Part shown: piece by piece, positions 1 to 64,000 of the stretch
Numbering within the stretch: the stretch's first letter is position 1
Layout: the number at the start of each line of letters is the position of its first letter
NCBI RefSeq assembly: GCF_005490785.1
Contig: NZ_CP027295.1
Span: 2,976,001 to 3,040,000, forward strand
Length of the DNA: 64,000 nucleotides
Direction of reading: 5' to 3'
Source of the DNA: Brachybacterium sp. SGAir0954
GTDB lineage: Bacteria > Actinomycetota > Actinomycetes > Actinomycetales > Dermabacteraceae
The notes under the pieces: model-generated
The model's input: only the letters and a program-made list of their open reading frames with translations
Told to the model about the DNA's origin: nothing
Databases searched by the model: none
Position numbers and translations under genes: made by a program

Positions 1-90
1 CTCGGCGATCTGCGCGGCGGTCGCGAGCAGCGGGGAGACGTGGCCGGCGCTGCCACCGCCGGCGAGGAGCACGCGGGGTGCGCGGGTCAT
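1..90 (-). CDS. murG: MurG, N-terminal fragment (gene runs off the left edge)
   Basis: Only the first 30 codons are present. They read MTRAPRVLLAGGGSAGHVSP and onward; the glycine-rich GGGSAGH loop near the N-terminus is the lipid I-binding signature of the UDP-GlcNAc:undecaprenyl-pyrophosphoryl-MurNAc-pentapeptide transferase, which makes lipid II at the inner face of the membrane. The ATG at 90 overlaps the ftsW stop codon by four bases (ATGA), so the two are probably translationally coupled. The position last in the ...murD-ftsW-murG order supports the call. Confidence 0.9.
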   Translation of the reverse strand, partial: MTRAPRVLLAGGGSAGHVSPLLATAAQIAE

Positions 91-1466
91 CGGGAGCCCT
101 TCCGGGGTCGGGGACGGGAGCCCGCATCGGAGCGGGAGGTGCGGGTGGACCCGCCGCGGCCCGTGCCGCGGCGGCCGCGGCGCGAGGTGCCCGCTCTCGC
201 ATCACGCGGGGCGGGGAGCACGCTCGTGGAGCGGCGCACCACGCCGATCCGGGCGCTGATCGCCTCGGCCGCCCCGGGCTCGCGGCGGGCGAAGGAGATC
301 AGCACGCCGAGCGCGGCCATGGAGGCGATGAGCGCGGAGCCGCCCGAGGAGATGAACGGCAGCGGCACACCCAGCACGGGCAGCAGTCCGGTCACCACCA
401 TCATGTTGACGAAGGCCTGGCCGAGCAGCCAGCAGCTGATGCCGGCCACGGTGATCTGCTGGAAGCGGTCGTCGATGCGGGTGATCATGCGGAACATGAA
501 CAGGGCGAGCGCGGTGAACAGCGCGAGCACGCCGAGCGTACCGATCAGGCCCAGCTCCTCGCCGATGATCGCGAAGATGTAGTCGTCCTGTGCGGCAGGC
601 AGCAGGCCCCACTTCTGGCGGGACTCGCCGATGCCGACGCCCCACCAGCCGCCTCCCGCGAGGGCGGCGAGGCCCTGGTCGGACTGGTAGCAGCTGTCGT
701 TCTCGCAGGTGCCGGTGAGCCAGTTGCCGATGCGGTGCATGCGGTTCGCGCTCGTGAACGTCAGCGCGAGCACGCCGACGAGGCCCAGGCCCGCGGCGAG
801 GGCGAACCAGCGCCGCGGTGCCCCGGAGACCCAGACTGCGCCGGCGACGAGCATCGCCATGACCAGGGCGGTGCCCAGGTCATGGCCGGAGAGCACGAGA
901 CCCAGGGCGGCGATCACGCCGGGCACCATCGGGATCGCGAGGTGGAAGGGCTGGTTGAGCAGCTTCTGCTTGGTCGAGAGCACCGCGCCGAGCCACACGG
1001 CGAGGGCGAGCTTGAGGAACTCCGAGGGCTGGAGGGTCTGCCCGCCGATGAGGATCCAGTTCGTGTTGCCGTCCTTGCCGATGCCGAGCGGCGTGTGCAC
1101 GAGCGACTGCAGCACGAGCCCCAGGAACAGCAGCGGCCAGGCCGCCCTCCGGAAGAAGGAGGGCGGGAGCAGCGCGGCGACGACGAGCACCACGAGTCCG
1201 AGGATCGCGAAGGTGCCCTGGCGGAACAGGCCCGCGTAGCCGGACAGTCCCTTGGAGATGTTGATGACGGCCGAGGAGGACAGCACCATCACGAGGCCGA
1301 CCCCGATGAGCAGCGCGCCCACCACGATCAGGCCGTAGAAGTCGAGGGCCGGGGACTTCAGCCAGCTGCCCACGCCCTCCTTGACGCGGGAGCCGATGCT
1401 GCCGAGCGGCTGCTCCTCGTCGGGGCGCACGACCCGCGTGGAGCGACGTGACTCCTGCATGGTCAT
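87..1466 (-). CDS. ftsW: FtsW, divisome lipid II glycosyltransferase (SEDS family)
   Basis: A 459-residue multi-spanning membrane protein. After a charged cytoplasmic start there are about ten hydrophobic segments from roughly residue 45 to 400, including SEDS-type stretches (GKDGNTNWI, a long periplasmic loop with GNWLTGTC, PFISSGGSALI near the end of the membrane region). SEDS FtsW polymerises glycan strands at the septum with its partner FtsI, which is encoded five genes upstream. The C-terminal 60 residues are Arg/Gly/Ser-rich and probably cytoplasmic. The start overlaps the murD stop; a second ATG two codons downstream (1460) is possible. RodA is the alternative, but the dcw-cluster position argues for FtsW. 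Confidence 0.95.
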   Translation of the reverse strand: MTMQESRRSTRVVRPDEEQPLGSIGSRVKEGVGSWLKSPALDFYGLIVVGALLIGVGLVMVLSSSAVINISKGLSGYAGLFRQGTFAILGLVVLVVAALLPPSFFRRAAWPLLFLGLVLQSLVHTPLGIGKDGNTNWILIGGQTLQPSEFLKLALAVWLGAVLSTKQKLLNQPFHLAIPMVPGVIAALGLVLSGHDLGTALVMAMLVAGAVWVSGAPRRWFALAAGLGLVGVLALTFTSANRMHRIGNWLTGTCENDSCYQSDQGLAALAGGGWWGVGIGESRQKWGLLPAAQDDYIFAIIGEELGLIGTLGVLALFTALALFMFRMITRIDDRFQQITVAGISCWLLGQAFVNMMVVTGLLPVLGVPLPFISSGGSALIASMAALGVLISFARREPGAAEAISARIGVVRRSTSVLPAPRDARAGTSRRGRRGTGRGGSTRTSRSDAGSRPRPRKGSR

Positions 1467-2962
1467 CGGTGCTCTCCTGGCAGTCGGGACACGGCCGCCG
1501 CGAAGAGATCCCCCCGCTCCGCGTAGTCACGGAACTGGTCGATGGAGGCGGCGGCGGGCGCCAGCAGCACGACGTCCCCGGCGGAGGCGAGGCGATGGGC
1601 GTGTCCCACCGCCTCCCCCATGAGGCGCTCGCGAGCGGCGACGGCTCCAGTGTCACCCGCCTCGACGCGGACCACGGGGACCTCGGGCGCGTGTCGGGCG
1701 AGGGCCTCGAGGAAGGGGGTCGCGTCACGGCCCAGCAGCACCGCGCCCACGAGCCGCGATGCGGCGCGGGACACGAGCGCGTCGACGTCGGCCCCCTTGG
1801 TGTCGCCGCCCGCGATCCAGACGATCCGCTCGGCGGCGGCGAGGGAGGCCTGCGCCGCCGCAGGGTTCGTCGCCTTCGTGTCGTCGACGTAGACCACGTC
1901 GTCGACCCGGGCGATCGTCTCCGCGCGGTGCCGGCCCAGGCGGTAGGCGCGCAGGCCGTCGCGCACAGCGTGGGCGGGCACCCCGTGGGCGCGCGCGAGG
2001 GCCGCGGCGTGCAGGGCGTCGAGCACCACGTGCGGCGGTGCGCCGTGCGCGCCCAGGTGCGCGAGATCCTCGAGGGAGGCGAGCTCCGCGGCGTGGGTGC
2101 GTCGGTTCTCCACGAAGGCGCGGTCCACGAGCAGCCCGTCGACGACGCCGAGCTCCGAGGGCCCGGGGGCACCGAGGGTCACGCCGATCGCGCGGGCGCC
2201 GTCGACGACGTCCGCGTCCTCCACGAGCTGCAGCGTCACGGGATCGGCGACGGAGTACACGCAGGCGGTGCGCACCTGGTCGTAGATGCGGCCCTTGGCG
2301 CGGGCGTAGGCCTCGGCGCCTCCGTGCCAGTCGAGGTGGTCGTCGCTCACGTTGAGGATCGTCGCGGCCTCGCAGTCGAGGTGCTCCGTCCAGTGCAGCT
2401 GGAAGCTCGAGAGCTCGAGGGCGAGCACGTCGAAGCCCTCGGGGTCCAGCGCCGCCTCGATGACCGGGAGGCCCACGTTCCCGCAGGCGACCGCGCGCAG
2501 GCCGGCGGCCTGGAGGATCGACTCGAGCATCGTGACCGTGGTGGTCTTGCCGTTGGTGCCGGTGATGCCGAGCCACGCGGGGCCGCCCTCCGCCTGCATG
2601 CGGCGGGCGAGCTCGATCTCGCTCCACACGGGGATGCCGGCCGCGGCGGCCGCGGCGAGCAGCGGCTGCTCGGGGCGCCAGCCGGGTGAGGTGACGACGA
2701 GATCGATCTCGCGATCGGCGGGCAGCGCCGTGGTGTGCTCCGCGCCGAGGCGCACCTCGACGCCGAGGACCTCGAGGATGCGGGCGCGCTCGCGCACCTC
2801 CTCGGTGTCCTTCCCGTCCACGACGAGCACCTGGGCGCCGCGCTGCATGGTCTGGTCCGCGACCGCGTAGCCGGAGACCCCGAAGCCGGCGACGAGCACG
2901 CGCACACCGCTGACGTCGAGGCCGGGCCAGGGGCGGTCCTCGACGGCGGGCAGGGCGGTCAC
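1463..2962 (-). CDS. murD: UDP-N-acetylmuramoylalanine--D-glutamate ligase MurD
   Basis: The 499-residue protein adds D-Glu to UDP-MurNAc-L-Ala in the cytoplasm. It has an N-terminal Rossmann-like domain (VLVAGFGVSGYAV), the Mur ligase ATP loop GITGTNGKTTT, a central domain with NVSDDHLDWHG, and a C-terminal domain with DDTKATNPAAA and WIAGGDTKG, the family's third-domain signatures. The open frame extends far upstream through mraY. The chosen GTG at 2962 overlaps the mraY stop (GTGA) and begins the conserved protein; the length is usual for MurD. Confidence 0.94.
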   Translation of the reverse strand: MTALPAVEDRPWPGLDVSGVRVLVAGFGVSGYAVADQTMQRGAQVLVVDGKDTEEVRERARILEVLGVEVRLGAEHTTALPADREIDLVVTSPGWRPEQPLLAAAAAAGIPVWSEIELARRMQAEGGPAWLGITGTNGKTTTVTMLESILQAAGLRAVACGNVGLPVIEAALDPEGFDVLALELSSFQLHWTEHLDCEAATILNVSDDHLDWHGGAEAYARAKGRIYDQVRTACVYSVADPVTLQLVEDADVVDGARAIGVTLGAPGPSELGVVDGLLVDRAFVENRRTHAAELASLEDLAHLGAHGAPPHVVLDALHAAALARAHGVPAHAVRDGLRAYRLGRHRAETIARVDDVVYVDDTKATNPAAAQASLAAAERIVWIAGGDTKGADVDALVSRAASRLVGAVLLGRDATPFLEALARHAPEVPVVRVEAGDTGAVAARERLMGEAVGHAHRLASAGDVVLLAPAAASIDQFRDYAERGDLFAAAVSRLPGEHR

Positions 2963-4059
2963 GAGGCGAGCCCCGGCAGCGCGTCGAGGTAGAAGATCCC
3001 GAGGCCCACGCCCGCGAGGATGCCGGCCACGATCCAGAAGCGGACCACGATCGTCACCTCGTTCCAGCCCTTGAGCTCGAAGTGGTGCTGCAGCGGTGCC
3101 ATGCGGAACACGCGCTTCCCGGTGAGCTTGAAGCTCGTGACCTGGATGATCACGGACAGCGAGATGATGACGAAGAGGCCGCCGATGATCGCGCCGAGGA
3201 TCTCGGTGCGGGTGACGATCGTCAGGCCGGCGAGGGCACCGCCCAGGGCGAGGGAGCCGGTGTCGCCCATGAAGATCTTCGCGGGCGAGGTGTTCCACCA
3301 CAGGAAGCCGACGAGCGCACCGATGATCGCCGCGCACAGCACCGCCGTGTCCAGCGGGTCGCGGGCGCCGTAGCAGTGCACGAGGCCGCCGGCCTCGAGG
3401 TCGACGTTGCACACCTGGCGCCACTGCCAGAACGAGATGATCAGGTACGCGGCGGTGAACATGATCGTCGCGCCGCTCGCGAGGCCGTCGAGGCCGTCGG
3501 TGAGGTTCACCCCGTTGGACCAGGCGGCGACCAGGAAGTTCGCCCAGATCGCGAAGAGGATGAAGCCGACGACGGTGCCGCCGAAGGCGAGGTCCAGCCA
3601 GGGGATGTCCCGGACGAAGGAGATCGCCGAGGAGGCGGGGGCGTTGCCGTCGGAGTCCGCGAACAGCAGCGCGAGCACCGCGAAGCCGGTCGCGACGACG
3701 AACTGGCCGATGAGCTTCGCGCGGGCGGTGAGGCCCAGGCTCCGCTGGCGGGAGATCTTGATGTAGTCGTCGAGGAAGCCGACGATCCCGAGGCCCACCA
3801 TGAGCAGCAGCACGAGGCCGACGGTGATGGAGGGGCTGGTCCACAGCACGAGGTGGGTGATCCCGTAGGCGAGCAGCGTCGCGAGGATGATCGCCACGCC
3901 GCCCATCGTGGGGGTCCCGCGCTTCGTGGCGTGCGAGGTGGGGCCGTCGTCACGGATGAACTGGCCGTAGCCGCGCTTGACGAGCAGCTTGATGTACAGC
4001 GGGGTGCCGAGGCCGGAGAGCGCCAGACCGAGGGCCCCCGCGATGATGATCGCGATCAT
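2959..4059 (-). CDS. mraY: Phospho-N-acetylmuramoyl-pentapeptide transferase MraY
   Basis: An integral membrane enzyme of 366 residues that transfers phospho-MurNAc-pentapeptide to undecaprenyl phosphate to form lipid I. Roughly ten hydrophobic helices are visible. Family motifs are the Asp pair in FLDDYIK (about residue 97), NGVNLTDGLDGL, FMGDTGSLALGG, and the histidine-rich PLQHHFE loop near residue 325. Its ATG overlaps the murF stop and its own stop overlaps the murD GTG, giving a tightly coupled murF-mraY-murD unit. Confidence 0.95.
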   Translation of the reverse strand: MIAIIIAGALGLALSGLGTPLYIKLLVKRGYGQFIRDDGPTSHATKRGTPTMGGVAIILATLLAYGITHLVLWTSPSITVGLVLLLMVGLGIVGFLDDYIKISRQRSLGLTARAKLIGQFVVATGFAVLALLFADSDGNAPASSAISFVRDIPWLDLAFGGTVVGFILFAIWANFLVAAWSNGVNLTDGLDGLASGATIMFTAAYLIISFWQWRQVCNVDLEAGGLVHCYGARDPLDTAVLCAAIIGALVGFLWWNTSPAKIFMGDTGSLALGGALAGLTIVTRTEILGAIIGGLFVIISLSVIIQVTSFKLTGKRVFRMAPLQHHFELKGWNEVTIVVRFWIVAGILAGVGLGIFYLDALPGLAS

Positions 4060-5522
4060 TCCTGGACTCCTCCGTGGACGGGCTGCGCGAGGTGATCGAG
4101 CAGGGGCGGGGTGATCCGGCGCAGGCCGGCGTCCCGGGACGACTTCAGCAGCACCACGTCACCGGGCGCCACCTCCCGTTCTAGCACAGCGATGGCCTCC
4201 TCGACCGTGTCCAGGTACTCCGACTCCCCGCCGAAGCTGCCCTCGAGGCTCGCGCCGTGATGGATCGCGGCGGCGCCGTCCCCGACCACGTACAGCTGGC
4301 TGATGTTCAGGCGCACCACGAGCCGGCCGATCTCGTCGTGCAGGCGCACGCCGTCCGGGCCGAGCTCGAGCATCTCGCCGAGGACGGCGATCGTGCGGTG
4401 CCCGCGACCGAGGTGCGCGAGCGTCTTGAGCGCCTGCCGCATGGAGTCGGGGTTCGCGTTGTAGGCGTCGTCGATGATCATGGCCCCGCCAGCGCGATGG
4501 ACCTCCATCCGCTGGCCGGAGTCCAGGCGCGCGCCATCGAGGGCGGCGGTCGCCGCGGCCGGATCGGCGCCGGCGACGAGCGCGCCGGTGAGCGCGGCGA
4601 GGACGTTCGCGGCCTGGTGCTCGCCGAGGAGGTCGGGCCGGACCGGGAAGGATCCGGCGGGGACGGTCGAGCCGTCCAGGCGGGTGAGCCCCTCCGGCAC
4701 CTCGAGGGTGAAGCTGATGCGGGCGTCCTCGTCGAGGCCGAGCGCGGCGCCGCGCACGTCACCGGAGGCGAAGCCCCAGGTGGTCACGGGGGCCTGGCTG
4801 CGGGCGGCCATGGCGGCGACGCGCGGGTCCTCGGCGTTCAGCACGGCGCGCCCCTCGGGCGCGAGGGCCTCGACGAGCTCGCCCTTGGCGACGGCGATGT
4901 TCTCGACCCCGCCGAACTCGCCGAGGTGGGCGCTGCCCACGTTCAGCACGAGGGAGACGTCGGGCCGGGCGATCCCGGTGAGGTGCGTGAGGTGGCCGAT
5001 GCCGCGCGCGCCCATCTCGAGCACGAGGAAGCGCGTGGTCGGGGTGAGTCGGAGCACCGTGAGCGGCAGGCCCAGCTCGTTGTTGAGGCTCGCATGGGTC
5101 GCGACGACCTCACCGGCGGTCCCGAGCATTCGGCGCAGGAGGTCCTTGGTGCTGGTCTTGCCGGCGCTGCCGGTGATCGCGAGCACCACGAGGTCATCGC
5201 GCTCGGCGCGGGAGCGCTCGAGCTGGGCGCGAGCGAGGGCCGAGAGCGCCTCGCCGACGTCCGGGACGAGCACGGCGGGCACGGACTGCTCGCCGTCGGT
5301 CTCCCGGGAGACGAGGGACAGCGCGGCGCCGGCGGAGTGCGCACGGGCGAGGAAGCCGTGGCCGTCGACGTGCTCGCCGTCGAAGGCGGCGAAGAGGTCG
5401 CCGGCGGCGACCTCGCGGGAGTCGATCCGGGCCTCGCCGGTGACCGTCTCCTCGCCGGTCGCCCCGCCCACGAGGCGGCCCCCGGTGATGCCCGCGATGT
5501 CGCGGGAGGTGGTCTCGAGCAT
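4056..5522 (-). CDS. murF: UDP-MurNAc-tripeptide--D-Ala-D-Ala ligase MurF
   Basis: A 488-residue Mur ligase that adds the D-Ala-D-Ala dipeptide in the cytoplasm. It shows DSREVAAGDLFAAF (N-terminal UDP-substrate domain), the ATP loop ITGSAGKTSTKDLL, NVGSAHLGEFGG in the central domain, and DDAYNANPDSMRQAL in the C-terminal domain; the last is diagnostic of MurF. The ATG at 5522 lies two bases after the murE stop. The longer open frame upstream is the shadow of murE. The stop overlaps the mraY start. Confidence 0.94.
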   Translation of the reverse strand: MLETTSRDIAGITGGRLVGGATGEETVTGEARIDSREVAAGDLFAAFDGEHVDGHGFLARAHSAGAALSLVSRETDGEQSVPAVLVPDVGEALSALARAQLERSRAERDDLVVLAITGSAGKTSTKDLLRRMLGTAGEVVATHASLNNELGLPLTVLRLTPTTRFLVLEMGARGIGHLTHLTGIARPDVSLVLNVGSAHLGEFGGVENIAVAKGELVEALAPEGRAVLNAEDPRVAAMAARSQAPVTTWGFASGDVRGAALGLDEDARISFTLEVPEGLTRLDGSTVPAGSFPVRPDLLGEHQAANVLAALTGALVAGADPAAATAALDGARLDSGQRMEVHRAGGAMIIDDAYNANPDSMRQALKTLAHLGRGHRTIAVLGEMLELGPDGVRLHDEIGRLVVRLNISQLYVVGDGAAAIHHGASLEGSFGGESEYLDTVEEAIAVLEREVAPGDVVLLKSSRDAGLRRITPPLLDHLAQPVHGGVQE

Positions 5523-5524
5523 GC

Positions 5525-7090
5525 TCAGCCTTCTCCGTCCTGGTCCGTCCGCGTCGACGCGCCTCGAGCGGCGAGGGCGTCGCGCAGCACGGCACGATCG
5601 TCGAACGGATGGACGATACCGCCGATCGTCTGACCGGACTCCGCCCCCTTGCCGGCCACGAGGATGGTGTCGCCCACGTCCGCGAGGCGCGCTGCGAGCG
5701 CGATCGCCTCGCCGCGGCCGTCCACCTCGTGGACCTGCGCGCTCGTCGAGGCGGGGACGCCTCCGGCGACCTCGCCGCGGATCGCCGCGGGGTCCTCGGA
5801 GCGGGGGTTGTCGTCGGTGATGATCACCACGTCGGCCAGTCGGGCGGCGACCTCGCCCATGAGCGGGCGCTTGCCGCGGTCGCGGTCCCCGCCGGCGCCC
5901 ATCACGGCGATCAGGTGCCGCGTGCCGGGGACGGTGCGGAGGGTCGCGAGGGCCTTCTCGAGCGCGTCGGGGGTGTGCGAGTAGTCGACGACCCCGCGCA
6001 CGGGCCGCTCGGCGACGAGCTCCATGCGCCCGGGGACGGTGCCGGCCTCCGCGAGAGCGGCGTCGACCTCCGGGCCGGCGATCCCGACGGCCTCGAGCAG
6101 CAGGGCGGCGGCGAGGGTATTGGCGACGTAGTGCACGCCGGGAAGGGCCGCGCGGAGCGTGCGCTCCCCCGCTGCGGAGACGACGGTGAACTCGCTGCCG
6201 AAGCCCTCGGCGCGGATGTCCCGCACCTGGTGGTCCGCCGGCCGGCCCGTCGCCGAGTAGGTCGTCACCGGGATCGGGGCCGAGTCCGCGAGGCGGCGGC
6301 CCCAGTCGTCGTCCACGCACACCACGCCGAGGCGGGCGTGCTCGGGGGTGAACAGCATCGCCTTCGCAGCGAAGTAGTCCTCCATCGTGGGATGGAAGTC
6401 CAGGTGGTCCTGGCTGAGGTTGGTGAAGCAGGCCGCGTCGAGCACCACGCCGTCCGCGCGGTGCAGCACCATCGCATGGGAGGAGATCTCCATCGCAGCC
6501 ACCTCGACGCCGTCCTCGACCATCCGGGCGAGGAGGCCGTGGAGCTCGGGGGCCTCGGGCGTCGTGCGGACGGTGCCGATCGCGTGGTCCCCGCCGCGGG
6601 CGTCGCGGTAGCTCGTGCCGGAGGTGCCGACGACCCCGGCGCTGCGGCCCAGGTGGCGGAGTGCGCCGGTGAGGATCGTGGTGACGGAGGTCTTGCCGTT
6701 CGTACCGGTCACGCCGATCGTGCCCAGCTGCTCGGCGGGGTCGCCGAGCACGAGCGCGGCGGCGCGGGCCGTGTCGCGGCGGGGGTCGTCGACCACGAGC
6801 GCGGGCAGGGCGGCCCGGGCGCAGTCCTCGGCGCCGGTGGGGTCGGTGAGCGCGAGCAGCGCGCCGGCGGCCGCGGCCTGGGCGGCGAAGCGCGCCCCAT
6901 GGGTCACGGCGCCGGGCAGGGCGCAGTAGAGGTCACCGGGCTGCACGGAGCGGGAGTCGAGGGTGACACCCGTGAGGACGCTCCCCTCGGCCTCCGCGGG
7001 CAGCGCGGCGTGGAGGGCGCGGGCGAGCTCCGGGGCGCCGAGACCGCGCGGGCTGCGGGGGCGGGCGGGCTCGGGGACGGGGGCGCTCAC
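5525..7090 (-). CDS. murE: UDP-MurNAc-L-Ala-D-Glu ligase MurE, meso-DAP type
   Basis: The 521-residue ligase adds the third amino acid of the stem peptide. It has TLDSRSVQPGDLYCAL, the ATP loop GVTGTNGKTSV, the EISSHAM segment, NLSQDHLDFH and VDYSHTPDALE. The motif DNPRSEDP at residues 427-434 contains the Arg that in characterised MurE enzymes contacts meso-diaminopimelate, so this is read as the DAP-adding type; dapA, dapB and dapF in the same window agree. The start is a GTG overlapping the ftsI stop (GTGA); the extra upstream frame is ftsI shadow. Confidence 0.94.
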   Translation of the reverse strand: MSAPVPEPARPRSPRGLGAPELARALHAALPAEAEGSVLTGVTLDSRSVQPGDLYCALPGAVTHGARFAAQAAAAGALLALTDPTGAEDCARAALPALVVDDPRRDTARAAALVLGDPAEQLGTIGVTGTNGKTSVTTILTGALRHLGRSAGVVGTSGTSYRDARGGDHAIGTVRTTPEAPELHGLLARMVEDGVEVAAMEISSHAMVLHRADGVVLDAACFTNLSQDHLDFHPTMEDYFAAKAMLFTPEHARLGVVCVDDDWGRRLADSAPIPVTTYSATGRPADHQVRDIRAEGFGSEFTVVSAAGERTLRAALPGVHYVANTLAAALLLEAVGIAGPEVDAALAEAGTVPGRMELVAERPVRGVVDYSHTPDALEKALATLRTVPGTRHLIAVMGAGGDRDRGKRPLMGEVAARLADVVIITDDNPRSEDPAAIRGEVAGGVPASTSAQVHEVDGRGEAIALAARLADVGDTILVAGKGAESGQTIGGIVHPFDDRAVLRDALAARGASTRTDQDGEG

Positions 7091-8889
7091 CACTCGTTCT
7101 CCAGCTCGCGGCCGGGCTTGCCCGTCGGCGCGATCCCCTGGTTCTGCAGCGTGTAGGCCATGATCTGCGAGAAGGCGGGGGCGGCCGCCGTGGTGCCGGA
7201 GATGAAGGAGTTCAGCCCGAACAGGGTCACGCCGATGACGATGTCGGGATCGTCGGCAGGGGCGGTGCCGATGAAGGAGGCGGTGTAGGTGATGCCGCCG
7301 TTCTCCCCGGGCACCTGGGCGGTGCCGGACTTCGCGGCGACGGCGTAGCCGGGCACGTCGCCGTTGGTCTTGCCGTCGTCCACGACGTTGTTGTCCATGA
7401 GCTCGAGGATCTTCTGCGAGGTCTCCGAGGAGACGACGCGGGTCTGCGTGGGCTCGCCGAGTGAGCGCACGCTGCCGTCCTCCTCCTTCACGCCCTTGAC
7501 GATCTGCGGCTGCACGCGCACGCCGTCGTTGGCGAAGGTGCTGATCGCGGAGACCATCTGGAGCGCGGTCACGGCGTAGCCCTGGCCGAAGGCGGTCGTG
7601 TACTTGGTGCGGCCGGTCCAGTCCGACGGGTCGTGGACGATGCCCTTGGACTCGCCGGGCAGCCCGACGCCCGTCGTCTCCCCCAGGCCGAAGGCCTTGA
7701 GGTAGTCGTAGCGGGTCTGGTCGGAGAGCGTCTCGGAGATCTGCACGGTGCCCACGTTCGAGCTGTTCTTGAGCACGCCCGCGAGCGTCAGCTTCTGGGT
7801 GGGATGGGAGTGGGAGTCCTTGATGCGCTCCCCGTTGAAGGACATCGTGTAGGGCACGGTGTACTGGCTGTCCATGTCGACCGTGCCCTCCTCGAGGGCG
7901 GCGGCGAGGGTGAACAGCTTGCCGGTGGAGCCCGGCTCGTAGACGTCCGAGACCGTGCGGTTGCCCAGGTAGGAGTCCGCCTCGGGGCTGTTGGGATCGT
8001 AGGTGGGCGCCTCGGCGAGGGTCAGCACCTCGCCGGTGTGGGCGTCGAGGATGACGATGCTGCCGGCGGTCGCGCCCCACTGGTCCACGGCGGAGGCGAT
8101 GATCTCCTGCGCCTTCCACTGGAGGTCGCGGTCCAGGGTGAGCACGAGGTCGGAGCCGTCCACGGCCGCGGTGGTGGACTGCGTCGCGGTGGGGATGATC
8201 TGGCCGCCCGCGCCGCGCTCGTAGGTCGTCTTGCCGTTGGTGCCGGCGAGCAGGTCGTCGTAGGAGAGCTCCGCACCGGCGAGCGGGGCGCCGTCCGCGC
8301 CGACGAACCCGAGCACGTTGCCGCCCACGGAGCCCGCCGGGTAGAGGCGGTCCGCGACGCGGTCCGCGCCGAGGCCCGGGATCTTGAGCGCGATGACGGC
8401 GTTGCGCACGGCCGGCTCGACGTTCTTCTGGAGGTACTTGAAGCCCTTGTCCCCCGTGAGCGCCTTCTCGGTGTCCTCGACGGTCCAGCCGAGCACCGGG
8501 GCGAGATCCGCGGCGGCGGCCTTCACGCCGGTGTCACCGGCGGCCACGGCCTCCTTGTCGTCCTGCTGGTAGGTGCTCACCTGACGCTGGTTGACCCAGA
8601 GGTCGAAGCGCTCCACCGAGCTCGCGAGGACGGTGCCGTCGCGGTCGGTGATGTCACCGCGCAGCGCGGGGATGGTGCGGGTCGTGGTGCGGGCGTCGAT
8701 GGCCTCCTGGGCCCGCGCGCTCGCGTCGAGGCCCTGCACCCACAGCAGGCGGCCGGACAGCGCCAGCACCGCCACCATGATCATGCTGAGCACGAGGCGG
8801 TGCCGGACGGCCGGTGTGCCCACCTGGGCCGCGGGAAGGCGCGGTCGGGACGTCCGCGTGCGTCGATCGGTCCGACGGGACGTGGCCAC
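7087..8889 (-). CDS. ftsI: FtsI/PBP3, septal class B penicillin-binding protein
   Basis: A 600-residue D,D-transpeptidase. A basic N-terminus precedes one membrane anchor (about residues 30-50), then the PBP dimerisation domain and the transpeptidase domain with all three active-site motifs: STGK (321-324, acylated Ser), SSN (376-378) and KSGT (520-523). No PASTA repeats follow, so it ends like classic FtsI rather than like serine/threonine-kinase-linked PBPs. It starts with GTG two bases after the ftsL stop, and acts with FtsW in septal cross-linking. Confidence 0.94.
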   Translation of the reverse strand: MATSRRTDRRTRTSRPRLPAAQVGTPAVRHRLVLSMIMVAVLALSGRLLWVQGLDASARAQEAIDARTTTRTIPALRGDITDRDGTVLASSVERFDLWVNQRQVSTYQQDDKEAVAAGDTGVKAAAADLAPVLGWTVEDTEKALTGDKGFKYLQKNVEPAVRNAVIALKIPGLGADRVADRLYPAGSVGGNVLGFVGADGAPLAGAELSYDDLLAGTNGKTTYERGAGGQIIPTATQSTTAAVDGSDLVLTLDRDLQWKAQEIIASAVDQWGATAGSIVILDAHTGEVLTLAEAPTYDPNSPEADSYLGNRTVSDVYEPGSTGKLFTLAAALEEGTVDMDSQYTVPYTMSFNGERIKDSHSHPTQKLTLAGVLKNSSNVGTVQISETLSDQTRYDYLKAFGLGETTGVGLPGESKGIVHDPSDWTGRTKYTTAFGQGYAVTALQMVSAISTFANDGVRVQPQIVKGVKEEDGSVRSLGEPTQTRVVSSETSQKILELMDNNVVDDGKTNGDVPGYAVAAKSGTAQVPGENGGITYTASFIGTAPADDPDIVIGVTLFGLNSFISGTTAAAPAFSQIMAYTLQNQGIAPTGKPGRELENEW

Positions 8890-8891
8890 GA

Positions 8892-9407
8892 TCAGTCCCC
8901 CTCGTTGCCCATGCCGTGATAGCTGCTGGGCTGATCGTAGATCTCGGCGGGGGGCACCGCGGAGGAGGCGGACGGCGTGTCGGCGACGGCCGCGTCACCC
9001 GCGGTCGGCGTGCTCTCCCCGAGCACCTTCCCCGTGGAGAGGTCGATGTAGGCGGGCTCGCTCACGGGGACCATGCCGAGCTCGCGGGCCTGCCGCTCGA
9101 GCTCCTGCGGGGTGCCCAGGCGCTCGTTCGTCTCGGCGAGCGCCTGCTTCTCCTGCGTGAGGCTCTGCGACTGCGACTGCAGGCGGGTGATCTCGTAGCT
9201 CGTGTCCGACATCTGGATGTTGAGGTAGAGCAGCGTCGCGAGGGTCGCCACGACGATGAGCGTGCACAGCGCCGTGAACGGCAGCGGGCTGCCGGCGGTG
9301 CGGGGCCTCGAGAGGATCGTCAGCCGCGGGCGCGGGGCGGACGCGGGGCGGGGTGCGGTGCGGGCGGGTCGGACCGCGGCGGCGCGGACGGCGGTGGTGC
9401 TTGCCAT
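8892..9407 (-). CDS. ftsL: FtsL-like septum formation initiator protein
   Basis: A 171-residue bitopic protein. A basic N-terminus of about 50 residues precedes one membrane segment (FTALCTLIVVATLATLLYL), then a short extracellular heptad-rich coiled coil (EITRLQSQSQSLTQEKQALAETN, given in part) typical of FtsL/DivIC, and a low-complexity Ala/Pro/Ser tail. FtsL proteins diverge fast; position between rsmH and ftsI is the main evidence, with size and topology in support. Its partners would be DivIC (FtsB) and FtsQ, which are not in this window. Confidence 0.85.
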   Translation of the reverse strand: MASTTAVRAAAVRPARTAPRPASAPRPRLTILSRPRTAGSPLPFTALCTLIVVATLATLLYLNIQMSDTSYEITRLQSQSQSLTQEKQALAETNERLGTPQELERQARELGMVPVSEPAYIDLSTGKVLGESTPTAGDAAVADTPSASSAVPPAEIYDQPSSYHGMGNEGD

Positions 9408-9408
9408 G

Positions 9409-10398
9409 TCAGTGTGCTCCGTGGTCGGGACGGGTGCGGGTGAGGGCGCGCAGCCGGACGCTGGCGGCGCGGGAGTTGTGCTCCCGCTCGGTCTCGTCGG
9501 CCTGGAGGGCGCCGCGGACCAGCGGGGAGAAGGTGGGCTTGTGCTCGTCGAGCTCGACCGGGAACCCGGGGGGCGCGCTCGAGCGGGTCCGACGGCCGAA
9601 CGCCGTCTTCACGAGGCGGTCCTCCCCCGAGTGGTAGGACTCCACGACGATCCGGCCGCCCACAGCGAGGGAGTCGAGGGCCCCGTCGATCGCGCGGGTG
9701 AGGATCTCGAGCTCCTCGTTCACGGCGATCCGCAGCGCCTGGAAGGTGCGCTTGGCGGGATGGCCGCCGCTCGCCTTCGATGCCGCCGGGATCGCCTTCT
9801 CGAGCAGGGCCACGAGCTCGCCGCTGCGGGTGAGCGGCTCGGTCTCCCGCTGCTCGACGATCCGACGGGCGATCCGACGGCCGAACCGCTCGTCACCCAG
9901 CTCGTGGAGGATCCGGGCGATCTCCGCCTCGGGCAGCTCCGCGAGGAGGTCCGCGGCGGTGGGGCCGTCGGAGGAGGTGTCCATCCGCATGTCCAGCGGG
10001 GCGTCCGCCGCGTAGGAGAAGCCGCGCTCGGCGGTGTCGATCTGGAAGCTCGAGAGCCCGAGGTCCATGATCACGCCCTGCACCGCGGGGATGCCGAGGT
10101 CGGCGAGGACCGCCGGGATCTCGTCGTAGGTCGCGTGGACGAGGGTCGCCTGTTCGGCGTGCCCGGCCCGGGCGATCCGCTCGCGGGCCAGCTCGAGCGC
10201 CTGCGGGTCGCGGTCGATGCCGACGAGCCGCGCGCCGGGTGCGGCGTCGAGGACGGCGATCGCGTGGCCGGCCATGCCGAGGGTCGCGTCGACGTGCACG
10301 GCGCCGTCGACGGCGAGCGCGGGGGCGAGGAGCTCGACACAGGTGTCCAGGAGGACGGGGACGTGGCGGTCGTCGGCCGGCGCGCTGTGGCTGTCCAT
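9409..10398 (-). CDS. rsmH: 16S rRNA (cytosine-1402-N4)-methyltransferase RsmH (MraW)
   Basis: A 329-residue SAM-dependent methylase that modifies C1402 in the ribosomal decoding centre. It begins with the family's HVPVLLDTCVELL; VDATLGMAGHA is the SAM loop; DLGLSSFQID is the RsmH signature; the C-terminus has SYHSGEDRLVK, where the family usually reads SFHSLEDR. The ATG at 10398 was chosen because AAGGGGAGG lies 6-7 bases upstream; the frame stays open to 10503 but lacks a better ribosome site. A 171-base leader separates it from mraZ and carries an RNA hairpin (10484-10533). Confidence 0.94.
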   Translation of the reverse strand: MDSHSAPADDRHVPVLLDTCVELLAPALAVDGAVHVDATLGMAGHAIAVLDAAPGARLVGIDRDPQALELARERIARAGHAEQATLVHATYDEIPAVLADLGIPAVQGVIMDLGLSSFQIDTAERGFSYAADAPLDMRMDTSSDGPTAADLLAELPEAEIARILHELGDERFGRRIARRIVEQRETEPLTRSGELVALLEKAIPAASKASGGHPAKRTFQALRIAVNEELEILTRAIDGALDSLAVGGRIVVESYHSGEDRLVKTAFGRRTRSSAPPGFPVELDEHKPTFSPLVRGALQADETEREHNSRAASVRLRALTRTRPDHGAH

Positions 10399-10483
10399 GG
10401 CTGCCCTCCCCTTCATGCTCTCGTGTCTCTCGTGCTGACTGCCGGCTGATGCGTGGGCCCGGAGGCCGTCCGGCCAGATGCCC

Positions 10484-10533
10484 CGTCGTTCCCGACCCGC
10501 CACCGGGGAAGTTGTTTCGGGGCGGGAACGACG
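10484..10533 (-). ncRNA. mraW-type cis-regulatory RNA hairpin in the rsmH leader
   Basis: On the minus strand an 11-bp perfect stem (10523-10533 pairing with 10484-10494) encloses a 28-base apical region that contains CTTCCCC (10505-10511) flanked by further GC pairing. The actinobacterial mraW RNA motif was described as a stem capped by a conserved CUUCCCC sequence upstream of mraW (rsmH) genes. Both the sequence and the position match. It lies 86 bases before the rsmH start and 37 bases after mraZ. Function of the motif is unknown; an attenuator or processing site is possible. Confidence 0.8.
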
Positions 10534-10569
10534 AGAGGTCTCGCAGGACGGAGGTCCGTGGGGGCCACC

Positions 10570-11001
10570 TCAGAACAGGCCGGGAACCACCTCTTCCGCG
10601 GTCTGCGCGAAGCCCTCCTCCTTCTGCTCGAGATAGGTCTCCCACGCCGGGAGGGACCAGATCTCGAGCCGGTCGAGCGCACCGATCACCGCGCATTCCC
10701 GATCCAGCTCCGCGTAGGTGCGCAGATGGCCCGGGATGGTGATGCGGCCCTGCTTGTCCGGGATGACGTCCTCCGCTCCGGACAGCAGCACTCGCAGGTA
10801 GTCGCGGGTGCGCCGATCGGTGGTGGGCGCCCGACGGGCCTCCTCGAGCTTCTGGCGGAACTCCCCGATCGGGTACACGGCGATGCAGTGCTCCTGACCG
10901 CGAGTCATGACCAGTCCTCCGGCGAGGTCGTCACGGAACTTCGCGGGGAAGATCAAGCGGCCCTTCTCATCGAGCTTGGGCGTGAAGGTCCCGAGGAACA
11001 T
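10570..11001 (-). CDS. mraZ: MraZ, transcriptional regulator of the dcw cluster
   Basis: A 143-residue SpoVT/AbrB-like protein with two tandem MraZ repeats: [15 protein letters not shown] near the N-terminus and [13 protein letters not shown] around residue 85. MraZ assembles into a ring that binds direct repeats in front of its own operon and represses it. The start has an ideal Shine-Dalgarno (AAGGAGGT, spacing 5). Three GTGG boxes at 10-bp spacing sit about 60-85 bases upstream, as expected for autoregulation. It is first gene of the division/cell wall cluster. Confidence 0.95.
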
Positions 11002-11060
11002 CTCGGACCTCCTTCAGCTGCCTGGACTCGTGAGCCGAACCGTTCTCCTCCCTACGCCCT

Positions 11061-11084
11061 CCACTTTACCCCACTACCCCCCAC
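11061..11084 (-). promoter_or_regulatory. Predicted MraZ operator: three GTGG repeats with 10-bp period
   Basis: On the minus strand GTGG occurs at 11084-11081, 11074-11071 and 11064-11061, an exact 10-bp period; each box begins GTGGGG or GTGGAG. Characterised MraZ operators are short GTGG/TGGG direct repeats spaced by one helical turn in front of mraZ. A TAAAGT sequence (11063-11068) overlapping the last box could be the -10 element, so bound MraZ would block polymerase. Confidence 0.75.
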
Positions 11085-11279
11085 CCTCCGCCAGCGAACG
11101 GCGCTTTTCGCTGCCGATTCAGCCTGTCACTGCAGGTCACAGGCTGGGGTGTGAAGTGGAGGGAAATCGCGCCGCGCGCGCCGCACGGACGGTCGGGGCG
11201 CCGCTCCCGGCAGCACTCCCCCACGCTCGCCGCTGCGTTGGCGCAGGTCATCGGCACGCGCCCGGTCCAAGGGCGGCGA

Positions 11280-11316
11280 GTGGAGGGAGGTGGAGGGCTC
11301 CGGTGGAGCGAAGTGG
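11280..11316 (+). promoter_or_regulatory. Second GTGG cluster in the 488-base mraZ upstream gap
   Basis: The gap 11002-11489 has no gene. Besides the operator next to mraZ, the plus strand has GTGG at 11280, 11290, 11303 and 11313, two 10-bp-spaced pairs separated by 13 bp and in opposite orientation to the first cluster. They may be a distal MraZ site or chance purine runs. Nothing else is seen in the gap except a hairpin at 11355-11380. Confidence 0.35.
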
Positions 11317-11354
11317 GGACCTGGGAGGAGCCTGATCGGCGCCGGGCATGACGA

Positions 11355-11380
11355 CGCCCCGGCTCCGGGGAGCCGGGGCG
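11355..11380. terminator. GC hairpin downstream of the DUF3040 gene
   Basis: CGCCCCGGCT pairs with AGCCGGGGCG around a 6-base loop (10-bp perfect stem). It lies 110 bases beyond the DUF3040 stop, before the mraZ promoter region, and probably insulates the cell wall cluster from upstream transcription. There is no T-tract, as is usual in high-GC actinobacteria. Confidence 0.55.
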
Positions 11381-11489
11381 TGTCAGCGGTGGGTCAGGAG
11401 GCCGGACGGGTCATCGCCCGGCGTGGGCCGGCGACGGCCGGACGTGGCCGCGTGGGGCGCCGTCCCGGGAGGACCGGCGCGGGTGGGGC

Positions 11490-11885
11490 TCAGCGGCGGG
11501 GGTCGTCCCCGGAGCGCTTCTCCCAGCGCTGCTCCATGCGGTTCATGAAGCGGCCGTTGCGGTCCCCCGGGGAGGGAGGCGAGGCCGGGGTCGCGCCGTC
11601 GCCGGACTCGTCCCCGCCGCGGCGCGCGGGGGTCGTCACCGCGTACACCGCTCCGGCGAGCATGATCAGGAAGGCGAGGACCCCGAGCCAGACGGCGGGA
11701 AGGGCCACCGCGAGGACCAGGACCACGAGGCCCACGACCACACCGGCCAGGCCGACGGCGATCCGCCGGCCGCTCCGGCGCCGAGCGCGTCCCGATGAGA
11801 AGGCCCGCGCGAGGCGCGGGTCATCGGCGAAGAGCTGGCGCTCCATCTCCTCGAGCATCTTCTGCTCGTGCTCCGACAGCGGCAT
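11490..11885 (-). CDS. DUF3040 family small membrane protein
   Basis: 131 residues opening with MPLSEHEQKMLEEMERQL, the hallmark N-terminus of DUF3040 proteins, which are found next to the mraZ/dcw cluster throughout actinobacteria. An Arg-rich stretch is followed by two hydrophobic helices (about residues 43-80) and a hydrophilic Pro/Gly/Asp-rich C-terminus. No enzymatic motif is present and the function is unknown; membrane location and neighbourhood suggest an envelope role. ATG at 11885 is the first residue of the conserved block. Confidence 0.85.
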   Translation of the reverse strand: MPLSEHEQKMLEEMERQLFADDPRLARAFSSGRARRRSGRRIAVGLAGVVVGLVVLVLAVALPAVWLGVLAFLIMLAGAVYAVTTPARRGGDESGDGATPASPPSPGDRNGRFMNRMEQRWEKRSGDDPRR

Positions 11886-12021
11886 GGTCCCGCTCCTTCG
11901 TCCCCGTCCTGTCACGCCCTGGGGCGTCCCCGTCGTCCCGGAGAACGTCCTCGTCCCGGCCGGATGGCCGGTCCCGTGCGCCTCCGTCGGCGGTCGTCCC
12001 ATTCTAGGACGGGCATGCGCC

Positions 12022-13332
12022 TTATGGGAACTCGAGGGCGTTCGGGCTCTCATCGGGCCCAGGCGGCGGGGGCGTGGGCGCCGGCGCCGCACCGGGCAGC
12101 GTCGATCCTCGGGAGAGCGAGCCGCTGCCGAAGCGGTCCCGCGCCCGATCCATCGCGGCCTCCAGATCCGTCCATCCCGTCGTGCGGCCGACGAGCTCGG
12201 CCTGCCTCCCGGCGGTCCCGGCGGGCTCCAGATGGGAGGCGCGCACACCGGCCAGCCGGACCCTCGGCATGCCGGCCCGCTCCCGCTCCCACAGGGCGAC
12301 GACGTGCTCCCTCAGCCGCTCGCCGCTCGAGGTGGGCTGGGCGAGGGTGGAGGAGCGGGTGAGGGTCGTGCCGTCCGGCCCGCGGAGCTTGAGCGTCACC
12401 GTGCGGGCGACGAAGCCGCCGGCGCGGAGCTGGCGGGCGACCTCGTCCGCCATGACGGTGATCCGGCGTCGGATGTCGACGGGGTCCACGAGATCCTCGT
12501 CCCAGGTGCGCTCGGTGCCGAGCGACCTGTCGCGCACCCGGCGCCCCAGACCGGTGCGGTCGGTGCCGTCCGCGAGCCGGGCGACGTGCGGGGCCTGCGG
12601 GCCGAGCACCCGCGAGAGCGCCGCGGGCGGCAGCTCCCGTAGCTGACCGATCGTGCGGACGCCGAGGCGCTCGAGCCCCTGCACGGCCCGCGGACCGACC
12701 CCCGAGATGACGGAGACCGGCAGCGGGGCGAGGAACTCCGCCGTCCGGGCCGCGGGGACGATCAGCATGCCGTCCGGCTTCGCCCGCGCGGAGGCGATCT
12801 TCGCGACGGCGCGGGAGACGGAGCCGCCCACGGAGCTGGGCAGGCCGAGCTCCGAGCGGATCCGCTCCCGCAGCAGGGCGCCGATCCGCTCCGGCGGCCC
12901 GAAGAGACGCCGCGCCGGGCGGACGTCGAGGAAGGCCTCGTCGACGCTGATCTGCTCGACGTCCGCGACGACGTCGCCGAGGATGCCCATCACCTGGGCG
13001 GAGATCTCGCGGTACACGCCGATCCGCGGCGGCACGATCACGAGGTCCGGCGCCAGGCGCCGGGCGGTCGCCATCGGCATCGCGGAGCGGATCCCCCGCT
13101 CGCGCGCCGGATAGCTCGCCGCCGCGACCACGCCGCGACGCCCGTCCCCGCCCACGACCACCGGCAGCCCGGCCAGCTCCGGGGCGTCGCGCACCTCGAC
13201 CGAGGCGAAGAAGGCGTCCATGTCGAGGTGGAGGATGCCGGGCTGCTCGAGGGGCTCGGGCGACTCGGACCGCTCGGGCCGTTCGGGCTCGTGGGCACGG
13301 CCGGGCGTGACCTCGCCGTGCTGCGCGCTCAT
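12022..13332 (-). CDS. dinB: DNA polymerase IV (DinB), Y-family translesion polymerase
   Basis: 436 residues. The palm begins with LHLDMDAFFASVEV (metal-binding Asp) and contains SVDEAFLDV with the catalytic Asp-Glu pair; a thumb with SGVGPRAVQGLERLG (helix-hairpin-helix) and a little-finger domain follow. The last 40 residues are a Pro-rich tail with no clear clamp-binding motif. The ATG at 13332 has AGGAG 7 bases upstream. No LexA box was seen in the 57-base gap upstream, so SOS control is not evident here. Confidence 0.92.
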   Translation of the reverse strand: MSAQHGEVTPGRAHEPERPERSESPEPLEQPGILHLDMDAFFASVEVRDAPELAGLPVVVGGDGRRGVVAAASYPARERGIRSAMPMATARRLAPDLVIVPPRIGVYREISAQVMGILGDVVADVEQISVDEAFLDVRPARRLFGPPERIGALLRERIRSELGLPSSVGGSVSRAVAKIASARAKPDGMLIVPAARTAEFLAPLPVSVISGVGPRAVQGLERLGVRTIGQLRELPPAALSRVLGPQAPHVARLADGTDRTGLGRRVRDRSLGTERTWDEDLVDPVDIRRRITVMADEVARQLRAGGFVARTVTLKLRGPDGTTLTRSSTLAQPTSSGERLREHVVALWERERAGMPRVRLAGVRASHLEPAGTAGRQAELVGRTTGWTDLEAAMDRARDRFGSGSLSRGSTLPGAAPAPTPPPPGPDESPNALEFP

Positions 13333-13389
13333 CACTGCTCCTGACTCGTGTGCTCGATCCCGCCCGCGCACTGTAGCGCGCAGGACCAC

Positions 13390-13845
13390 TCAACCGGCGA
13401 GCGCCGTGAGGGAGCCCGGGAGATCCTCGAGGAGGATCTCCCCCACCACCTCGAGATGCACGGCGGTGTCCTGGAGATGCCTCGACAGGAGCTCGGGCTC
13501 CGGCATCGCCCGCGGGTCGCGGTCCAGCCGCATCCTCTCCGCGACGAGGGGCACCAGCGAGAGCGCGCGGTCGCGCTCGGCGGGCCCCATCCGCTCGAGC
13601 GCCGCCCACACGTTCAGCGGCAGCTTGCGGCGGCGCTCGCGGTTCGCGCGGGCCACGAGGATCCCGGCGCCGCGCAGCGCGGCGCGGTGGACGAGCTCGA
13701 AGGCTCCCCGAGGATCCGTGACCTCGCGCTCCCGCGCCGCGCTGAGCAGCTGGCGCGCACGCTCGAGATCCGCCTGGTCCTCGTCGAAGCGGTGGAGGGG
13801 GCCGCGCCGTGCGCCGCCCCGCGGGGTCGTGGTGCTGCCGGTCAT
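13390..13845 (-). CDS. SAV_6107-like HEPN domain protein
   Basis: 151 residues, all-helical prediction, no membrane segment. The order of helices and the segment AFELVHRAALRGAGILVARANRERRRKL resemble the small HEPN proteins (SAV_6107 type) commonly encoded next to dinB and a spermidine-synthase-like gene in actinobacteria; that pairing is recalled from family knowledge, not computed. HEPN folds often are RNases (RX4-6H), but a clean catalytic motif is not obvious. GGAGGAGCGG directly precedes the ATG. It is probably co-transcribed with dinB (57-base gap). Confidence 0.6.
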   Translation of the reverse strand: MTGSTTTPRGGARRGPLHRFDEDQADLERARQLLSAAREREVTDPRGAFELVHRAALRGAGILVARANRERRRKLPLNVWAALERMGPAERDRALSLVPLVAERMRLDRDPRAMPEPELLSRHLQDTAVHLEVVGEILLEDLPGSLTALAG

Positions 13846-13983
13846 CCGCTCCTCCTGCCGTCGTTCCCCCGGGGCGCTCCCGGGATGTCCCCCACGCTAC
13901 GAAGGGGGTGCGACGGACGAGCCTCCTGCCGTCGGCATGGGGACGACGGGACGATGGGGAGGAACGATCCGGTCGCCGCCTCC

Positions 13984-13989
13984 TAGAGT
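13984..13989 (+). promoter_or_regulatory. -10 element for a leaderless transcript
   Basis: TAGAGT ends six bases before the ATG at 13996, placing the expected transcription start on or next to the start codon. No Shine-Dalgarno is present. Confidence 0.5.
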
Positions 13990-13995
13990 GGGGTG

Positions 13996-14844
13996 ATGCC
14001 CCCACGTGCCCGACGCCGCTCCGGCGCCTCCTCCGCCGGCTCGAGTCCCTTCCCCCATCTCGGCCCCCTCGGCGAGGTCGTCCCCGTCTCCACCGGCGTC
14101 GTGCGGCTCGAGCAGGAGAGCGACGGCTCCGTGCTCCTCGAGGTCAACGGGGTGCCCTCCTCGCATCTGCATCCCGACCCCCGACACCTCGTCTTCGAGT
14201 ACATGCGGTGGATGCTCCTCGCGATCGACCTCCATCTCGACACCTCGGGCGACGACGCCCCGCAGCTCGCGCACCTCGGGGGCGGGGGCTGCTCCCTTCC
14301 CCGGGCGATCGCGGCCCTGCGCCCACGGTCCCGCCAGATCGTCGTGGAGCTCGACGCACTGCTCGCCGAGCACGTGCGCACCTGGTTCGACCTCCCCCGC
14401 TCCCCGCAGCTGCGCATCCGGGTCGATGACGCGGCCGTCGCGCTCGCGGACTGGCGCGAGGACCGCTTCGACGTGCTCGTGCGCGACGTCTTCGCCGGCG
14501 ACCGCACCCCGGACTCCCTCGTCTCCCGCGGGGCGGCCGAGCACGCCGACCGCGTGCTCCGCGAGGGCGGGCTCTATCTCGCGAACTGCGCGGCCGCCCC
14601 CGGGACCGGGCTCCTGGCGGACGAGGTCGCGACGCTCTCCACCGTGTTCGAGCACGTGGGCGTCATCGCCGAGCCCGCCCACCTCAGCGGGAAGCGCCGG
14701 GGGAACGCGGTGCTCCTCGCGAGCGCGCACCCGCTCCCCGACGGCCTGGACCGCGCGCTCCGCTCCGATGCCGTCTCGGTGCGCCTCGCGCGACCCGAGC
14801 AGGTCACCGCCCTGCGCCGCTCCGGCCGCGTCCTCGAGCAATGA
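13996..14844 (+). CDS. Spermidine synthase-like methyltransferase-fold protein
   Basis: 282 residues. After a short basic tail comes a beta-rich N-terminal segment and a Rossmann fold with LAHLGGGGCSLPRAI (cofactor loop), IVVELDALLAEHV (acidic residue ending strand 2) and FDVLVRDVFAG. This is the layout of polyamine synthases, but the catalytic Asp and substrate residues of true spermidine synthase are not clearly kept, so an uncharacterised SAM-dependent transferase is as likely. A GTG at 13993 is an alternative start; the ATG fits the leaderless promoter. It stands divergent from the HEPN-dinB pair. Confidence 0.65.
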   Translation: MPPRARRRSGASSAGSSPFPHLGPLGEVVPVSTGVVRLEQESDGSVLLEVNGVPSSHLHPDPRHLVFEYMRWMLLAIDLHLDTSGDDAPQLAHLGGGGCSLPRAIAALRPRSRQIVVELDALLAEHVRTWFDLPRSPQLRIRVDDAAVALADWREDRFDVLVRDVFAGDRTPDSLVSRGAAEHADRVLREGGLYLANCAAAPGTGLLADEVATLSTVFEHVGVIAEPAHLSGKRRGNAVLLASAHPLPDGLDRALRSDAVSVRLARPEQVTALRRSGRVLEQ

Positions 14845-14903
14845 TCGCCGAGCGCAGCGCCCCGAGCACCGGCCTCGGCGGGGGCCGGTCCGGGACATGA
14901 CGA

Positions 14904-14936
14904 GGGCCGGCCCGGAGCGATGCTCCGTGCCGGCCC
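14904..14936. terminator. Bidirectional terminator between convergent genes
   Basis: GGGCCGGC plus CGGAGC pairs with GCTCCG plus GCCGGCCC, with one mismatch and a 3-base loop. It lies 27 bases past the cold-shock gene stop and 60 bases past the spermidine synthase-like gene, serving both. Confidence 0.7.
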
Positions 14937-14962
14937 ACGCGGGCGTCCGGGGACGCGCGGGT

Positions 14963-15166
14963 TCAGAGAGGACGGACCTGCTCGGCCTGCGGGCCCTTGT
15001 CGCCCTGGGCGACCTCGAACTCGACACGCTGGCCCTCGTCCAGCGAGCGGTAGCCGTCCATGTCGATCTGGCTGTGATGCACGAAGACGTCGGCGCCGCC
15101 GCCGTCGATCTCGATGAACCCGTAGCCCTTCTCGGCGTTGAACCACTTGACCGAGCCCTGTGCCAT
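14963..15166 (-). CDS. cspA: CspA-family cold shock protein
   Basis: 67 residues, the usual length of the single-domain RNA chaperone. Both RNA-binding motifs are intact: KGYGFIE (RNP1) and VFVHH (RNP2). The start [10 protein letters not shown] is the family's conserved beginning, so the longer frame to 15235 is rejected. AGGAG precedes the ATG by about 11 bases. The 120-base region upstream is free of other genes and probably holds its promoter and a leader. It binds single-stranded RNA and relieves structure; cold induction is not shown by the sequence. Confidence 0.93.
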
Positions 15167-15292
15167 ACCTGTCCGTCTCCTCGTGTGCGTCCTGCGGCGG
15201 TCGCCCGTGCGACGCCGTTGCTGCGGAGCGACCATTCTGGCACGGAGGTGGCGCCGTTCACATGCGGTCCCGAGCTCGAAGGGCCGGGGCGA

Positions 15293-16252
15293 TCACAGCG
15301 ACGGCGGGGTGTCCCGTCCGTCGCCGTCACGATCCGCGAGGAAGCGCTCGAAGTGGTCGCCGATCTCGTCCGCGGTCGGCATGTCGACCGTCGTCGCGAG
15401 CGGCGACCCCTCCTCGTCACGGTCCGCGTCGTACTGCTCCTCCAGGGCGCTGACGACCTGCCCCACCTCGGCGTTGCGCTCCAGGGTGCTCTCGAGCGCC
15501 GCGCCGGCGGCGTCCGTGAGATCCCCCAGCGCCACGAGCGGCAGGTCCAGCCCGGCTCCTCCGGAGACCCGGCGCAGCAGCGCGAGCGCCCCCGCGGGGA
15601 AGTCCGTGCGGGCCAGGTAGTGCGGCACCTGGGCCGCGTAGCCCATCGCCGGATGACCCGCGCGGCCCAGCTCGACCTCGAGGAGCGCACCGAAGCCGGC
15701 CGGAATCACGATCTCCGTGCCCTCCTCGGGCCGCAGGGACCCCTCGGGCGGGCGACGCTCCTGCCCGCCGAGCAGCTCGGGATCGTTCGCATGGGCGAAC
15801 AGCCCGATCGGGCGGGTGTGCGGAACGGCCATGGGGACGGCCTGCATCCCCACCACCCGGCGCACGCCGAAGAACTCCACGAGGTCCACGATCGCCTGGG
15901 CGAGCCGCTTCCACTGGAGATCGGGCTCCGGACCGTCCAGGAGCAGGAACGGCTGGTCCGAATCGTCGTACATGAGCGAGAGCGTGAGCTCGGGGATCTC
16001 GACCCGCTGGAAGGAGACCCCGTCGAAGACCGCCTGCGGTCGGGAGCCGCGATAGTCCAGCAGCTCGTCGACGTCGAAGCTCACGAGCCGGACGTGGCGC
16101 AGCTCGTCGCGGAGATAGGTCGCCGCGATGCGGCAGGCGTTCCCGGCGTCGACCATGCCCGGCAGCGCATGGACGAGCGTGAGGCCCTCACGGGGCACCG
16201 CCTCGAGCAGCTCCGAGGCCTCGAACGAATACAGATCCCGAGGATCACGCAT
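15293..16252 (-). CDS. PAC2 family protein
   Basis: 319 residues with the PAC2 (proteasome assembly chaperone 2-like) fold: VHALPGMVDAGNACR near residue 28, FDVDELLDYRGSRP, a central VVGMQAVPMAVPHTRP segment and PAGFGALLEVE near residue 190. Actinobacterial PAC2 proteins are conserved but of uncertain function; a link with the proteasome or with protein complex assembly is only suggested by homology. The last 60 residues are acidic. GGAGGAGGGGACAG precedes the ATG. It is divergent from helR, with an AT-rich shared -10 region near 16305-16311. Confidence 0.8.
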   Translation of the reverse strand: MRDPRDLYSFEASELLEAVPREGLTLVHALPGMVDAGNACRIAATYLRDELRHVRLVSFDVDELLDYRGSRPQAVFDGVSFQRVEIPELTLSLMYDDSDQPFLLLDGPEPDLQWKRLAQAIVDLVEFFGVRRVVGMQAVPMAVPHTRPIGLFAHANDPELLGGQERRPPEGSLRPEEGTEIVIPAGFGALLEVELGRAGHPAMGYAAQVPHYLARTDFPAGALALLRRVSGGAGLDLPLVALGDLTDAAGAALESTLERNAEVGQVVSALEEQYDADRDEEGSPLATTVDMPTADEIGDHFERFLADRDGDGRDTPPSL

Positions 16253-16304
16253 CTGTCCCCTCCTCCCGGGCCGACGGGTGGCGCGCGCACCCAGGCGCGT
16301 CCAC

Positions 16305-16311
16305 CATAATG
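16305..16311. promoter_or_regulatory. Shared AT-rich -10 region between PAC2 and helR
   Basis: CATAAT on the plus strand (16305-16310) and CATTAT on the minus strand (16311-16306) are the only -10-like hexamers in the 134-base divergent gap and could serve helR and the PAC2 gene respectively. Confidence 0.4.
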
Positions 16312-16386
16312 GACCACCGCGCTTCGCCGGCCCGATGTCCTCGGTCGGCGGCCGGCAGGAGTGGAAACGTCAGGGGGAGCAGGTCC

Positions 16387-18636
16387 GTGGACGACGCCGA
16401 GGAGCAGATCCGTCGCGAGATCGCGCGTGAGCAGACGCACGCCGATCGACTCTACGCACGGCTCGACGAGCTCATCATCCAGGTCGAGGGCAACCTCGAG
16501 AGCATCCAGGCGTCCCAGCACGCCTCCACCCATCAGAACCGCTCCGAGCGGGACTCCTTCATGGCGCTGTACGAGGACCGTCTCGCACTGCTGCGCTCGG
16601 TGTCCCACGGCGTGGTCTTCGGGCGGCTCGACACCGAGGAGGACGCCCGGCGGTACATCGGCCGCATCGGCCTGTTCACCGCGGAGCGCGAGCAGATGCT
16701 CGTGGACTGGCGCGCCCCCGCCGCGGCCCCCTTCTACCAGGCCACCAGCGCCGACCGGCAGGGGGTGCGCCTGCGGCGCCACCTCATCAGCCGCGGCCGC
16801 ACGATCACCGGCCTGGAGGACGACGTCCTGGACCCGACGGTGCTCGCCGAGGGGGACGACGTGGTCCTGCAGGGCGAGGGCGCCCTGCTCGCCGCGGTCT
16901 CCGAGCGCCGCACCGGCCGCATGGGCGACATCGTCGCGACCATCCAGGCCGAGCAGGACCGCATCATCCGCTCCGAGAACCGCGGCGTGCTCGTGGTCCA
17001 GGGCGGGCCGGGCACCGGCAAGACCGCCGTGGCGCTCCACCGCGCCGCCTACCTGCTCTACACCCACCGACGCCGCCTCGAGCACACGGGCGTGCTGATC
17101 ATGGCCCCCACCCAGGGGTTCCTGCGCTACATCGAGCGCGTGCTGCCGAGCCTCGGCGAGTCCGGCGTCGTGATGACCACGCCCGGGACCCTGTACCCGG
17201 GCGTCGAGACGACGCTGCACGATCCGGACCCCGTGGCGCGGGTCAAGGGGCACGCCGACATGGCCGAGCTGCTCTCCCGTGCGGTCAAGCAGCGCCAGCG
17301 CATCCCCGCGGAGGACGTGCGCCTTCGCATCGACGGGACCGAGCTCGTGCTCAGCCGGGACGACGTGCGCGGCGCCCGGCGCGAGGCACGCTCGGGCCAC
17401 AAGCCCCACAACGCCGCGCGCGCGGTCTTCGTGCGCGCCGCGCTGAACCGGCTCGTCACCCGCTACGAGAAGGCGCTCGCCGCCGAGGGCCGCACCGTCG
17501 TCCCCGAGGACCGCGGCGACCTCCTCGCCGATCTGCGGAGCGATCCCGACGTGCGCCGGGCGCTGAACCTCGCCTGGCTCCCCTACTCGCCGCAGGGCTT
17601 CCTGCGGATCCTGCTCTCGCGGCCCGATCGCCTCCGGGAGGCCGCCCCGCGCTCCCTCGCCGATCACGTGCATCTGCTCGTGCGCGGCAAGGACGAGCCC
17701 TGGACGGTCGAGGACGTGCCGCTGCTCGACGAGGTCGCCGAGCTCCTCGGGGAGGACTCCGCGCCCGACGAGGCCCGTGCCCAGGAGGCCGCCTCCCGGC
17801 GTGCGGCGGACGTCGAATACGCCCGGCGCGTGCTCGAGAACGTGGACAGCTCGGGGATCGTCCGCGCCGAGGACCTCGCCGACCAGGTCACGCGGGTCCG
17901 CGACGGGCGCTCCCTCGCCGAGCGCGCCTCCTCCGAGCGCTCGTGGACCTACGGCCACGTCGTGGTCGACGAGGCGCAGGAGCACTCCCCCATGAGCTGG
18001 CGCGCCCTCATGCGCCGCTGCCCGACGAAGTCGTTCACCGTCGTGGGCGACGTCGCGCAGACCTCCTCCGCGGGCGGGACCTCCTCCTGGTCCGCCGCGC
18101 TCTCCCCGTATGTCCAGGACCGCCTCCAGGTCGAGAGCCTCACGGTCAACTACCGCACGCCGGCCCGGATCATGGAGCGGGCCCTCGCCATGGCGGCCGC
18201 CCACGACCTGCCGGTCACGACGGTGAGCTCGGTGCGCGAGGGCGAGAGCGACCCCGAGATCCTCAGGGTGGGACCGGACGAGCTCGCCGCGGGCGCCGCC
18301 CGCGCGGTCCTGTCCTGGCGCGACGGCCGGACCGGCCGGACCGCGGTGATCACGGCTCCGGAGCGGATCGGCGAGGTGGCCCGCGCGCTCCAGGAGCAGG
18401 GCGCGGTGTCCGGACAGGGACGGATCGGACTCGGCTCCTCCGGTGTCGACGACGAGATCGCGGTGATGAGCGCGCAGGACGCGAAGGGCCTCGAGTTCGA
18501 TGCGGTGGTCGTCGTGGAGCCGGCGGAGCTCGTGGAGCAGCACGGCGCCGGAGACCTCTATGTCGCGATGACCCGGCCCACGACCCATCTGGGCGTGGTG
18601 CACGCCCGGGACCTGCCGGAGGGCGTCGGCGCCTGA
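16387..18636 (+). CDS. helR: HelD/HelR-type RNA polymerase-recycling ATPase
   Basis: 749 residues. An N-terminal helical, probably coiled-coil region (1-100, EEQIRREIAREQTHADRLYA) corresponds to the arm that HelD proteins insert into RNA polymerase. Then comes a split UvrD-like helicase core: Walker A GGPGTGKT (206-213), VVVDEAQEHSPMSW (Walker B), GDVAQTSSAGG (motif III), QDAKGLEFDAVVVVEP and YVAMTRPTTHL (motif VI). HelD/HelR proteins remove stalled or drug-bound RNA polymerase from DNA; HelR of Streptomyces displaces rifamycins. The GTG start at 16387 follows GGGGGAGCAGG. A generic UvrD/Rep helicase is the alternative, but the N-terminal arm and size favour HelR. Confidence 0.82.
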   Translation: MDDAEEQIRREIAREQTHADRLYARLDELIIQVEGNLESIQASQHASTHQNRSERDSFMALYEDRLALLRSVSHGVVFGRLDTEEDARRYIGRIGLFTAEREQMLVDWRAPAAAPFYQATSADRQGVRLRRHLISRGRTITGLEDDVLDPTVLAEGDDVVLQGEGALLAAVSERRTGRMGDIVATIQAEQDRIIRSENRGVLVVQGGPGTGKTAVALHRAAYLLYTHRRRLEHTGVLIMAPTQGFLRYIERVLPSLGESGVVMTTPGTLYPGVETTLHDPDPVARVKGHADMAELLSRAVKQRQRIPAEDVRLRIDGTELVLSRDDVRGARREARSGHKPHNAARAVFVRAALNRLVTRYEKALAAEGRTVVPEDRGDLLADLRSDPDVRRALNLAWLPYSPQGFLRILLSRPDRLREAAPRSLADHVHLLVRGKDEPWTVEDVPLLDEVAELLGEDSAPDEARAQEAASRRAADVEYARRVLENVDSSGIVRAEDLADQVTRVRDGRSLAERASSERSWTYGHVVVDEAQEHSPMSWRALMRRCPTKSFTVVGDVAQTSSAGGTSSWSAALSPYVQDRLQVESLTVNYRTPARIMERALAMAAAHDLPVTTVSSVREGESDPEILRVGPDELAAGAARAVLSWRDGRTGRTAVITAPERIGEVARALQEQGAVSGQGRIGLGSSGVDDEIAVMSAQDAKGLEFDAVVVVEPAELVEQHGAGDLYVAMTRPTTHLGVVHARDLPEGVGA

Positions 18637-18651
18637 GCCCCCCGCCCGGTG

Positions 18652-18688
18652 GGCCCTCGGCGCCCGGCGTCCCGGCGCCTCGAGGGCC
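18652..18688 (+). terminator. Terminator downstream of helR
   Basis: GGCCCTCG-GCGCC pairs with GGCGC-CT-CGAGGGCC, 16 bases after the helR stop, with a 9-base loop and a 2-base bulge. Confidence 0.65.
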
Positions 18689-18725
18689 GTCGACGAGCGC
18701 CGCTCGGGGCAGGCCCGCGGACAGA

Positions 18726-18763
18726 GATCGGCGGCCGTGGCTTCCCCTCCACGACCGCCGATC
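18726..18763. terminator. Second hairpin between helR and nrdR, loop CTTCCCCT on the plus strand
   Basis: GATCGGCGG-C-CGTGG pairs with CCACG-A-CCGCCGATC around an 8-base loop. It probably terminates nrdR (stop at 18851) from the other side. The plus-strand loop repeats the CTTCCCC string seen in the mraW-type RNA, so a small RNA cannot be excluded. Confidence 0.5.
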
Positions 18764-18850
18764 AGATGTGCGCCGCGCGAGCGCACGGGGGCTATCTTAC
18801 GCACACCCTGGGAGTCTCCTGACCACAATCCACCACATGGTGGACGAGTC

Positions 18851-19309
18851 TCAGGACGAGGCCGGACCTTCGTCGCGAAGCCGACGGATCGCCGCCTCGA
18901 AGTCGTCGAGGGACTCGAACCCCTGGTACACGCTCGCGAAGCGGAGGTAGGCCACGAGGTCCAGCTCCTGGAGCGGCTGCAGGATCGCGAGCCCGACGCC
19001 GTGAGCGTCGATCTCCGCCTGGCCCGATCCACGGATGTCCTCCTCGACGCGCTGCGCGAGGACGGCGAGCTGATCGTCGGAGACGGGACGACCCTGGCAG
19101 GCCTTGCGCACGCCGGAGATGACCTTCGCCCGGCTGAAGGGCTCGCTCACCCCGGATCGCTTGAGCACGGAGAGCGAGGCCGTCTCCGTGGTGGAGAAGC
19201 GGCGGGAGCACTGGGGGCACTGGCGCCGGCGCCGGATCGTGCCGCCGTCGTCGGACGTGCGCGAGTCGACGACCCTCGAATCGGGATGACGGCAGTACGG
19301 GCAGTGCAT
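18851..19309 (-). CDS. nrdR: NrdR, ATP-cone regulator of ribonucleotide reductase genes
   Basis: 152 residues, full length. The zinc ribbon is intact: CPYC (residues 3-6) and CPQC (31-34), followed by the ATP-cone domain ([20 protein letters not shown] onward) ending in [12 protein letters not shown]. NrdR senses ATP/dATP and represses nrd promoters; no nrd gene is in this window. A perfect stem-loop at 19310-19330 abuts the start codon, leaving no free Shine-Dalgarno, so translation may depend on unfolding or on a leaderless transcript. Next to lexA/LysM the gene order resembles other actinobacteria. Confidence 0.95.
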
Positions 19310-19330
19310 CGGGCCAGGGTACCTGGCCCG
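19310..19330 (-). promoter_or_regulatory. Perfect hairpin abutting the nrdR start codon
   Basis: CGGGCCAGG pairs with CCTGGCCCG around GTA (9-bp stem, 3-base loop). It fills nearly the whole 26-base gap between the LysM gene stop and the nrdR ATG. It may terminate the LysM transcript or mask nrdR translation initiation. Confidence 0.6.
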
Positions 19331-19335
19331 GGGGA

Positions 19336-19731
19336 TCAGCGCCCGGCGGGATCCGCGGCGGGCAGCACGATCTCCTGACCCTGCGTGAGGCGCGGGGTGG
19401 GGAGCTCGTTGAGCGCGCGGACCTCGGTGACGAAGTCGGCGTCGCTCATGCCCTCGGGGGCGTAGAGATCGGCGTAGGACCAGAGGTCGTCGCCGGCGGC
19501 CACGGTGACCGTCCGCTCGCCGTCGGCCCCGTCACCCGCGAGGGCGGAGGGGACGTCGAGGACGAGCAGGGCGAGGGCGGCGACGGCCAGCCCGAGGAAG
19601 AAGGCGATCGCGGTGACGAGCATGCGGCCCCGACGGGTGACCTTCAGTCGAACACCTGCACGAGCGGGACGGGCGACAGAAGAGGTGCCACGCAGGGGAA
19701 GAGCGGTGACGGTGGCCTGACGAGTGTGCAT
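19336..19731 (-). CDS. SOS-controlled LysM membrane protein (candidate division inhibitor)
   Basis: 131 residues: a basic cytoplasmic N-terminus, one membrane anchor (about 38-60), and an extracellular LysM domain (about 74-123, [20 protein letters not shown]) that should bind peptidoglycan. Genes of this architecture divergent from lexA (YneA in Bacillus, Rv2719c in Mycobacterium, DivS in Corynebacterium are known examples of the niche) are damage-induced cell division suppressors. A perfect LexA box lies 5-18 bases upstream of the ATG. The longer frame to 19812 would cross that operator and is rejected. The division role is inference from architecture and locus. Confidence 0.82.
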
Positions 19732-19735
19732 CTTA

Positions 19736-19749
19736 CGAACTCCTGTTCG
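19736..19749 (-). promoter_or_regulatory. LexA (SOS) box overlapping the LysM gene ribosome-binding site
   Basis: CGAACTCCTGTTCG matches the Gram-positive consensus CGAACNNNNGTTCG at every fixed base. Read on the minus strand the box contains AGGAG, eight bases before the ATG, so the same bases act as LexA operator in DNA and Shine-Dalgarno in RNA. Confidence 0.88.
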
Positions 19750-19765
19750 ATCGAATCTGTGTGCG

Positions 19766-19794
19766 ACTCTAGGGCAGACCGTCACGACACGCAA
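19766..19794 (-). promoter_or_regulatory. Promoter of the LysM gene
   Basis: On the minus strand TTGCGT (19794-19789), a 17-base spacer, and TAGAGT (19771-19766). The predicted start near 19759 puts the LexA box at about +10 to +24. Confidence 0.65.
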
Positions 19795-19803
19795 GAGAAA
19801 ACT

Positions 19804-19817
19804 CGAACACATGTTTG
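19804..19817 (+). promoter_or_regulatory. LexA (SOS) box in front of lexA
   Basis: CGAACACATGTTTG differs from the consensus at one fixed base. It overlaps the predicted lexA -35 hexamer, as expected for autorepression, and lies 10 bp upstream of the LysM gene -35. Confidence 0.85.
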
Positions 19818-19843
19818 GAGTTCGCTCCCGGCCGACCTACCCT
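19815..19843 (+). promoter_or_regulatory. lexA promoter
   Basis: TTGGAG (19815-19820), a 17-base spacer, TACCCT (19838-19843). The -35 hexamer is partly inside the SOS box. The leader to the ATG is about 50 bases. Confidence 0.6.
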
Positions 19844-19901
19844 GGGTGACACGACCACCGAACCGCGAGGGTCAGACAGACGAAGCCAGGAGGACCGCCC
19901 G

Positions 19902-20612
19902 ATGTCGCCGAGCATCCCGTCCCGACCCGAGCCGCTCCGCCGCCTGCGCGAGGAGTCGCCGTCCGAGGCCACGGCCGCGCTCTCCCGTCGCCAGCGGCTC
20001 GTGCTGGAGACCATCACCGCGTCGCTGCGCTCGCGCGGCTACCCGCCCACCATCCGGGAGATCGGCGACGCCGTGGGACTCACCTCGTCCTCCTCGGTCT
20101 CCCACCAGCTCCAGGTGCTCGAGCGCAAGGGATTCCTGCGTCGCGACCCCCGCAGCCCCCGCGCGATGGAGGTCGTCATGCCCGGGGAGGACGGTGCCCC
20201 CGAGCAGGAGGCCGATCCCGCCGAGGTCATGGCCGGCCCCTCCGTGCCCGTGCCGCTCGTGGGACGGATCGCCGCAGGCGTCCCCATCACCGCGCATGAG
20301 CAGGTCGAGGACGTCTTCACGCTGCCCGAGCGGCTCGTCGGCGACGGCGACCTCTTCCTGCTGCAGGTGGTCGGCGAGTCGATGATCGACGCGGCGATCT
20401 GCGACGGCGACTGGGTCGTGGTCCGCTCGCAGCCCACGGCGGAGAAAGGCGAGATCGTCGCCGCGATGATCGACGGCGAGGCGACCGTCAAGACGTTCGC
20501 CCAGCGGGACGGCCACATCTGGCTCATGCCGCACAACCCGGCCTTCACGCCGATCCTCGGCGACGCCGCCGAGATCCTCGGCAAGGTCGTCGCCGTCCTC
20601 CGCGCGGTCTGA
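19902..20612 (+). CDS. lexA: LexA, SOS repressor
   Basis: 236 residues. The N-terminal winged helix (TARGET segment [40 protein letters not shown]) binds SOS boxes. The self-cleavage site is Ala125-Gly126 in GRIAAGVP, with the catalytic pair Ser160 (GESM) and Lys197 (VKTF). RecA filaments stimulate the cleavage; recA is in this window with its own SOS box. The ATG at 19902 has AGGAGG 8 bases upstream; the frame extends to 19815 but would start inside the promoter. Confidence 0.96.
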
Positions 20613-20620
20613 GGTGGCGC

Positions 20621-20740
20621 TGGGCCCAGACCCCACCGGCTCGGGTACCGTCGGCCCAGACCCCACCGCCCGGGCTACCGCCGGCCGAGTCCCAGCCAGC
20701 TCAGGCCCCTCCGGTTCAGTACCCGCTGGGCTCAAGCGTC
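20621..20740. repeat. Four decaying 30-bp tandem repeats between lexA and dinG
   Basis: Units start at 20621, 20651, 20681 and 20711 with exact 30-bp period. The first two share GGCCCAGACCCCACCG and nearly all other bases; the third and fourth are increasingly diverged (core GGCCGAGTCCCAGCC, GGTTCAGTACCC). They fill the convergent gap and are not part of a gene. Confidence 0.7.
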
Positions 20741-20772
20741 CGTCACGCCACGGGGCCGTCGTACCGCGAGGC

Positions 20773-22809
20773 TCAGGACGCGCTGAGCCGCCTCAGCGCG
20801 TCGACCGCGACGCGCGGGTCCTGGGTGGGCCACAGCGGAGGCATCGCCGCCCTCAGCACCTGCCCGTAGCGGGCCGTCGCCAGCCGCGGGTCGAGCACGG
20901 CGACCATGCCGCGGTCCTCCTGCGTGCGGATCAGCCGGCCGGCGCCCTGCGCCATGAGCAGCGCCGCATGCTGCACGGAGACCGCCATGAAGCCGCTGCT
21001 CCCCCGCTGGTCCACGCGCTCCTGGCGCGCAGCCGTCAGCGGATCGTCCGGGCGCGGGAACGGGATGCGGTCGATCGTCACCAGGCGGCAGGCCTGACCG
21101 GGGACGTCCACGCCCTGCCACAGGGTGAGGGTGCCGAAGAGGCTCGTGTCCGGGTCCTCCCGGAAGTCCCGCACGAGGTTCCCCATCGAGTCCTCCCCCT
21201 GCACGCCGATGGGGAGGTCGAGCCGGGCGCGCACGTGCTCCGCGGCGAGCTCCGCGCCCCGGCGGGAGGAGAACAGGCACAGCGCACCGCCGTGGGAGGC
21301 CTCCACGAGCTCGGTCAGATGGTCGAGCATCTCGAGGCTCGGCCCCTCGCGGCCCGGCCGCGGCAGATGCGCGGCCGTGTAGAGGATGCCCTGGCGGCGG
21401 TAGGCGAACGGGCTTCCCACGTCGAGGCCCGCCCAGGCGCCGTGGTCCTCCCGGGAGGGGACCTCGTCCACCCCGGTGCGGGCCGCGCGCGCGAGCCCCA
21501 CCTCCCCTGCGGGCGGCTCGAAGCGGCCGCCCAGGGCGAGGGTCGCGGAGGCGAGCACGGCCGTGCGGTGCTCGAGGATCGCCCCGCGCATCGCGAGCGC
21601 GACGCTCAGCGGCGCGACCTGCACGCTCGAGCGCCCGGTGACGGGCGAGTGGGAGACGGAGACGACGTCGTCCTCCGCCGGGTCCAGGAGACGCTCGCAG
21701 ACGTCGATGATCTCCTGCAGGCTCGAGCGCACCGCCTTGCGCGCGCCGGCCGTGCCGACCACGCCCTCGTCCCCCGCGTCCTTGGCGTCGGTGTGGGCGG
21801 TGCGGGCCTGGACGCGAAGCTGCTCGATCGCATCGGCGAGGCGCTCCGGGAGGTCCCCGATCACCCGCCCGTCGGGGACGAGCGCGAGGGCCTCGCGCAG
21901 CTCGTCGCCGGCGTCGTCGAGCGCGGTCGCGGCCATGCCCAGGCCCCGGAGGTCGCGCACGGTCCCCCGCACCATGCCGGGGACGAGCACCTCGGTGACG
22001 GCGCCGGTGACGCGGGAGGTGAGGTCGTGGGCCTCGTCGAAGACGACCACGTCGTGCTCGGGGATGATCCCGTGGCCGTCGAAGGCGTCGATCGCGAGCA
22101 GCGCATGGTTCGTGACGATGACGTCGACCTCCTTCGCGATCTCGCGGCTGCGCTCGGCGAAGCAGGACCCGACCATCGGGCAGGTCTGGCCGAGGCACTG
22201 GTTGCCGAGCACGGAGACCTGACGCCAGGCGCGGTCGGAGACCGGGTCCTCGAGGCTGTCGCGGTCACCCGTCTCCGTCTCCTCCGCCCAGGCGCGCAGT
22301 CGCCGGACCTGGTCCCCGAGCCGTTCGCTCGCGCCGGAGGCGGGGTCCACCGCGGCCTCGGAGAAGAGGGAGCCGGGATCCTCGACGGGGTAGCCGCCGT
22401 CCATCTTGTGCCGGCACAGGTAGTTCCCGCGCCCCTTGAGCAGGGCGAAGGTGGGTGTGCGCGGGAGGTGCGGGGCGAGCGCGTCGACGATCCGCGGGAG
22501 GTCCTTGCGGATGAGCTGGGTCTGCAGAGCGATCGTCGCCGTGGAGACGACGACCGGGCGCCCCGAGGTCACGGCGTGCCGCAGGGCGGGGACCAGATAG
22601 GCGAGGGACTTGCCGGTGCCGGTGCCCGCCTGGACGAGCAGATGGCGCTGTCCCCGCATGGCCGTGTCGACGGCCTCCGCCATCGCGGACTGCCCCTCGC
22701 GGGGACTGCCGCCGATGGCCCCGACGGCCGCCTCCATCAGGGTGGACAGGGAGGCGACGGAGGCCTCGGAGGCGGGGGCTGCGGTCATCGGATCAGGGTA
22801 TCCGCGCAC
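20773..22809 (-). CDS. dinG: DinG/YoaA-type ATP-dependent DNA helicase with Fe-S cluster
   Basis: 678 residues, superfamily 2 (XPD-like). Walker A is QAGTGTGKSLAY (about residue 60); four cysteines (GNYLC, then GNQCLGQTCPMVGSC) form the iron-sulfur site; FDEAHDL is the Walker B; ASATLALGG and FGTLTLWQGVDVPG are later helicase motifs; QGAGRLIRTQED is motif VI. These enzymes unwind 5'-3' and resolve R-loops and damaged forks. Start: GTG at 22809 has GGAG seven bases upstream and lies 14 bases after the hflX stop; ATG at 22788 is an alternative without a ribosome site. Confidence 0.9.
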   Translation of the reverse strand: MRGYPDPMTAAPASEASVASLSTLMEAAVGAIGGSPREGQSAMAEAVDTAMRGQRHLLVQAGTGTGKSLAYLVPALRHAVTSGRPVVVSTATIALQTQLIRKDLPRIVDALAPHLPRTPTFALLKGRGNYLCRHKMDGGYPVEDPGSLFSEAAVDPASGASERLGDQVRRLRAWAEETETGDRDSLEDPVSDRAWRQVSVLGNQCLGQTCPMVGSCFAERSREIAKEVDVIVTNHALLAIDAFDGHGIIPEHDVVVFDEAHDLTSRVTGAVTEVLVPGMVRGTVRDLRGLGMAATALDDAGDELREALALVPDGRVIGDLPERLADAIEQLRVQARTAHTDAKDAGDEGVVGTAGARKAVRSSLQEIIDVCERLLDPAEDDVVSVSHSPVTGRSSVQVAPLSVALAMRGAILEHRTAVLASATLALGGRFEPPAGEVGLARAARTGVDEVPSREDHGAWAGLDVGSPFAYRRQGILYTAAHLPRPGREGPSLEMLDHLTELVEASHGGALCLFSSRRGAELAAEHVRARLDLPIGVQGEDSMGNLVRDFREDPDTSLFGTLTLWQGVDVPGQACRLVTIDRIPFPRPDDPLTAARQERVDQRGSSGFMAVSVQHAALLMAQGAGRLIRTQEDRGMVAVLDPRLATARYGQVLRAAMPPLWPTQDPRVAVDALRRLSAS

Positions 22810-22823
22810 CCCCGCGCTCCGGC

Positions 22824-24365
22824 TCAGGCCGCGCCGCGCAGCTCCGCGGCGAGCGCCTCGTCGACACGGGCGTGCAGGTGGGTGCCCTCGGCGAGATGCT
22901 CCTCACCCAGCACCTCCCCCGTGTCGTGCGCCCGCGAGATCAGGTCCCCCCGCGAGTAGGGCACCACGAGGTCCACCTCGACGGCGGGACGGGGCAGGTG
23001 CTCCGCGATGAGATCGCGCAGCTCCTCGATGCCGGCGCCCGTGCGGGCGGAGACCACCGCGGAGAGCCCCACCTGGGAGCGGATCCGGGCGAGGGTCTCC
23101 GGGGCGGCGATGTCGGCCTTGTTGAGCACGACGATCTCGGGCACGTCGAAGCCCTCGATCTCGCCGAGCACGGTGCGCACGGCGCGGATCTGGCCCTCCG
23201 GGTCCGGGTGGGACGCGTCGACGACGTGGAGCAGGAGGTCCGCATCGCCGACCTCCTCGAGCGTCGAGCGGAAGGCCTCGATGAGCTGCGTGGGCAGGTG
23301 CCGCACGAAGCCCACCGTGTCCGCATAGGTGTACTCGCGGCCGTCCGGCGTCCGGGTGCGCCGGACCGTCGGGTCCAGCGTCGCGAACAGCGCGTTCTCG
23401 ACGAGCACGCCCGCCCCGGTGAGGCGGTTGAGCAGGGAGGACTTCCCGGCGTTGGTGTAGCCGGCGATCGCGACCGAGGGGACGAGGTTGCGGTGGCGGT
23501 CCGCGCGCTGCGCCTCGCGCCCCGGGGCCATGGCCTTGATCTCGCGGCGCAGCTTGGACATCCGGTCGCGGATGCGACGGCGGTCCAGCTCGATCTTCGT
23601 CTCGCCGGGGCCGCGGGACCCCATGCCCGCGCCGCCCGCGGCGACGCGCCCACCGGCCTGACGCGACATGGAGTCGCCCCAGCCGCGCAGTCGCGGCAGC
23701 AGGTACTCGAGCTGCGCGAGCTCCACCTGCGCCTTGCCCTCGCGGGACTTGGCGTGCTGGGCGAAGATGTCGAGGATCAGCGCGGTGCGGTCCACGACCT
23801 TCACCTTGACGATGTCCTCGAGGGCGCGGCGCTGGCTGGGGGCCAGCTCGCCGTCGGCGATGACCGTGTCCGCGCCGACCTCGGTGACGACCTCGGCGAG
23901 CTCGGCGGCCTTGCCGCGGCCCAGGAAGGTCGCGGGATCGGGATGGGCACGGCGCTGCATGACGCCCTCGAGCACCTCGGAGCCCGCCGTCTCGGCGAGC
24001 GCGGCGAGCTCGCGCAGGCTGTTCTCCGCCTCCGCCACGTCGCCGGAGGTGTAGAGGCCCGCGAGGACCACGCGCTCGAGGCGCAGCTGGCGGTACTCGA
24101 CCTCGGTGACGTCCTCGATGTCCGTGCGCAGCCCGGCGACGCGGCGCAGGGCATGGCGGTCCGCGAGGTCGAGCTGGTCCCCGTCGGTCGAGGAGTCGTA
24201 GGTGACCGACGAGACGGAGGCGTCGCCGCGGGCGAGGATGCGCTCGGTCAGCGGGTCACGGGTGCGGGAGCCCGGGATCGTGCTCTCGGCGGCTTCTGCT
24301 CCCGGGGCGCTGCTCGGCACGACGTCGGTGTCGGGCTCGGAATCGGGATGGAAGGCGATGGGCAC
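22824..24365 (-). CDS. hflX: HflX, ribosome-associated GTPase
   Basis: 513 residues. The HflX N-terminal domain (HPDPATFLGRGKAAELAEVV), glycine-rich linker (GGRVAAGGAGMGSRGPGETK) and GTPase domain are all present: G1 GYTNAGKSSLLN, G3 DTVGFVRHLP, G4 NKAD. HflX splits stalled 70S ribosomes under heat or antibiotic stress. The GTG at 24365 is preceded by AGGAG at 10 bases; the upstream ATG at 24383 sits inside that site. dinG follows closely on the same strand. Confidence 0.93.
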   Translation of the reverse strand: MPIAFHPDSEPDTDVVPSSAPGAEAAESTIPGSRTRDPLTERILARGDASVSSVTYDSSTDGDQLDLADRHALRRVAGLRTDIEDVTEVEYRQLRLERVVLAGLYTSGDVAEAENSLRELAALAETAGSEVLEGVMQRRAHPDPATFLGRGKAAELAEVVTEVGADTVIADGELAPSQRRALEDIVKVKVVDRTALILDIFAQHAKSREGKAQVELAQLEYLLPRLRGWGDSMSRQAGGRVAAGGAGMGSRGPGETKIELDRRRIRDRMSKLRREIKAMAPGREAQRADRHRNLVPSVAIAGYTNAGKSSLLNRLTGAGVLVENALFATLDPTVRRTRTPDGREYTYADTVGFVRHLPTQLIEAFRSTLEEVGDADLLLHVVDASHPDPEGQIRAVRTVLGEIEGFDVPEIVVLNKADIAAPETLARIRSQVGLSAVVSARTGAGIEELRDLIAEHLPRPAVEVDLVVPYSRGDLISRAHDTGEVLGEEHLAEGTHLHARVDEALAAELRGAA

Positions 24366-24513
24366 GTTCAGGGATCTCCTCATGGGGGACGACAGGGGCC
24401 CGGCGGCACCGGGTCGTCCCAGAATCCCACGCCCCCGCGCCGGGGTCGAGGGATTTTGCCCACGGCGCACCCGCCCCGGCGCCGAGCTCGCCGCACGCCG
24501 GCGCGGGCCTCCG

Positions 24514-24519
24514 TATCCT
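24514..24519 (+). promoter_or_regulatory. -10 element for a leaderless transcript
   Basis: TATCCT ends six bases before the GTG at 24526; no Shine-Dalgarno is present, so the mRNA probably begins at the start codon. Confidence 0.55.
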
Positions 24520-24525
24520 GCCGGG

Positions 24526-25140
24526 GTGGACGAGCACTACTTCTCCCCCTCCCCCTCGACCGAGGACACCCGCTTCCCGCTGCGGGTGAGCCTCGCCGGC
24601 GAGGAGCGGCACCTGGTCTCGAGCTCCTCCGTGTTCAGCGGGCACGGCCTGGACAAGGCCACGGCGGTGATGCTCGCGCGGCTCGACGAGATCACCCCCG
24701 TGCCGCCCGGCGCCCGGCTGCTGGACCTCGGCTGCGGCTGGGGCCCGATCACGCTCACGGCGGCGCTGCTGCACCCGGACGCCGAGGTGTGGGCGGTCGA
24801 CGTCTCGAAGCGCGCCCGCGACCTCACGGCGGAGAACGCGGCGAGCCTCGGGCTGGGGAACGTGCGCGTCATCGCGCCCGAGGAGGTCCCTGACGGCCTC
24901 ACCCTCGACGCGATCTGGTCGAACCCGCCGATCCGGATCGGCAAGGAGGCCCTCCACGCGCTGCTGCTGACGTGGATCGGCCGCCTCACCCCCGAGGGCA
25001 CCGCGGCGATGGTGGTGGGGAAGAACCTCGGTGCGGACCCGCTGGCCCGGTGGCTCGGCGAGCAGCTGCCGGGCCGCGAGGTCGCCAAGGTCGCGAGCGC
25101 CAAGGGCTTCCGGGTCCTCGAGGTGGGGCCCGCCCGCTGA
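24526..25140 (+). CDS. RsmC-like class I SAM-dependent methyltransferase
   Basis: 204 residues. It resembles the C-terminal half of RsmC/RlmG rRNA guanine-N2 methylases: LLDLGCGWGPITL (SAM loop), VWAVDVSKRARDL, and the active-site motif SNPPIRIGK where these enzymes have NPPFH. The short N-terminal segment HYFSPSPS-TRFPLRVSLAGEE is typical of the actinobacterial single-domain form. The target base is not predictable from sequence. The GTG start fits a leaderless promoter; the open frame upstream overlaps hflX on the other strand and is not coding. Confidence 0.85.
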   Translation: MDEHYFSPSPSTEDTRFPLRVSLAGEERHLVSSSSVFSGHGLDKATAVMLARLDEITPVPPGARLLDLGCGWGPITLTAALLHPDAEVWAVDVSKRARDLTAENAASLGLGNVRVIAPEEVPDGLTLDAIWSNPPIRIGKEALHALLLTWIGRLTPEGTAAMVVGKNLGADPLARWLGEQLPGREVAKVASAKGFRVLEVGPAR

Positions 25141-25179
25141 GACGGCCCGAGGGAACCGGTCGCCCCGGACCCGCGCGGC

Positions 25180-26076
25180 TCAGAGGCGCAGGGTGCCGTC
25201 GGCGACGATCTCGGCGGCGCCGGCGAGCGTGACCTCGCCCTGATCGGTCCAGCCCACCTCGAGGGTGCCGCCGGGCACGTCGACCCGCCACGGCAGGCGG
25301 GAGTCGTCCCCCGCGCGCAGGGCGGCCGCGACCGCCGTGGCGGCGACGCCCGTCCCGCAGGACTCGGTCTCCCCCACCCCGCGCTCGTGGACGCGCATCG
25401 CCACGTGCCGCTCACCGCGCGTGACCACGAGCTCGATGTTCGCGCCGTGCTCCGGCTCCGGGGAGAGCCCCGGCCGGTGCGTGAGGTCGAGGTCCTCGAG
25501 GGCGACGCCCTCGGGGAGGAACGCGACGGCATGCGGATTGCCCATGTCGACGTCGGTGACCTCGAGGTCGTGGCCCGCGACGTGGACAGTGCGGCCCGTC
25601 CGGGAGATCCCCGCCTCGCCCATGCCGACGCGCACGCGCCAGGCGGGCTCCTCCGGCGTCGGGTCGGCGAGCACCTCGACGGTGCGCACGCCCGCGCGGG
25701 TCCAGAGCGGGAAGCGGTCCTCGCGCACGTGCCCCTCGCGGCGCAGGAAGGCCGCGACCACGCGCACACCGTTGCCGCACATCTCGGCGATCGAGCCGTC
25801 GGCGTTGCGGTAGTCCATGAACCACTCGGGGGCGTCCGCGGGCGCGTCGATCCCGGCGGCGCGCGTGCGCACCGCGCGGATCACGCCGTCGCCGCCCACC
25901 CCGGAGCGCCGGTCCGCGAGGGCCGCGACCGCGGCCGCGTCCAGGTCGATCGCGCCGTCGGGGTCGTCCAGCAGCACGAAGTCGTTGCGGGTGCCGTGGC
26001 CCTTGGAGAAGCGGAGCCCCTCGGGGAGGCGCGGACCCGCGGGGGTGGACCGTCCGTGCGGCGCAGGAGTGCTCAT
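25180..26076 (-). CDS. dapF: Diaminopimelate epimerase DapF
   Basis: 298 residues, converting L,L- to meso-diaminopimelate, the residue MurE of this window adds. The two active-site cysteines are in DGSIAEMCGNGVR (about residue 98) and ESCGTGVAATA (about residue 240). SKGHGTRNDFVLLDD near the N-terminus is the conserved substrate-binding start. It begins nine bases after the miaA stop and probably forms a miaA-dapF operon. Confidence 0.95.
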   Translation of the reverse strand: MSTPAPHGRSTPAGPRLPEGLRFSKGHGTRNDFVLLDDPDGAIDLDAAAVAALADRRSGVGGDGVIRAVRTRAAGIDAPADAPEWFMDYRNADGSIAEMCGNGVRVVAAFLRREGHVREDRFPLWTRAGVRTVEVLADPTPEEPAWRVRVGMGEAGISRTGRTVHVAGHDLEVTDVDMGNPHAVAFLPEGVALEDLDLTHRPGLSPEPEHGANIELVVTRGERHVAMRVHERGVGETESCGTGVAATAVAAALRAGDDSRLPWRVDVPGGTLEVGWTDQGEVTLAGAAEIVADGTLRL

Positions 26077-26085
26077 GGTCCGAGC

Positions 26086-27012
26086 CTAGGCCAGCGCGGC
26101 GAGGGCGTCCTCGAGCACGTGATCCAGCGCTCGTCCTGCCGCCGGATCGGCACCGTCGATCCAGCGCACCCGTGCGTCGCGGTGGAACCAGGTGTCCTGC
26201 TTGCGCACGAGCCGCCGCGTGCCGACCACCGTGGACTCCCGCGCCTGCTCGGTCGTCATCGTCCCGTCGAGCACGGCGAGCCCCTGCTCGTAGCCGATCG
26301 CGCGCCGCGCCGTGACCCCGCGGTCCAGGCCGAGCTCGCGCAGCGCGGCGACCTCCTCGAGCAGCCCCGCCGCGAGCATGCCGTCCACCCTCCGCGCGAT
26401 CCGCTCGTGCAGCGCGCCGCGATCCTGCCGCAGCCCGATCTGCACCGTCGAGGGGTCCCGGTGCAGGGGCCGTGGGAGGAAGGCGGCGAAGGGACGTCCG
26501 GTGAGCTCGCCCACCTCGAGGGCCCGCACGATCCTCCGCACGTCCCCGGGACCGATGCTGCTCGCCGCCCCGGGGTCCCGTCGGGCGAGCTCCTCGTGGA
26601 GGGCCGGGGCGCCGATCTCCTCCGCGCGGCGCTCCCAGCGGGCGCGGACCTCCGGATCGGTGGGCGGGAACTCGAGGTCGTCGAGGACGGCGCGCACGTA
26701 GAGTCCGGAGCCGCCCACGAGGATCGGCACCCGCCCCCGGTCACGGATCGCCGCGAGGTCCGCCCGGGCGGCGGCCTGGTACGCGGAGACGCTCGCCTCC
26801 TCCGTCACGTCGAGCACGTCGAACTGGTGATGGGGCACACCGAGCCGCTCCGCCGGGGGGACCTTCGCGGTGCCGATGTCCATGCCGCGGTACAGCTGCA
26901 GGGCGTCCGCGTTGACGACCTCGGCGTCCAGGTGCCGGGCGAGCGCGATCGCGAGGTCGGACTTGCCCGTCGCGGTCGCGCCGACGATCGCGATCAGCGG
27001 GGCGTTCTCCAT
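26086..27012 (-). CDS. miaA: tRNA dimethylallyltransferase MiaA
   Basis: 308 residues. It attaches the dimethylallyl group to N6 of A37 in tRNAs reading UNN codons. P-loop IVGATATGKSDLA, then NADALQLYRGMDIGTAKVPPAE, VPHHQFDVLD, and LVGGSGLYVRAVLDDLEFPP are all family blocks; the C-terminal RRLVRKQDTWFHRD closes the tRNA-binding region. MiaB, encoded nearby on the same strand, performs the next modification step. ATG 27012 is used; a GTG three codons upstream is possible. Confidence 0.94.
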   Translation of the reverse strand: MENAPLIAIVGATATGKSDLAIALARHLDAEVVNADALQLYRGMDIGTAKVPPAERLGVPHHQFDVLDVTEEASVSAYQAAARADLAAIRDRGRVPILVGGSGLYVRAVLDDLEFPPTDPEVRARWERRAEEIGAPALHEELARRDPGAASSIGPGDVRRIVRALEVGELTGRPFAAFLPRPLHRDPSTVQIGLRQDRGALHERIARRVDGMLAAGLLEEVAALRELGLDRGVTARRAIGYEQGLAVLDGTMTTEQARESTVVGTRRLVRKQDTWFHRDARVRWIDGADPAAGRALDHVLEDALAALA

Positions 27013-27162
27013 GGCGAGCACCCTATCCGCCGGGTCCGAGGGCGAGCTCGTCGAGGGGTCAGCGGGATCACGTCGGGCGGTCGGGCCTTCTTGCAGGGGA
27101 CGGGGTAGGGTGAGGCCCGCCCCGGCACCGGGGCTCCACCGTTCCCGAGCGAGACCACCGAG

Positions 27163-27654
27163 GTGCACGTGACTACCGCGAACGAGGACCGCCTGCTGGC
27201 GGACTCGGCCGAGGGCCTGACGCCGATGTCCCTGCAGCGGGTGCAGCAGGCGCTGACCCGCCACGGCTACGCCTATGTGGAGGACGAGGCGCATCCCGAG
27301 ATCCTCCGGGCGCGCTTCGACGACTACCGCTTCCAGTTCATGCTCAGCGGCGAGGACCACGGCGTCCTGCAGACCCGCGGGCGCTGGAACCACAGCGTGG
27401 ACATGTCCCGCAAGGTGCAGATGATCAAGCTCTGCAACGAGTGGAACATGAACCGCGTGTGGCCCAAGGTCTACGTGCGGCGTGAGTCCGAGGGCCTGCT
27501 CGGCGTCTACGGCGAGCTCGCCGCGGACTTCCGCGCGGGCGCCCTCGACGCCCAGGTCGACAGCGCGCTCACCTGCGGGCTGAGCACCGTCATCGCCTTC
27601 TTCCACAGCCTCGAGGACCGCCTCGGCGCCGAGCTCGACGACCTCGACGGCTGA
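27163..27654 (+). CDS. YbjN domain-containing protein
   Basis: 163 residues, soluble. The YbjN-type fold is suggested by LQRVQQALTRHGYAYVED, FDDYRFQFMLSGED, LCNEWNMNRVWPKVYVR and the C-terminal helix LSTVIAFFHSLEDRLG. YbjN proteins are sensory/chaperone-like relatives of type III secretion chaperones with unclear function. The start may be GTG 27163 or GTG 27169. A TAGGGT hexamer at 27106-27111 is a possible -10. It interrupts the miaB-miaA-dapF order on the opposite strand, an arrangement common in actinobacteria. Confidence 0.8.
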   Translation: MHVTTANEDRLLADSAEGLTPMSLQRVQQALTRHGYAYVEDEAHPEILRARFDDYRFQFMLSGEDHGVLQTRGRWNHSVDMSRKVQMIKLCNEWNMNRVWPKVYVRRESEGLLGVYGELAADFRAGALDAQVDSALTCGLSTVIAFFHSLEDRLGAELDDLDG

Positions 27655-27672
27655 TCCCTCACCACGCATGAC

Positions 27673-27704
27673 GACGGCCGGCACCCCGCGGGGTGCCGGC
27701 CGTC
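27673..27704. terminator. Bidirectional terminator between ybjN and miaB
   Basis: A 15-bp perfect palindrome, GACGGCCGGCACCCC with its complement, centred on GC. It lies 19 bases from each stop codon, serving both convergent genes. Confidence 0.85.
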
Positions 27705-27722
27705 CTCACGTCCGGGGTGGCG

Positions 27723-29282
27723 TCAGCCGCGGCGCAGGGAGGGCATGCCCAGGGTGACCGGCCCGCCCGCTCCCCCGCCGCCGTGGCCCGTGCCGCAGGT
27801 CGCGTCGAGCCCCAGGGCGCCCTGCTCCCAGAGGTCCCCCGAGCGGGTGCGGCGCACCGAGAACTGCTCCGGGGTCAGCTGCGCGAGCGGGGCCTCGAGG
27901 GCGGAGTCCGCGAGCAGGTAGAAGGGCGCCGCACGGGTGATCGTCGTCGTGACCATGTCCCCGGGGCGCGGGCGCTGCGCCTCGGGGAGGTCCGACGGCA
28001 GCGCGAGGTGCACGAGCCGATGGTCGCGGGAGCGGCCGGAGAGGCGATGGGTCTCCGCGTCGCGGTCCCCCTCGCCCTCGGCGACGAGCACCTCGACGAC
28101 CTTGCCCTCGCGGGTGCGGTTCTCCTCGAAGGTGATGCGGTCCTGGAGGGCGACGAGACGCTCGTAGCGCTCCTGGACGACCTCCTTGGGGACCTGGTCC
28201 TCCATGGTCGCGGCGGGCGTCCCGGGGCGGATCGAGTATTGGAAGGTGAAGGCGCTCGCGAAGCGGCTCTCCTCGACGACCTCGAGGGTGCGCGCGAAGT
28301 CCTCCTCCGTCTCCCCGGGGAAGCCGACGATGATGTCCGTCGTGATGGCGGCCTCCGGGATGCGGTGCCGGACCCGCTCGAGGATCCCGAGGAATCTCCG
28401 GCTCCGGTAGGAGCGGCGCATGCGGCGCAGGACGTCGTCGGAGCCGGACTGCAGCGGCATGTGCAGCTGCGGCATGACGTTGGGGGTCTCCGCCATCGCG
28501 TCGATGACGTCGTCGGTGAACATCGCGGGATGGGGCGAGGTGAAGCGGACCCGCTCGAGGCCCTCGACGTCCCCGCACGCGCGCAGGAGCTTCGCGAAGG
28601 CGCCCCGGTCCCCGAACTCGACGCCGTAGGAGTTCACGTTCTGCCCCAGGAGGGTCACCTCGACGGCACCCGCCTCGACGACGTCGCGCACCTCGGCGAG
28701 CACGTCCCCGGGCCGGCGGTCCTTCTCGGTGCCGCGCAGCGAGGGGACGATGCAGAAGGTGCAGGTGTTGTTGCAGCCCACGGAGATCGAGACCCAGGCG
28801 GCGTAGGAGGACTCGCGGCGCGTGGGCAGGGTCGAGGGGAAGACGTCGAGGGACTCGAGGATCTCCACCTGCGCCTCGCGGCGGTGCGCGGCCCGGTCCA
28901 GGAGCGTGGGCAGGGAGCCGATGTTGTGGGTGCCGAAGACGACGTCCACCCAGGGGGCGCGGTCCACGATGCTCGAGCGGTCCTTCTGGGCGAGGCAGCC
29001 GCCCACGGCGATCCGCATGCGGGGGTTGGCGCGCTTCGCGGGGCGCAGCGCGCCGAGGTTGCCGTAGAGCTTGTTGTCCGCGTTCTCGCGCACCGCGCAG
29101 GTGTTGAAGACGACGACGTCGACCTCCCCGCGCTTGGCGTCGGCATCGGCGGGCGCGGCCGCGTAGCCGGCCTCCTCGAGGAGGCCGGTCAGGCGCTCGG
29201 AGTCGTGGACGTTCATCTGGCAGCCGAAGGTGCGCACCTGATAGGTGCCGCGCGGCGCCGGGTCGATCTGCTGCGTGCTCAT
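27723..29282 (-). CDS. miaB: tRNA-2-methylthio-N6-dimethylallyladenosine synthase MiaB
   Basis: 519 residues, radical-SAM methylthiotransferase. The N-terminal UPF0004 domain has the three auxiliary-cluster cysteines (FGCQMN, NTCAVRE, GGCLAQ); the radical-SAM cluster is CNNTCTFC (about residue 174); a TRAM-like domain ([13 protein letters not shown]) follows. The last 60 residues, after [12 protein letters not shown], are an extension ending in a Gly-rich tail not needed for the core enzyme. The ATG at 29282 is divergent from the transporter operon. Confidence 0.95.
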
Positions 29283-29438
29283 GGTGGTCCCAGGGTACGG
29301 CGGGCGGGGCGCCCGGCGCGGGTCGACGGCGCCCCGACGGGCGGGTTCGGAGGGAGATCACGCCCGCGCAGCCGGCCGGCGCAGGTCACGATGGGGTGAC
29401 AGTCCCCGGTCCGCCCGGCGGCCCACCGCGGAGCGGTC

Positions 29439-29444
29439 TACGGT
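29439..29444 (+). promoter_or_regulatory. -10 element of the amino acid transporter operon
   Basis: TACGGT ends seven bases before the ATG at 29452. With no Shine-Dalgarno in this gap the first cistron is probably leaderless. Confidence 0.5.
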
Positions 29445-29451
29445 GCAGCAC

Positions 29452-30234
29452 ATGACCCAGACCACATCCGCGCTCCCGCCTGCCGGGAGCCCGGGCGCAC
29501 GCCCCCTCGTCGCGGTGGAGGGCGTCCAGAAGCACTTCGGCGACCTCCACGTGCTGAAGGACGTCGACCTGAGCGTCGCCGCCGGCGAGGTGGTCGTGGT
29601 GCTCGGCCCCTCCGGCTCGGGCAAGTCGACGCTGTGCCGCACCATCAACCGGCTCGAGACGATCGACGAGGGCGAGATCCGCATCGACGGCGAGCCGCTG
29701 CCCACCTCCGGCCCCGGACTCGCGCGCCTGCGCTCCGAGGTCGGCATGGTGTTCCAGTCCTTCAACCTCTTCGCCCACAAGACGGTGCTCGAGAACGTCA
29801 CCGTCGCCCCGATCAAGGTGAAGAAGGTGCCGCGCAAGGAGGCGGAGGCCCGCGCCATGGAGCTGCTCGAGCGGGTCGGCGTCGCCGACCAGGCCCGGAA
29901 GCTCCCCGCCCAGCTCTCCGGCGGCCAGCAGCAGCGCGTCGCGATCGCCCGATCCCTCGCCATGGCTCCCAAGGTCATGCTCTTCGACGAGCCCACCTCC
30001 GCCCTGGACCCCGAGATGATCAACGAGGTCATCGAGGTCATGACGGGGCTCGCGAAGGACGGCATGACCATGATCGTCGTGACCCACGAGATGGGCTTCG
30101 CCCGCCGCACCGCAGATCGCGTCGTCTTCATGGACGCCGGGCGGATCCTCGAGGTCGCCCCGCCGGAGGACTTCTTCGCCCACCCCCGCACCGAGCGCGC
30201 CCAGGACTTCCTCGCGAAGATCCTGCAGCACTGA
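29452..30234 (+). CDS. gluA: Polar amino acid ABC transporter ATP-binding protein (GluA-like)
   Basis: 260 residues. It has a complete ABC ATPase: Walker [11 protein letters not shown]-loop VFQSFNLF, signature LSGGQQQR, Walker [13 protein letters not shown] and switch His in VTHEMG. The polar amino acid (HisP/GlnQ/GluA) subfamily is indicated by the [13 protein letters not shown] and [10 protein letters not shown] blocks. It powers the two permeases encoded downstream. Substrate is inferred as glutamate or a related acidic/amide amino acid from the four-gene gluABCD order. Confidence 0.88.
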
Positions 30235-30266
30235 TGACCCCCCTCCCGACCGCCAAGGAGCATGCC

Positions 30267-31142
30267 ATGACCACCAGCCGACGACTCCTCCTCACCGGCG
30301 GCGCCGGACTCGCCGCCGCGATCGCCCTCGCCGCCTGCGGCGGATCCTCCTCCGACGAGCCCGCGGTCGCCGAGGACGCCACCTTCGCCGACGGCTCGAC
30401 CATGAAGAAGCTCGCCGACGCCGGCAAGATCACCATCGGCACCAAGTTCGACCAGCCGCTGTTCGGGCAGGCCGGGCCGGACGGCACCCCCGCCGGCTTC
30501 GACGTCGAGATCGGCACGCTGATCGCCGCCGCCCTCGGCATCGAGAAGAAGTCCATCGAATGGGTCGAGACGGTCTCCGCGAACCGCGAGCCCTTCATCG
30601 AGAACGGCAAGGTCGACCTCGTCGTCGCGACCTACACGATCAACGACACCCGCAAGGAGGTCGTGGACTTCGCGGGCCCCTACTACGTGGCCGGCCAGGC
30701 GCTCATGGTCACGAAGGACAACGAGGACATCACCGGCGAGGACACCCTCGAGGGCAAGAAGGTCGCCTCCGTGGAGGGCTCCACCCCCGCGCAGTACATG
30801 ACCGACAACCACCCCGAGGCGGAGCTCTCGACCTTCGACACCTACTCCAACTGCGTCACGGCGCTCACCAACGGCCAGGTCGACGCCGTCACCACGGACA
30901 ACGTGATCCTCGCGGGCTTCGTCGCCGCGAACAAGGAGGAGCTCAAGCTCGTGGGTGACGGCGCCACCTTCACCGAGGAGCCCTACGGCATCGGCCTGAA
31001 GAAGGGCGACGACGACTTCCGCACCTTCGTCAACGACACCCTCCAGGCCGCCTACGACGACGGCAGCTGGGCCAAGGCCTGGGAGGAGACCGCCGGCGCG
31101 GTGCTGCCCACCCCGGACCCGCCGGAGATCGACCGCTACTGA
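30267..31142 (+). CDS. gluB: Amino acid ABC transporter solute-binding lipoprotein (GluB-like)
   Basis: 291 residues. The signal peptide (twin Arg at 5-6, hydrophobic core) ends in the lipobox LAAC with Cys24 as lipidation site, so the protein is anchored outside the membrane. SBP family 3 features follow: ITIGTKFDQPLFG, GFDVEIGTLIAAALG, VDLVVATYTINDTRKEVVDFAGPYY (in part) and EPYGIGLKKGD. These resemble glutamate-binding GluB proteins. The ATG at 30267 has AAGGAG six bases upstream. A 138-base gap with GC hairpins precedes the permeases, which may keep binding protein in excess. Confidence 0.88.
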   Translation: MTTSRRLLLTGGAGLAAAIALAACGGSSSDEPAVAEDATFADGSTMKKLADAGKITIGTKFDQPLFGQAGPDGTPAGFDVEIGTLIAAALGIEKKSIEWVETVSANREPFIENGKVDLVVATYTINDTRKEVVDFAGPYYVAGQALMVTKDNEDITGEDTLEGKKVASVEGSTPAQYMTDNHPEAELSTFDTYSNCVTALTNGQVDAVTTDNVILAGFVAANKEELKLVGDGATFTEEPYGIGLKKGDDDFRTFVNDTLQAAYDDGSWAKAWEETAGAVLPTPDPPEIDRY

Positions 31143-31143
31143 A

Positions 31144-31157
31144 GCCGCCCGGGCGGC
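31144..31157 (+). terminator. GC palindrome after the binding-protein gene
   Basis: GCCGCCCGGGCGGC is a perfect palindrome two bases after the gluB stop, followed by further GC-rich inverted repeats. It probably slows decay or partially terminates, giving more gluB than permease mRNA. Confidence 0.4.
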
Positions 31158-31280
31158 CCCGCGCGCCCGCCCGGCGCCGGCGCCCGCCCGCGTCACCCCG
31201 ACCTCACCGCCATCGTCCCGGGCGCCGGCCCGGTCCTCGTGACCTGACCGGCGCCCCTTCCCGCCCCGAGGAGCCCCCGC

Positions 31281-31928
31281 ATGCGCAGCCTCCTGCTCGA
31301 GCACGACCTGCTGTGGCAGGCGTTCAGCACCACGCTGATGCTCGCCGCCGTCTCCGGTGCGATCGCGCTCGTCGTCGGCACGGTCGTCGCGGGTCTCCGC
31401 GTCTCCCCCTACCTGCCCCTGCGCACCGTCGCGACGCTCTACACGGAGTTCCTGCGCAACACCCCGCTGACGATCGTCTTCTTCTTCTACGTCTTCGTGA
31501 CCCCGTCGATGGGCTTCACGCTCGAGTACAAGGCCGCGGCGATCATCGCGCTGAGCTCCTACACCTCCGCCTTCGTCGCGGAGGCGGTGCGCTCGGGCAT
31601 CAACTCGGTCGGGGTCGGCCAGGCGGAGGCGGCCCGCTCGCTCGGCATGTCCTTCGGTCAGAACCTCGCGATCGTCGTGCTCCCGCAGGCCTTCCGCACC
31701 GCGATCCCGCCGCTCATCAACGTGCTCATCGCGCTCGTGAAGAACACCTCCGTCGCGGGCGCCTTCAGCGTGCTCGAGCTGTTCGCCATGTCCCGGCGCC
31801 TGACCAACGTCCACTCCGGTGACGTGCTGGGCATCCTCGCGGGCGTCGCCCTGTGCTACCTGATCATCTGCATTCCCCTGGGGCGTCTCGCCGCGGGCAT
31901 CGAACGGAAGGTGGCGTTCGCCCGATGA
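31281..31928 (+). CDS. gluC: Amino acid ABC transporter permease (GluC-like)
   Basis: 215 residues with about five membrane helices. The ABC permease loop that docks on the ATPase is EAARSLGMSFGQNLAIVVLPQA (in part). FLRNTPLTIVFFFYVF is the polar amino acid permease signature near residue 57. Its stop overlaps the next permease start (ATGA), so the two subunits are coupled and likely form a heterodimer. A GAGGAG site lies just before the ATG. Confidence 0.88.
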   Translation: MRSLLLEHDLLWQAFSTTLMLAAVSGAIALVVGTVVAGLRVSPYLPLRTVATLYTEFLRNTPLTIVFFFYVFVTPSMGFTLEYKAAAIIALSSYTSAFVAEAVRSGINSVGVGQAEAARSLGMSFGQNLAIVVLPQAFRTAIPPLINVLIALVKNTSVAGAFSVLELFAMSRRLTNVHSGDVLGILAGVALCYLIICIPLGRLAAGIERKVAFAR

Positions 31929-32791
31929 GCAGCGGACCCGTCCTGTACGACGTCGCCGGCCCCGCCGAGCGCCGACGCAGCCGCATCATCTCGGTGGTGC
32001 TCACCGTGGTGGTCCTCGCCGCGGCCGCGGTCGCCGTCTCCCGTCTCGCCGCGAACGGCGTGTTCGACGACCGCTGGCGCGTGCTGTGGGACGTGCCGAT
32101 GAACTTCGCCGGCTACGAGACGAAGCACGTGTGGCAGGCGGTGTTCCGCGGCCTCGGAGCTACCCTGCTCGCCGCGGCCATCGCCCTCCCGCTCGCCGCC
32201 GTGCTCGCCGTGGTGCTCGTGTCCCTGCGCACCTCGCACCTGCTCCCGGTGCGCTGGCTCGCGATCGGCGTCATCGAGGTGTGCCGCGGGCTGCCCGTGG
32301 TGCTCATGATGTTCTTCGCGATCCTCGTGATCCCCGGCTCGACGCCGCTCATGGCGGTCGTATTCGGTCTGGTCATGTACAACGCGGCGGTCTTCGCCGA
32401 GATCCTGCGCGCCGGCATCGCCGCCCTTCCCCGAGGGCAGACGGAGGCCGCGGAGTCCCTCGGCATGGGGCCCGCGCTCACCTACCGCGACGTGCAGCTG
32501 CCGCAGGCGGTGCGGATGATGCTGCCCTCCCTCATCGCGCAGGGCGTGGTGCTCGTCAAGGACTCCTCGCTGGGCTACATCGTCTCCTACGCGGAGCTGC
32601 TGCGGTCGATCAGCCGGGTGGCCGACGCCCTCACGAACGCCTCGTACCTGCTGCCCCTGCTCACCGTGGGCGCGGCGGTGTACGTGACGCTGAACGTGCT
32701 GCTCTCGCGGCTCGCGGTGTGGGCGCAGCGACGCAGCGGCCGGCGGCGCCGTGCGCCCGTCGTGGTGGGCACGCCGACCGTCGAGGTCTGA
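31925..32791 (+). CDS. gluD: Amino acid ABC transporter permease (GluD-like)
   Basis: 288 residues; longer N-terminus than GluC with a first helix at about 20-42, then the core permease helices. EVCRGLPVVLMMFFAIL and EAAESLGMGPALTYRDVQLPQA (in part) mark the polar amino acid permease family and its coupling loop. The four-nucleotide overlap with gluC fixes the start. Last gene of the operon; a convergent gap with short repeats separates it from recX. Confidence 0.88.
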   Translation: MSSGPVLYDVAGPAERRRSRIISVVLTVVVLAAAAVAVSRLAANGVFDDRWRVLWDVPMNFAGYETKHVWQAVFRGLGATLLAAAIALPLAAVLAVVLVSLRTSHLLPVRWLAIGVIEVCRGLPVVLMMFFAILVIPGSTPLMAVVFGLVMYNAAVFAEILRAGIAALPRGQTEAAESLGMGPALTYRDVQLPQAVRMMLPSLIAQGVVLVKDSSLGYIVSYAELLRSISRVADALTNASYLLPLLTVGAAVYVTLNVLLSRLAVWAQRRSGRRRRAPVVVGTPTVEV

Positions 32792-32823
32792 GCCGGCGGC
32801 ATCCGGGACTCCAGTAGCCGCCC

Positions 32824-32913
32824 GCTCCGCAGGATCAGCGGGCCCCGCAGGTCCGGTGCTCCGCGGGTTCAGCGGCCGGCTTGCCCCGCGAGCCCGGCGG
32901 GCTCAGCGGCCGG
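32824..32913. repeat. Three imperfect 34-bp-spaced repeats between gluD and recX
   Basis: A GCTCCGCGGGTTCAGCGGCC-like unit of about 22 bases occurs at 32824, 32858 and 32892, an exact 34-bp spacing. The last copy includes the recX stop codon and its final codons. It also contains small stems (GAGCCC/GGGCTC, 32890-32904) that could end transcription. Confidence 0.55.
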
Positions 32914-33637
32914 AGGCGCGGCGCAGCTCGCTCGAGATGACCTGCACGGCGAGGTCCCCCGGGTAGCCCTTGCGGGTGAGCAGGGCATCGAGTCGGCGGG
33001 ACAGGCGTCGTCGCTGGCTGCCGTCGCGATCGGCGGCGAGCCGCTCGAGATCCCGCTCCCCGAGCCGGGAGCGCACGAGCTCCCGGCAGCGCTCCTCCTC
33101 ACCGCTCACCGGGTCCCCCTCGGGACCTCGGCCCGCGCCGCCGGCGCGGAGCGCCTCCTCGATGAGCTCCCCGTCGACGTGGCGCTGCTCGAGCTCCCGT
33201 CGCAGGGCCCGGTCCCCCAGGCTGCGCAGCTCCCGTCGCTGACGCACCCATTCGTGGGCGAAGGCGCGGTCGTCCACGAGGTCCGCCCGCTCGATGCGGG
33301 CCATCACCTCGTGCGTGACGGACCCGGGGACCTCACGGCGCTCAAGGCGCTCGAGCATCTCCCCGCGGGAGCGGCGGCGCGTGGCCAGCAGCCGCATGAG
33401 GTAGCGGCACTCGCGCATGACCGCCTTCTCGCGCTCGGCGCGGTCGGGATCCTGCTCGGGCCGGGGGCGCTCGAGGATCTCCTGCGTGCGACGCGCCAGC
33501 CGTTCCTGGACCGCCGAGCGCTCGCGCCCCTGCGCGCCGGCCGGGGACAGCGCGACGGGCACGTCGCCTGGAGCGGATCCGCGCGGATCCTGCTGCTCCG
33601 GGGCGCCGTGCCCGTCGTGCTCGGTGGACAGGGGCAT
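32903..33637 (-). CDS. recX: RecX, regulator of RecA
   Basis: 244 residues. The RecX helical repeats occupy about residues 75-230: CRYLMRLLATRRRSRGEMLERL, VDDRAFAHEWVRQRR and the C-terminal RRLDALLTRKGYPGDLAVQV (each in part), all characteristic. The first 65 residues are a Pro/Gly/Arg-rich extension. RecX caps RecA filaments and limits recombination and SOS signalling. It starts three bases after the recA stop and must be co-transcribed from the SOS-controlled recA promoter. Confidence 0.92.
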   Translation of the reverse strand: MPLSTEHDGHGAPEQQDPRGSAPGDVPVALSPAGAQGRERSAVQERLARRTQEILERPRPEQDPDRAEREKAVMRECRYLMRLLATRRRSRGEMLERLERREVPGSVTHEVMARIERADLVDDRAFAHEWVRQRRELRSLGDRALRRELEQRHVDGELIEEALRAGGAGRGPEGDPVSGEEERCRELVRSRLGERDLERLAADRDGSQRRRLSRRLDALLTRKGYPGDLAVQVISSELRRASGR

Positions 33638-33640
33638 CGA

Positions 33641-34753
<1,113 letters not shown>

Positions 34754-34907
34754 GGGGGCTTTCCTTCCGAGTGGCCGGGGGCCGGCGGCGTGACCGTTGC
34801 GGCCACAGTAGGCGGGCCGCCGGACAAACGCCGTGCCCCTCGTGGCGACCTGTGGACCGAGGTGCCATGGGGAGGAACGACGACGGTGGCGGGAACCGTC
34901 GGGCCTC

Positions 34908-34936
34908 ACGATACCCGAACACTCGTTCGAAGCGAA
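34908..34936 (-). promoter_or_regulatory. recA promoter with a perfect SOS box in the spacer
   Basis: On the minus strand TTCGCT (34936-34931), a 17-base spacer, TATCGT (34913-34908). The spacer contains CGAACGAGTGTTCG (34929-34916), which matches the LexA consensus at all fixed bases. The leader to the recA ATG is about 150 bases. Confidence 0.88.
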
Positions 34937-35051
34937 CAGTGGCGGCGGCGTGTCGCCGGGTGTCCCCCGCGCTCACGGCGGGTCCCGGGCCGCTCCCCGT
35001 GCCGGTGCTGCGCCGAGGAGCGGGAGGACGATGCCGCGCCGCTCCTGCCGC

Positions 35052-35276
35052 TCAGCGCCGGCGGACCGCCGGCGGCACCTCCCAGCGGGAGCCCTCGGGC
35101 ACGTCCATCGCATCGCACAGCGCGGTCCAGACCGCGCGCACGGGACGCCCCGCCTCGAGGGCCTGCTCGGCTGTCAGACCGCCGACCTCCTCGAGCACGA
35201 GGTCCCGGGTGTAGGTGCGCGCCAACGTCGGGCCGAACACGTGATCGGCCAGCTCGGCGAACTCGCTGCGCCGCAC
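35052..35276 (-). CDS. DUF3046 protein
   Basis: 74 residues starting VRRSEFAELADHVFGPTLA, with TRDLVLEEVGGLTAEQALEAG and VWTALCDAMDVP, the complete DUF3046 pattern. These small actinobacterial proteins sit between clgR and recA in many genomes; the function is unknown. The GTG at 35276 begins one base after the clgR stop codon, suggesting coupling. The frame extends upstream through clgR but the conserved domain starts here. Confidence 0.82.
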   Translation of the reverse strand: MRRSEFAELADHVFGPTLARTYTRDLVLEEVGGLTAEQALEAGRPVRAVWTALCDAMDVPEGSRWEVPPAVRRR

Positions 35277-35277
35277 C

Positions 35278-35577
35278 TCAGTGGGCGCCGACCAGCGGCT
35301 CGTCGGAGAGCTCGGCGGGGACCGTGTCCGGCACCGCGACCCCCTCGGCCACCGCGATGCGGTCGGAGACCTCACGCAGCACGAAGGACAGCGGGAGGCC
35401 GAGCGCGTCGGTCACCGAGTGCAGCAGCTCGCTCGAGGCCTCCTTCTGCCCGCGCTCGATCTCGCTGAGGTAGCCCAGCGAGACCCGGGCATCGGAGGAC
35501 ACCTGTCGCAGGGTGCGACCCTGGGAGCGGCGGGCGTCGCGCAGGACGTCCCCGAGCTCCTGGCGGAACAGGACCAT
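35278..35577 (-). CDS. clgR: ClgR, XRE-type activator of Clp protease and stress genes
   Basis: 99 residues. It begins [20 protein letters not shown] and has the helix-turn-helix [20 protein letters not shown] with [12 protein letters not shown], a block nearly invariant in ClgR. ClgR activates clpP, clpC and other envelope-stress genes in mycobacteria, corynebacteria and streptomycetes. The ATG at 35577 has GGGAGG with a 7-base gap, so the longer frame is rejected. The order pgsA-cinA-clgR-DUF3046-recA-recX is a conserved actinobacterial neighbourhood. Confidence 0.88.
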
Positions 35578-35849
35578 GGCCTTGCCTCCCTTCTTCGCGT
35601 CATGCACGGTCAGCACTCCCGGAGCCGGCTTCGCGGAAGCGGCCCGGGCGATCGGGGTCATCGGTGTCATGGAAGTCATCACGATCTCCACAACGTCGCT
35701 GCCCCGTCGAGTGTTCCCCAGAGTGTAGTGGGCGAGCTCCCACGCCCCCTGGGAATACCCGGGCATGTGGACGATCGTGACATCGGCGCCCGCGGAGCGG
35801 TCGTGCCCGATCGGGGTCGGTCGGGCGCGCGGCGGGTTCGGACGGACGG

Positions 35850-36362
35850 TCAGCCCAGGCCGAGCGCCCCCGCGAGAGCGGCGATCGCGGCGTCCACCGC
35901 CGCGGCGCGCACCGTCGGCCGATCTCCGTCGAGCATCACCAGCTCCGCCACCGGTGCGGAGCCGCGACGCGCCAGACCGATCCACACGGTCCCCGCCCCG
36001 ACCCCGCGCTCGTCCGCGCCCGGGCCGGCCACGCCGGTGGTCGCGACGGCGAGATCAGCGGCGAAGAGCTCGAGCGCTCCCGCCGCCATCTCCCGCGCGA
36101 CCTCCGCGCTGACGGCGCCGCGGGCGGAGAGCTCCGCCGGGTCCACAGCGAGCACCCGCGACTTCGCCGCGTAGGAGTAGGTGGCCGCTCCCCCGGCGAC
36201 GACCGCGCTCGCGCCCGGCACGTCCACCAGCCGGGCGACGACCGCCCCCGCGGTGAGCGACTCCGCCGTGGCGAGCTGCACGCCCTGGGCGCGCGCCGCA
36301 TCGATGACCGCGATGACGTCCGCACCGGGAACCGACCCGGCGTCCGTGCGAGGTGTCGACAT
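35850..36362 (-). CDS. cinA: CinA C-terminal domain / nicotinamide-nucleotide amidohydrolase (PncC-type)
   Basis: 170 residues comprising only the CinA C-terminal amidase domain. Key blocks: [21 protein letters not shown] near residue 30 (nucleophile Ser region) and [22 protein letters not shown] (in part). The enzyme deamidates NMN to NaMN, recycling the by-product of the NAD-dependent DNA ligase. The N-terminal COG1058 domain of full CinA is absent, as is normal for the short form. It begins four bases after pgsA. Confidence 0.88.
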
Positions 36363-36366
36363 GGGA

Positions 36367-36954
36367 TCAGGCCCCGCTCTCGAGCGCCTCGCGGCGCAGG
36401 CGCAGGCCGTCCTTGAGGTTCACCAGACCCGACCAGATCGTCAGCACGAAGGCGATCGTCACGAGCGCGAGCCCGATCCAGCGGGCGGGCGACCACAGCA
36501 GCTCGAAGGGCAGCAGGCAGAAGGTGATCGCGATGGACTGCATCATCGTCTTCGCCTTGCCCGCCATGTTCGCGGGGAGCGCCCCGTACTTGAGGATCGT
36601 GAAGCGCATGATCGTGATGCCGAACTCGCGCACCAGGATCAGGATCGTCATCCACCACGGGACGTAGTCCCAGACCGACAGCATGACGAAGGCGGCGCCG
36701 GTCATCGCCTTGTCCGCGATCGGGTCCACGATCTTGCCGAAGTCCGTGATGAGGTTCCGGCTCCGGGCGAGGTACCCGTCCAGGAAGTCGGTGATCATCG
36801 CGACCACGAAGATCGCCGCCGCGAGCGAGCGGCCGCCCACCGACTCGGGGTAGAGCGCGGCGACCACGACGAAGACGGGCACCATCACGCACCGCACCAT
36901 CGTGAGGATGTTGGCGATGTTCCACAGCGGGACGGGCGCGGCGGGGGTGGTCAT
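36367..36954 (-). CDS. pgsA: CDP-diacylglycerol--glycerol-3-phosphate 3-phosphatidyltransferase
   Basis: 195 residues with about five membrane helices. The CDP-alcohol phosphatidyltransferase motif D-x2-DG-x2-AR-x8-G-x3-D-x3-D is complete between residues 56 and 79 (DFLDGYLARSRN to GKIVDPIAD). The product, phosphatidylglycerophosphate, leads to phosphatidylglycerol and cardiolipin. PgsA rather than phosphatidylinositolphosphate synthase is favoured by the ftsK-pgsA-cinA-clgR order. Confidence 0.92.
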   Translation of the reverse strand: MTTPAAPVPLWNIANILTMVRCVMVPVFVVVAALYPESVGGRSLAAAIFVVAMITDFLDGYLARSRNLITDFGKIVDPIADKAMTGAAFVMLSVWDYVPWWMTILILVREFGITIMRFTILKYGALPANMAGKAKTMMQSIAITFCLLPFELLWSPARWIGLALVTIAFVLTIWSGLVNLKDGLRLRREALESGA

Positions 36955-37015
36955 GGCTGCTCCGGGAGGTCGAGGTGCGGGCGGGTGGGGTGGAACAGGA
37001 GGGACGGGAGGATGC

Positions 37016-39946
37016 TCAGCGGCCGGTCAGCTGCCAGGCGTCCTCGGTCTCGGAGTCGTCCGCGTCGTCGTAGTAGTCGGTCGCGACGTCCGCGTCCTCG
37101 TGCGAGAGCGGGTCCGAGCCGTAGCGGTCCCCACCGCCCTCGCCGGGGCGACCCGGCTCCTCGGTCCCGACCTCGGCGGCGCCGTCGTCGTAGGGCTCGG
37201 AGCCCCCGCCGGCCGCGGAGGGCTCGTCCTCGCCGCGGATGCGGGCGAGCGCGCCGGCGAGATCGTCCGGGTGCACGAGCACGTCACGCGCCTTGGAGCC
37301 CTCCGACGGGCCCACGATCTCGCGGGACTCGAGCAGGTCCATGAGCCGGCCCGCCTTCGCGAAGCCCACCCGCATCTTGCGCTGGAGCATGGAGGTCGAG
37401 CCGAACTGCGTGGTGACCACGAGCTCCGCCGCCTGCAGCAGCACCTCGAGATCGTCGCCGATGTCGTCGTCGACCTTCTTCTTCGTCGTCGCGACGACGA
37501 CGTCCTCGCGGTACGTCGGCTTCATCTGGTTCTTGACGTGGTCGACGACCTTGTGGATCTCCGACTCGTTGACCCACGCGCCCTGGACGCGCATCGGCTT
37601 GGACTTGCCCATCGGGTGGAACAGGGCGTCGCCCTGACCGATGAGCTTCTCCGCACCCGGGGTGTCCAGGATGACGCGGGAGTCCTGCAGCGACGAGGTC
37701 GCGAAGGCGAGCCGGCTGGGCACGTTCGCCTTGATGATGCCGGTGACGACGTCCACCGACGGACGCTGGGTCGCGAGGATCAGGTGGATGCCGGCGGCGC
37801 GCGCGAGCTGCGTGATCCGCTGGATCGACGCCTCCACGTCCCGCGGGGCGACCATCATGAGGTCCGCGAGCTCGTCGACCACGACCAGCAGGTACGGGTA
37901 CGGCGCGATCTTGCGCTCGCTGCCCGGGGGCACGGTGAGCTCCCCGGAGCGGACGGCCTTGTTGAAGTCGTCGATGTGCTTGTACCCGAACGCCGCGAGG
38001 TCGTCGTAGCGCGCGTCCATCTCCCGCACGACCCACTCGAGGGCCTCCGCGGCCTTCTTCGGGTTCGTGATGATCGGGGTGATGAGGTGCGGGATGCCCT
38101 CGTAGATCGTGAGCTCCACGCGCTTGGGGTCCACGAGCACCATCCGGACCTCCTCCGGCGTGGCGCGCATGAGGATCGAGGTGATCATGGAGTTCACGAA
38201 GCTCGACTTGCCGGCGCCGGTGGCGCCCGCGACGAGCAGGTGGGGCATCTTCGCGAGGTTCGCGACCACGTAGCCGCCCTCGACGTCCTTGCCGACGCCC
38301 ATCACGAGCGGGTGCTCGTTGCGGTGGGCGACCTGGCTGCGCAGCACGTCGCCGAGCGCGACCGTCTCGCGGTCCGCATTGGGGATCTCGATGCCGATGG
38401 CCTTCTTGCCGGGGATCGGCGAGAGGATGCGGACGTCGGCGCTGGCGACGGCGTAGGAGATGTTCTTGTCGAGGGCCGTGACCTTCTCGACCTTGGTGCC
38501 CGGGGCGAGCTCCACCTCGTAGCGCGTGACCGTCGGACCGCGGGTGAAGCCCACGACCTCGGCGTTGACGTTGAACTGCTCGAAGACCTCGCCGAGCGCG
38601 GCGACGACGTGGTCGTTCGCCTCGGAGCGCGTCTTGTGGGGCGGGCCCTCGAGCAGGAAGGTCGACTCGGGGAGCGTGTAGACGATGTCGCCGGCGAGCT
38701 CGAGCTGCTCCCCCGCCCGGGGCAGATCACCCATCGGCGGGTGCACGAGGTCGGGCTCCTGGGCCTCCGGAGCCTCCGCCGTGGCCGAGCGCGCCGGGGC
38801 GACCGGCGCGGCCGCCGCGGCGGCGACCTTCTCCGCAGCGCTCGTGGGGACCTTGCGGCCGGACTCCCCGGCCCGGGGGGCACCGTCGTCGGCGCCGCCG
38901 CTCGGGAACGACTTCGTGCGCTGGTTCTCCTCCTCGACCACGTCGAAGACCTCGGTGGAGTCCTTCGGGGCCTTGCCGCCGCGGCGCTTGCGCCTGCTGC
39001 CGGCGGCGGCCTTCTCCTCGGCGACGCCCTGCTCGAAGGCCTCGTCGCCCGCGTAGCCGAAGCCGTCGTGGTCGCGCTCGGCCTCGATCCGCGCCTGCTC
39101 CTCGGCGTCCTTCTCCTTGCGGGAGCGGCGGCGCGTGCGGCCCGCGGCCTGCGCGGTCGTGGGCTGCTCGTGGACCTCCGGATCGACGCGGCGGGGGCGC
39201 AGGCCGAAGGCGGCGCGCTCCTCGTCCTCCTCGGCGCTGCGGCCGACGAGCACGTCGTAGACGCCGCGCAGGCGCGAGGGGATCGCCTCGACCGGCGTCG
39301 CCGTGAGGACGAGCACGCCGAAGAAGATGAGCACGGAGTACAGGACGACGACCGCGACCGGCGGCAGCAGCGCGATGAGCGGCGCCGCGGCCAGGTAGCC
39401 GAGCACGCCGCCGCCGCGGGCGAGGGCGTCGACGCCGTCCGCCGGGGCGGGCAGCCGCGCCGAGACCGCAGAGATCGCGGCGATCGCCGTGAGCAGCAGG
39501 GCGACGCCGAGCACGATGCGCGTGTTCGCGCGGACGTGGTCCGGGCGGCGGAACATGCGCAGCGACCAGCCGAGCGCCAGCAGCGGGATCACCATCGAGG
39601 CGATGCCGAAGGTGCCCGCGACGACCGTGTGCACAGCGCCGAGGACGGGACCCTCGGCGCTCCACCACTCGACGACCGCGACGAGCACCGCGATGAGCAG
39701 GAGCACCAGCGCGTAGCCGTCGCGGCGGAGCTCCGGCGGCACCTCCCAGCGGGCCACGCCGATCGAGCGGACCACGCCGCCGACCATCCGGGCCGTGCCG
39801 AGGTAGCCGGAGCGCACTGCGCGCACCGGCAGGGGAAGCGTCGAGGGGTCGGAGGCCGCGGCGCCGGACGTCCGGGACGTGCCGGCGGATGCGGTCCGCG
39901 AGGAGCCTTTCGACGCACGTGCGGGGGAAGACGTACGTGTCGCCAT
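37016..39946 (-). CDS. ftsK: FtsK/SpoIIIE DNA translocase
   Basis: 976 residues. Four hydrophobic segments (about 90-265) anchor it at the septum; a charged linker of about 170 residues follows. The motor has GPTVTRYEVELAPGTKV, Walker A GATGAGKSSFVNSM and Walker B YLLVVVDELADLMM; the C-terminal gamma winged helix (STSMLQRKMRVGFAKAGRLM) reads polar chromosome sequences, and an acidic tail ends the protein. It pumps terminus DNA out of the closing septum. The start follows a 17-bp hairpin by 13 bases, with only a weak GGGG ribosome site. Confidence 0.93.
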   Translation of the reverse strand: MATRTSSPARASKGSSRTASAGTSRTSGAAASDPSTLPLPVRAVRSGYLGTARMVGGVVRSIGVARWEVPPELRRDGYALVLLLIAVLVAVVEWWSAEGPVLGAVHTVVAGTFGIASMVIPLLALGWSLRMFRRPDHVRANTRIVLGVALLLTAIAAISAVSARLPAPADGVDALARGGGVLGYLAAAPLIALLPPVAVVVLYSVLIFFGVLVLTATPVEAIPSRLRGVYDVLVGRSAEEDEERAAFGLRPRRVDPEVHEQPTTAQAAGRTRRRSRKEKDAEEQARIEAERDHDGFGYAGDEAFEQGVAEEKAAAGSRRKRRGGKAPKDSTEVFDVVEEENQRTKSFPSGGADDGAPRAGESGRKVPTSAAEKVAAAAAAPVAPARSATAEAPEAQEPDLVHPPMGDLPRAGEQLELAGDIVYTLPESTFLLEGPPHKTRSEANDHVVAALGEVFEQFNVNAEVVGFTRGPTVTRYEVELAPGTKVEKVTALDKNISYAVASADVRILSPIPGKKAIGIEIPNADRETVALGDVLRSQVAHRNEHPLVMGVGKDVEGGYVVANLAKMPHLLVAGATGAGKSSFVNSMITSILMRATPEEVRMVLVDPKRVELTIYEGIPHLITPIITNPKKAAEALEWVVREMDARYDDLAAFGYKHIDDFNKAVRSGELTVPPGSERKIAPYPYLLVVVDELADLMMVAPRDVEASIQRITQLARAAGIHLILATQRPSVDVVTGIIKANVPSRLAFATSSLQDSRVILDTPGAEKLIGQGDALFHPMGKSKPMRVQGAWVNESEIHKVVDHVKNQMKPTYREDVVVATTKKKVDDDIGDDLEVLLQAAELVVTTQFGSTSMLQRKMRVGFAKAGRLMDLLESREIVGPSEGSKARDVLVHPDDLAGALARIRGEDEPSAAGGGSEPYDDGAAEVGTEEPGRPGEGGGDRYGSDPLSHEDADVATDYYDDADDSETEDAWQLTGR

Positions 39947-39959
39947 GCCCCACAGACTA

Positions 39960-39996
39960 CCGCCCCGCCCTCCCGGGACCCGGGAGGGCGGGGCGG
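39960..39996 (-). terminator. 17-bp perfect hairpin between rnj and ftsK
   Basis: CCGCCCCGCCCTCCCGG pairs exactly with its complement around GAC. It is 100 bases after the rnj stop and only 13 bases before the ftsK ATG, so it both looks like the rnj terminator and occupies the ftsK leader. Confidence 0.7.
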
Positions 39997-40096
39997 TGAC
40001 ATCACCGACGGGCCCGCAGGAGAGCGGACCCGTCGACCTCTTACGCTCTGCTCGACCTGCCTGATCTCCTACCGCTCGTCCCTCGCAGCACGTCGA

Positions 40097-41791
40097 TCAG
40101 GCTTCGACGACGATCGGGATGATCACCGGCTTGCGGCGCAGCCGCTGCGAGACGTAGCGGCCCACGACGCGGCGCATGACCTGCTGCAGCTGATGCGTGT
40201 CGCGACGGTTGGTCTGGTCCGCGACGGCCTGCTCGAGGGCCTTCACGATCTCCGGGCGGATCCGCTCGAAGACCTCGTCGTCCTCCGCCACGCCGCGCGC
40301 GTGGATCTCCGGACCCGCGATGAGCGCGCCCGTCTCGGAGTTGACGACCGCGAACAGGGAGATGAAGCCCTCGTCGCCGAGGATGCGGCGGTCCTTGAGA
40401 TCGGCCTCGGAGATCTCGCCCACGCTCGAGCCGTCGACGTAGACGTAGCCGTTGGGCACCTCGCCCACGACCTTCGCGACGCCGTCCTTGAGGTCGACGA
40501 CGTGGCCGTCCTTCGCGAGGATCACGCGCTCGGGGGCGACGCCCGTCGACTCGGCGATCCGCCCGTTCGCGATGAGGTGGCGCACCTCGCCGTGGACCGG
40601 CATGACGTTCTTCGGCCGCACGATGTTGTAGCAGTACAGCAGCTCGCCCGCGCTCGCATGGCCCGAGGTGTGGACCTTCGCGTTGCTCTTGTGCACGACC
40701 TCGGCGCCGAGCGCCATGAGGCCGTTGATGATGCGGAACACCGCGTTCTCGTTGCCCGGGATGAGCGAGGAGGCGAGGACGACGACGTCACCCGGGCCCA
40801 CGCTCACACGGTGGTCGCGGTTCGCGATCCGGCCCAGGGCCGCCATCGGCTCGCCCTGCGAGCCGGTGCACATGAGCACGACCTTGTCGTCGGGCAGGTT
40901 GTCGATCTTGCGGACGTCCACGAGCGTGTTGTCCGGGACGTCGAGGTAGCCCATGTCCGCGGCGATGCCCATGTTGCGCACCATCGAGCGGCCCACGAAG
41001 GCGACCTTGCGGCCGTGCGCGGCGGCGGCGTCGAGCACCTGCTGCACACGATGGACATGGCTCGAGAAGGAGGCGACGACGATCTTCTGCCGTGCGCGCC
41101 CGAAGATCTGGTTCAGGACCGGGCCGATCTCCTGCTCGCCGAGCGTGAACCCGGGGACCTCCGCGTTCGTGGAGTCCGTCATGAACAGGTCCACCCCGGC
41201 CTCGCCGAGCCGCGCGAAGGCGCGCAGGTCGGTGATGCGGCCGTCGAGCGGCAGCTGGTCCATCTTGAAGTCGCCCGTGTGCAGCACGGTGCCGGCGCCG
41301 GTCGCGATGTGCACCGCGAGCGCGTCCGGGATCGAGTGGTTCACGGCCACGAACTCGCAGTCGAAGGGGCCGAAGGACTCCTTCTGACCCTCCTTCACCG
41401 CGAAGGTGTAGGGCGTGATGCGGTGCTCCTTGAGCTTCGCCTCGATGAAGGCGAGCGTGAGCTGGCTGCCCACGAGAGGGATGTCCGGCTTCTGCCGCAG
41501 GAGATAGGGGACCGCGCCGATGTGGTCCTCGTGCCCGTGGGTGAGGATGATCGCGGAGATGTCGTCGAGACGGTCGGAGATGACGTCGAAGTCCGGGAGG
41601 ATCAGGTCCACACCGGGCTGGGCGTCCTCGGGGAAGAGGACGCCGCAGTCGACCACGAGCAGCCGCCCCTGGTACTCGAAGACGGTCATGTTGCGGCCGA
41701 CGTCGCCCAGGCCACCGAGCGGGATGACCCGCATGGTGTCATTCTTCAGCTTGGGCGGCTGGTTCAGCCGGTGGGAGTAGGCAGTGCTCAT
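40097..41791 (-). CDS. rnj: Ribonuclease J
   Basis: 564 residues. The metallo-beta-lactamase core has LTHGHEDHIGAVPYL (metal ligands), VNHSIPD and LHTGDFKMD; the beta-CASP domain has ASFSSHVHR, LMCTGSQGEP and SGHASAGEL. The C-terminal domain after residue 450 ends in a basic stretch. RNase J is a 5'-3' exonuclease and endonuclease central to mRNA turnover and rRNA processing. Its ATG overlaps the dapA stop (ATGA), the common dapA-rnj pair of actinobacteria. Confidence 0.95.
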   Translation of the reverse strand: MSTAYSHRLNQPPKLKNDTMRVIPLGGLGDVGRNMTVFEYQGRLLVVDCGVLFPEDAQPGVDLILPDFDVISDRLDDISAIILTHGHEDHIGAVPYLLRQKPDIPLVGSQLTLAFIEAKLKEHRITPYTFAVKEGQKESFGPFDCEFVAVNHSIPDALAVHIATGAGTVLHTGDFKMDQLPLDGRITDLRAFARLGEAGVDLFMTDSTNAEVPGFTLGEQEIGPVLNQIFGRARQKIVVASFSSHVHRVQQVLDAAAAHGRKVAFVGRSMVRNMGIAADMGYLDVPDNTLVDVRKIDNLPDDKVVLMCTGSQGEPMAALGRIANRDHRVSVGPGDVVVLASSLIPGNENAVFRIINGLMALGAEVVHKSNAKVHTSGHASAGELLYCYNIVRPKNVMPVHGEVRHLIANGRIAESTGVAPERVILAKDGHVVDLKDGVAKVVGEVPNGYVYVDGSSVGEISEADLKDRRILGDEGFISLFAVVNSETGALIAGPEIHARGVAEDDEVFERIRPEIVKALEQAVADQTNRRDTHQLQQVMRRVVGRYVSQRLRRKPVIIPIVVEA

Positions 41792-42726
41792 TCGGGCCTC
41801 CGAGAGGGATCCAGTGGGGGGATGCCGACGGCGGCGTCGAGGGCAGCGGCCAGAGCGCGCACCTGGTCGTCGTCGGCGGGGACATGGGGGCCGCGCAGGG
41901 CGGCATGGGGCAGGACGCCCTGCAGGTGCAGGGCATGCTTCGCGGCGACGACGCCCGGCATGCGGGTCATGATCGCCTCGACCAGCGGGGCGAGGGACGT
42001 GCTCGCCGCCCGGGCCGCGGCGAGATCGCCGCGGTCCACGGCGTCGATCATCGCCCGCTCGAGATCACCGGCCACCTGACCGACGACGGAGACGATGCCC
42101 GCGGCGCCGATGGCGAGCCACGGGAGGTTCAGCGCGTCCTCGCCCGAGTAGTAGGCGAGGCCGGTCTGCACCATCACCAGGGACGCCTCGAGCAGATCGC
42201 CCTTGGCGTCCTTGACCGCGACGATCCGCTCGTGCTCGCCGAGGGCGAGGAGGGTGTCGCGGGAGAAGGGGACCCCGGTGCGACCGGGGATGTCGTACAG
42301 CATGACCGGCAGGTCCGTCGCGTCCGCGACGGCGCGCACGTGCGCGAGGATGCCGGCCTGGGAGGGCTTGGAGTAGTACGGGGAGACCACGAGCAGACCG
42401 TCGAGGCCGAGGTCCGCATGGGCCCGGGCGAGCTCGATCGAGTGGACGGTGTCGTTGCTGCCGACCCCGGCGACGATGCTGACCTCCGGGCCGACGGCCG
42501 CGCGCACGGCCTTCGCCAGCTCGATCTTCTCCCGGTCGGAGACGGTCGGCGACTCGCCAGTGGTGCCGGAGACGACGATCTGGTCGTGGCCGTGCTCGAC
42601 GAGGTGCGCGGCGAGGGCGGACGCGGCGTCGAGGTCCAGGGCGCGGCCGTCCGCGCTGAAGGGGGTCACCATCGCGGTGCCCACGGCGCCGAAGGGGCGG
42701 GCGGGGCGCGTGTCGGAGGTGGTCAT
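41788..42726 (-). CDS. dapA: 4-hydroxy-tetrahydrodipicolinate synthase DapA
   Basis: 312 residues. It condenses pyruvate with aspartate semialdehyde, first committed step to lysine and DAP. SGTTGESPTVS binds pyruvate; YYSKPSQAGILAH carries the catalytic Tyr; YDIPGRTGV and the Schiff-base Lys in VAVKDAKGD are present. The final 25 residues are a short variable helix. It feeds DapB (47946-48716) and, later, DapF and MurE of this window. Confidence 0.95.
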   Translation of the reverse strand: MTTSDTRPARPFGAVGTAMVTPFSADGRALDLDAASALAAHLVEHGHDQIVVSGTTGESPTVSDREKIELAKAVRAAVGPEVSIVAGVGSNDTVHSIELARAHADLGLDGLLVVSPYYSKPSQAGILAHVRAVADATDLPVMLYDIPGRTGVPFSRDTLLALGEHERIVAVKDAKGDLLEASLVMVQTGLAYYSGEDALNLPWLAIGAAGIVSVVGQVAGDLERAMIDAVDRGDLAAARAASTSLAPLVEAIMTRMPGVVAAKHALHLQGVLPHAALRGPHVPADDDQVRALAAALDAAVGIPPLDPSRRPE

Positions 42727-42857
42727 GGTCTCCTCCCGGGAGGGGCGGCCGGCGGGGCCGGTCAGAGGTGGCGGTGGGCGCCGGGCGTGCGTCCGGCGCG
42801 GATGTCGATCGGTGCGGGGCGGGCGCTGCTGCCCGAGCCTAGTCCAGCGGTGGGCGC

Positions 42858-45464
42858 TCAGCCCCTCGGCGCGGCGGGAGCGGGCGCGGCCCCGTCGCCG
42901 GGCTGCTCGCCCCGGTCCACGAGGATCGCCATCGGTGTGCGCTGTCGGCCCTGGCCCAGCGGGTTGTCCGCGAAGGTCGCCTCGAGGTCCGCCTTCGGTG
43001 TGGACACGTCGCTGCCCAGCACGTTGCGGCCGATGTCGTTGGCGTCCATGACGACCGTGCCGCGGAAGCTCTCGCGCAGGGCCGCGGGGATGTCCGCGGC
43101 GCGGATCGCCGCGGAGAGCCGCGCCGCGACCACGTCGGGGTCCTTCGGCGGGAGCTTCGCGGAGACGTTCGAGGGGAAGGCCGAGTACGGCGTGGGGCCG
43201 TCGATGGCCCGCACGTTGTCACCGACGACCTCGTAGAACACGCCGCGGCGGCGCAGCAGCTTGCCGGCGGCGCCCGCCGCGGAGGCCATGAGCACCCGCG
43301 GGAGACCGACCTCGCGGATCGCGAGCTCCATCGTGGTCGGGTCCCCGAGGCCGATGCCGGCCGGGGTGCGCGTCACGAAGCGGCTGAGCACCTTCGCCGA
43401 GGGGCGCGGGTGGATCTCCCAGGTGTACCAGGAGCGGCCCTGGGTGATGGCGACGATCTTCTCGCTGATCACGTAGTACCAGGGGGCGCCCTCGGGGACC
43501 GTGCCGGCGGGCACCGACGCGGCGAAGCGCTCCACCCGCTCGCGCACGATCGCGTCGAGGTCGTCGCCGCGGCCCACGAGCTCCGTCTGCAGGGGCAGTC
43601 GGCGCCAGGTGTGCCCGTCGGTCTCGGAGACGAGGTCGAGGCGCTTGCCGGGGTTCGGCTCGTGATCGGCCTTGGCGGCCTCGATCGCGTCGGGGTCGAG
43701 ATCCTCCCCCGCAGTCTCGGGGGCGGCCTGCTCCTCGGTCCCCGCTGCGGTGCGCGGGTCGATGACGGCGCGCAGCCACAGCTCGAGGGAGAGGAGTCGC
43801 CAGATCTGCTCGCTGCGGTGGTGCTCGGGGTGGGCGGCGACGTCCTCGAAGAAGGCGAGCACGCTGCGCGCGTCCACGTAGGGCCGTGCGGCGAAGGACT
43901 CGGAGGCGAGGATCGCGCGCACGTCGTCGGCGTGACGGACGATCCAGGCGTGCTCGTCCAGGACGGCGGCCTCGGGGCGGGCGGGGAGATCGGCGCCGGG
44001 GGCGAGCCCCGAGAGCACCGAGCGCAGCAGGGAGCCGTCGCGCGCGGCGCGCAGCAGGGACGCGTCGTCGAGGGAGGCGAGCAGCCGCAGCAGCCCGGCG
44101 TCCACGAGCGGGGAGGCGCTGCGCAGACCCTCGTGGTGCGCGGCCGCGCGCGAGGCGCGCAGGGCCACCGGGAGGTCACCGTGCAGCACCTCCTCGACGA
44201 GGGCCGCGCGGAGGCTCGCGGGAGCGGCGCGCCGCTCGCTGCGGTGGGAGGCGACGAAGGCGTTCGCGAGCAGGGCCTCGGTGGGCACCTCGGCCCGCGG
44301 GGCGAGGGCGCCCCGGGCGGCGCCGAGGAGCGCGCCGCGGGAGGCGAGGGCGCCCTGGGCGAGGTCACCGATCCGGCGGCCGGCGCGGAGCCGGCGCAGG
44401 CCGGACACCTGGTGGGCGGCGCTCGAGGGGAGCAGCTGCTCCGCGCCGACGCCGTCCACGAGCGCGCCGGCGCCGGCCTCGCGGGCGGAGCGGGCGAGGG
44501 TGAGGGCGGTGTGCGCGCGGGCGGAGGGCACCGGCTCGCCGAGGGCGGTCGAGAGCTCGTCGAGGTCCGCGAGCAGGTCGCCCTGGGAGTCCCGGGCGGT
44601 GATCAGCTCCATGTCACGGCCGCGGGCGGCGTGCAGCGCGGTGACGGCGGAGGGCACGGAGCCGCTCGGGCGCGTCGCGGCGACCGCGCGGACGCCCTCG
44701 GGGGCGGCGGCCGCGACGGCGAGCGAGCCGAGGTCCCCGGTCAGGGCGATCGCGTCCCCGGCGGTCGTGGCGCGGCGCACGGAGGCGGCGAGCAGGCTCG
44801 TCACCTCGGCGACGGCCGCGTCGTCGAGAGGTCGGCCCGGGGCGGCGGCGATCCCCTGGAGCTCCTCGGCGAGCGGGGCGGCATCGGAGAGCGAGAGCCC
44901 GTCCGGCCCGTGACGCAGCACCTGGCCCGGCAGCAGTCGGTGGATCCCCTCGACGAAGGTGCGCTCGTCGGTGTCCGCGACGCCGTCGAGGAGGAAGCGG
45001 TGGATCGTGCGCTCGTCGGGTCGCGCGGGCACGGGCCCGGCGTCCAGCAGCGCGTCGATCCGGGAGGCGAACAGCAGGTGCTCCTGCGCGGCGTCCGTCC
45101 ACCAGTACAGCGGTGCGCGTCCGAGCCCGTCGCGCGCGAGCAGGAGCGTGCCGGTGGCCTCGTCGTGGAGCGCGAGGGCGTAGGGCTGCTCGATCGCGGC
45201 GAGGTCGAGGCCGGCGAGGTCGTCGCCCAGCGAGTCCAGCAGCGCGGCGGCGGCGGCGTCCGTGAGGCCGTCGGCCAGCAGCACGCGGCCGATCGCCTCG
45301 CTCCGCGCGCCGCCGATGCCGGGCCCCACGAGGGTCAGCGCGCCGCCGGGCACGGAGCGGCCGACGGCCTCTCCCCCGGCAGGTGCCGCGAGCGCCGCGC
45401 CGAGGCGTGCGGCGATCGCGTCGTGGTCGGCGCCGGATCCGTGGCTGCCGGAGATTCCGCTCAT
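42858..45464 (-). CDS. Fusion: degenerate asparagine-synthetase-like region plus CofE-like gamma-glutamyl ligase domain
   Basis: 868 residues. Residues 1-200 resemble a class II glutamine amidotransferase (MSGISG start, ARDGLGRAPLYW at 110-121, FASRIDALL), but the catalytic Cys2 is Ser. Residues 200-590 resemble the AsnB synthetase domain, yet the ATP PP-loop SGGxDS reads LTGDLGS (241-247), so neither active site looks functional. Residues 622-852 match the CofE-like family: ISEKIVAITQGR (665-676), GIGLGDPTT, AIDGPTPY (753-760), VVMDANDIGRNVLG (804-817). CofE adds gamma-linked glutamate to F420-0; this bacterial branch has unproven substrates. AAGGA precedes the ATG by seven bases. HAD phosphatase lies upstream, dapA downstream. 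Function unknown; amino acid ligation to a cell wall precursor or cofactor is a guess. Confidence 0.72.
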   Translation of the reverse strand: MSGISGSHGSGADHDAIAARLGAALAAPAGGEAVGRSVPGGALTLVGPGIGGARSEAIGRVLLADGLTDAAAAALLDSLGDDLAGLDLAAIEQPYALALHDEATGTLLLARDGLGRAPLYWWTDAAQEHLLFASRIDALLDAGPVPARPDERTIHRFLLDGVADTDERTFVEGIHRLLPGQVLRHGPDGLSLSDAAPLAEELQGIAAAPGRPLDDAAVAEVTSLLAASVRRATTAGDAIALTGDLGSLAVAAAAPEGVRAVAATRPSGSVPSAVTALHAARGRDMELITARDSQGDLLADLDELSTALGEPVPSARAHTALTLARSAREAGAGALVDGVGAEQLLPSSAAHQVSGLRRLRAGRRIGDLAQGALASRGALLGAARGALAPRAEVPTEALLANAFVASHRSERRAAPASLRAALVEEVLHGDLPVALRASRAAAHHEGLRSASPLVDAGLLRLLASLDDASLLRAARDGSLLRSVLSGLAPGADLPARPEAAVLDEHAWIVRHADDVRAILASESFAARPYVDARSVLAFFEDVAAHPEHHRSEQIWRLLSLELWLRAVIDPRTAAGTEEQAAPETAGEDLDPDAIEAAKADHEPNPGKRLDLVSETDGHTWRRLPLQTELVGRGDDLDAIVRERVERFAASVPAGTVPEGAPWYYVISEKIVAITQGRSWYTWEIHPRPSAKVLSRFVTRTPAGIGLGDPTTMELAIREVGLPRVLMASAAGAAGKLLRRRGVFYEVVGDNVRAIDGPTPYSAFPSNVSAKLPPKDPDVVAARLSAAIRAADIPAALRESFRGTVVMDANDIGRNVLGSDVSTPKADLEATFADNPLGQGRQRTPMAILVDRGEQPGDGAAPAPAAPRG

Positions 45465-45542
45465 GGACGAGTCCTTCCGTGGGGGACGACCGGAGCGCGG
45501 AGGCACCGCGATCGGCCGCTCGAGCTTATCAACGACGGACCC

Positions 45543-46286
45543 TCAGGCCCCGCGCCGCCCGAGGCGCAGCGTGCCCTCGACGACGGTCACCTCGAGGTCG
45601 TCGAGGGAGGTCACGAGGGCATCGGCGAGCGGGGAGAGGGAATCCGCCGGGGTCGTGGTGGTCAGCGCCACCGTCCGCGCACCCGCCGCGCGGCCCGCGG
45701 TGAGGCCACCGGCCGAGTCCTCCACGACGATCGTCCGCTCCCCCGGGACGCCGAGCCGGCGGGCGCCGAGCAGGAACGGCTCCGGATCCGGCTTGCCCCG
45801 GGTGACCTGGTCGGCCGTGACGAGGTGGGCGGGGACGGGCAGGCCGGTGCGCGCCCAGCGCGCCTCGAAGAGCGGGCGCGTGCAGGAGGTGACGATCGTC
45901 CAGGTGGGCCGGCCGAGCTGCTCCGCGGCGGCCTCGAGCTCCTCGAGCACGCGGCGGGTGCCGGGGAGCGTGACGATCCCGGCGACGTCGGCGATCTCGA
46001 GCTCCTCGATGCGGCGGTGCGCGGCGTCGATCTGCTCGGCGTCCAGCTCCGGGAGCAGCTCGGCGAGGATCTGCCGTGCGGGCCGCCCGTGCATCGTGTG
46101 GTCGAAGGGGCGCGGGGCGTCGAGCTCTGCCAGCAGGGTCCCCCAGGCGCGCTCCACGGAGGGGCCCGAGTCGATGAGGGTGCCGTCCATGTCGAGCAGG
46201 AGGGCATCCGCGACCAGCGGCAGCGTGTCCTCCCGGGAGGACGGTTCCGAGGCGGCGGGGCCCGGGGCGGAGGAGGGGGTGGTCAT
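45543..46286 (-). CDS. HAD superfamily phosphatase (beta-phosphoglucomutase/sugar-phosphatase type)
   Basis: 247 residues. HAD motif I LLLDMDGTLIDS (nucleophile Asp near residue 32), motif II TSCTRP, motif III Lys in RGKPDPEPFLLGA and motif IV VVEDSAGG are all present, with a helical C1 cap between I and II. The pattern fits small-molecule phosphatases such as sugar-phosphate or glycerol-3-phosphate phosphatases; substrate unknown. It lies 78 bases upstream of the AsnB/CofE-like fusion on the same strand. Confidence 0.82.
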   Translation of the reverse strand: MTTPSSAPGPAASEPSSREDTLPLVADALLLDMDGTLIDSGPSVERAWGTLLAELDAPRPFDHTMHGRPARQILAELLPELDAEQIDAAHRRIEELEIADVAGIVTLPGTRRVLEELEAAAEQLGRPTWTIVTSCTRPLFEARWARTGLPVPAHLVTADQVTRGKPDPEPFLLGARRLGVPGERTIVVEDSAGGLTAGRAAGARTVALTTTTPADSLSPLADALVTSLDDLEVTVVEGTLRLGRRGA

Positions 46287-46352
46287 GCCTCCACGGTCTC
46301 ACGGTGCGACGCCCGGCCGCGGACGCCGCGCCCGTATCGGTGCAGGTGGTCG

Positions 46353-46358
46353 TACAGT
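46353..46358 (+). promoter_or_regulatory. -10 element of azlCD
   Basis: TACAGT ends ten bases before the azlC ATG at 46369, implying a leader of only a few bases. Confidence 0.4.
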
Positions 46359-46368
46359 GGGATGCATC

Positions 46369-47163
46369 ATGCGCCCCGATCCGTCCCCGCTCGAGCCCGT
46401 GTCCGGCGACGCCGCGCGCGGCCTCGGTGCGGAGGGCGGTCCGGAGGTGGCCGACGAGGCCGCGGAGGTCGCGAGGGCGCGCCGCACCGGGCTCTCGATC
46501 GGCGTGGCCACCGGCCTCTACGGACTCTCCTTCGGCGCGCTCGCGACCGCCTCCGGACTGGACCTGTGGCAGGCGATGGTGCTCTCGGCGGTCATGTTCA
46601 CCGGCGGCAGCCAGTTCGCCTTCGTGGGCGTCGTGGGCGGCGGCGGCTCGGCGATCGGGGCCGCGCTCGCCGCGCTCCTGCTCGGCGTGCGCAACACGCT
46701 CTACGGCCTGGTCCTCACCCGGGACCTCCCCCGCGGCGGTCTCCGGGGCCTCGCCCGGGCGCAGCTGACGATCGACGAGTCCGCGGCGGCCGCGGCGACC
46801 GGGCGCACCCCCGCGGGCATCCGCGCGGGCTTCTGGGCCGCGGGCATCGCGGTCTACGTGTTCTGGAACCTGTTCACGCTCGTGGGGGCCATCGCCGGGC
46901 AGCACATCGCCGATCCGGGGGCCTGGGGGCTGGACGCGGCGGCGGCCGCGGCCTTCCTCGCGCTGCTGTGGCCGCGCCTCCGGCGGCGCGAGGCCGTGGC
47001 GATCGCCGTCGCCGCCGCCTTCGTCGCCCTGCTCACCACGCCGGTGCTGCCCGCCGGCCTGCCCGTGCTCGCCGCGGCCCTCGTCGCGGTCGCCGCCGGG
47101 ATGCGGGTGCGGACACGGTCCAGGGGCGCCGAGCAGCAGCACCTCGAGGAGGGGACCCGATGA
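46369..47163 (+). CDS. azlC: AzlC family branched-chain amino acid exporter, large subunit
   Basis: 264 residues. After a 40-residue acidic cytoplasmic segment come about seven hydrophobic helices with family blocks GLSIGVATGLYGLSFGALA, FTGGSQFAFVGVVG and the helix-breaking DESAAAA segment. AzlC works with AzlD to export branched-chain amino acids and analogues. The stop overlaps the azlD start (ATGA). The ATG is placed just downstream of the only -10-like hexamer in the divergent gap. Confidence 0.9.
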   Translation: MRPDPSPLEPVSGDAARGLGAEGGPEVADEAAEVARARRTGLSIGVATGLYGLSFGALATASGLDLWQAMVLSAVMFTGGSQFAFVGVVGGGGSAIGAALAALLLGVRNTLYGLVLTRDLPRGGLRGLARAQLTIDESAAAAATGRTPAGIRAGFWAAGIAVYVFWNLFTLVGAIAGQHIADPGAWGLDAAAAAAFLALLWPRLRRREAVAIAVAAAFVALLTTPVLPAGLPVLAAALVAVAAGMRVRTRSRGAEQQHLEEGTR

Positions 47164-47474
47164 GCATGCTCTGGATCGGCGTGATCGCCGCCTCGATCGG
47201 CGCCTTCGTGCAGAAGTGGATCGGCTACCAGGTGCCGCCCGAGCTCCTCGAGCGGCCGCGGATCGCCCGGATCACGACCCTGCTGCCGATCGCGCTGCTC
47301 GGAGCGCTCGTCGCCGTGCAGGTCGCGACCTCCGGCACCGCGATCGTGCTCGACGCGCGTCTCGCCGGTCTCGCCGCGGCAGTGGTGCTGCTGATCCTGC
47401 GCGCCCCGTTCCTCGCGGTGGTGATCGGCGCCGCGGCCGTCACCGCCCTGCTGCGGGCCGCGGGGATCGGCTGA
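47160..47474 (+). CDS. azlD: AzlD family branched-chain amino acid exporter, small subunit
   Basis: 104 residues with four hydrophobic segments (MLWIGVIAASIGAFVQKWIG, TTLLPIALLGALVAVQV and two more). Size, topology and direct overlap with azlC identify it as AzlD. The very large open frame containing it upstream is a G/C-rich artefact. The pair lacks a neighbouring Lrp regulator in this window. Confidence 0.88.
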   Translation: MSMLWIGVIAASIGAFVQKWIGYQVPPELLERPRIARITTLLPIALLGALVAVQVATSGTAIVLDARLAGLAAAVVLLILRAPFLAVVIGAAAVTALLRAAGIG

Positions 47475-47499
47475 GCCCGCCGCGCCGGGGGCTGCGGGG

Positions 47500-47925
47500 C
47501 TAGGACCGGGCGCCCGCCCTCTCCTCGCGCGCCAGCCGGATCGCGCGGCGGGTCGCGGCGCGGGCCTGCTTGCGGTCGCGGAGGGCGTCGTAGGCGAGGG
47601 CCAGGCGGAACCAGCCCCGCCAGTCCTCCTCCGCGCCGGGGGCGGACTCGAGGTGGGCGCGCGCGGCCTCGAACTCCTCGCGCGGCTCCTCGTGCTCGAC
47701 GGCGGTGCCGGCGTAGCGCCGCGCGAGGCCCCCGGCCTCGAGGCCGAACAGCACCTCCCGCCAGGTCACCCACACCGTGAGGACGAGCAGCACGAGCACC
47801 GCGAGGGCGAGACCGATCCCGATCCCGCCACCCGCCCTCCAGAACCCCCAGGCGATCCAGCCGAGGCCCCAGGCGTACGCGGCGGTGATGAGGACCAGCG
47901 CCGCCACCATCAGCTTCTGACGCAT
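47500..47925 (-). CDS. Small membrane protein with a TPR-like C-terminus
   Basis: 141 residues. Two hydrophobic helices (about 7-29 and 36-57) precede a soluble segment with EDWRGWFRLALAYDALRDRKQARAATRRAIRLA (in part), which has the spacing of one to two tetratricopeptide repeats. Proteins like this flank dapB in related genomes, but function is unknown. It is 20 bases downstream of dapB on the same strand, so co-transcription is likely. Confidence 0.65.
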   Translation of the reverse strand: MRQKLMVAALVLITAAYAWGLGWIAWGFWRAGGGIGIGLALAVLVLLVLTVWVTWREVLFGLEAGGLARRYAGTAVEHEEPREEFEAARAHLESAPGAEEDWRGWFRLALAYDALRDRKQARAATRRAIRLAREERAGARS

Positions 47926-47945
47926 CGCTGCGCTCCCCCTCGCCC

Positions 47946-48716
47946 TCAGCCCAGGTCCAGGTAGCCGTCCAGGCCCACCGTGAGACCGGGCCGCGATCCG
48001 ACCTCGCGGACGCCCAGCAGCACCCCGGACATGAAGCTGACCCGGTCGAAGGAGTCGTGGCGCAGCACCAGCTGCTCCCCCACCCCGCCGAACTGGACGA
48101 CCTCGTGCGCGACGAGCCCGCGCTGGCGCACCGCGTGCACGTGGACGCCGTCGACGACCGCTCCGCGCGCACCCTGCGGATCCTTCTCAGTCGCGTCCGG
48201 AACGGGGCCGAGTCCCGCGGCGGCGCGGCCGCGGGCGATCGCCGCGGCCGTGTGCACCGCGGTGCCCGACGGCGCGTCGAGCTTGTCCGGGTGGTGCATC
48301 TCGATGATCTCCGCGCTCTCGTAGTAGCGGGCGGCGATCTCGGCGAAGCGCGCGGTGAGGACCGCGCCGATCGCGAAGTTCGGGGCGATGAGCACGCCCA
48401 CCCCGGGCGCCTCCTCGAGGCGGCGGCGCAGGGCACCGCGGGACTCGTCGTCCCAGCCGGTCGTGCCGACCACCGCATGGATCCCGTGCTCGACGAGGAA
48501 GTCGACGTTCTGCGCGGTCACGGCGGGGACCGTGAGGTCCACGGCGACCTGCGCCCCGGCGTCGACGACGGCGGAGAGGTCGTCCTCGCGGCCGATCCGG
48601 GCGACGAGCTCGAGGTCCTCGGCGCCGTCGACGGCGCGGCAGGCCTCCGAGCCCATGCGGCCGGAGGCGCCGAGGACGGCGACGCGGAGGGGACGGGAGG
48701 CGGGGGTGCCGGGCAT
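47946..48716 (-). CDS. dapB: 4-hydroxy-tetrahydrodipicolinate reductase DapB
   Basis: 256 residues, cytoplasmic. The nucleotide-binding loop is VLGASGRMGSEA; the catalytic block EMHHPDKLDAPSGTA contains the acid His and the Lys; GLVAHEVVQFGGVGEQL closes the tetramerisation domain. It reduces HTPA on the way to DAP and lysine, directly after DapA. ATG 48716 has AAGGAG five bases upstream. The frame upstream belongs to the M16 peptidase in another phase. Confidence 0.95.
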   Translation of the reverse strand: MPGTPASRPLRVAVLGASGRMGSEACRAVDGAEDLELVARIGREDDLSAVVDAGAQVAVDLTVPAVTAQNVDFLVEHGIHAVVGTTGWDDESRGALRRRLEEAPGVGVLIAPNFAIGAVLTARFAEIAARYYESAEIIEMHHPDKLDAPSGTAVHTAAAIARGRAAAGLGPVPDATEKDPQGARGAVVDGVHVHAVRQRGLVAHEVVQFGGVGEQLVLRHDSFDRVSFMSGVLLGVREVGSRPGLTVGLDGYLDLG

Positions 48717-48769
48717 GAGAGCTCCTTCGTGCGGAAGCGGGGCGGTCGACAGGGGGCGGGTGGTGGGGA

Positions 48770-50107
48770 TCAGGCGGCGGGGCCGACGTCGACCCGCGTG
48801 GAGAACGAGGCGGAGAGGCGCGCGGCGAGCTCCTGGACCTCCGCTGCGGTGACCCGGCCGATCCGGGCGAGCGTCTCGTCGACGCCCGAGTAGCGGCCGT
48901 GCACGAGCTCGATCGTGCCGAGCCGGCCCATGCGGCTGCTCGTGTCCTCGAGGCCGAGCGCGAAGGACCCGGTGATCTGCCCGAGCGCGCGGCGCATCTC
49001 GTCCTCGTCCACGCCCCGCTCCCCCATCGTGGCGAGCTCGGCCGCGAGCAGCTCGACGACCTGCGCGGTGCGCGCGGGGCGGCAGGCGGCGTACAGGCCG
49101 AACAGGCCCGCGTCGCGGTACCCGGCGCTGAAGGAGTAGACGGAGTAGGCGAGCCCCCGCTGCTCCCGGATGTTCTGGAAGAGCCGCGAGGACATGCCGC
49201 CTCCGAGGACGGACATGAGCACGGACAGCGCATGACGGTCCTCGTCGACCGCGCTGATCCCGGTGCCGCCGAGGTAGATGTGGTTCTGCTCGGCGGGACG
49301 GTCCAGGCGGTGCGGGGCGAGCGCGGCGACCTCCCCCGCGCCGAGGGCGGGGCCGCCCGCAAGGGCCGCGTCCTGGCGCGGGCGACGGCGGGGCAGCGCG
49401 CCCTCCGCGAGGTCCCAGCCGCCGCGGCGCAGGCCCTGGGTGATCCACGCGGCCAGCTCGTGGTGGTCGAGGTCGCCGACGGCGGTGACCACGAGGTTCT
49501 CGGGGCGGTAGTGCTCGCGGAAGTGGGTGCGCACCTGCTCGATGCCGAGCGCGGTGACGGTCTCCGCGGTGCCGCCGACGGGGCGCCCGATCGGGGTGTC
49601 GGGGCCGAGGACGTCGGCGAGGAAGGTCTCGTAGCCGACGTCCTGCGGGTCGTCCTCCGCCATCGCGAGCTCCTCGAGGATCACCTCGCGCTCGGTCGCG
49701 AGCGCCTCCTCCTCGAGCAGGCTCGAGGTGATCATGTCGGTGAGGACGTCGACGGCCATGGGGAGGTCCGCGGAGCGCACGCGCCCGTAGTAGAGGGTGT
49801 GCTCCTTCGCGGTGACGGCGTTGGAGTCGCCGCCCACCTCGTCGAAGGCGGCGGCGATGTCGAGGGCGCTGCGACGGGAGGTGCCCTTGAACAGCAGGTG
49901 CTCGAGGACGTGCGTGGAGCCGGCGTGCTCGGGTCGCTCGTCGCGGGACCCGACGGGCAGCCAGAGGCCCACGGTCGCGCTGCGCACGGAGCGGTCGGTC
50001 TGGGTCAGCAGCCGCACACCGCCGGGGAGGACGCTGCGGCGCACCCCGGCGGCGGGGTCGAGCAGGACGTCGGACGCGGGGTCGTCGAAGGCGAGGTCGA
50101 GAGGCAT
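48770..50107 (-). CDS. M16 family zinc metallopeptidase
   Basis: 445 residues. The inverted zinc motif HVLEH is at 66-70 (H-x-x-E-H), with the distal Glu in EREVILEEL and the C-terminal half showing SRLFQNIREQRGLAYSVYS, the inactive-half signature. Such processing-peptidase-like proteins (often called PepR) follow pnp in actinobacteria. Substrate unknown; peptide turnover is likely. Encoded downstream of pnp and a strong terminator, and upstream of dapB. Confidence 0.9.
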   Translation of the reverse strand: MPLDLAFDDPASDVLLDPAAGVRRSVLPGGVRLLTQTDRSVRSATVGLWLPVGSRDERPEHAGSTHVLEHLLFKGTSRRSALDIAAAFDEVGGDSNAVTAKEHTLYYGRVRSADLPMAVDVLTDMITSSLLEEEALATEREVILEELAMAEDDPQDVGYETFLADVLGPDTPIGRPVGGTAETVTALGIEQVRTHFREHYRPENLVVTAVGDLDHHELAAWITQGLRRGGWDLAEGALPRRRPRQDAALAGGPALGAGEVAALAPHRLDRPAEQNHIYLGGTGISAVDEDRHALSVLMSVLGGGMSSRLFQNIREQRGLAYSVYSFSAGYRDAGLFGLYAACRPARTAQVVELLAAELATMGERGVDEDEMRRALGQITGSFALGLEDTSSRMGRLGTIELVHGRYSGVDETLARIGRVTAAEVQELAARLSASFSTRVDVGPAA

Positions 50108-50190
50108 CGATCGATTGTTCCACGCCCGCAGGGGGTCACGGCCGAGTCCTCGCTCACAGCGGACGCGCCGCGTGCCGGGCGCGGACGCTC

Positions 50191-50224
50191 CGAGGGCGGC
50201 ACCCCGTGCGGGGTGCCGCCCTCG
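50191..50224 (-). terminator. pnp terminator
   Basis: CGAGGGCGGCACCCCG pairs perfectly with its complement around TG (16-bp stem). It lies 54 bases after the pnp stop and about 80 bases before the peptidase start. Confidence 0.8.
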
Positions 50225-50277
50225 GCGGCGGGGGGGCGGTGGCCGGATCGCTCCGGGTCACCGCTCCCCCGAGGGGA

Positions 50278-52530
50278 TCACTCGGCGGGGGTCTCCGCCG
50301 GCGCCTCGGAGGACTCCGGGGCGTCGTCCTCGACCACGGCGAGGCTGATCTTGCCGCGCGCGTCGATCTCGCGGATCTCGACCTCGATCTTCTGGCCGAC
50401 CTTGACGACGTCCTCGACGCTGTCCACGCGCTTGCCGTCGTTCAGCTTGCGCAGCTGGGTGACATGCAGCAGCCCGTCCTTGCCCGGGGTGAGGGACACG
50501 AAGGCGCCGAAGTCCACCACGCGCACCACGGTGCCGAGGTAGCGCTCGCCGACCTCGGGGACCTGCGGGTTCGCGATGGCGTTGACCGCGGAGCGGGCCG
50601 CCTCGGCCGAGGGGCCGTCGGTCGCGCCGATGTAGACGGTGCCGTCGTCCTCGATCGTGATGTCCGCGCCCGTGTCGTCCTGGATCTGGTTGATCATCTG
50701 GCCCTTCGGGCCGATGACCGCGCCGATCTTGTCCACCGGGATGGTGACGGCGAGCACGCGCGGGGCGTGCGGCGACATCTCGTCCGGGGTGTCGATCGCC
50801 TCGGCGAGGACACCGAGGATGTGCAGGCGCGCCTCGCGGGCCTGGGACAGCGCGGCGGCGAGCACGGAGGCCGGGATGCCGTCGAGCTTGGTGTCCAGCT
50901 GGATCGCGGTGACGAACTCCGAGGTGCCGGCGACCTTGAAGTCCATGTCGCCGAAGGCGTCCTCCGCACCGAGGATGTCGGTGAGGGCGGCGTACTTGGT
51001 CTCGCCCGCTACCTGGTCGGAGACCAGGCCCATGGCGATGCCGGCGACGGGGGCCTTGAGCGGCACACCGGCGTTGAGCAGCGCGAGCGTCGAGGCGCAC
51101 ACGGAGCCCATCGAGGTGGAGCCGTTGGAGCCGAGCGCCTCGGACACCTGGCGGATCGCGTAGGGGAACTCCTCGCGGCCCGGGAGCACCGGCACCAGGG
51201 CGCGCTCGGCGAGCATGCCGTGGCCGATCTCGCGGCGCTTCGGGGAGCCGACGCGGCCGGTCTCGCCGGTGGAGTACGGCGGGAAGTTGTAGTGGTGGAT
51301 GTAGCGCTTGCGGTCGACCGGCCCGAGGGAGTCGATCTGCTGCTCCATCTTGAGCATGTTCAGCGTGGTGACGCCCAGGATCTGGGTCTCGCCGCGCTGG
51401 AACAGGGCGGAGCCGTGCACGCGCGGGAGCACCTCGACCTCGGCGGAGAGCTGGCGGATGTCCCGCAGCCCACGGCCGTCGATGCGCACACCGTCGGTGA
51501 GGATCTTCTGGCGCACGAGCTTCTTGGTCAGGGCGCGGTAGGCACCGGAGACCTCCTTCTCGCGGCCGGCGAGCGGCTTGCCCTCGCCGGCGAGCTCCTC
51601 GAGGGCCGCGGCGAGCAGCTCCTCGGTCTTCTCCTCCCGCTCGGTCTTCGCGGCGATCTGCATGACCGCGGCGAGACGCTCGGAGACGGCGCCCTCGACG
51701 ATGCCGTAGGCGTCCTCCTGGTAGTCCAGGAAGAGGGGGAACTCGCGGACCGGCTTGGCGGCGGTGCGGGCGAGCTCGATCTGCGCCTCGCAGAGGCTAC
51801 GGATAAAGACCTTGGAGGCCTCGAGGCCCTCGGCCACGACCTCCTCCGTGGGGGCGATCGCGCCCTGCTCCTTGATGAGGCTCCAGGAGTTGTCGGTGGC
51901 CTCGGCCTCGACCATCATGATCGCGACGTCGTCGCCGACGATGCGACCGGCGACGACCATCGAGAAGACGGCCTCGTCGAGCTGGGCGAAGGTCGGGAAC
52001 GCGACCCACTGGCCGCCCTGGGCGGTCGGCATGAGCGCGATGCGCACGGCGCCGATCGGGCCGGAGAAGGGCAGGCCGGAGATCTGGGTGGAGGCGGAGG
52101 CGCCGTTGATGCCCACCACGTCGTACGAGTCGTCGGGGGCGCAGGCCATGACCGTGAGGACGACCTGGACCTCATTGCGCAGGCCCTTGACGAAGGCGGG
52201 GCGCAGCGGGCGGTCCGTGAGGCGCGCGGCGAGGATCGCGTCGGTGCCGGGGCGGCCCTCACGACGGAAGAAGGAGCCGGGGATGCGGCCCGCGGCGTAC
52301 ATCCGCTCCTCGACGTCGACGGTGAGGGGGAAGAAGTCGAACTGGTCCTTGGGCTTGTTCGACACGGCGGTGGCCGAGAAGACCATCGTGTCGTCGTCGA
52401 GGTAGACGGCGACGGCGCCGGCGGCCTGCTGGGCGAGGCGGCCGGTCTCGAAGCGGACCTCGCGACGGCCGAACGAGCCGTTGTCGATGACCGCGGTGGT
52501 CGCGGTGATGTCAGGGCCTTCCATGGCCAT
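50278..52530 (-). CDS. pnp: Polynucleotide phosphorylase
   Basis: 750 residues. Two RNase PH domains (the second with [26 protein letters not shown] and the catalytic Asp in MDFKVAGT), then a KH domain ([19 protein letters not shown]) and an S1 domain ([21 protein letters not shown], in part), ending in an acidic tail. PNPase degrades RNA 3'-5' with phosphate and, in actinobacteria, may also synthesise tails. The ATG at 52530 is seven bases after AAGGAG; a second ATG two codons later is possible. Classic rpsO-pnp order. Confidence 0.96.
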
Positions 52531-52688
52531 GAGGTATCTCCTTGTGTTCGGTGGTGCCCCTGCCGGTGCGGCCATCGTCAGTCACGCGCGGGATCGGATC
52601 GCGGGGATCCGCTCCGCAGGTCACTGCCGAGGACCGAACCTGGTCGGGGGCGGGGTTCCGGTGCCCGCCGAAGTGCGGGCACATCGAA

Positions 52689-52718
52689 CCGCCGCCCGCC
52701 CCGGAGGGCGAGCGGCGG
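52689..52718 (-). terminator. rpsO terminator / rpsO-pnp processing hairpin
   Basis: CCGCCGC-C-CGCCC pairs with GGGCG-A-GCGGCGG around CGGA, six bases past the rpsO stop. A hairpin in this place commonly separates rpsO from pnp and serves RNase III. Confidence 0.75.
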
Positions 52719-52724
52719 TGAGGA

Positions 52725-52994
52725 TCAGCGGCGGATGCCGAGGCGCTGGATCAGCGCGCGGTACCGCTCGATGTCGACGCCCTGGAGGTACTTCAGGAGT
52801 CGCTTGCGCTGGCCGACGAGCAGCATCAGGCCACGACGCGTGTGGTGGTCGTGCTTGTGCGACTTGAGGTGCTCGGTCAGGTAGGTGATGCGGTGGGTGA
52901 GCAGCGCGATCTGGACCTCGGGCGAGCCGGTGTCACCCTCCGAGGTGCCGTACTCCGCGATGATCTGCTGCTTGGTGGCGGTGTCGAATGCCAT
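52725..52994 (-). CDS. rpsO: 30S ribosomal protein S15
   Basis: 89 residues, exactly the family length. The core [32 protein letters not shown] and [13 protein letters not shown] (each a conserved S15 block) bind the central domain of 16S rRNA and organise the platform. The ATG at 52994 is preceded by a weak AGGGAG site. The 150-base upstream gap holds a small hairpin and its promoter. Confidence 0.97.
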
Positions 52995-53022
52995 AGCTCT
53001 CCCTGGTCGTTGCGCGGCGCCG

Positions 53023-53039
53023 CGGGTCCTGCTGACCCG
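53023..53039 (-). terminator. Small hairpin between ribF and rpsO
   Basis: CGGGTC pairs with GACCCG around a 5-base loop. It may end the ribF transcript or form part of the rpsO leader. Confidence 0.4.
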
Positions 53040-53144
53040 GGCTCTCTGTGCGAGCGTCCTGCCCGCGCGCGGCTCTCCCGTGAGGGGTGCTGCGAGGGGG
53101 TGCGGACTGCTCTCCGCGGCCGATGTCACGGCATGGCCAGGGTA

Positions 53145-54161
53145 TCAGCCGGCGCTCTCCGGCCGGGAGGCGTCGACCTCGAGAGTGCGGCGGGTCACCT
53201 CGACATCCTCGTGCATCTGGACCACGAGCGCGTCCACGGACTCGAAGCGCAGCGTGGGCCGCTGGTAGTCCACGAACTCGAGCCGCACGGTGTCCCCGTA
53301 GAGGTCCAGCGTGTGGTCGCCGTGTACGTAGGCCTCGACGACCCGCTGGGGGACGCCGTCCACGGTGAACGTGGGGTTCGTGCCGATCGAGATCGTCGCG
53401 GGCGCGCCCGCGAGCGGCGGGCAGCCCTCGTGGCGGGGGTCCTGCTCGAGGACGGTCAGCCGGCCCGCGTAGACGCCGTCGGCCGGGACGAGTCCCGCGG
53501 GGTGCGGGCCGAGGTTCGCGGTGGGGAAGCCGAGCTCCCGGCCGCGCTGGAAGCCGTGGTGGACCGTGTCGGTCACCGTGTGGCGGCGGCCGAGCATCTC
53601 CGCGGCGGCGGCGACGTCGCCCCGCAGGAGGTCCGCGCGGATCGCGGAGGAGGAGATGCGGCCGCTCCCCTCCCCCTCGGGGCCGACGTCCGCGACGGTG
53701 ACGACCTCGAAGCCGAGCTCCTCGCCGAGCGCGCGCATCGTGTGGATGGTCCCCGAGTTCCCCTTGCCGAAGAGGGCGTCCTCGCCGAGCACGACGCAGC
53801 GGGCGCCGAGCCCCTCGACGAGGAAGGTGCGCACGAAGTCCTCGGGGCTGTGCTGAGCGAACTCGAGGGTGTACTCGAGATCCAGGACGCCCGCGACCCC
53901 GGCGAGCAGGAGCAGGCGGTCGCGGTCCGCGTGGCCCGTGAGCAGGGGCGGCTCCGCGACGCCGGTCATGACGTGGCGGGGGTGGGGCCAGAAGGTGAGG
54001 GCCACGGGGGCGAGGTCGCGCGCCTCGGCATGGCGCACGAGCTGGTCGAGCACGGCGCGGTGGCCGCGGTGGACGCCGTCGTAGTTGCCGATCGAGACCG
54101 CCGTCGGGCCGAGGTCCGCGGGCACCTCCGCCGGGGAGTGCCAGATGGGCGTGGGGGTCAC
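53145..54161 (-). CDS. ribF: Bifunctional riboflavin kinase / FAD synthetase RibF
   Basis: 338 residues. The N-terminal FMN adenylyltransferase has SIGNYDGVHRGHRAV (nucleotidyl-transferase HxGH-like) and ISSSAIR; the C-terminal flavokinase has GFPTANLGPHPAGLVPADGVYAG (in part), NPTFT and FVDYQRPTLRF. It makes FMN and FAD from riboflavin. A GTG at 54161 precedes the conserved start with AAGGA 11 bases upstream; the extra frame to 54236 is not conserved-looking. truB normally adjoins ribF; here an L,D-transpeptidase gene stands between. Confidence 0.93.
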   Translation of the reverse strand: MTPTPIWHSPAEVPADLGPTAVSIGNYDGVHRGHRAVLDQLVRHAEARDLAPVALTFWPHPRHVMTGVAEPPLLTGHADRDRLLLLAGVAGVLDLEYTLEFAQHSPEDFVRTFLVEGLGARCVVLGEDALFGKGNSGTIHTMRALGEELGFEVVTVADVGPEGEGSGRISSSAIRADLLRGDVAAAAEMLGRRHTVTDTVHHGFQRGRELGFPTANLGPHPAGLVPADGVYAGRLTVLEQDPRHEGCPPLAGAPATISIGTNPTFTVDGVPQRVVEAYVHGDHTLDLYGDTVRLEFVDYQRPTLRFESVDALVVQMHEDVEVTRRTLEVDASRPESAG

Positions 54162-54433
54162 GGGGCAGCGGATCCTTCCGGGCAGGGCGCGCGGCCCACG
54201 GCGGTGGCGCGGGGGCTCCCGGACGCCGTGGGCCACTGTAACCCCGGTGCTCCCGGACCGCGGGCGGCCGCGCGGCCACGATGTGACCTCCCTGTGACGA
54301 ACATCGGAGAGTCCTGCAGGACCCCGGGGTACCGGGCTCGGCTATCGTGGACAGGAAAGGGTGGTATGGGGCTCTCCCCGTCGCCTCCGCGCGAGCGCGC
54401 GGTGCGGCACCGACGCCGCCCGGGAACGGAACG

Positions 54434-55975
54434 ATGACCATGACGAACGTGACCGACACGGCCACGGGCCGCCACGGCCGCCGGCGCGTGGCCCTCGTGC
54501 TGCTCGCGATCCTCGCGGTGCTCGCGGTGATCCTCGCGGGCGGCGCGCTGGCGTACGCCAAGCAGTTCGACGGCAAGGCGCTGCCCGGCACCACGGTGCT
54601 CGGCCAGGACGTCTCCGGCAAGAGCGCCGAGGAGATCGCCGCCCTCGTGGCGGGGAAGGCCGACGACGTCACCGTCACGATCGACGCCGGCGAGAACAGC
54701 AAGGACGTCTCCCTCGCCGATCTCGGCGTGAGCGTGGACGCAGACGCCACCGCCGCCTCCGCGCTCGACCGCGACCGGGCACTCCCCGACGTCGTCGCCT
54801 CGACCTGGTCCGGCGAGCACGCCGTGACGCCGGTCGTGGACGTCGACCGGAAGAAGGCCGCCGAGGTCGCGAAGGGGCTCGTCCCCGCGGACCGCACCCA
54901 GCCGGTCGACGCGAAGGTCGAGTACGACGAGGACGCCGGCACCTGGAACGCGGTGCCCGGCACCGCCGGCCAGGGCGTCGACCCGACGGCCCTCGTCGAC
55001 ACCGTCACCGAGAAGGCCGCCTCCCTCGAGTCCTTCACCGTCGAGCAGCCCATCGAGGAGATCGCCCCCGCGATCACCACCGACGAGGCGGAGAAGACCG
55101 TGGGCGAGATCGCCTCGCTCCTGGACCAGTCGATGGTCATCAAGGACGCCGACGGCGAGGTCCTCGAGATCTCGAAGGAGCGCCGGAGCAGCTGGCTCTC
55201 GGTCGCCGCCGACGAGGCCGGATCCGCCCTCGAGGTCTCCGTCGACGAGGACGCCGTGCGCGACTGGGTCGCCGAGCGCGCCGAGAAGCGGACCAAGGAG
55301 AAGAAAGACGGCATCGAGCAGGTCGACGAGTCCGGCAAGACCGTGAAGGTCGTCGCCGAGAAGCAGGACGGCGTCGAGATCACGAACACCGACGCCGTCG
55401 CGGACCAGCTCATCTCCTCCCTCCAGGGCACGAGCCCCTTCGAGGGAACCTTCGAGACGAAGTCCGTCGCCGCCGAGATCCAGAAGGTCGACGCCCCCGC
55501 CGAGGAGGACGAGGACAAGGCCAAGGACGACAAGGACAAGGCCACCTCCGAGGACTCCGAGGAGAAGGAGGAGGAGAACGCCACGCCGACCGGCGAGAAG
55601 TGGATCGACGTGAACCTCTCCGACAAGACCGTGACCGCCTACGTCGGCGACACCCCCGTGTGGGGCCCGCGCTCGATGGTCGACGGCAAGTCCGGCTACG
55701 AGACCGTCGAGGGCTCGTTCGAGGTCTACCTGACCTACGAGAAGCAGGACATGACCAACGCCTCCCGCTACCCGGTGGGCCACGAGAAGTACTACTACAC
55801 CGAGGACGTCCCCTGGGTGCAGTACTTCCACGGCGGCTACGCCTTCCACGGCGCGCCCTGGCGCTCCTCCTTCGGCTACTCCGGCTCGCACGGCTGCATC
55901 AACCTGCCGGTGTCCGATGCGAAGTGGCTCTACGACTGGGGCGGCATGGGCACCCGGGTCGAGGTCCATCGCTGA
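54434..55975 (+). CDS. Membrane-anchored L,D-transpeptidase (YkuD) with peptidoglycan-binding-like repeats
   Basis: 513 residues. One N-terminal anchor (19-41), two VanW/PG_binding_4-like domains (GQDVSGKSAEEIAALV, and again around residues 190-330), a Lys/Glu/Asp-rich linker (about 355-385), then the catalytic YkuD domain with His472 (FHG) and SHGC (485-488, Cys488 nucleophile). The enzyme forms 3-3 cross-links between DAP residues or attaches proteins to the wall. The ATG at 54434 has a weak GGAACGGAACG upstream; TATCGT at 54343-54348 may be a -10, giving a leader near 85 bases. Confidence 0.9.
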   Translation: MTMTNVTDTATGRHGRRRVALVLLAILAVLAVILAGGALAYAKQFDGKALPGTTVLGQDVSGKSAEEIAALVAGKADDVTVTIDAGENSKDVSLADLGVSVDADATAASALDRDRALPDVVASTWSGEHAVTPVVDVDRKKAAEVAKGLVPADRTQPVDAKVEYDEDAGTWNAVPGTAGQGVDPTALVDTVTEKAASLESFTVEQPIEEIAPAITTDEAEKTVGEIASLLDQSMVIKDADGEVLEISKERRSSWLSVAADEAGSALEVSVDEDAVRDWVAERAEKRTKEKKDGIEQVDESGKTVKVVAEKQDGVEITNTDAVADQLISSLQGTSPFEGTFETKSVAAEIQKVDAPAEEDEDKAKDDKDKATSEDSEEKEEENATPTGEKWIDVNLSDKTVTAYVGDTPVWGPRSMVDGKSGYETVEGSFEVYLTYEKQDMTNASRYPVGHEKYYYTEDVPWVQYFHGGYAFHGAPWRSSFGYSGSHGCINLPVSDAKWLYDWGGMGTRVEVHR

Positions 55976-55996
55976 CCATCCCCTCCCCCGCATGCG

Positions 55997-56032
55997 CAGC
56001 GCCCCCGTCCGGTGATCCGGGCGGGGGCGCTG
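55997..56032. terminator. Bidirectional terminator between the L,D-transpeptidase gene and truB
   Basis: CAGCGCCCCCG-T-CCGG pairs with CCGG-G-CGGGGGCGCTG around TGAT (15 pairs plus one mismatch). It lies 22 bases after one stop and 56 from the other. Confidence 0.8.
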
Positions 56033-56087
56033 TGCGTGCGGCGGGGACGGAGCGAGCGACGGCGGGCCGAGCGGCGCCGGGCTCCGC

Positions 56088-56993
56088 TCAGCTCCGGGCG
56101 TCGAGGGGGACGACGAGCAGCGGCTTCCAGCGGCCCTTCTCGGCGCGGACCACGGCGCACAGGGCGCCGGCCGCGTCGAGGGCCGCGACGGGCTGCTCGG
56201 AGGTGCCCTCCGCCCCGGGGAGGGGCCGGCCGACGGCGAGGTCCGACGCGCCGGACTCGTCGACCGTGATCGTCGGGAGGACCGCCGCGGCGGTCGTCCC
56301 GAGGCCCCGCAGCGGGAGCTCCACGTCGTCGCCCTCGCCGCGGGCGGGGACATGCAGACCCTCGTCCACTCCGAAGGGGCCGACCGCGGTGCGCCGCAGC
56401 GCCGTGAGGTGGCCGCCGACGCCGAGGGCGGCGCCGAGGTCCCTGGCCAGGGCACGCACGTACGTGCCCGAGGAGCAGCTGACCACGACGTCGAGGTCGA
56501 GGTGCGGGCCCTCCTCACGACGCCCGAGCACCTCGAAGCGGGAGATGCGGACGCCGCGCGCGGCGAGCTCCACGTCCTCCCCCGCGCGGGCGCGGGCGTA
56601 GGCGCGCTTCCCGTCGACCTTGATCGCGGAGACGGTCGACGGCACCTGCTGGATCTCCCCGCGCATCGGGACCAGCGCCGCCTCGACCTGGGACTCGGTG
56701 AGGTGGGCGGCGGGGACGACCTCGCCGATCTCCTCGCCCTCACGGTCGTCGGTGGTCGTCGCGCGGCCCAGCCGGATCGTCGCGGTGTAGGTCTTGTCCA
56801 GACCCACGAGGTAGGTCAGCAGGCGGGTGCCCTGGCCGACGCCGAGCACGAGCACGCCCGTGGCCATCGGGTCGAGCGTGCCGGCGTGGCCGACCTTCTT
56901 CGTGCCGAGCAGCCAGCGGACGCGGGCCACGACGTCATGGCTCGTGCGGTCCGGCGCCTTGTCGACCAGGAGGATGCCGTGGGGACCGCTCAC
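56088..56993 (-). CDS. truB: tRNA pseudouridine-55 synthase TruB
   Basis: 301 residues. GILLVDKAPDRTSHDVV and the catalytic motif KVGHAGTLDPMATGVL (active-site Asp) are followed by QQVPSTVSAIKVDGKRAY and SGTYVRALARDLG. The C-terminal PUA-like portion is divergent. It modifies U55 in the T-arm of all elongator tRNAs. The GTG start overlaps the rbfA stop by two bases (GTGA), continuing the infB operon. Confidence 0.94.
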   Translation of the reverse strand: MSGPHGILLVDKAPDRTSHDVVARVRWLLGTKKVGHAGTLDPMATGVLVLGVGQGTRLLTYLVGLDKTYTATIRLGRATTTDDREGEEIGEVVPAAHLTESQVEAALVPMRGEIQQVPSTVSAIKVDGKRAYARARAGEDVELAARGVRISRFEVLGRREEGPHLDLDVVVSCSSGTYVRALARDLGAALGVGGHLTALRRTAVGPFGVDEGLHVPARGEGDDVELPLRGLGTTAAAVLPTITVDESGASDLAVGRPLPGAEGTSEQPVAALDAAGALCAVVRAEKGRWKPLLVVPLDARS

Positions 56994-57487
56994 GCGGTGG
57001 TGCCCCCGCGCACCTCGTCATCGGCGTCGAGCTCCTCGGAGTCGTCCTCGAGGTCGTCCTCGATGTCCTCACGAGGGGTCCGGTAGGGGTCCTCCTCGCC
57101 GGCGAAGGCGGCGCCCTCCTTCGTGCGGGCGAGGTCCTCGTCCCGGGTGCGGGCGGTCACGAGGAGGTCCTCGATGGAGCGGGCGTTCTCCGGGATCGCG
57201 TCGAGGATGAACTCGAGGGTCGGGGTGAGGCGCACGCCGGTCTCGCGGCCCACCTCACGGCGCAGCATGCCCTTCGCGCTCTCGAGCGCGGCGGCGGTGC
57301 CCTCGCGCTCCTCGTCGGTCCCGTACACGGTGTAGAAGACCGTCGCGTGCTGGAGGTCCCCGGTCACGCGGACGTCGGTGACGGTCACGGTCCCCAGACG
57401 CGGGTCCTTGACCTTCGTGTCGAGCTGGGTGGCGACGATCTGCTGGATGCGATGGGCGAGGCGCCGCACGCGGGGGTTCTCGGTCAT
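56990..57487 (-). CDS. rbfA: 30S ribosome-binding factor RbfA
   Basis: 165 residues: an RbfA KH-type core (RRLAHRIQQIVATQL, DPRLGTVTVTDVRVTGDLQHA, RLTPTLEFILD) followed by an unusually acidic C-terminal tail (EDIEDDLEDDSEELDADDE) of about 45 residues. It assists late maturation of the 16S 5' end and adaptation to cold. Its start overlaps the upstream methyltransferase stop by four bases, so it is coupled to that gene rather than directly to infB. Confidence 0.93.
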   Translation of the reverse strand: MTENPRVRRLAHRIQQIVATQLDTKVKDPRLGTVTVTDVRVTGDLQHATVFYTVYGTDEEREGTAAALESAKGMLRREVGRETGVRLTPTLEFILDAIPENARSIEDLLVTARTRDEDLARTKEGAAFAGEEDPYRTPREDIEDDLEDDSEELDADDEVRGGTTA

Positions 57488-58617
57488 GAGGGGTCCTCCT
57501 GGGGACGGGTATCCGTCGCGGCGCCGAGGGCGGTGAGCTCCTCGAGCCGCGGGTGGGTCGTGGGCACCGCGAGCAGGACGTCGCGGTCGATGGACTGGTC
57601 CACGCGGTGGCGGAACGCTCCGTCGTGGCTGATCAGGCGCAGGCCCGCCGCCTCGAGCGCGCGGGAGGCGTCGGCGTGGCCCAGAGTATGCCGGTTCACC
57701 GCGAGCGCCACCCCGGCGCCGTCGCGCAGCAGGGCGCGCCAGCGGGGCGCGACCTCCTCGAGCACCGTCAGCGGGGAGCGGTCCCAGCCGCCGGCGGAGC
57801 GGGAGCCGTGCTGGACGCCGTAGGGCAGATCCGCGACGAGGGCGTCGATCGAGGCGTCCGGGAGCAGCTCGCCGAGGCGGCGGGTGTCGCAGCCCAGCAG
57901 CGTGAGGCGCTGGCCGCCGGTCTCGCGCTGGACGCGCTTGTCCTCCGCGAGCTCGACGTCCACGCGGGTGCCGAGCTGCTCGCCGCGCACGCTGAGCCGG
58001 CTCGCGGCGACCGTGTGCTTGTAGCGGTGGGTGCGCAGGTAGGTGGAGAGGAACGCCCGGTAGGCGTCGACGTCCTTGCGGTCGATCTCCGCGCCGACGG
58101 GGCTGAGCCCGAGCCGCAGCGCACGGTTCAGGGTGGTGCCGCGGCCGGCCATCGGGTCGAGCAGCCGCAGGCTGCCGTCGCGCAGTCCGGCGCGGCGCGT
58201 GGAGAGCGCGGCGGCGAGGTTCACGAGCAGGGCGGTGAACTGCTCGTTGGTCTTGCCGGGGTACTTCAGGATGGTCTCGAGGTCGTCCCGGTGACGCAGG
58301 GTCGAGGGGACCGCGAGCGGCCGGAGCAACGGCTCCTCCGGATCCCCCGGCTCATCCCCCACGAGCTCGAACAGCCCGTAGGTCGCGGAGAGCGTGGAGA
58401 GCAGGGCGGGGAGGTCGCGCGCGGAGTCCGCATCACCACCGGTCAGGGACACCTCGAGGGCGGGGATCCCACCCACCGGGCGCTCGCGCACGGCGACGCC
58501 GGACCCCAGGTGCGCACCGAGGACCCAGCGGGCCTCGGCGAGCACGAGGGGCCCGGCGGCGGAGGTGTAGACGCGGTTCGCGGACGGGGCGCGCAGCGCC
58601 AGGAGGGATCGGGTCAT
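57484..58617 (-). CDS. Putative RNA/DNA SAM-dependent methyltransferase inserted in the infB-rbfA operon
   Basis: 377 residues. An N-terminal half with beta/alpha elements and GKTNEQFTALLVNLAAA precedes a class I methyltransferase domain: LLDPMAGRGTTLNRAL is the SAM loop and LVADLPYGVQHGSR resembles the (N/D)PPY catalytic motif, arranged as in Trm11/THUMP-type guanine-N2 methylases. No clear THUMP domain is seen. Placement in a translation operon suggests an rRNA or tRNA target; that is inference. The ATG at 58617 has a perfect GGAGGTGA site. Confidence 0.7.
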   Translation of the reverse strand: MTRSLLALRAPSANRVYTSAAGPLVLAEARWVLGAHLGSGVAVRERPVGGIPALEVSLTGGDADSARDLPALLSTLSATYGLFELVGDEPGDPEEPLLRPLAVPSTLRHRDDLETILKYPGKTNEQFTALLVNLAAALSTRRAGLRDGSLRLLDPMAGRGTTLNRALRLGLSPVGAEIDRKDVDAYRAFLSTYLRTHRYKHTVAASRLSVRGEQLGTRVDVELAEDKRVQRETGGQRLTLLGCDTRRLGELLPDASIDALVADLPYGVQHGSRSAGGWDRSPLTVLEEVAPRWRALLRDGAGVALAVNRHTLGHADASRALEAAGLRLISHDGAFRHRVDQSIDRDVLLAVPTTHPRLEELTALGAATDTRPQEDPS

Positions 58618-58640
58618 CTCGGGTCACCTCCTGATCGGGA

Positions 58641-58672
58641 GGTCCGGGTGCCGCTGGTGCGGCACCCGGACC
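58641..58672 (-). terminator. Strong hairpin after infB
   Basis: GGTCCGGGTGCCGC pairs perfectly with its complement around TGGT (14-bp stem), eight bases after the infB stop and 23 bases before the methyltransferase ATG. Confidence 0.8.
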
Positions 58673-58680
58673 CTCGACGA

Positions 58681-61578
58681 TCAGCTGCGGGGCTTCTCCT
58701 GCATCTCGTAGGTCGTGATGACGTCCTCGAGCTGCAGATCGTTGTACGAGCCCAGGTTGATACCGCACTCGTACCCGTCGCGCACCTCGGTGACGTCGTC
58801 CTTGAAGCGACGCAGACCGGCGATCTCGATGTTCTCCGAGACGACCACACCACCACGGGTGATGCGGGCCTTCGCCCCGCGGCGGATGATGCCGCTGCGG
58901 ACGATCGAGCCGGCGATGTTGCCGAACTTCGAGGAGCGGAAGATCTCGCGGATCTCCGCCGAGCCGAGCTCGACCTCCTCGTACTCCGGCTTGAGCATGC
59001 CCTTGAGGGCCTGCTCGATCTCGTCGATGGCGTTGTAGATGACCGAGTAGTACTTGATCTCCACGCCCTCGCGGTCGGCGTACTCCGCGTTCTGACCCTC
59101 GGCGCGCACGTTGTAGCCGATGATGACGGCATCCGAGGCGACGGCCAGGTTGATGTTGTTCATCGTGATGGCGCCGACGCCGCGATCGATGATGCGCAGC
59201 TGCACCTCCTCGCCCACGTCGATGCCCAGCAGCGACTCCTCGAGCGCCTCGACCGCACCCGCGGCGTCACCCTTGAGGATGAGGTTGAGGGTCTCGATCT
59301 TGCCGTCGGCCATGTGCTGCGTGATGTCCTCGAGGCTGATGCGCTTGCGCACCTTGGAGAGCGACGCGGCGCGCTTGGCCGCCTCGCGCTTCTCCGCGAT
59401 CTGACGAGCGGTGCGCTCGTCGGCCGCGACCAGGAAGTTGTCACCGGCACCGGGGACCGAGGTCAGACCGAGCACCTGGACGGGACGGGACGGACCCGCC
59501 TCCTCGACCGGGGTGCCGTCCTCGTCGAGCATGGCGCGCACACGGCCGTGGCCGATGCCGCAGACGATCGCATCGCCCACGCGGAGCGTGCCCTGGCGCA
59601 CCAGCACCGTCGCGACCGGACCGCGACCGCGGTCCAGGTTCGCCTCGATCGACACGCCGCGGGCGTCCTTGTCGGGGTTCGCCCGCAGGTCGAGGGACGC
59701 GTCCGCGGTGAGCAGGACGGCCTCGAGCAGCTTGTCGATGTTGAGGTTCTCGCGAGCGGAGACGTCGACGAACATCGTGTCGCCGCCGTACTCCTCGGCG
59801 ATCAGGTTGTACTCGGTCAGCTGCTGACGGATCTTGTCCGGGTTGGAGTCCGGCTTGTCGATCTTGTTGACCGCGACCACGATCGGCACGTTCGCCGCCT
59901 GGGCGTGGTTGAGCGCCTCGATGGTCTGGGGCATCACGCCGTCATCCGCGGCGACCACGAGGATCGCGATGTCGGTGACCTCGGCGCCGCGGGCACGCAT
60001 GGCGGTGAACGCCTCGTGGCCCGGGGTGTCGATGAACGTGATCGCGCGCTCGGCGCCCTCGTGCTCGACCGCGACCTGGTACGCACCGATGTGCTGGGTG
60101 ATGCCGCCGGCCTCGCCCGCGGCCACCTTCGAGGACCGGATCGTGTCCAGCAGTCGGGTCTTGCCGTGGTCGACGTGGCCCATGACGGTGACGACCGGGG
60201 GCCGCGGGAGGCGGTCCTCGTCGTCCTCGTCCGCGAGCTCCGCGTCGAGATCGATGTCGAACTGCTCGAGCAGCTCGCGCTCCTCGTCCTCCGGGGAGAC
60301 GATCTCGATCTTGTAGCCGAGCTCCTCGCCCAGCAGGCCGAAGGTGTCCTCGTCGAGGGACTGGGTGGCCGTGGCCATCTCGCCCATCGCGAAGAGCACG
60401 GTGATCAGCGATGCGGGGTTGACGTCGATGCGGTCCGCGAAATCGGACAGCGAGGCGCCGCGGCGCAGCCGGATGGTCGCACCGTTGCCGCGGGGCAGCG
60501 AGACGCCGCCCGGGGCGGGAGCCTGCTGCTGCTCCCATTCCTGGCGCTTCGCGCGCTTCGACTTGCGCGAGCGGGCGGGCTTGCCGCCGCGCCCGAAGGC
60601 GCCCTGGGTGCTGCCGCGACCGCCGCGGCCGCCGCGGGGGCCGCCACCGCCGCCGGGACCGCCGCCGGGGCGGGCACCGGGGCCGCCGCCGGGACGTGCG
60701 CCGCGGGGGCCACGACCGTCGGCGCCCTTCGCGGCGTCCTGGAGACCGCCGTGGGCGTGCTGGTTCATGACGCCCGGCGTGGGCATGCCCGGACGCGGGC
60801 CGCCGGGACGGGGACCGCCCGGACGGGGACCGCCGGGACGCTGCGCGCCCTGGCCCTGACCCTGGCCGTCACGCTGCGCGGGACGCGGGCCGCCCGGACG
60901 GGGCATGCCCTGCGAGCTCGCGAAGGGGTTGTTGCCCGGACGCGCGCCGCCGCCCTCGCGGGGGCCGCGGCCGCCGGCACCGGCACCGCCCGGCTTGCGA
61001 CCGGGACGGGGCATGCCCTGCGAGCTGGCGAACGGGTTGTTGCCGGGACGGGCCCCGCCCGGACGCGGCGCGGGACGCTCACCGCCGGGCTTCGGGGCGC
61101 CGGAGGGACGCTCCTCCTTCGCGGCGGGGCGCTCGTCCTTCGGCGCGGGGCGCGGGGCGCCCGGCTTCGGGGCTCCGGCGGGCCTCGCGGCGGGGCGCTC
61201 GGCACCGGCGGAGGCGGCCGACGCGGCGGGGGCCTCGGCGGCGGGAGCCGACTGCTCGGCCGGTGCGGCCTCGGCGGCAGGCTTCTGCTCGGCGGCGGGC
61301 GCCGGGGCGGCACCCGGCTTCGGGGCGCTCTTGGCACCGGGCTTGGGGGCTCCGCCGGGCTTCGGGGCGCCGGAGGGCTTGGCGGACGGCGCCGGGGCCG
61401 ACGCGGTGGAGCCGCCGGAGCCGGCGGGGAACTCCCCGCGCAGACGACGGGCGACGGGTGCCTCGATGGTCGACGAGGCGGAACGGACGAATTCGCCCAT
61501 GTCCTGCAGCTTCTGCAGGACGACCTTGCTGGGCTGTCCGAGCTCCTTGGCGAGCTCGTGGACGCGGACCTTAGCCAC
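58681..61578 (-). CDS. infB: Translation initiation factor IF-2
   Basis: 965 residues. The IF2-N subdomain ([18 protein letters not shown]) is followed by a long Gly/Pro/Ala/Arg-rich disordered region (about 50-370) that contains two copies of [18 protein letters not shown]. The GTPase core begins with GHVDHGKT (G1), then DTPGHEAF (G3) and NKID (G4), and domains II-IV follow (ISEDITQH... pattern and the Asp/Glu-rich C1/C2). IF-2 positions initiator fMet-tRNA on the ribosome. Start is GTG at 61578 with AGGAG upstream. Confidence 0.96.
60901..61055. repeat. Direct repeat inside infB encoding [11 protein letters not shown] twice
   Basis: GGGCATGCCCTGCGAGCT and following about 20 bases recur at 60901 and 61011 with two or three substitutions. 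It encodes the duplicated linker peptide of IF-2 and suggests expansion by slippage in the disordered region. Confidence 0.6.
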
Positions 61579-61674
61579 TTTTCTCCTGTCTCGGTCCGGC
61601 CGACAGAAGGGCTCGGACCATTAATTCCAGAGGGTGCTCATGAGTGAGTACTCATCGGATGTCCATGGGTTCTT

Positions 61675-61974
61675 CTACTTCCACTGGATGGTGGGCTCGA
61701 AAGCCTCGAGATCCCCGAGCAGCTGATCGGTGCGCACCGCGCCGCGGAAGGACCGGGCGAGGCCGCCCCGTCGCAGGGCGAGGTCGAGGCACGACGCATC
61801 GGGATGGAGCCAGGCCCCGCGACCCGGGGCGACCTTGCGGGGGTCGAGCCGGATCTGCGGTGCGGTCCCATCGGGAGCGGGCTCCCGGACCAGACGCATC
61901 AGCTGATCGCGCGGGGCCGTCTCACGACAGCCGATGCACGTGCGCTCGGGGCGGTGGGGCGAAGGGCCAGCCAT
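61675..61974 (-). CDS. ylxR: YlxR family RNA-binding protein (DUF448)
   Basis: 99 residues. The signature RTCIGCRETAPRDQLMRLV and the GRGAWLHPD block identify YlxR, a small nucleoid/RNA-binding protein co-transcribed with nusA and infB. The start ATG 61974 has GGGAGGG four bases upstream; the open frame to 62121 upstream lies in a structured leader. C-terminus is short and basic. Confidence 0.9.
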   Translation of the reverse strand: MAGPSPHRPERTCIGCRETAPRDQLMRLVREPAPDGTAPQIRLDPRKVAPGRGAWLHPDASCLDLALRRGGLARSFRGAVRTDQLLGDLEAFEPTIQWK

Positions 61975-62036
61975 CGGTCCCTCCCTCTCCGTTCCGAGCG
62001 CCCTCCCCGGTGACGATCCGCCTCCCCGGAGGGCAC

Positions 62037-62071
62037 GGACCAGCCAGGAATCCTGGAAGGACAGCTGGTCC
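62037..62071 (-). promoter_or_regulatory. Structured leader between nusA and ylxR
   Basis: GGACCAGC (62037-62044) pairs with GCTGGTCC (62064-62071), enclosing the near-palindrome CCAGGAATCCTGG. It lies in the 186-base gap after nusA, 63-97 bases before the ylxR start. It may be a processing site or partial terminator separating nusA from ylxR-infB. Confidence 0.4.
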
Positions 62072-62160
62072 AGTGTAGCGGACACGCCCGGGGCGCCGGG
62101 CACCGGGGAGTCGTGCGACACACCACCCCGCGCACGGGCCCGCCGGGCCCGCGGCGCCGG

Positions 62161-63150
62161 TCAGGCGCCCGCGTCCTCCGCGGGGGCCGGGCCGTCGGGG
62201 TGGATGTCGATCTTCCAGCCGGTCAGCTTCGCCGCCAGACGCGCGTTCTGTCCGTCCTTGCCGATCGCGAGCGAGAACTGGGTCGCGGGGACCGTCGCGC
62301 GGACCGCCCGACCGACCTCGTCGACCACGACGACGCTCGTGACCTTCGAGGGCGAGAGCGCGTTGGCGACGTAGGTGGTCGGGTCCTCCGAGTAGTCGAC
62401 GATGTCGATCTTCTCGCCGCTGAGCTCGCTCATCACGGCGCGCACGCGGGCGCCCATCGGGCCGATGCAGGCGCCCTTGGCGTTCAGTCCCGGCACGGTC
62501 GCGCGGACCGCCATCTTGGTGCGGTGCCCCGCCTCGCGGGCGATCCCGGCGATCTCGACGGAGCCGTCGGCGACCTCGGGGACCTCGAGGGCGAACAGCC
62601 GCCGCACGAGGTTCGGGTGGGAGCGCGAGAGCGTGATCTGGGGACCCTTGGGGCCGCGACGGGCCTCGGTGACGTACGCGCGCAGGCGCTTGCCGTGGGA
62701 GTAGTCCTCCCCGGGGACGCGCTCGTGCGGCGGGAGCACCGCCTCGACCTCGCCGAGGTCCACGAGCACCATCCGCGGGTCGCGGCCCTGCTGGATGATG
62801 CCCGAGACGATGTCGTCCTCGCGATCCGCGTACGTGCCGAGCACGGCGTCGTCCTCGAGGTCGCGGATGCGCTGGAAGATCACCTGGCGCGCGGTGGAGG
62901 CGGCGACGCGACCGAAGTTCTCCGGGGTGTCGTCCCACTCCTCGAGGACGTTGCCCTCGGCGTCGCGCTCGCGGGCGATGACGGCGACCTCACCGGTGCG
63001 CTCGTCGATCAGCACCTCGGAGTCCCGCACGGGGTGGTCGGTGTGGAGGTACGCGGCGTGGAGCGCGGAGCGGATGGCGTCCAGCAGCACGGGCAGGCTG
63101 ATCTCGCGCTCGCGCTCGAGCGCGCGCAGCGCCCCCATGTCGATGTCCAT
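62161..63150 (-). CDS. nusA: Transcription elongation/termination factor NusA
   Basis: 329 residues. The N-terminal polymerase-binding domain is followed by S1 ([26 protein letters not shown] in part), KH1 ([15 protein letters not shown] with [17 protein letters not shown]) and KH2 ([24 protein letters not shown], in part). The acidic C-terminal repeats of enterobacterial NusA are absent, as in other actinobacteria. It modulates pausing, termination and rRNA antitermination. Its ATG follows the rimP stop by one base. Confidence 0.95.
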
Positions 63151-63151
63151 C

Positions 63152-63733
63152 TCAACTCTCCTTCGGTGCGGTGTGGCCGGCCTCGGCGAGCAGCTGCTCG
63201 AGATCGGCGGGCGGGTCGAACTCGATCTGCACCCGTGCCGACTCGACCTCGGCCACGGGGATCTCGAGGCGGTCGGGGGTGCCGGCGGGCAGCCTGCGCG
63301 GCCGGCCGCGGTCGTCGCGGCCCGCCTCCGGGCGCAGGAGCACCGCCTCGGCCTCGGTCACGGCGAGGATCCGGGCACGGTGCTCCTCGCCCTGCGCGGT
63401 GCGCAGCTCGACGAGGCGGCCGCGGGCGCGACGGAAGTGGCGAGCGGCGGTGAGCGGGCGGTCCACACCGGGCGTGGTCACCTCGAGCAGCGCGGGATCG
63501 GGGCCCAGCAGCGCATCGTCCTCGTCGACCATGTCGTTCAGCGCACGGGAGACGAGGGCGACGGTGTCGAGGTCCACGCTGCCCGAGCGGTCCTCGGGGA
63601 GGTCGACGACGATGCGGATCTCCGGCGTCCCGGAGCGGGGCCGCACCTCGATGTCCTCGAGCACGAGATCGTGGTCCGCGAGCAGGCGCTCCGCGGCCTC
63701 CCGCAGGGCCGGATACGGGTCGAGGGTGCTCAT
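63152..63733 (-). CDS. rimP: Ribosome maturation factor RimP
   Basis: 193 residues. The N-terminal domain with [29 protein letters not shown] and [23 protein letters not shown] (each in part) is the RimP core; the SH3-like C-terminal domain follows. It is needed for 30S maturation and heads the nusA operon. ATG 63733 has AGGAGGAG upstream; the frame to 63832 extends through the divergent promoter gap and is not used. Confidence 0.93.
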
Positions 63734-63877
63734 CGGCGCTCTTCTCCTCCTGCGTATGGCACCCGCGCGGGGCGGGGCGTGGGGTCCGGGCGCCGGGGTG
63801 CCGGCGGGGACCGCTCCAGGATAGTGGTCCACCGCCCTGAACGCGCCCCGGGAGGCCTCCGGTGCGACAATCCTCCC

Positions 63878-64000
63878 GTGCTCCGCATGCTCGCCGATCC
63901 CTCAGACCCCGGCCGTCCGGCCCCCGGCCGCCGGGCGACGCCCGCCCGCCCGGCCCCGGTGCCGCGGCCGGGGCGCCGCGCCGTGCTCCTGGCCGGGGCG
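63878..64000 (+). CDS. Start of a divergent gene, possibly a Tat/lipoprotein-type exported protein (truncated by window)
   Basis: An uninterrupted frame from GTG 63878 (or ATG 63887) to the window end encodes 41 residues, Pro/Arg-rich with RPGRRAVLLAGA, the beginning of a twin-arginine or lipoprotein signal. A GACAAT -10-like hexamer (63866-63871) ends six bases before the GTG, suggesting a leaderless transcript. In relatives a ferritin-like DUF4439 gene sits here; only position supports that. Low certainty because of length. Confidence 0.4.
   Translation, partial: MLRMLADPSDPGRPAPGRRATPARPAPVPRPGRRAVLLAGA

What the first reader, a model, noticed from the sequence alone, without database searches (positions are those of the whole stretch)
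42858..45464. AsnB-like pseudo-amidotransferase fused to a CofE-like gamma-glutamyl ligase, next to dapA
One 868-residue protein joins a class II amidotransferase/asparagine-synthetase region to a CofE-like ligase domain. Seen directly: Cys2 is Ser (MSGISG), the PP-loop SGGxDS is LTGDLGS, while C-terminal blocks ISEKIVAITQGR, AIDGPTPY and VVMDANDIGRNVLG look conserved. So the ammonia-making half is probably a scaffold or regulator and the ligase half does the chemistry. The gene lies between a HAD phosphatase and dapA-rnj. The window encodes meso-DAP synthesis. If the organism is Brachybacterium-like, its reported A4gamma peptidoglycan has D-Glu/D-Asp interpeptide bridges whose ligases are not established to my knowledge; a gamma-glutamyl ligase beside dapA is a candidate. 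This last step is speculation. I know of no described system with this fusion.
Basis: partly seen in the sequence, partly recalled or inferred. Interest (0 to 1): 0.85.

Follow-up and report, generated by a model that had tools for sequence, protein, structure and literature searches.

The report
AsnB–CofE fusion replacing MurT–GatD
A bacterial protein that joins a worn-out amidotransferase to a well-preserved ligase sits exactly where close relatives keep the cell-wall genes murT and gatD, and is rarely found together with them, so it likely took over their job of capping a cell-wall building block.

Summary
In detail: an 868-aa protein (minus strand, 45464-42858) joins an AsnB-like half lacking Cys2 and the SGGxDS loop to a CofE-fold half; predicted models confirm both folds. 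The fusion is patchily spread over Actinobacteria and Saccharibacteria. Of 110 full-length hits examined (one is this protein), 94 keep Cys2 and the loop, so this copy is decayed, as are others. The dead half evolves fast (dN/dS about 1, ligase half 0.27) yet keeps its hydrophobic core beyond a neutral simulation. The A4gamma-bridge idea fails: the fusion occurs in A3gamma Intrasporangium calvum, is missing from 10 nearly complete genomes of the window's family, and adjoins dapA only in Brachybacterium. Instead, in that family the CofE-like half and MurT exclude each other (MurT in 0 of 35 with it, 9 of 12 without), and in all five MurT-bearing genomes of the genus murT-gatD fills the slot the fusion holds here. 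So the fusion likely replaces MurT-GatD and acts on the D-Glu alpha-carboxyl of a peptidoglycan precursor; glycine is a possible donor. Of 45 named genomes with the gene, 6 also carry a MurT-GatD pair. No biochemistry exists.

The parts
42858..45464 (-). AsnB-like/CofE-like fusion gene, 868 aa
   Evidence: homologues
44865..45464 (-). Class II glutaminase (GATase) fold, residues about 1-200; Cys2 replaced by Ser (45461-45459)
43740..44837 (-). AsnB-type ATP-binding synthetase fold, residues about 210-575; decayed loop TGDLGS at 44741-44724 and DGVGAEQ (DGQGADE in intact homologues) at 44456-44436
42906..43637 (-). CofE-like ligase domain, residues about 610-853 (ISEKIVAITQGR 43469-43434, AIDGPTPY 43208-43185, VVMDANDIGRNVLG 43055-43014, DNPLGQGRQRTP 42968-42933)
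45543..46286 (-). HAD hydrolase, upstream edge of the slot
41788..42726 (-). dapA, downstream edge of the slot; name from the finding, orthologues traced
40097..41791 (-). rnj (RNase J), conserved downstream neighbour; name from the finding, not tested against a library

Best explanation
This fusion likely does the job of MurT-GatD: its CofE-like half is predicted to activate the alpha-carboxyl of the stem-peptide D-Glu in a peptidoglycan precursor with an NTP and join an amine to it, while its AsnB-like half has lost its catalytic motifs and is predicted to keep its fold. Shown: both folds on predicted models, loss of the AsnB motifs, selection on the ligase half, mutual exclusion with MurT in the window's family, and occupation of the murT-gatD slot. 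Inferred: the substrate, an acyl-phosphate intermediate (by analogy with CofE and MurT), and the nucleophile, which I take to be an amino acid such as glycine, or ammonia. In relatives with an intact AsnB half, that half would supply glutamine-derived ammonia or amidate a second carboxyl of the same peptide. In this copy it would remain as a structural partner whose frame is protected because the selected domain lies downstream of it.
For: Mutual exclusion: of 47 family genomes, 35 have the CofE-like half and 0 of these have MurT; 9 of the 12 without it have MurT (Fisher p 1.6e-7, not corrected for kinship). Same slot: in 5 of 5 genomes of the window's genus with MurT the order is HAD-murT-gatD-thyX-dapA-rnj-ftsK; three of 16 named Brachybacterium loci read HAD-fusion-thyX-dapA, the other 13 show no thyX in the stretch held. 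Three genomes whose divergent fusion lies elsewhere, and one with neither, have only thyX or nothing between HAD and dapA. In a class sample, all 11 CofE-like genomes lack MurT while 158 of 296 have it (p 1.8e-4, or 0.0044 without the four weak matches). Of 45 named genomes with the gene, 38 have no MurT match. The genome has its own FbiB/CofE (145.8 bits) and FolC (335 bits), so the fusion is not needed for F420 or folate tails. I. calvum, a species with the fusion, has glycine on the D-Glu alpha-carboxyl, and Brachybacterium vulturis, which carries it, has glycine in its wall hydrolysate. MurT with a dead GatD still amidates lipid II from ammonia, and the pairing itself matters (PMC3266927 passage): a precedent for a dead but needed partner.
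Against: Six of 45 named genomes carry a MurT-GatD pair besides the CofE-like gene (Actinopolymorpha 3, Stackebrandtia 1, Microlunatus 2, the last with weak MurT scores), and Terracoccus has a sub-threshold MurT-like gene. One family genome (G012, 99% complete) has neither. Saccharibacteria may lack MurT anyway; the completeness of the 45 is not told. Kinship inflates the counts: within family f19 alone p is 0.075. No genomic partner recurs across clades. GatD absence was not searched genome-wide. Substrate and nucleophile are untested. I. calvum (strain PheN6) has an intact AsnB half, so loss of that half does not simply explain glycine. Where decay is partial, glutaminase motifs go while the PP-loop stays (P0051, P0054, Terrabacter), which fits a mere ammonia supplier poorly.
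Confidence: 0.55

Rival explanations
1. The ligase half builds the D-Glu/D-Asp interpeptide bridge of A4gamma peptidoglycan.
For: CofE-fold ligase near dapA; Dermabacteraceae are described as A4gamma.
Against: Present in A3gamma I. calvum and in Saccharibacteria; absent from 10 near-complete genomes of the window's family; dapA adjacency only in Brachybacterium among the loci examined.
Confidence: 0.08
2. The enzyme makes a small soluble compound, for example a capped dipeptide as in N-acetylglutaminylglutamine amide synthesis, and its exclusion from MurT is a by-product of lineage history.
For: TIGR03104 (NAGGN amidotransferase) scores 276-310 bits on the five intact members scanned, below its cut-off of 570; single gene without a stable partner; some genomes hold both systems.
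Against: Exact slot exchange with murT-gatD in the window's genus and exclusion in several lineages.
Confidence: 0.2
3. The CofE-like half polyglutamylates F420 or folate.
For: Fold match to CofE; papers on folate synthesis name COG1478, the CofE group as I recall it (listing only).
Against: Separate FbiB/CofE and FolC in the same genome; profile score under the F420_ligase cut-off.
Confidence: 0.04
4. The AsnB-like half of this copy is a pure passenger, kept only because its reading frame leads into the selected domain.
For: dN/dS 1.0-1.2 for the N half with an internal control of 0.2-0.3 in the C half; Micrococcus has a much shortened N half, and Actinopolymorpha and f19 copies have none.
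Against: 51-56% of changed core positions stay hydrophobic against 19-28% in a neutral simulation, 0 of 40 runs reaching the observed value in each test; decayed pairs of Dermabacter and Microlunatus show N-half dN/dS 0.23 and 0.30.
Confidence: 0.3

Closest known systems
CofE / FbiB N-terminal domain, F420-0:gamma-glutamyl ligase (PF01996; PDB 2phn, 7uld)
   Different: About 21% identity over the aligned residues, profile score under cut-off, large invariant blocks of its own (AIDGPTxYS, PSNVSAKL, DNPxGQG); the genome has a separate FbiB/CofE.
Glutamine-dependent asparagine synthetase AsnB and relatives (TIGR01536; TsnB9, beta-lactam synthetase)
   Same: Two-domain fold; the five intact homologues scanned score 373-424 bits, over the cut-off of 267.
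   Different: This copy scores 75.5 bits and has lost Cys2, the PP-loop and DGQGADE. Even intact members read DGQGADE where E. coli AsnB, as I recall, reads SGEGSDE.
MurT-GatD lipid II isoglutaminyl synthase
   Same: Same chromosomal slot in the window's genus; mutually exclusive distribution in its family; also an NTP-dependent ligase half plus a glutaminase half.
   Different: No homology: Mur ligase plus class I GATase there, CofE fold plus class II GATase here.
N-acetylglutaminylglutamine amide system (TIGR03104 amidotransferase plus ligase)
   Same: AsnB-like amidotransferase working with a peptide ligase (recalled).
   Different: Intact members score 276-310 of the 570 bits required; the ligase there is of another fold (recalled).

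Membership tests
F420-0:gamma-glutamyl ligase (PF01996/CofE) | CofE fold | tested here: met
F420-0:gamma-glutamyl ligase (PF01996/CofE) | Profile score over curated cut-off | tested here: not met
   19 bits whole protein, 24.8 domain, cut-off 25
F420-0:gamma-glutamyl ligase (PF01996/CofE) | Metal- and GTP-binding residues | tested here: inconclusive
   Only short motifs align; no residue-level structural alignment available
F420-0:gamma-glutamyl ligase (PF01996/CofE) | Glutamate ligation to F420 | not testable with these tools
   A separate FbiB/CofE is present
Asparagine synthase AsnB (TIGR01536) | Fold | tested here: met
Asparagine synthase AsnB (TIGR01536) | Catalytic Cys2 | tested here: not met
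   Ser2
Asparagine synthase AsnB (TIGR01536) | PP-loop SGGxDS | tested here: not met
   TGDLGS
Asparagine synthase AsnB (TIGR01536) | Curated score | tested here: not met
   75.5 of 267.1 bits
MurT-GatD | Mur ligase and MurT_C domains | tested here: not met
   None in the Pfam scan of the protein; no MurT_C match in the genome
MurT-GatD (works like) | Replaces it in the genome | tested here: met
   Family exclusion: MurT in 0 of 35 with the CofE-like half, 9 of 12 without; same slot in 5 of 5; 6 or 7 of 45 exceptions elsewhere
MurT-GatD (works like) | Modifies the D-Glu alpha-carboxyl of lipid II | not testable with these tools
   needs muropeptide or enzyme data
A4gamma interpeptide ligase | Distribution follows A4gamma wall type | tested here: not met
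   wall types from papers, not from the very strains

The most novel reading that the evidence does not exclude
The CofE-like domain is the long-missing ligase that puts glycine (or another amino acid) on the alpha-carboxyl of D-Glu in actinobacterial peptidoglycan, including the ATP-dependent, tRNA-independent glycine addition reported for Micrococcus in the 1960s (recalled, not read here). The AsnB-CofE fusion is then a second, unrelated solution to capping the D-Glu carboxyl, and it has repeatedly displaced MurT-GatD.
Probability: 0.3. Interest if true: 0.9.

Novelty: new variant of a known kind. Interest (0 to 1): 0.75.

Why it matters
Where a source names these fusion proteins, the name is mostly 'asparagine synthase' or 'asparagine synthase-related'. 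If the replacement reading is right, they are a cell-wall enzyme: an unrelated counterpart of MurT-GatD, which is essential in Staphylococcus aureus (PMC3266927 abstract and passages). That would help explain how some actinobacteria manage without MurT, offer a gene for amino-acid caps on D-Glu, and extend the CofE fold to cell-wall chemistry. The repeated decay of one half of a fused enzyme, with its core kept in this copy, is also a natural series from enzyme to pseudo-enzyme.

Tried and rejected
Conserved gene neighbours across clades: among 52 diverse loci, no family apart from the gene itself recurred in more than 3 of 9 groups, and none made a plausible partner. F420 and folate roles: separate FbiB/CofE and FolC present. 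Plasmid carriage: no tblastn match in 72,556 plasmid records. ATPgrasp_ST as a universal partner: a homologous ORF adjoins the standalone gene in 5 of 5 f19 genomes (two confirmed by Pfam), but no genome of the window's family passes the cut-off. Global hhalign of the domain against FbiB gave no useful alignment; the local one gave only short motifs. A first tree had four misplaced rows and was rebuilt. A search for the recalled E348 work on asparagine synthetase found no paper, so that point stays recalled. Literature searches for this fusion or its link to peptidoglycan listed no paper that, by its title or the start of its abstract, describes it; only open-licence PMC papers are held.

Full report

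THE FAMILY. The fusion is not unique. Hits span Brachybacterium, Helcobacillus, Knoellia, Terrabacter, Flexivirga, Intrasporangium, Janibacter, Schaalia, Gleimia, Microlunatus, Stackebrandtia, Coriobacteria, Saccharibacteria and Nomurabacteria. It is patchy: a scan of 84,980 species genomes by two short peptide patterns gave 138 relatives, of which 80 were kept; in a sample of the class, 11 of 296 genomes match, four of them only weakly. Copies without an N half exist in f19 genomes and Actinopolymorpha, and short proteins of this kind are common in the protein search.

DECAY OF THE N HALF. Of the 120 best hits listed for the C half (758 passed), 110 are at least 760 aa long, one of them this protein; 97 have Cys2, 98 the SGG[LIV]DS loop and 94 both. 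The window copy has neither. Typing 90 sequences (89 loci and the window) by four motifs gave 52 intact, 12 partial, 11 lost, 8 without an N half, and 7 left untyped because of contig or locus edges or breaks. On a quick ML tree of 92 C domains (33 of 89 inner branches weak; five f19 rows and four edge or odd rows left out, eleven rows added), the lost state needs at least 12 changes (20 lost of 86 typed rows), or 13 with partial states included (34 of 86). In ten pairs with intact N halves the two halves evolve alike (N/C dN ratio 0.2-1.9; N-half dN/dS 0.03-0.23). In six decayed or partly decayed pairs the ratio is 1.9-5.6, so the ranges touch. For window against B. squillarum the N half has dN/dS 1.01 and the C half 0.27 at equal dS (0.54 and 0.53) (own NG86 script; high GC and uncertain alignment at 35-44% identity may bias the N half upward).

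A DEAD FOLD THAT IS KEPT. Only 26% of the invariant polar/Gly/Cys positions and 37% of the invariant hydrophobic ones survive in the window's N half, against 97% of all invariant C-half positions. Yet at conserved hydrophobic positions that changed, 51-56% are still hydrophobic. A neutral simulation that forbids only stops gives 19-28%, with 0 of 40 runs reaching the observed value for each of five starting genes and two GC settings (one fixed transition bias, no indels). So the core appears to be under selection although the catalytic residues are gone. The frame itself would be protected by the selected domain downstream (inference).

NOT F420, NOT FOLATE, NOT AN A4GAMMA BRIDGE. The same genome has a separate FbiB/CofE (145.8 bits) and FolC (335 bits), and no AsnB over the TIGR01536 cut-off. 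Dermabacteraceae are described as A4gamma (PMC6090031 passages), but 10 family genomes at least 96% complete lack the C half, and I. calvum, A3gamma with LL-DAP, is a species that has the fusion (PMC3035309 passage on the type strain; locus L083 is strain PheN6). dapA is within about 1.1 kb of the fusion in 27 of the 35 family genomes with the C half, all of genus g1; in three g1 genomes and five of other genera it is not. dapA is in 16 of 16 named Brachybacterium loci and in none of 64 others, 51 of them over 19 kb long.

THE SLOT. In 47 genomes of the family, MurT is found in 0 of the 35 with the CofE-like half and in 9 of the 12 without it; of the other three, one is 99% complete (G012), one 74% (G001), and one, 88% complete (G006), shows an AsnB-like N half at a contig edge. 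In all five g1 genomes with MurT the order is HAD-murT-gatD-thyX-dapA-rnj-ftsK (MurT_C, GATase_3 and Thy1 by Pfam in one of them, MurT_C in a second). Three of 16 named Brachybacterium loci keep thyX beside the fusion; the other 13, two of them short, show no thyX. In G030, G034 and G009, whose divergent fusion lies elsewhere, and in G012, HAD and dapA have only thyX or nothing between them. In the other five genera of f1 the two never meet either: g24 and g25 have the fusion, g26 and g27 have MurT, and g23 has one genome with MurT and three with the fusion. In the class sample, all 11 CofE-like genomes lack MurT while 158 of 296 have it (p 1.8e-4; 0.0044 with the seven strong matches alone; no correction for kinship); within family f19 it is 5 with CofE-like only, 5 with MurT only (weak scores) and 3 with neither (p 0.075).

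RESULTS AGAINST. Of 45 named genomes carrying the gene (chosen by me from the 80), 38 have no MurT match. Three Actinopolymorpha (standalone gene), one Stackebrandtia and two Microlunatus (weak MurT_C, clear GatD-like neighbour) have a pair, and Terracoccus has a sub-threshold MurT-like gene with no GatD seen in the short stretch. Actinopolymorpha and Stackebrandtia sit in a divergent branch of the tree; Microlunatus and Terracoccus do not. Exclusion is therefore strong but not universal.

MECHANISM. CofE adds glutamate through GTP-dependent activation of the acceptor (PMC10861534 passages), and MurT-GatD amidates the alpha-carboxyl of D-Glu in lipid II with ATP (PMC3266927 abstract and passages). 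The simplest reading is that the CofE-like half is the counterpart of MurT and the AsnB half was the counterpart of GatD, or did a second amidation; the second fits better with partial copies that lose glutaminase motifs before the PP-loop. The donor is open. Glycine is hinted at by I. calvum (Gly on the D-Glu alpha-carboxyl), by glycine in the wall hydrolysates of B. vulturis and B. avium (B. vulturis carries the fusion; B. avium at least a 193-aa piece), and by Micrococcus, which has the gene with a much shortened N half and whose glycine-capped D-Glu I recall from the older literature. B. faecium is described with meso-DAP, Ala and Glu only (PMC3035206 passage); its genome was not identified here.

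VERDICT. The new reading, replacement of MurT-GatD, rests on locus exchange and mutual exclusion and needs a muropeptide or enzyme test.

Noticed in passing
L169-L172 (f19 genomes): In the four loci read, the standalone CofE-like gene overlaps the end of a sigma-70 gene (Sigma70 regions 1.2-4 by Pfam in the one scanned) and faces an ATPgrasp_ST-like gene (5 of 5 f19 genomes for the latter); alanine racemase genes are close by in three of the four.
   Followed up: partly
L106, L116, L119 at about 9.9-10.7 kb: In Actinopolymorpha the standalone CofE-like gene follows a lexA-like gene (named from its sequence, not from a library).
   Followed up: no
L178, L179 (G034, G030): Two genomes of the window's genus hold a divergent, deeply decayed fusion away from dapA that groups with Actinomycetaceae and Dermabacter copies, suggesting transfer.
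   Followed up: partly
L093:6197-8074: A Coriobacteriales MAG has a second AsnB-like gene (625 aa) directly upstream of the fusion.
   Followed up: no
protein P0212: A Saccharimonadales protein fuses a redoxin domain to the CofE-like domain.
   Followed up: no
L093, L100, L115, L118, L123: Fusions in Coriobacteria, Saccharibacteria and Nomurabacteria group together on the tree, suggesting transfer between phyla.
   Followed up: no
intact homologues, DGQGADE motif: Even intact members carry Gln where TsnB9 has Glu and E. coli AsnB has Glu348 (recalled), so they may not make asparagine.
   Followed up: partly
protein P0137: The Micrococcus sp. KRD070 copy holds a stretch foreign to the family in the middle, probably an assembly or gene chimera.
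   Followed up: no
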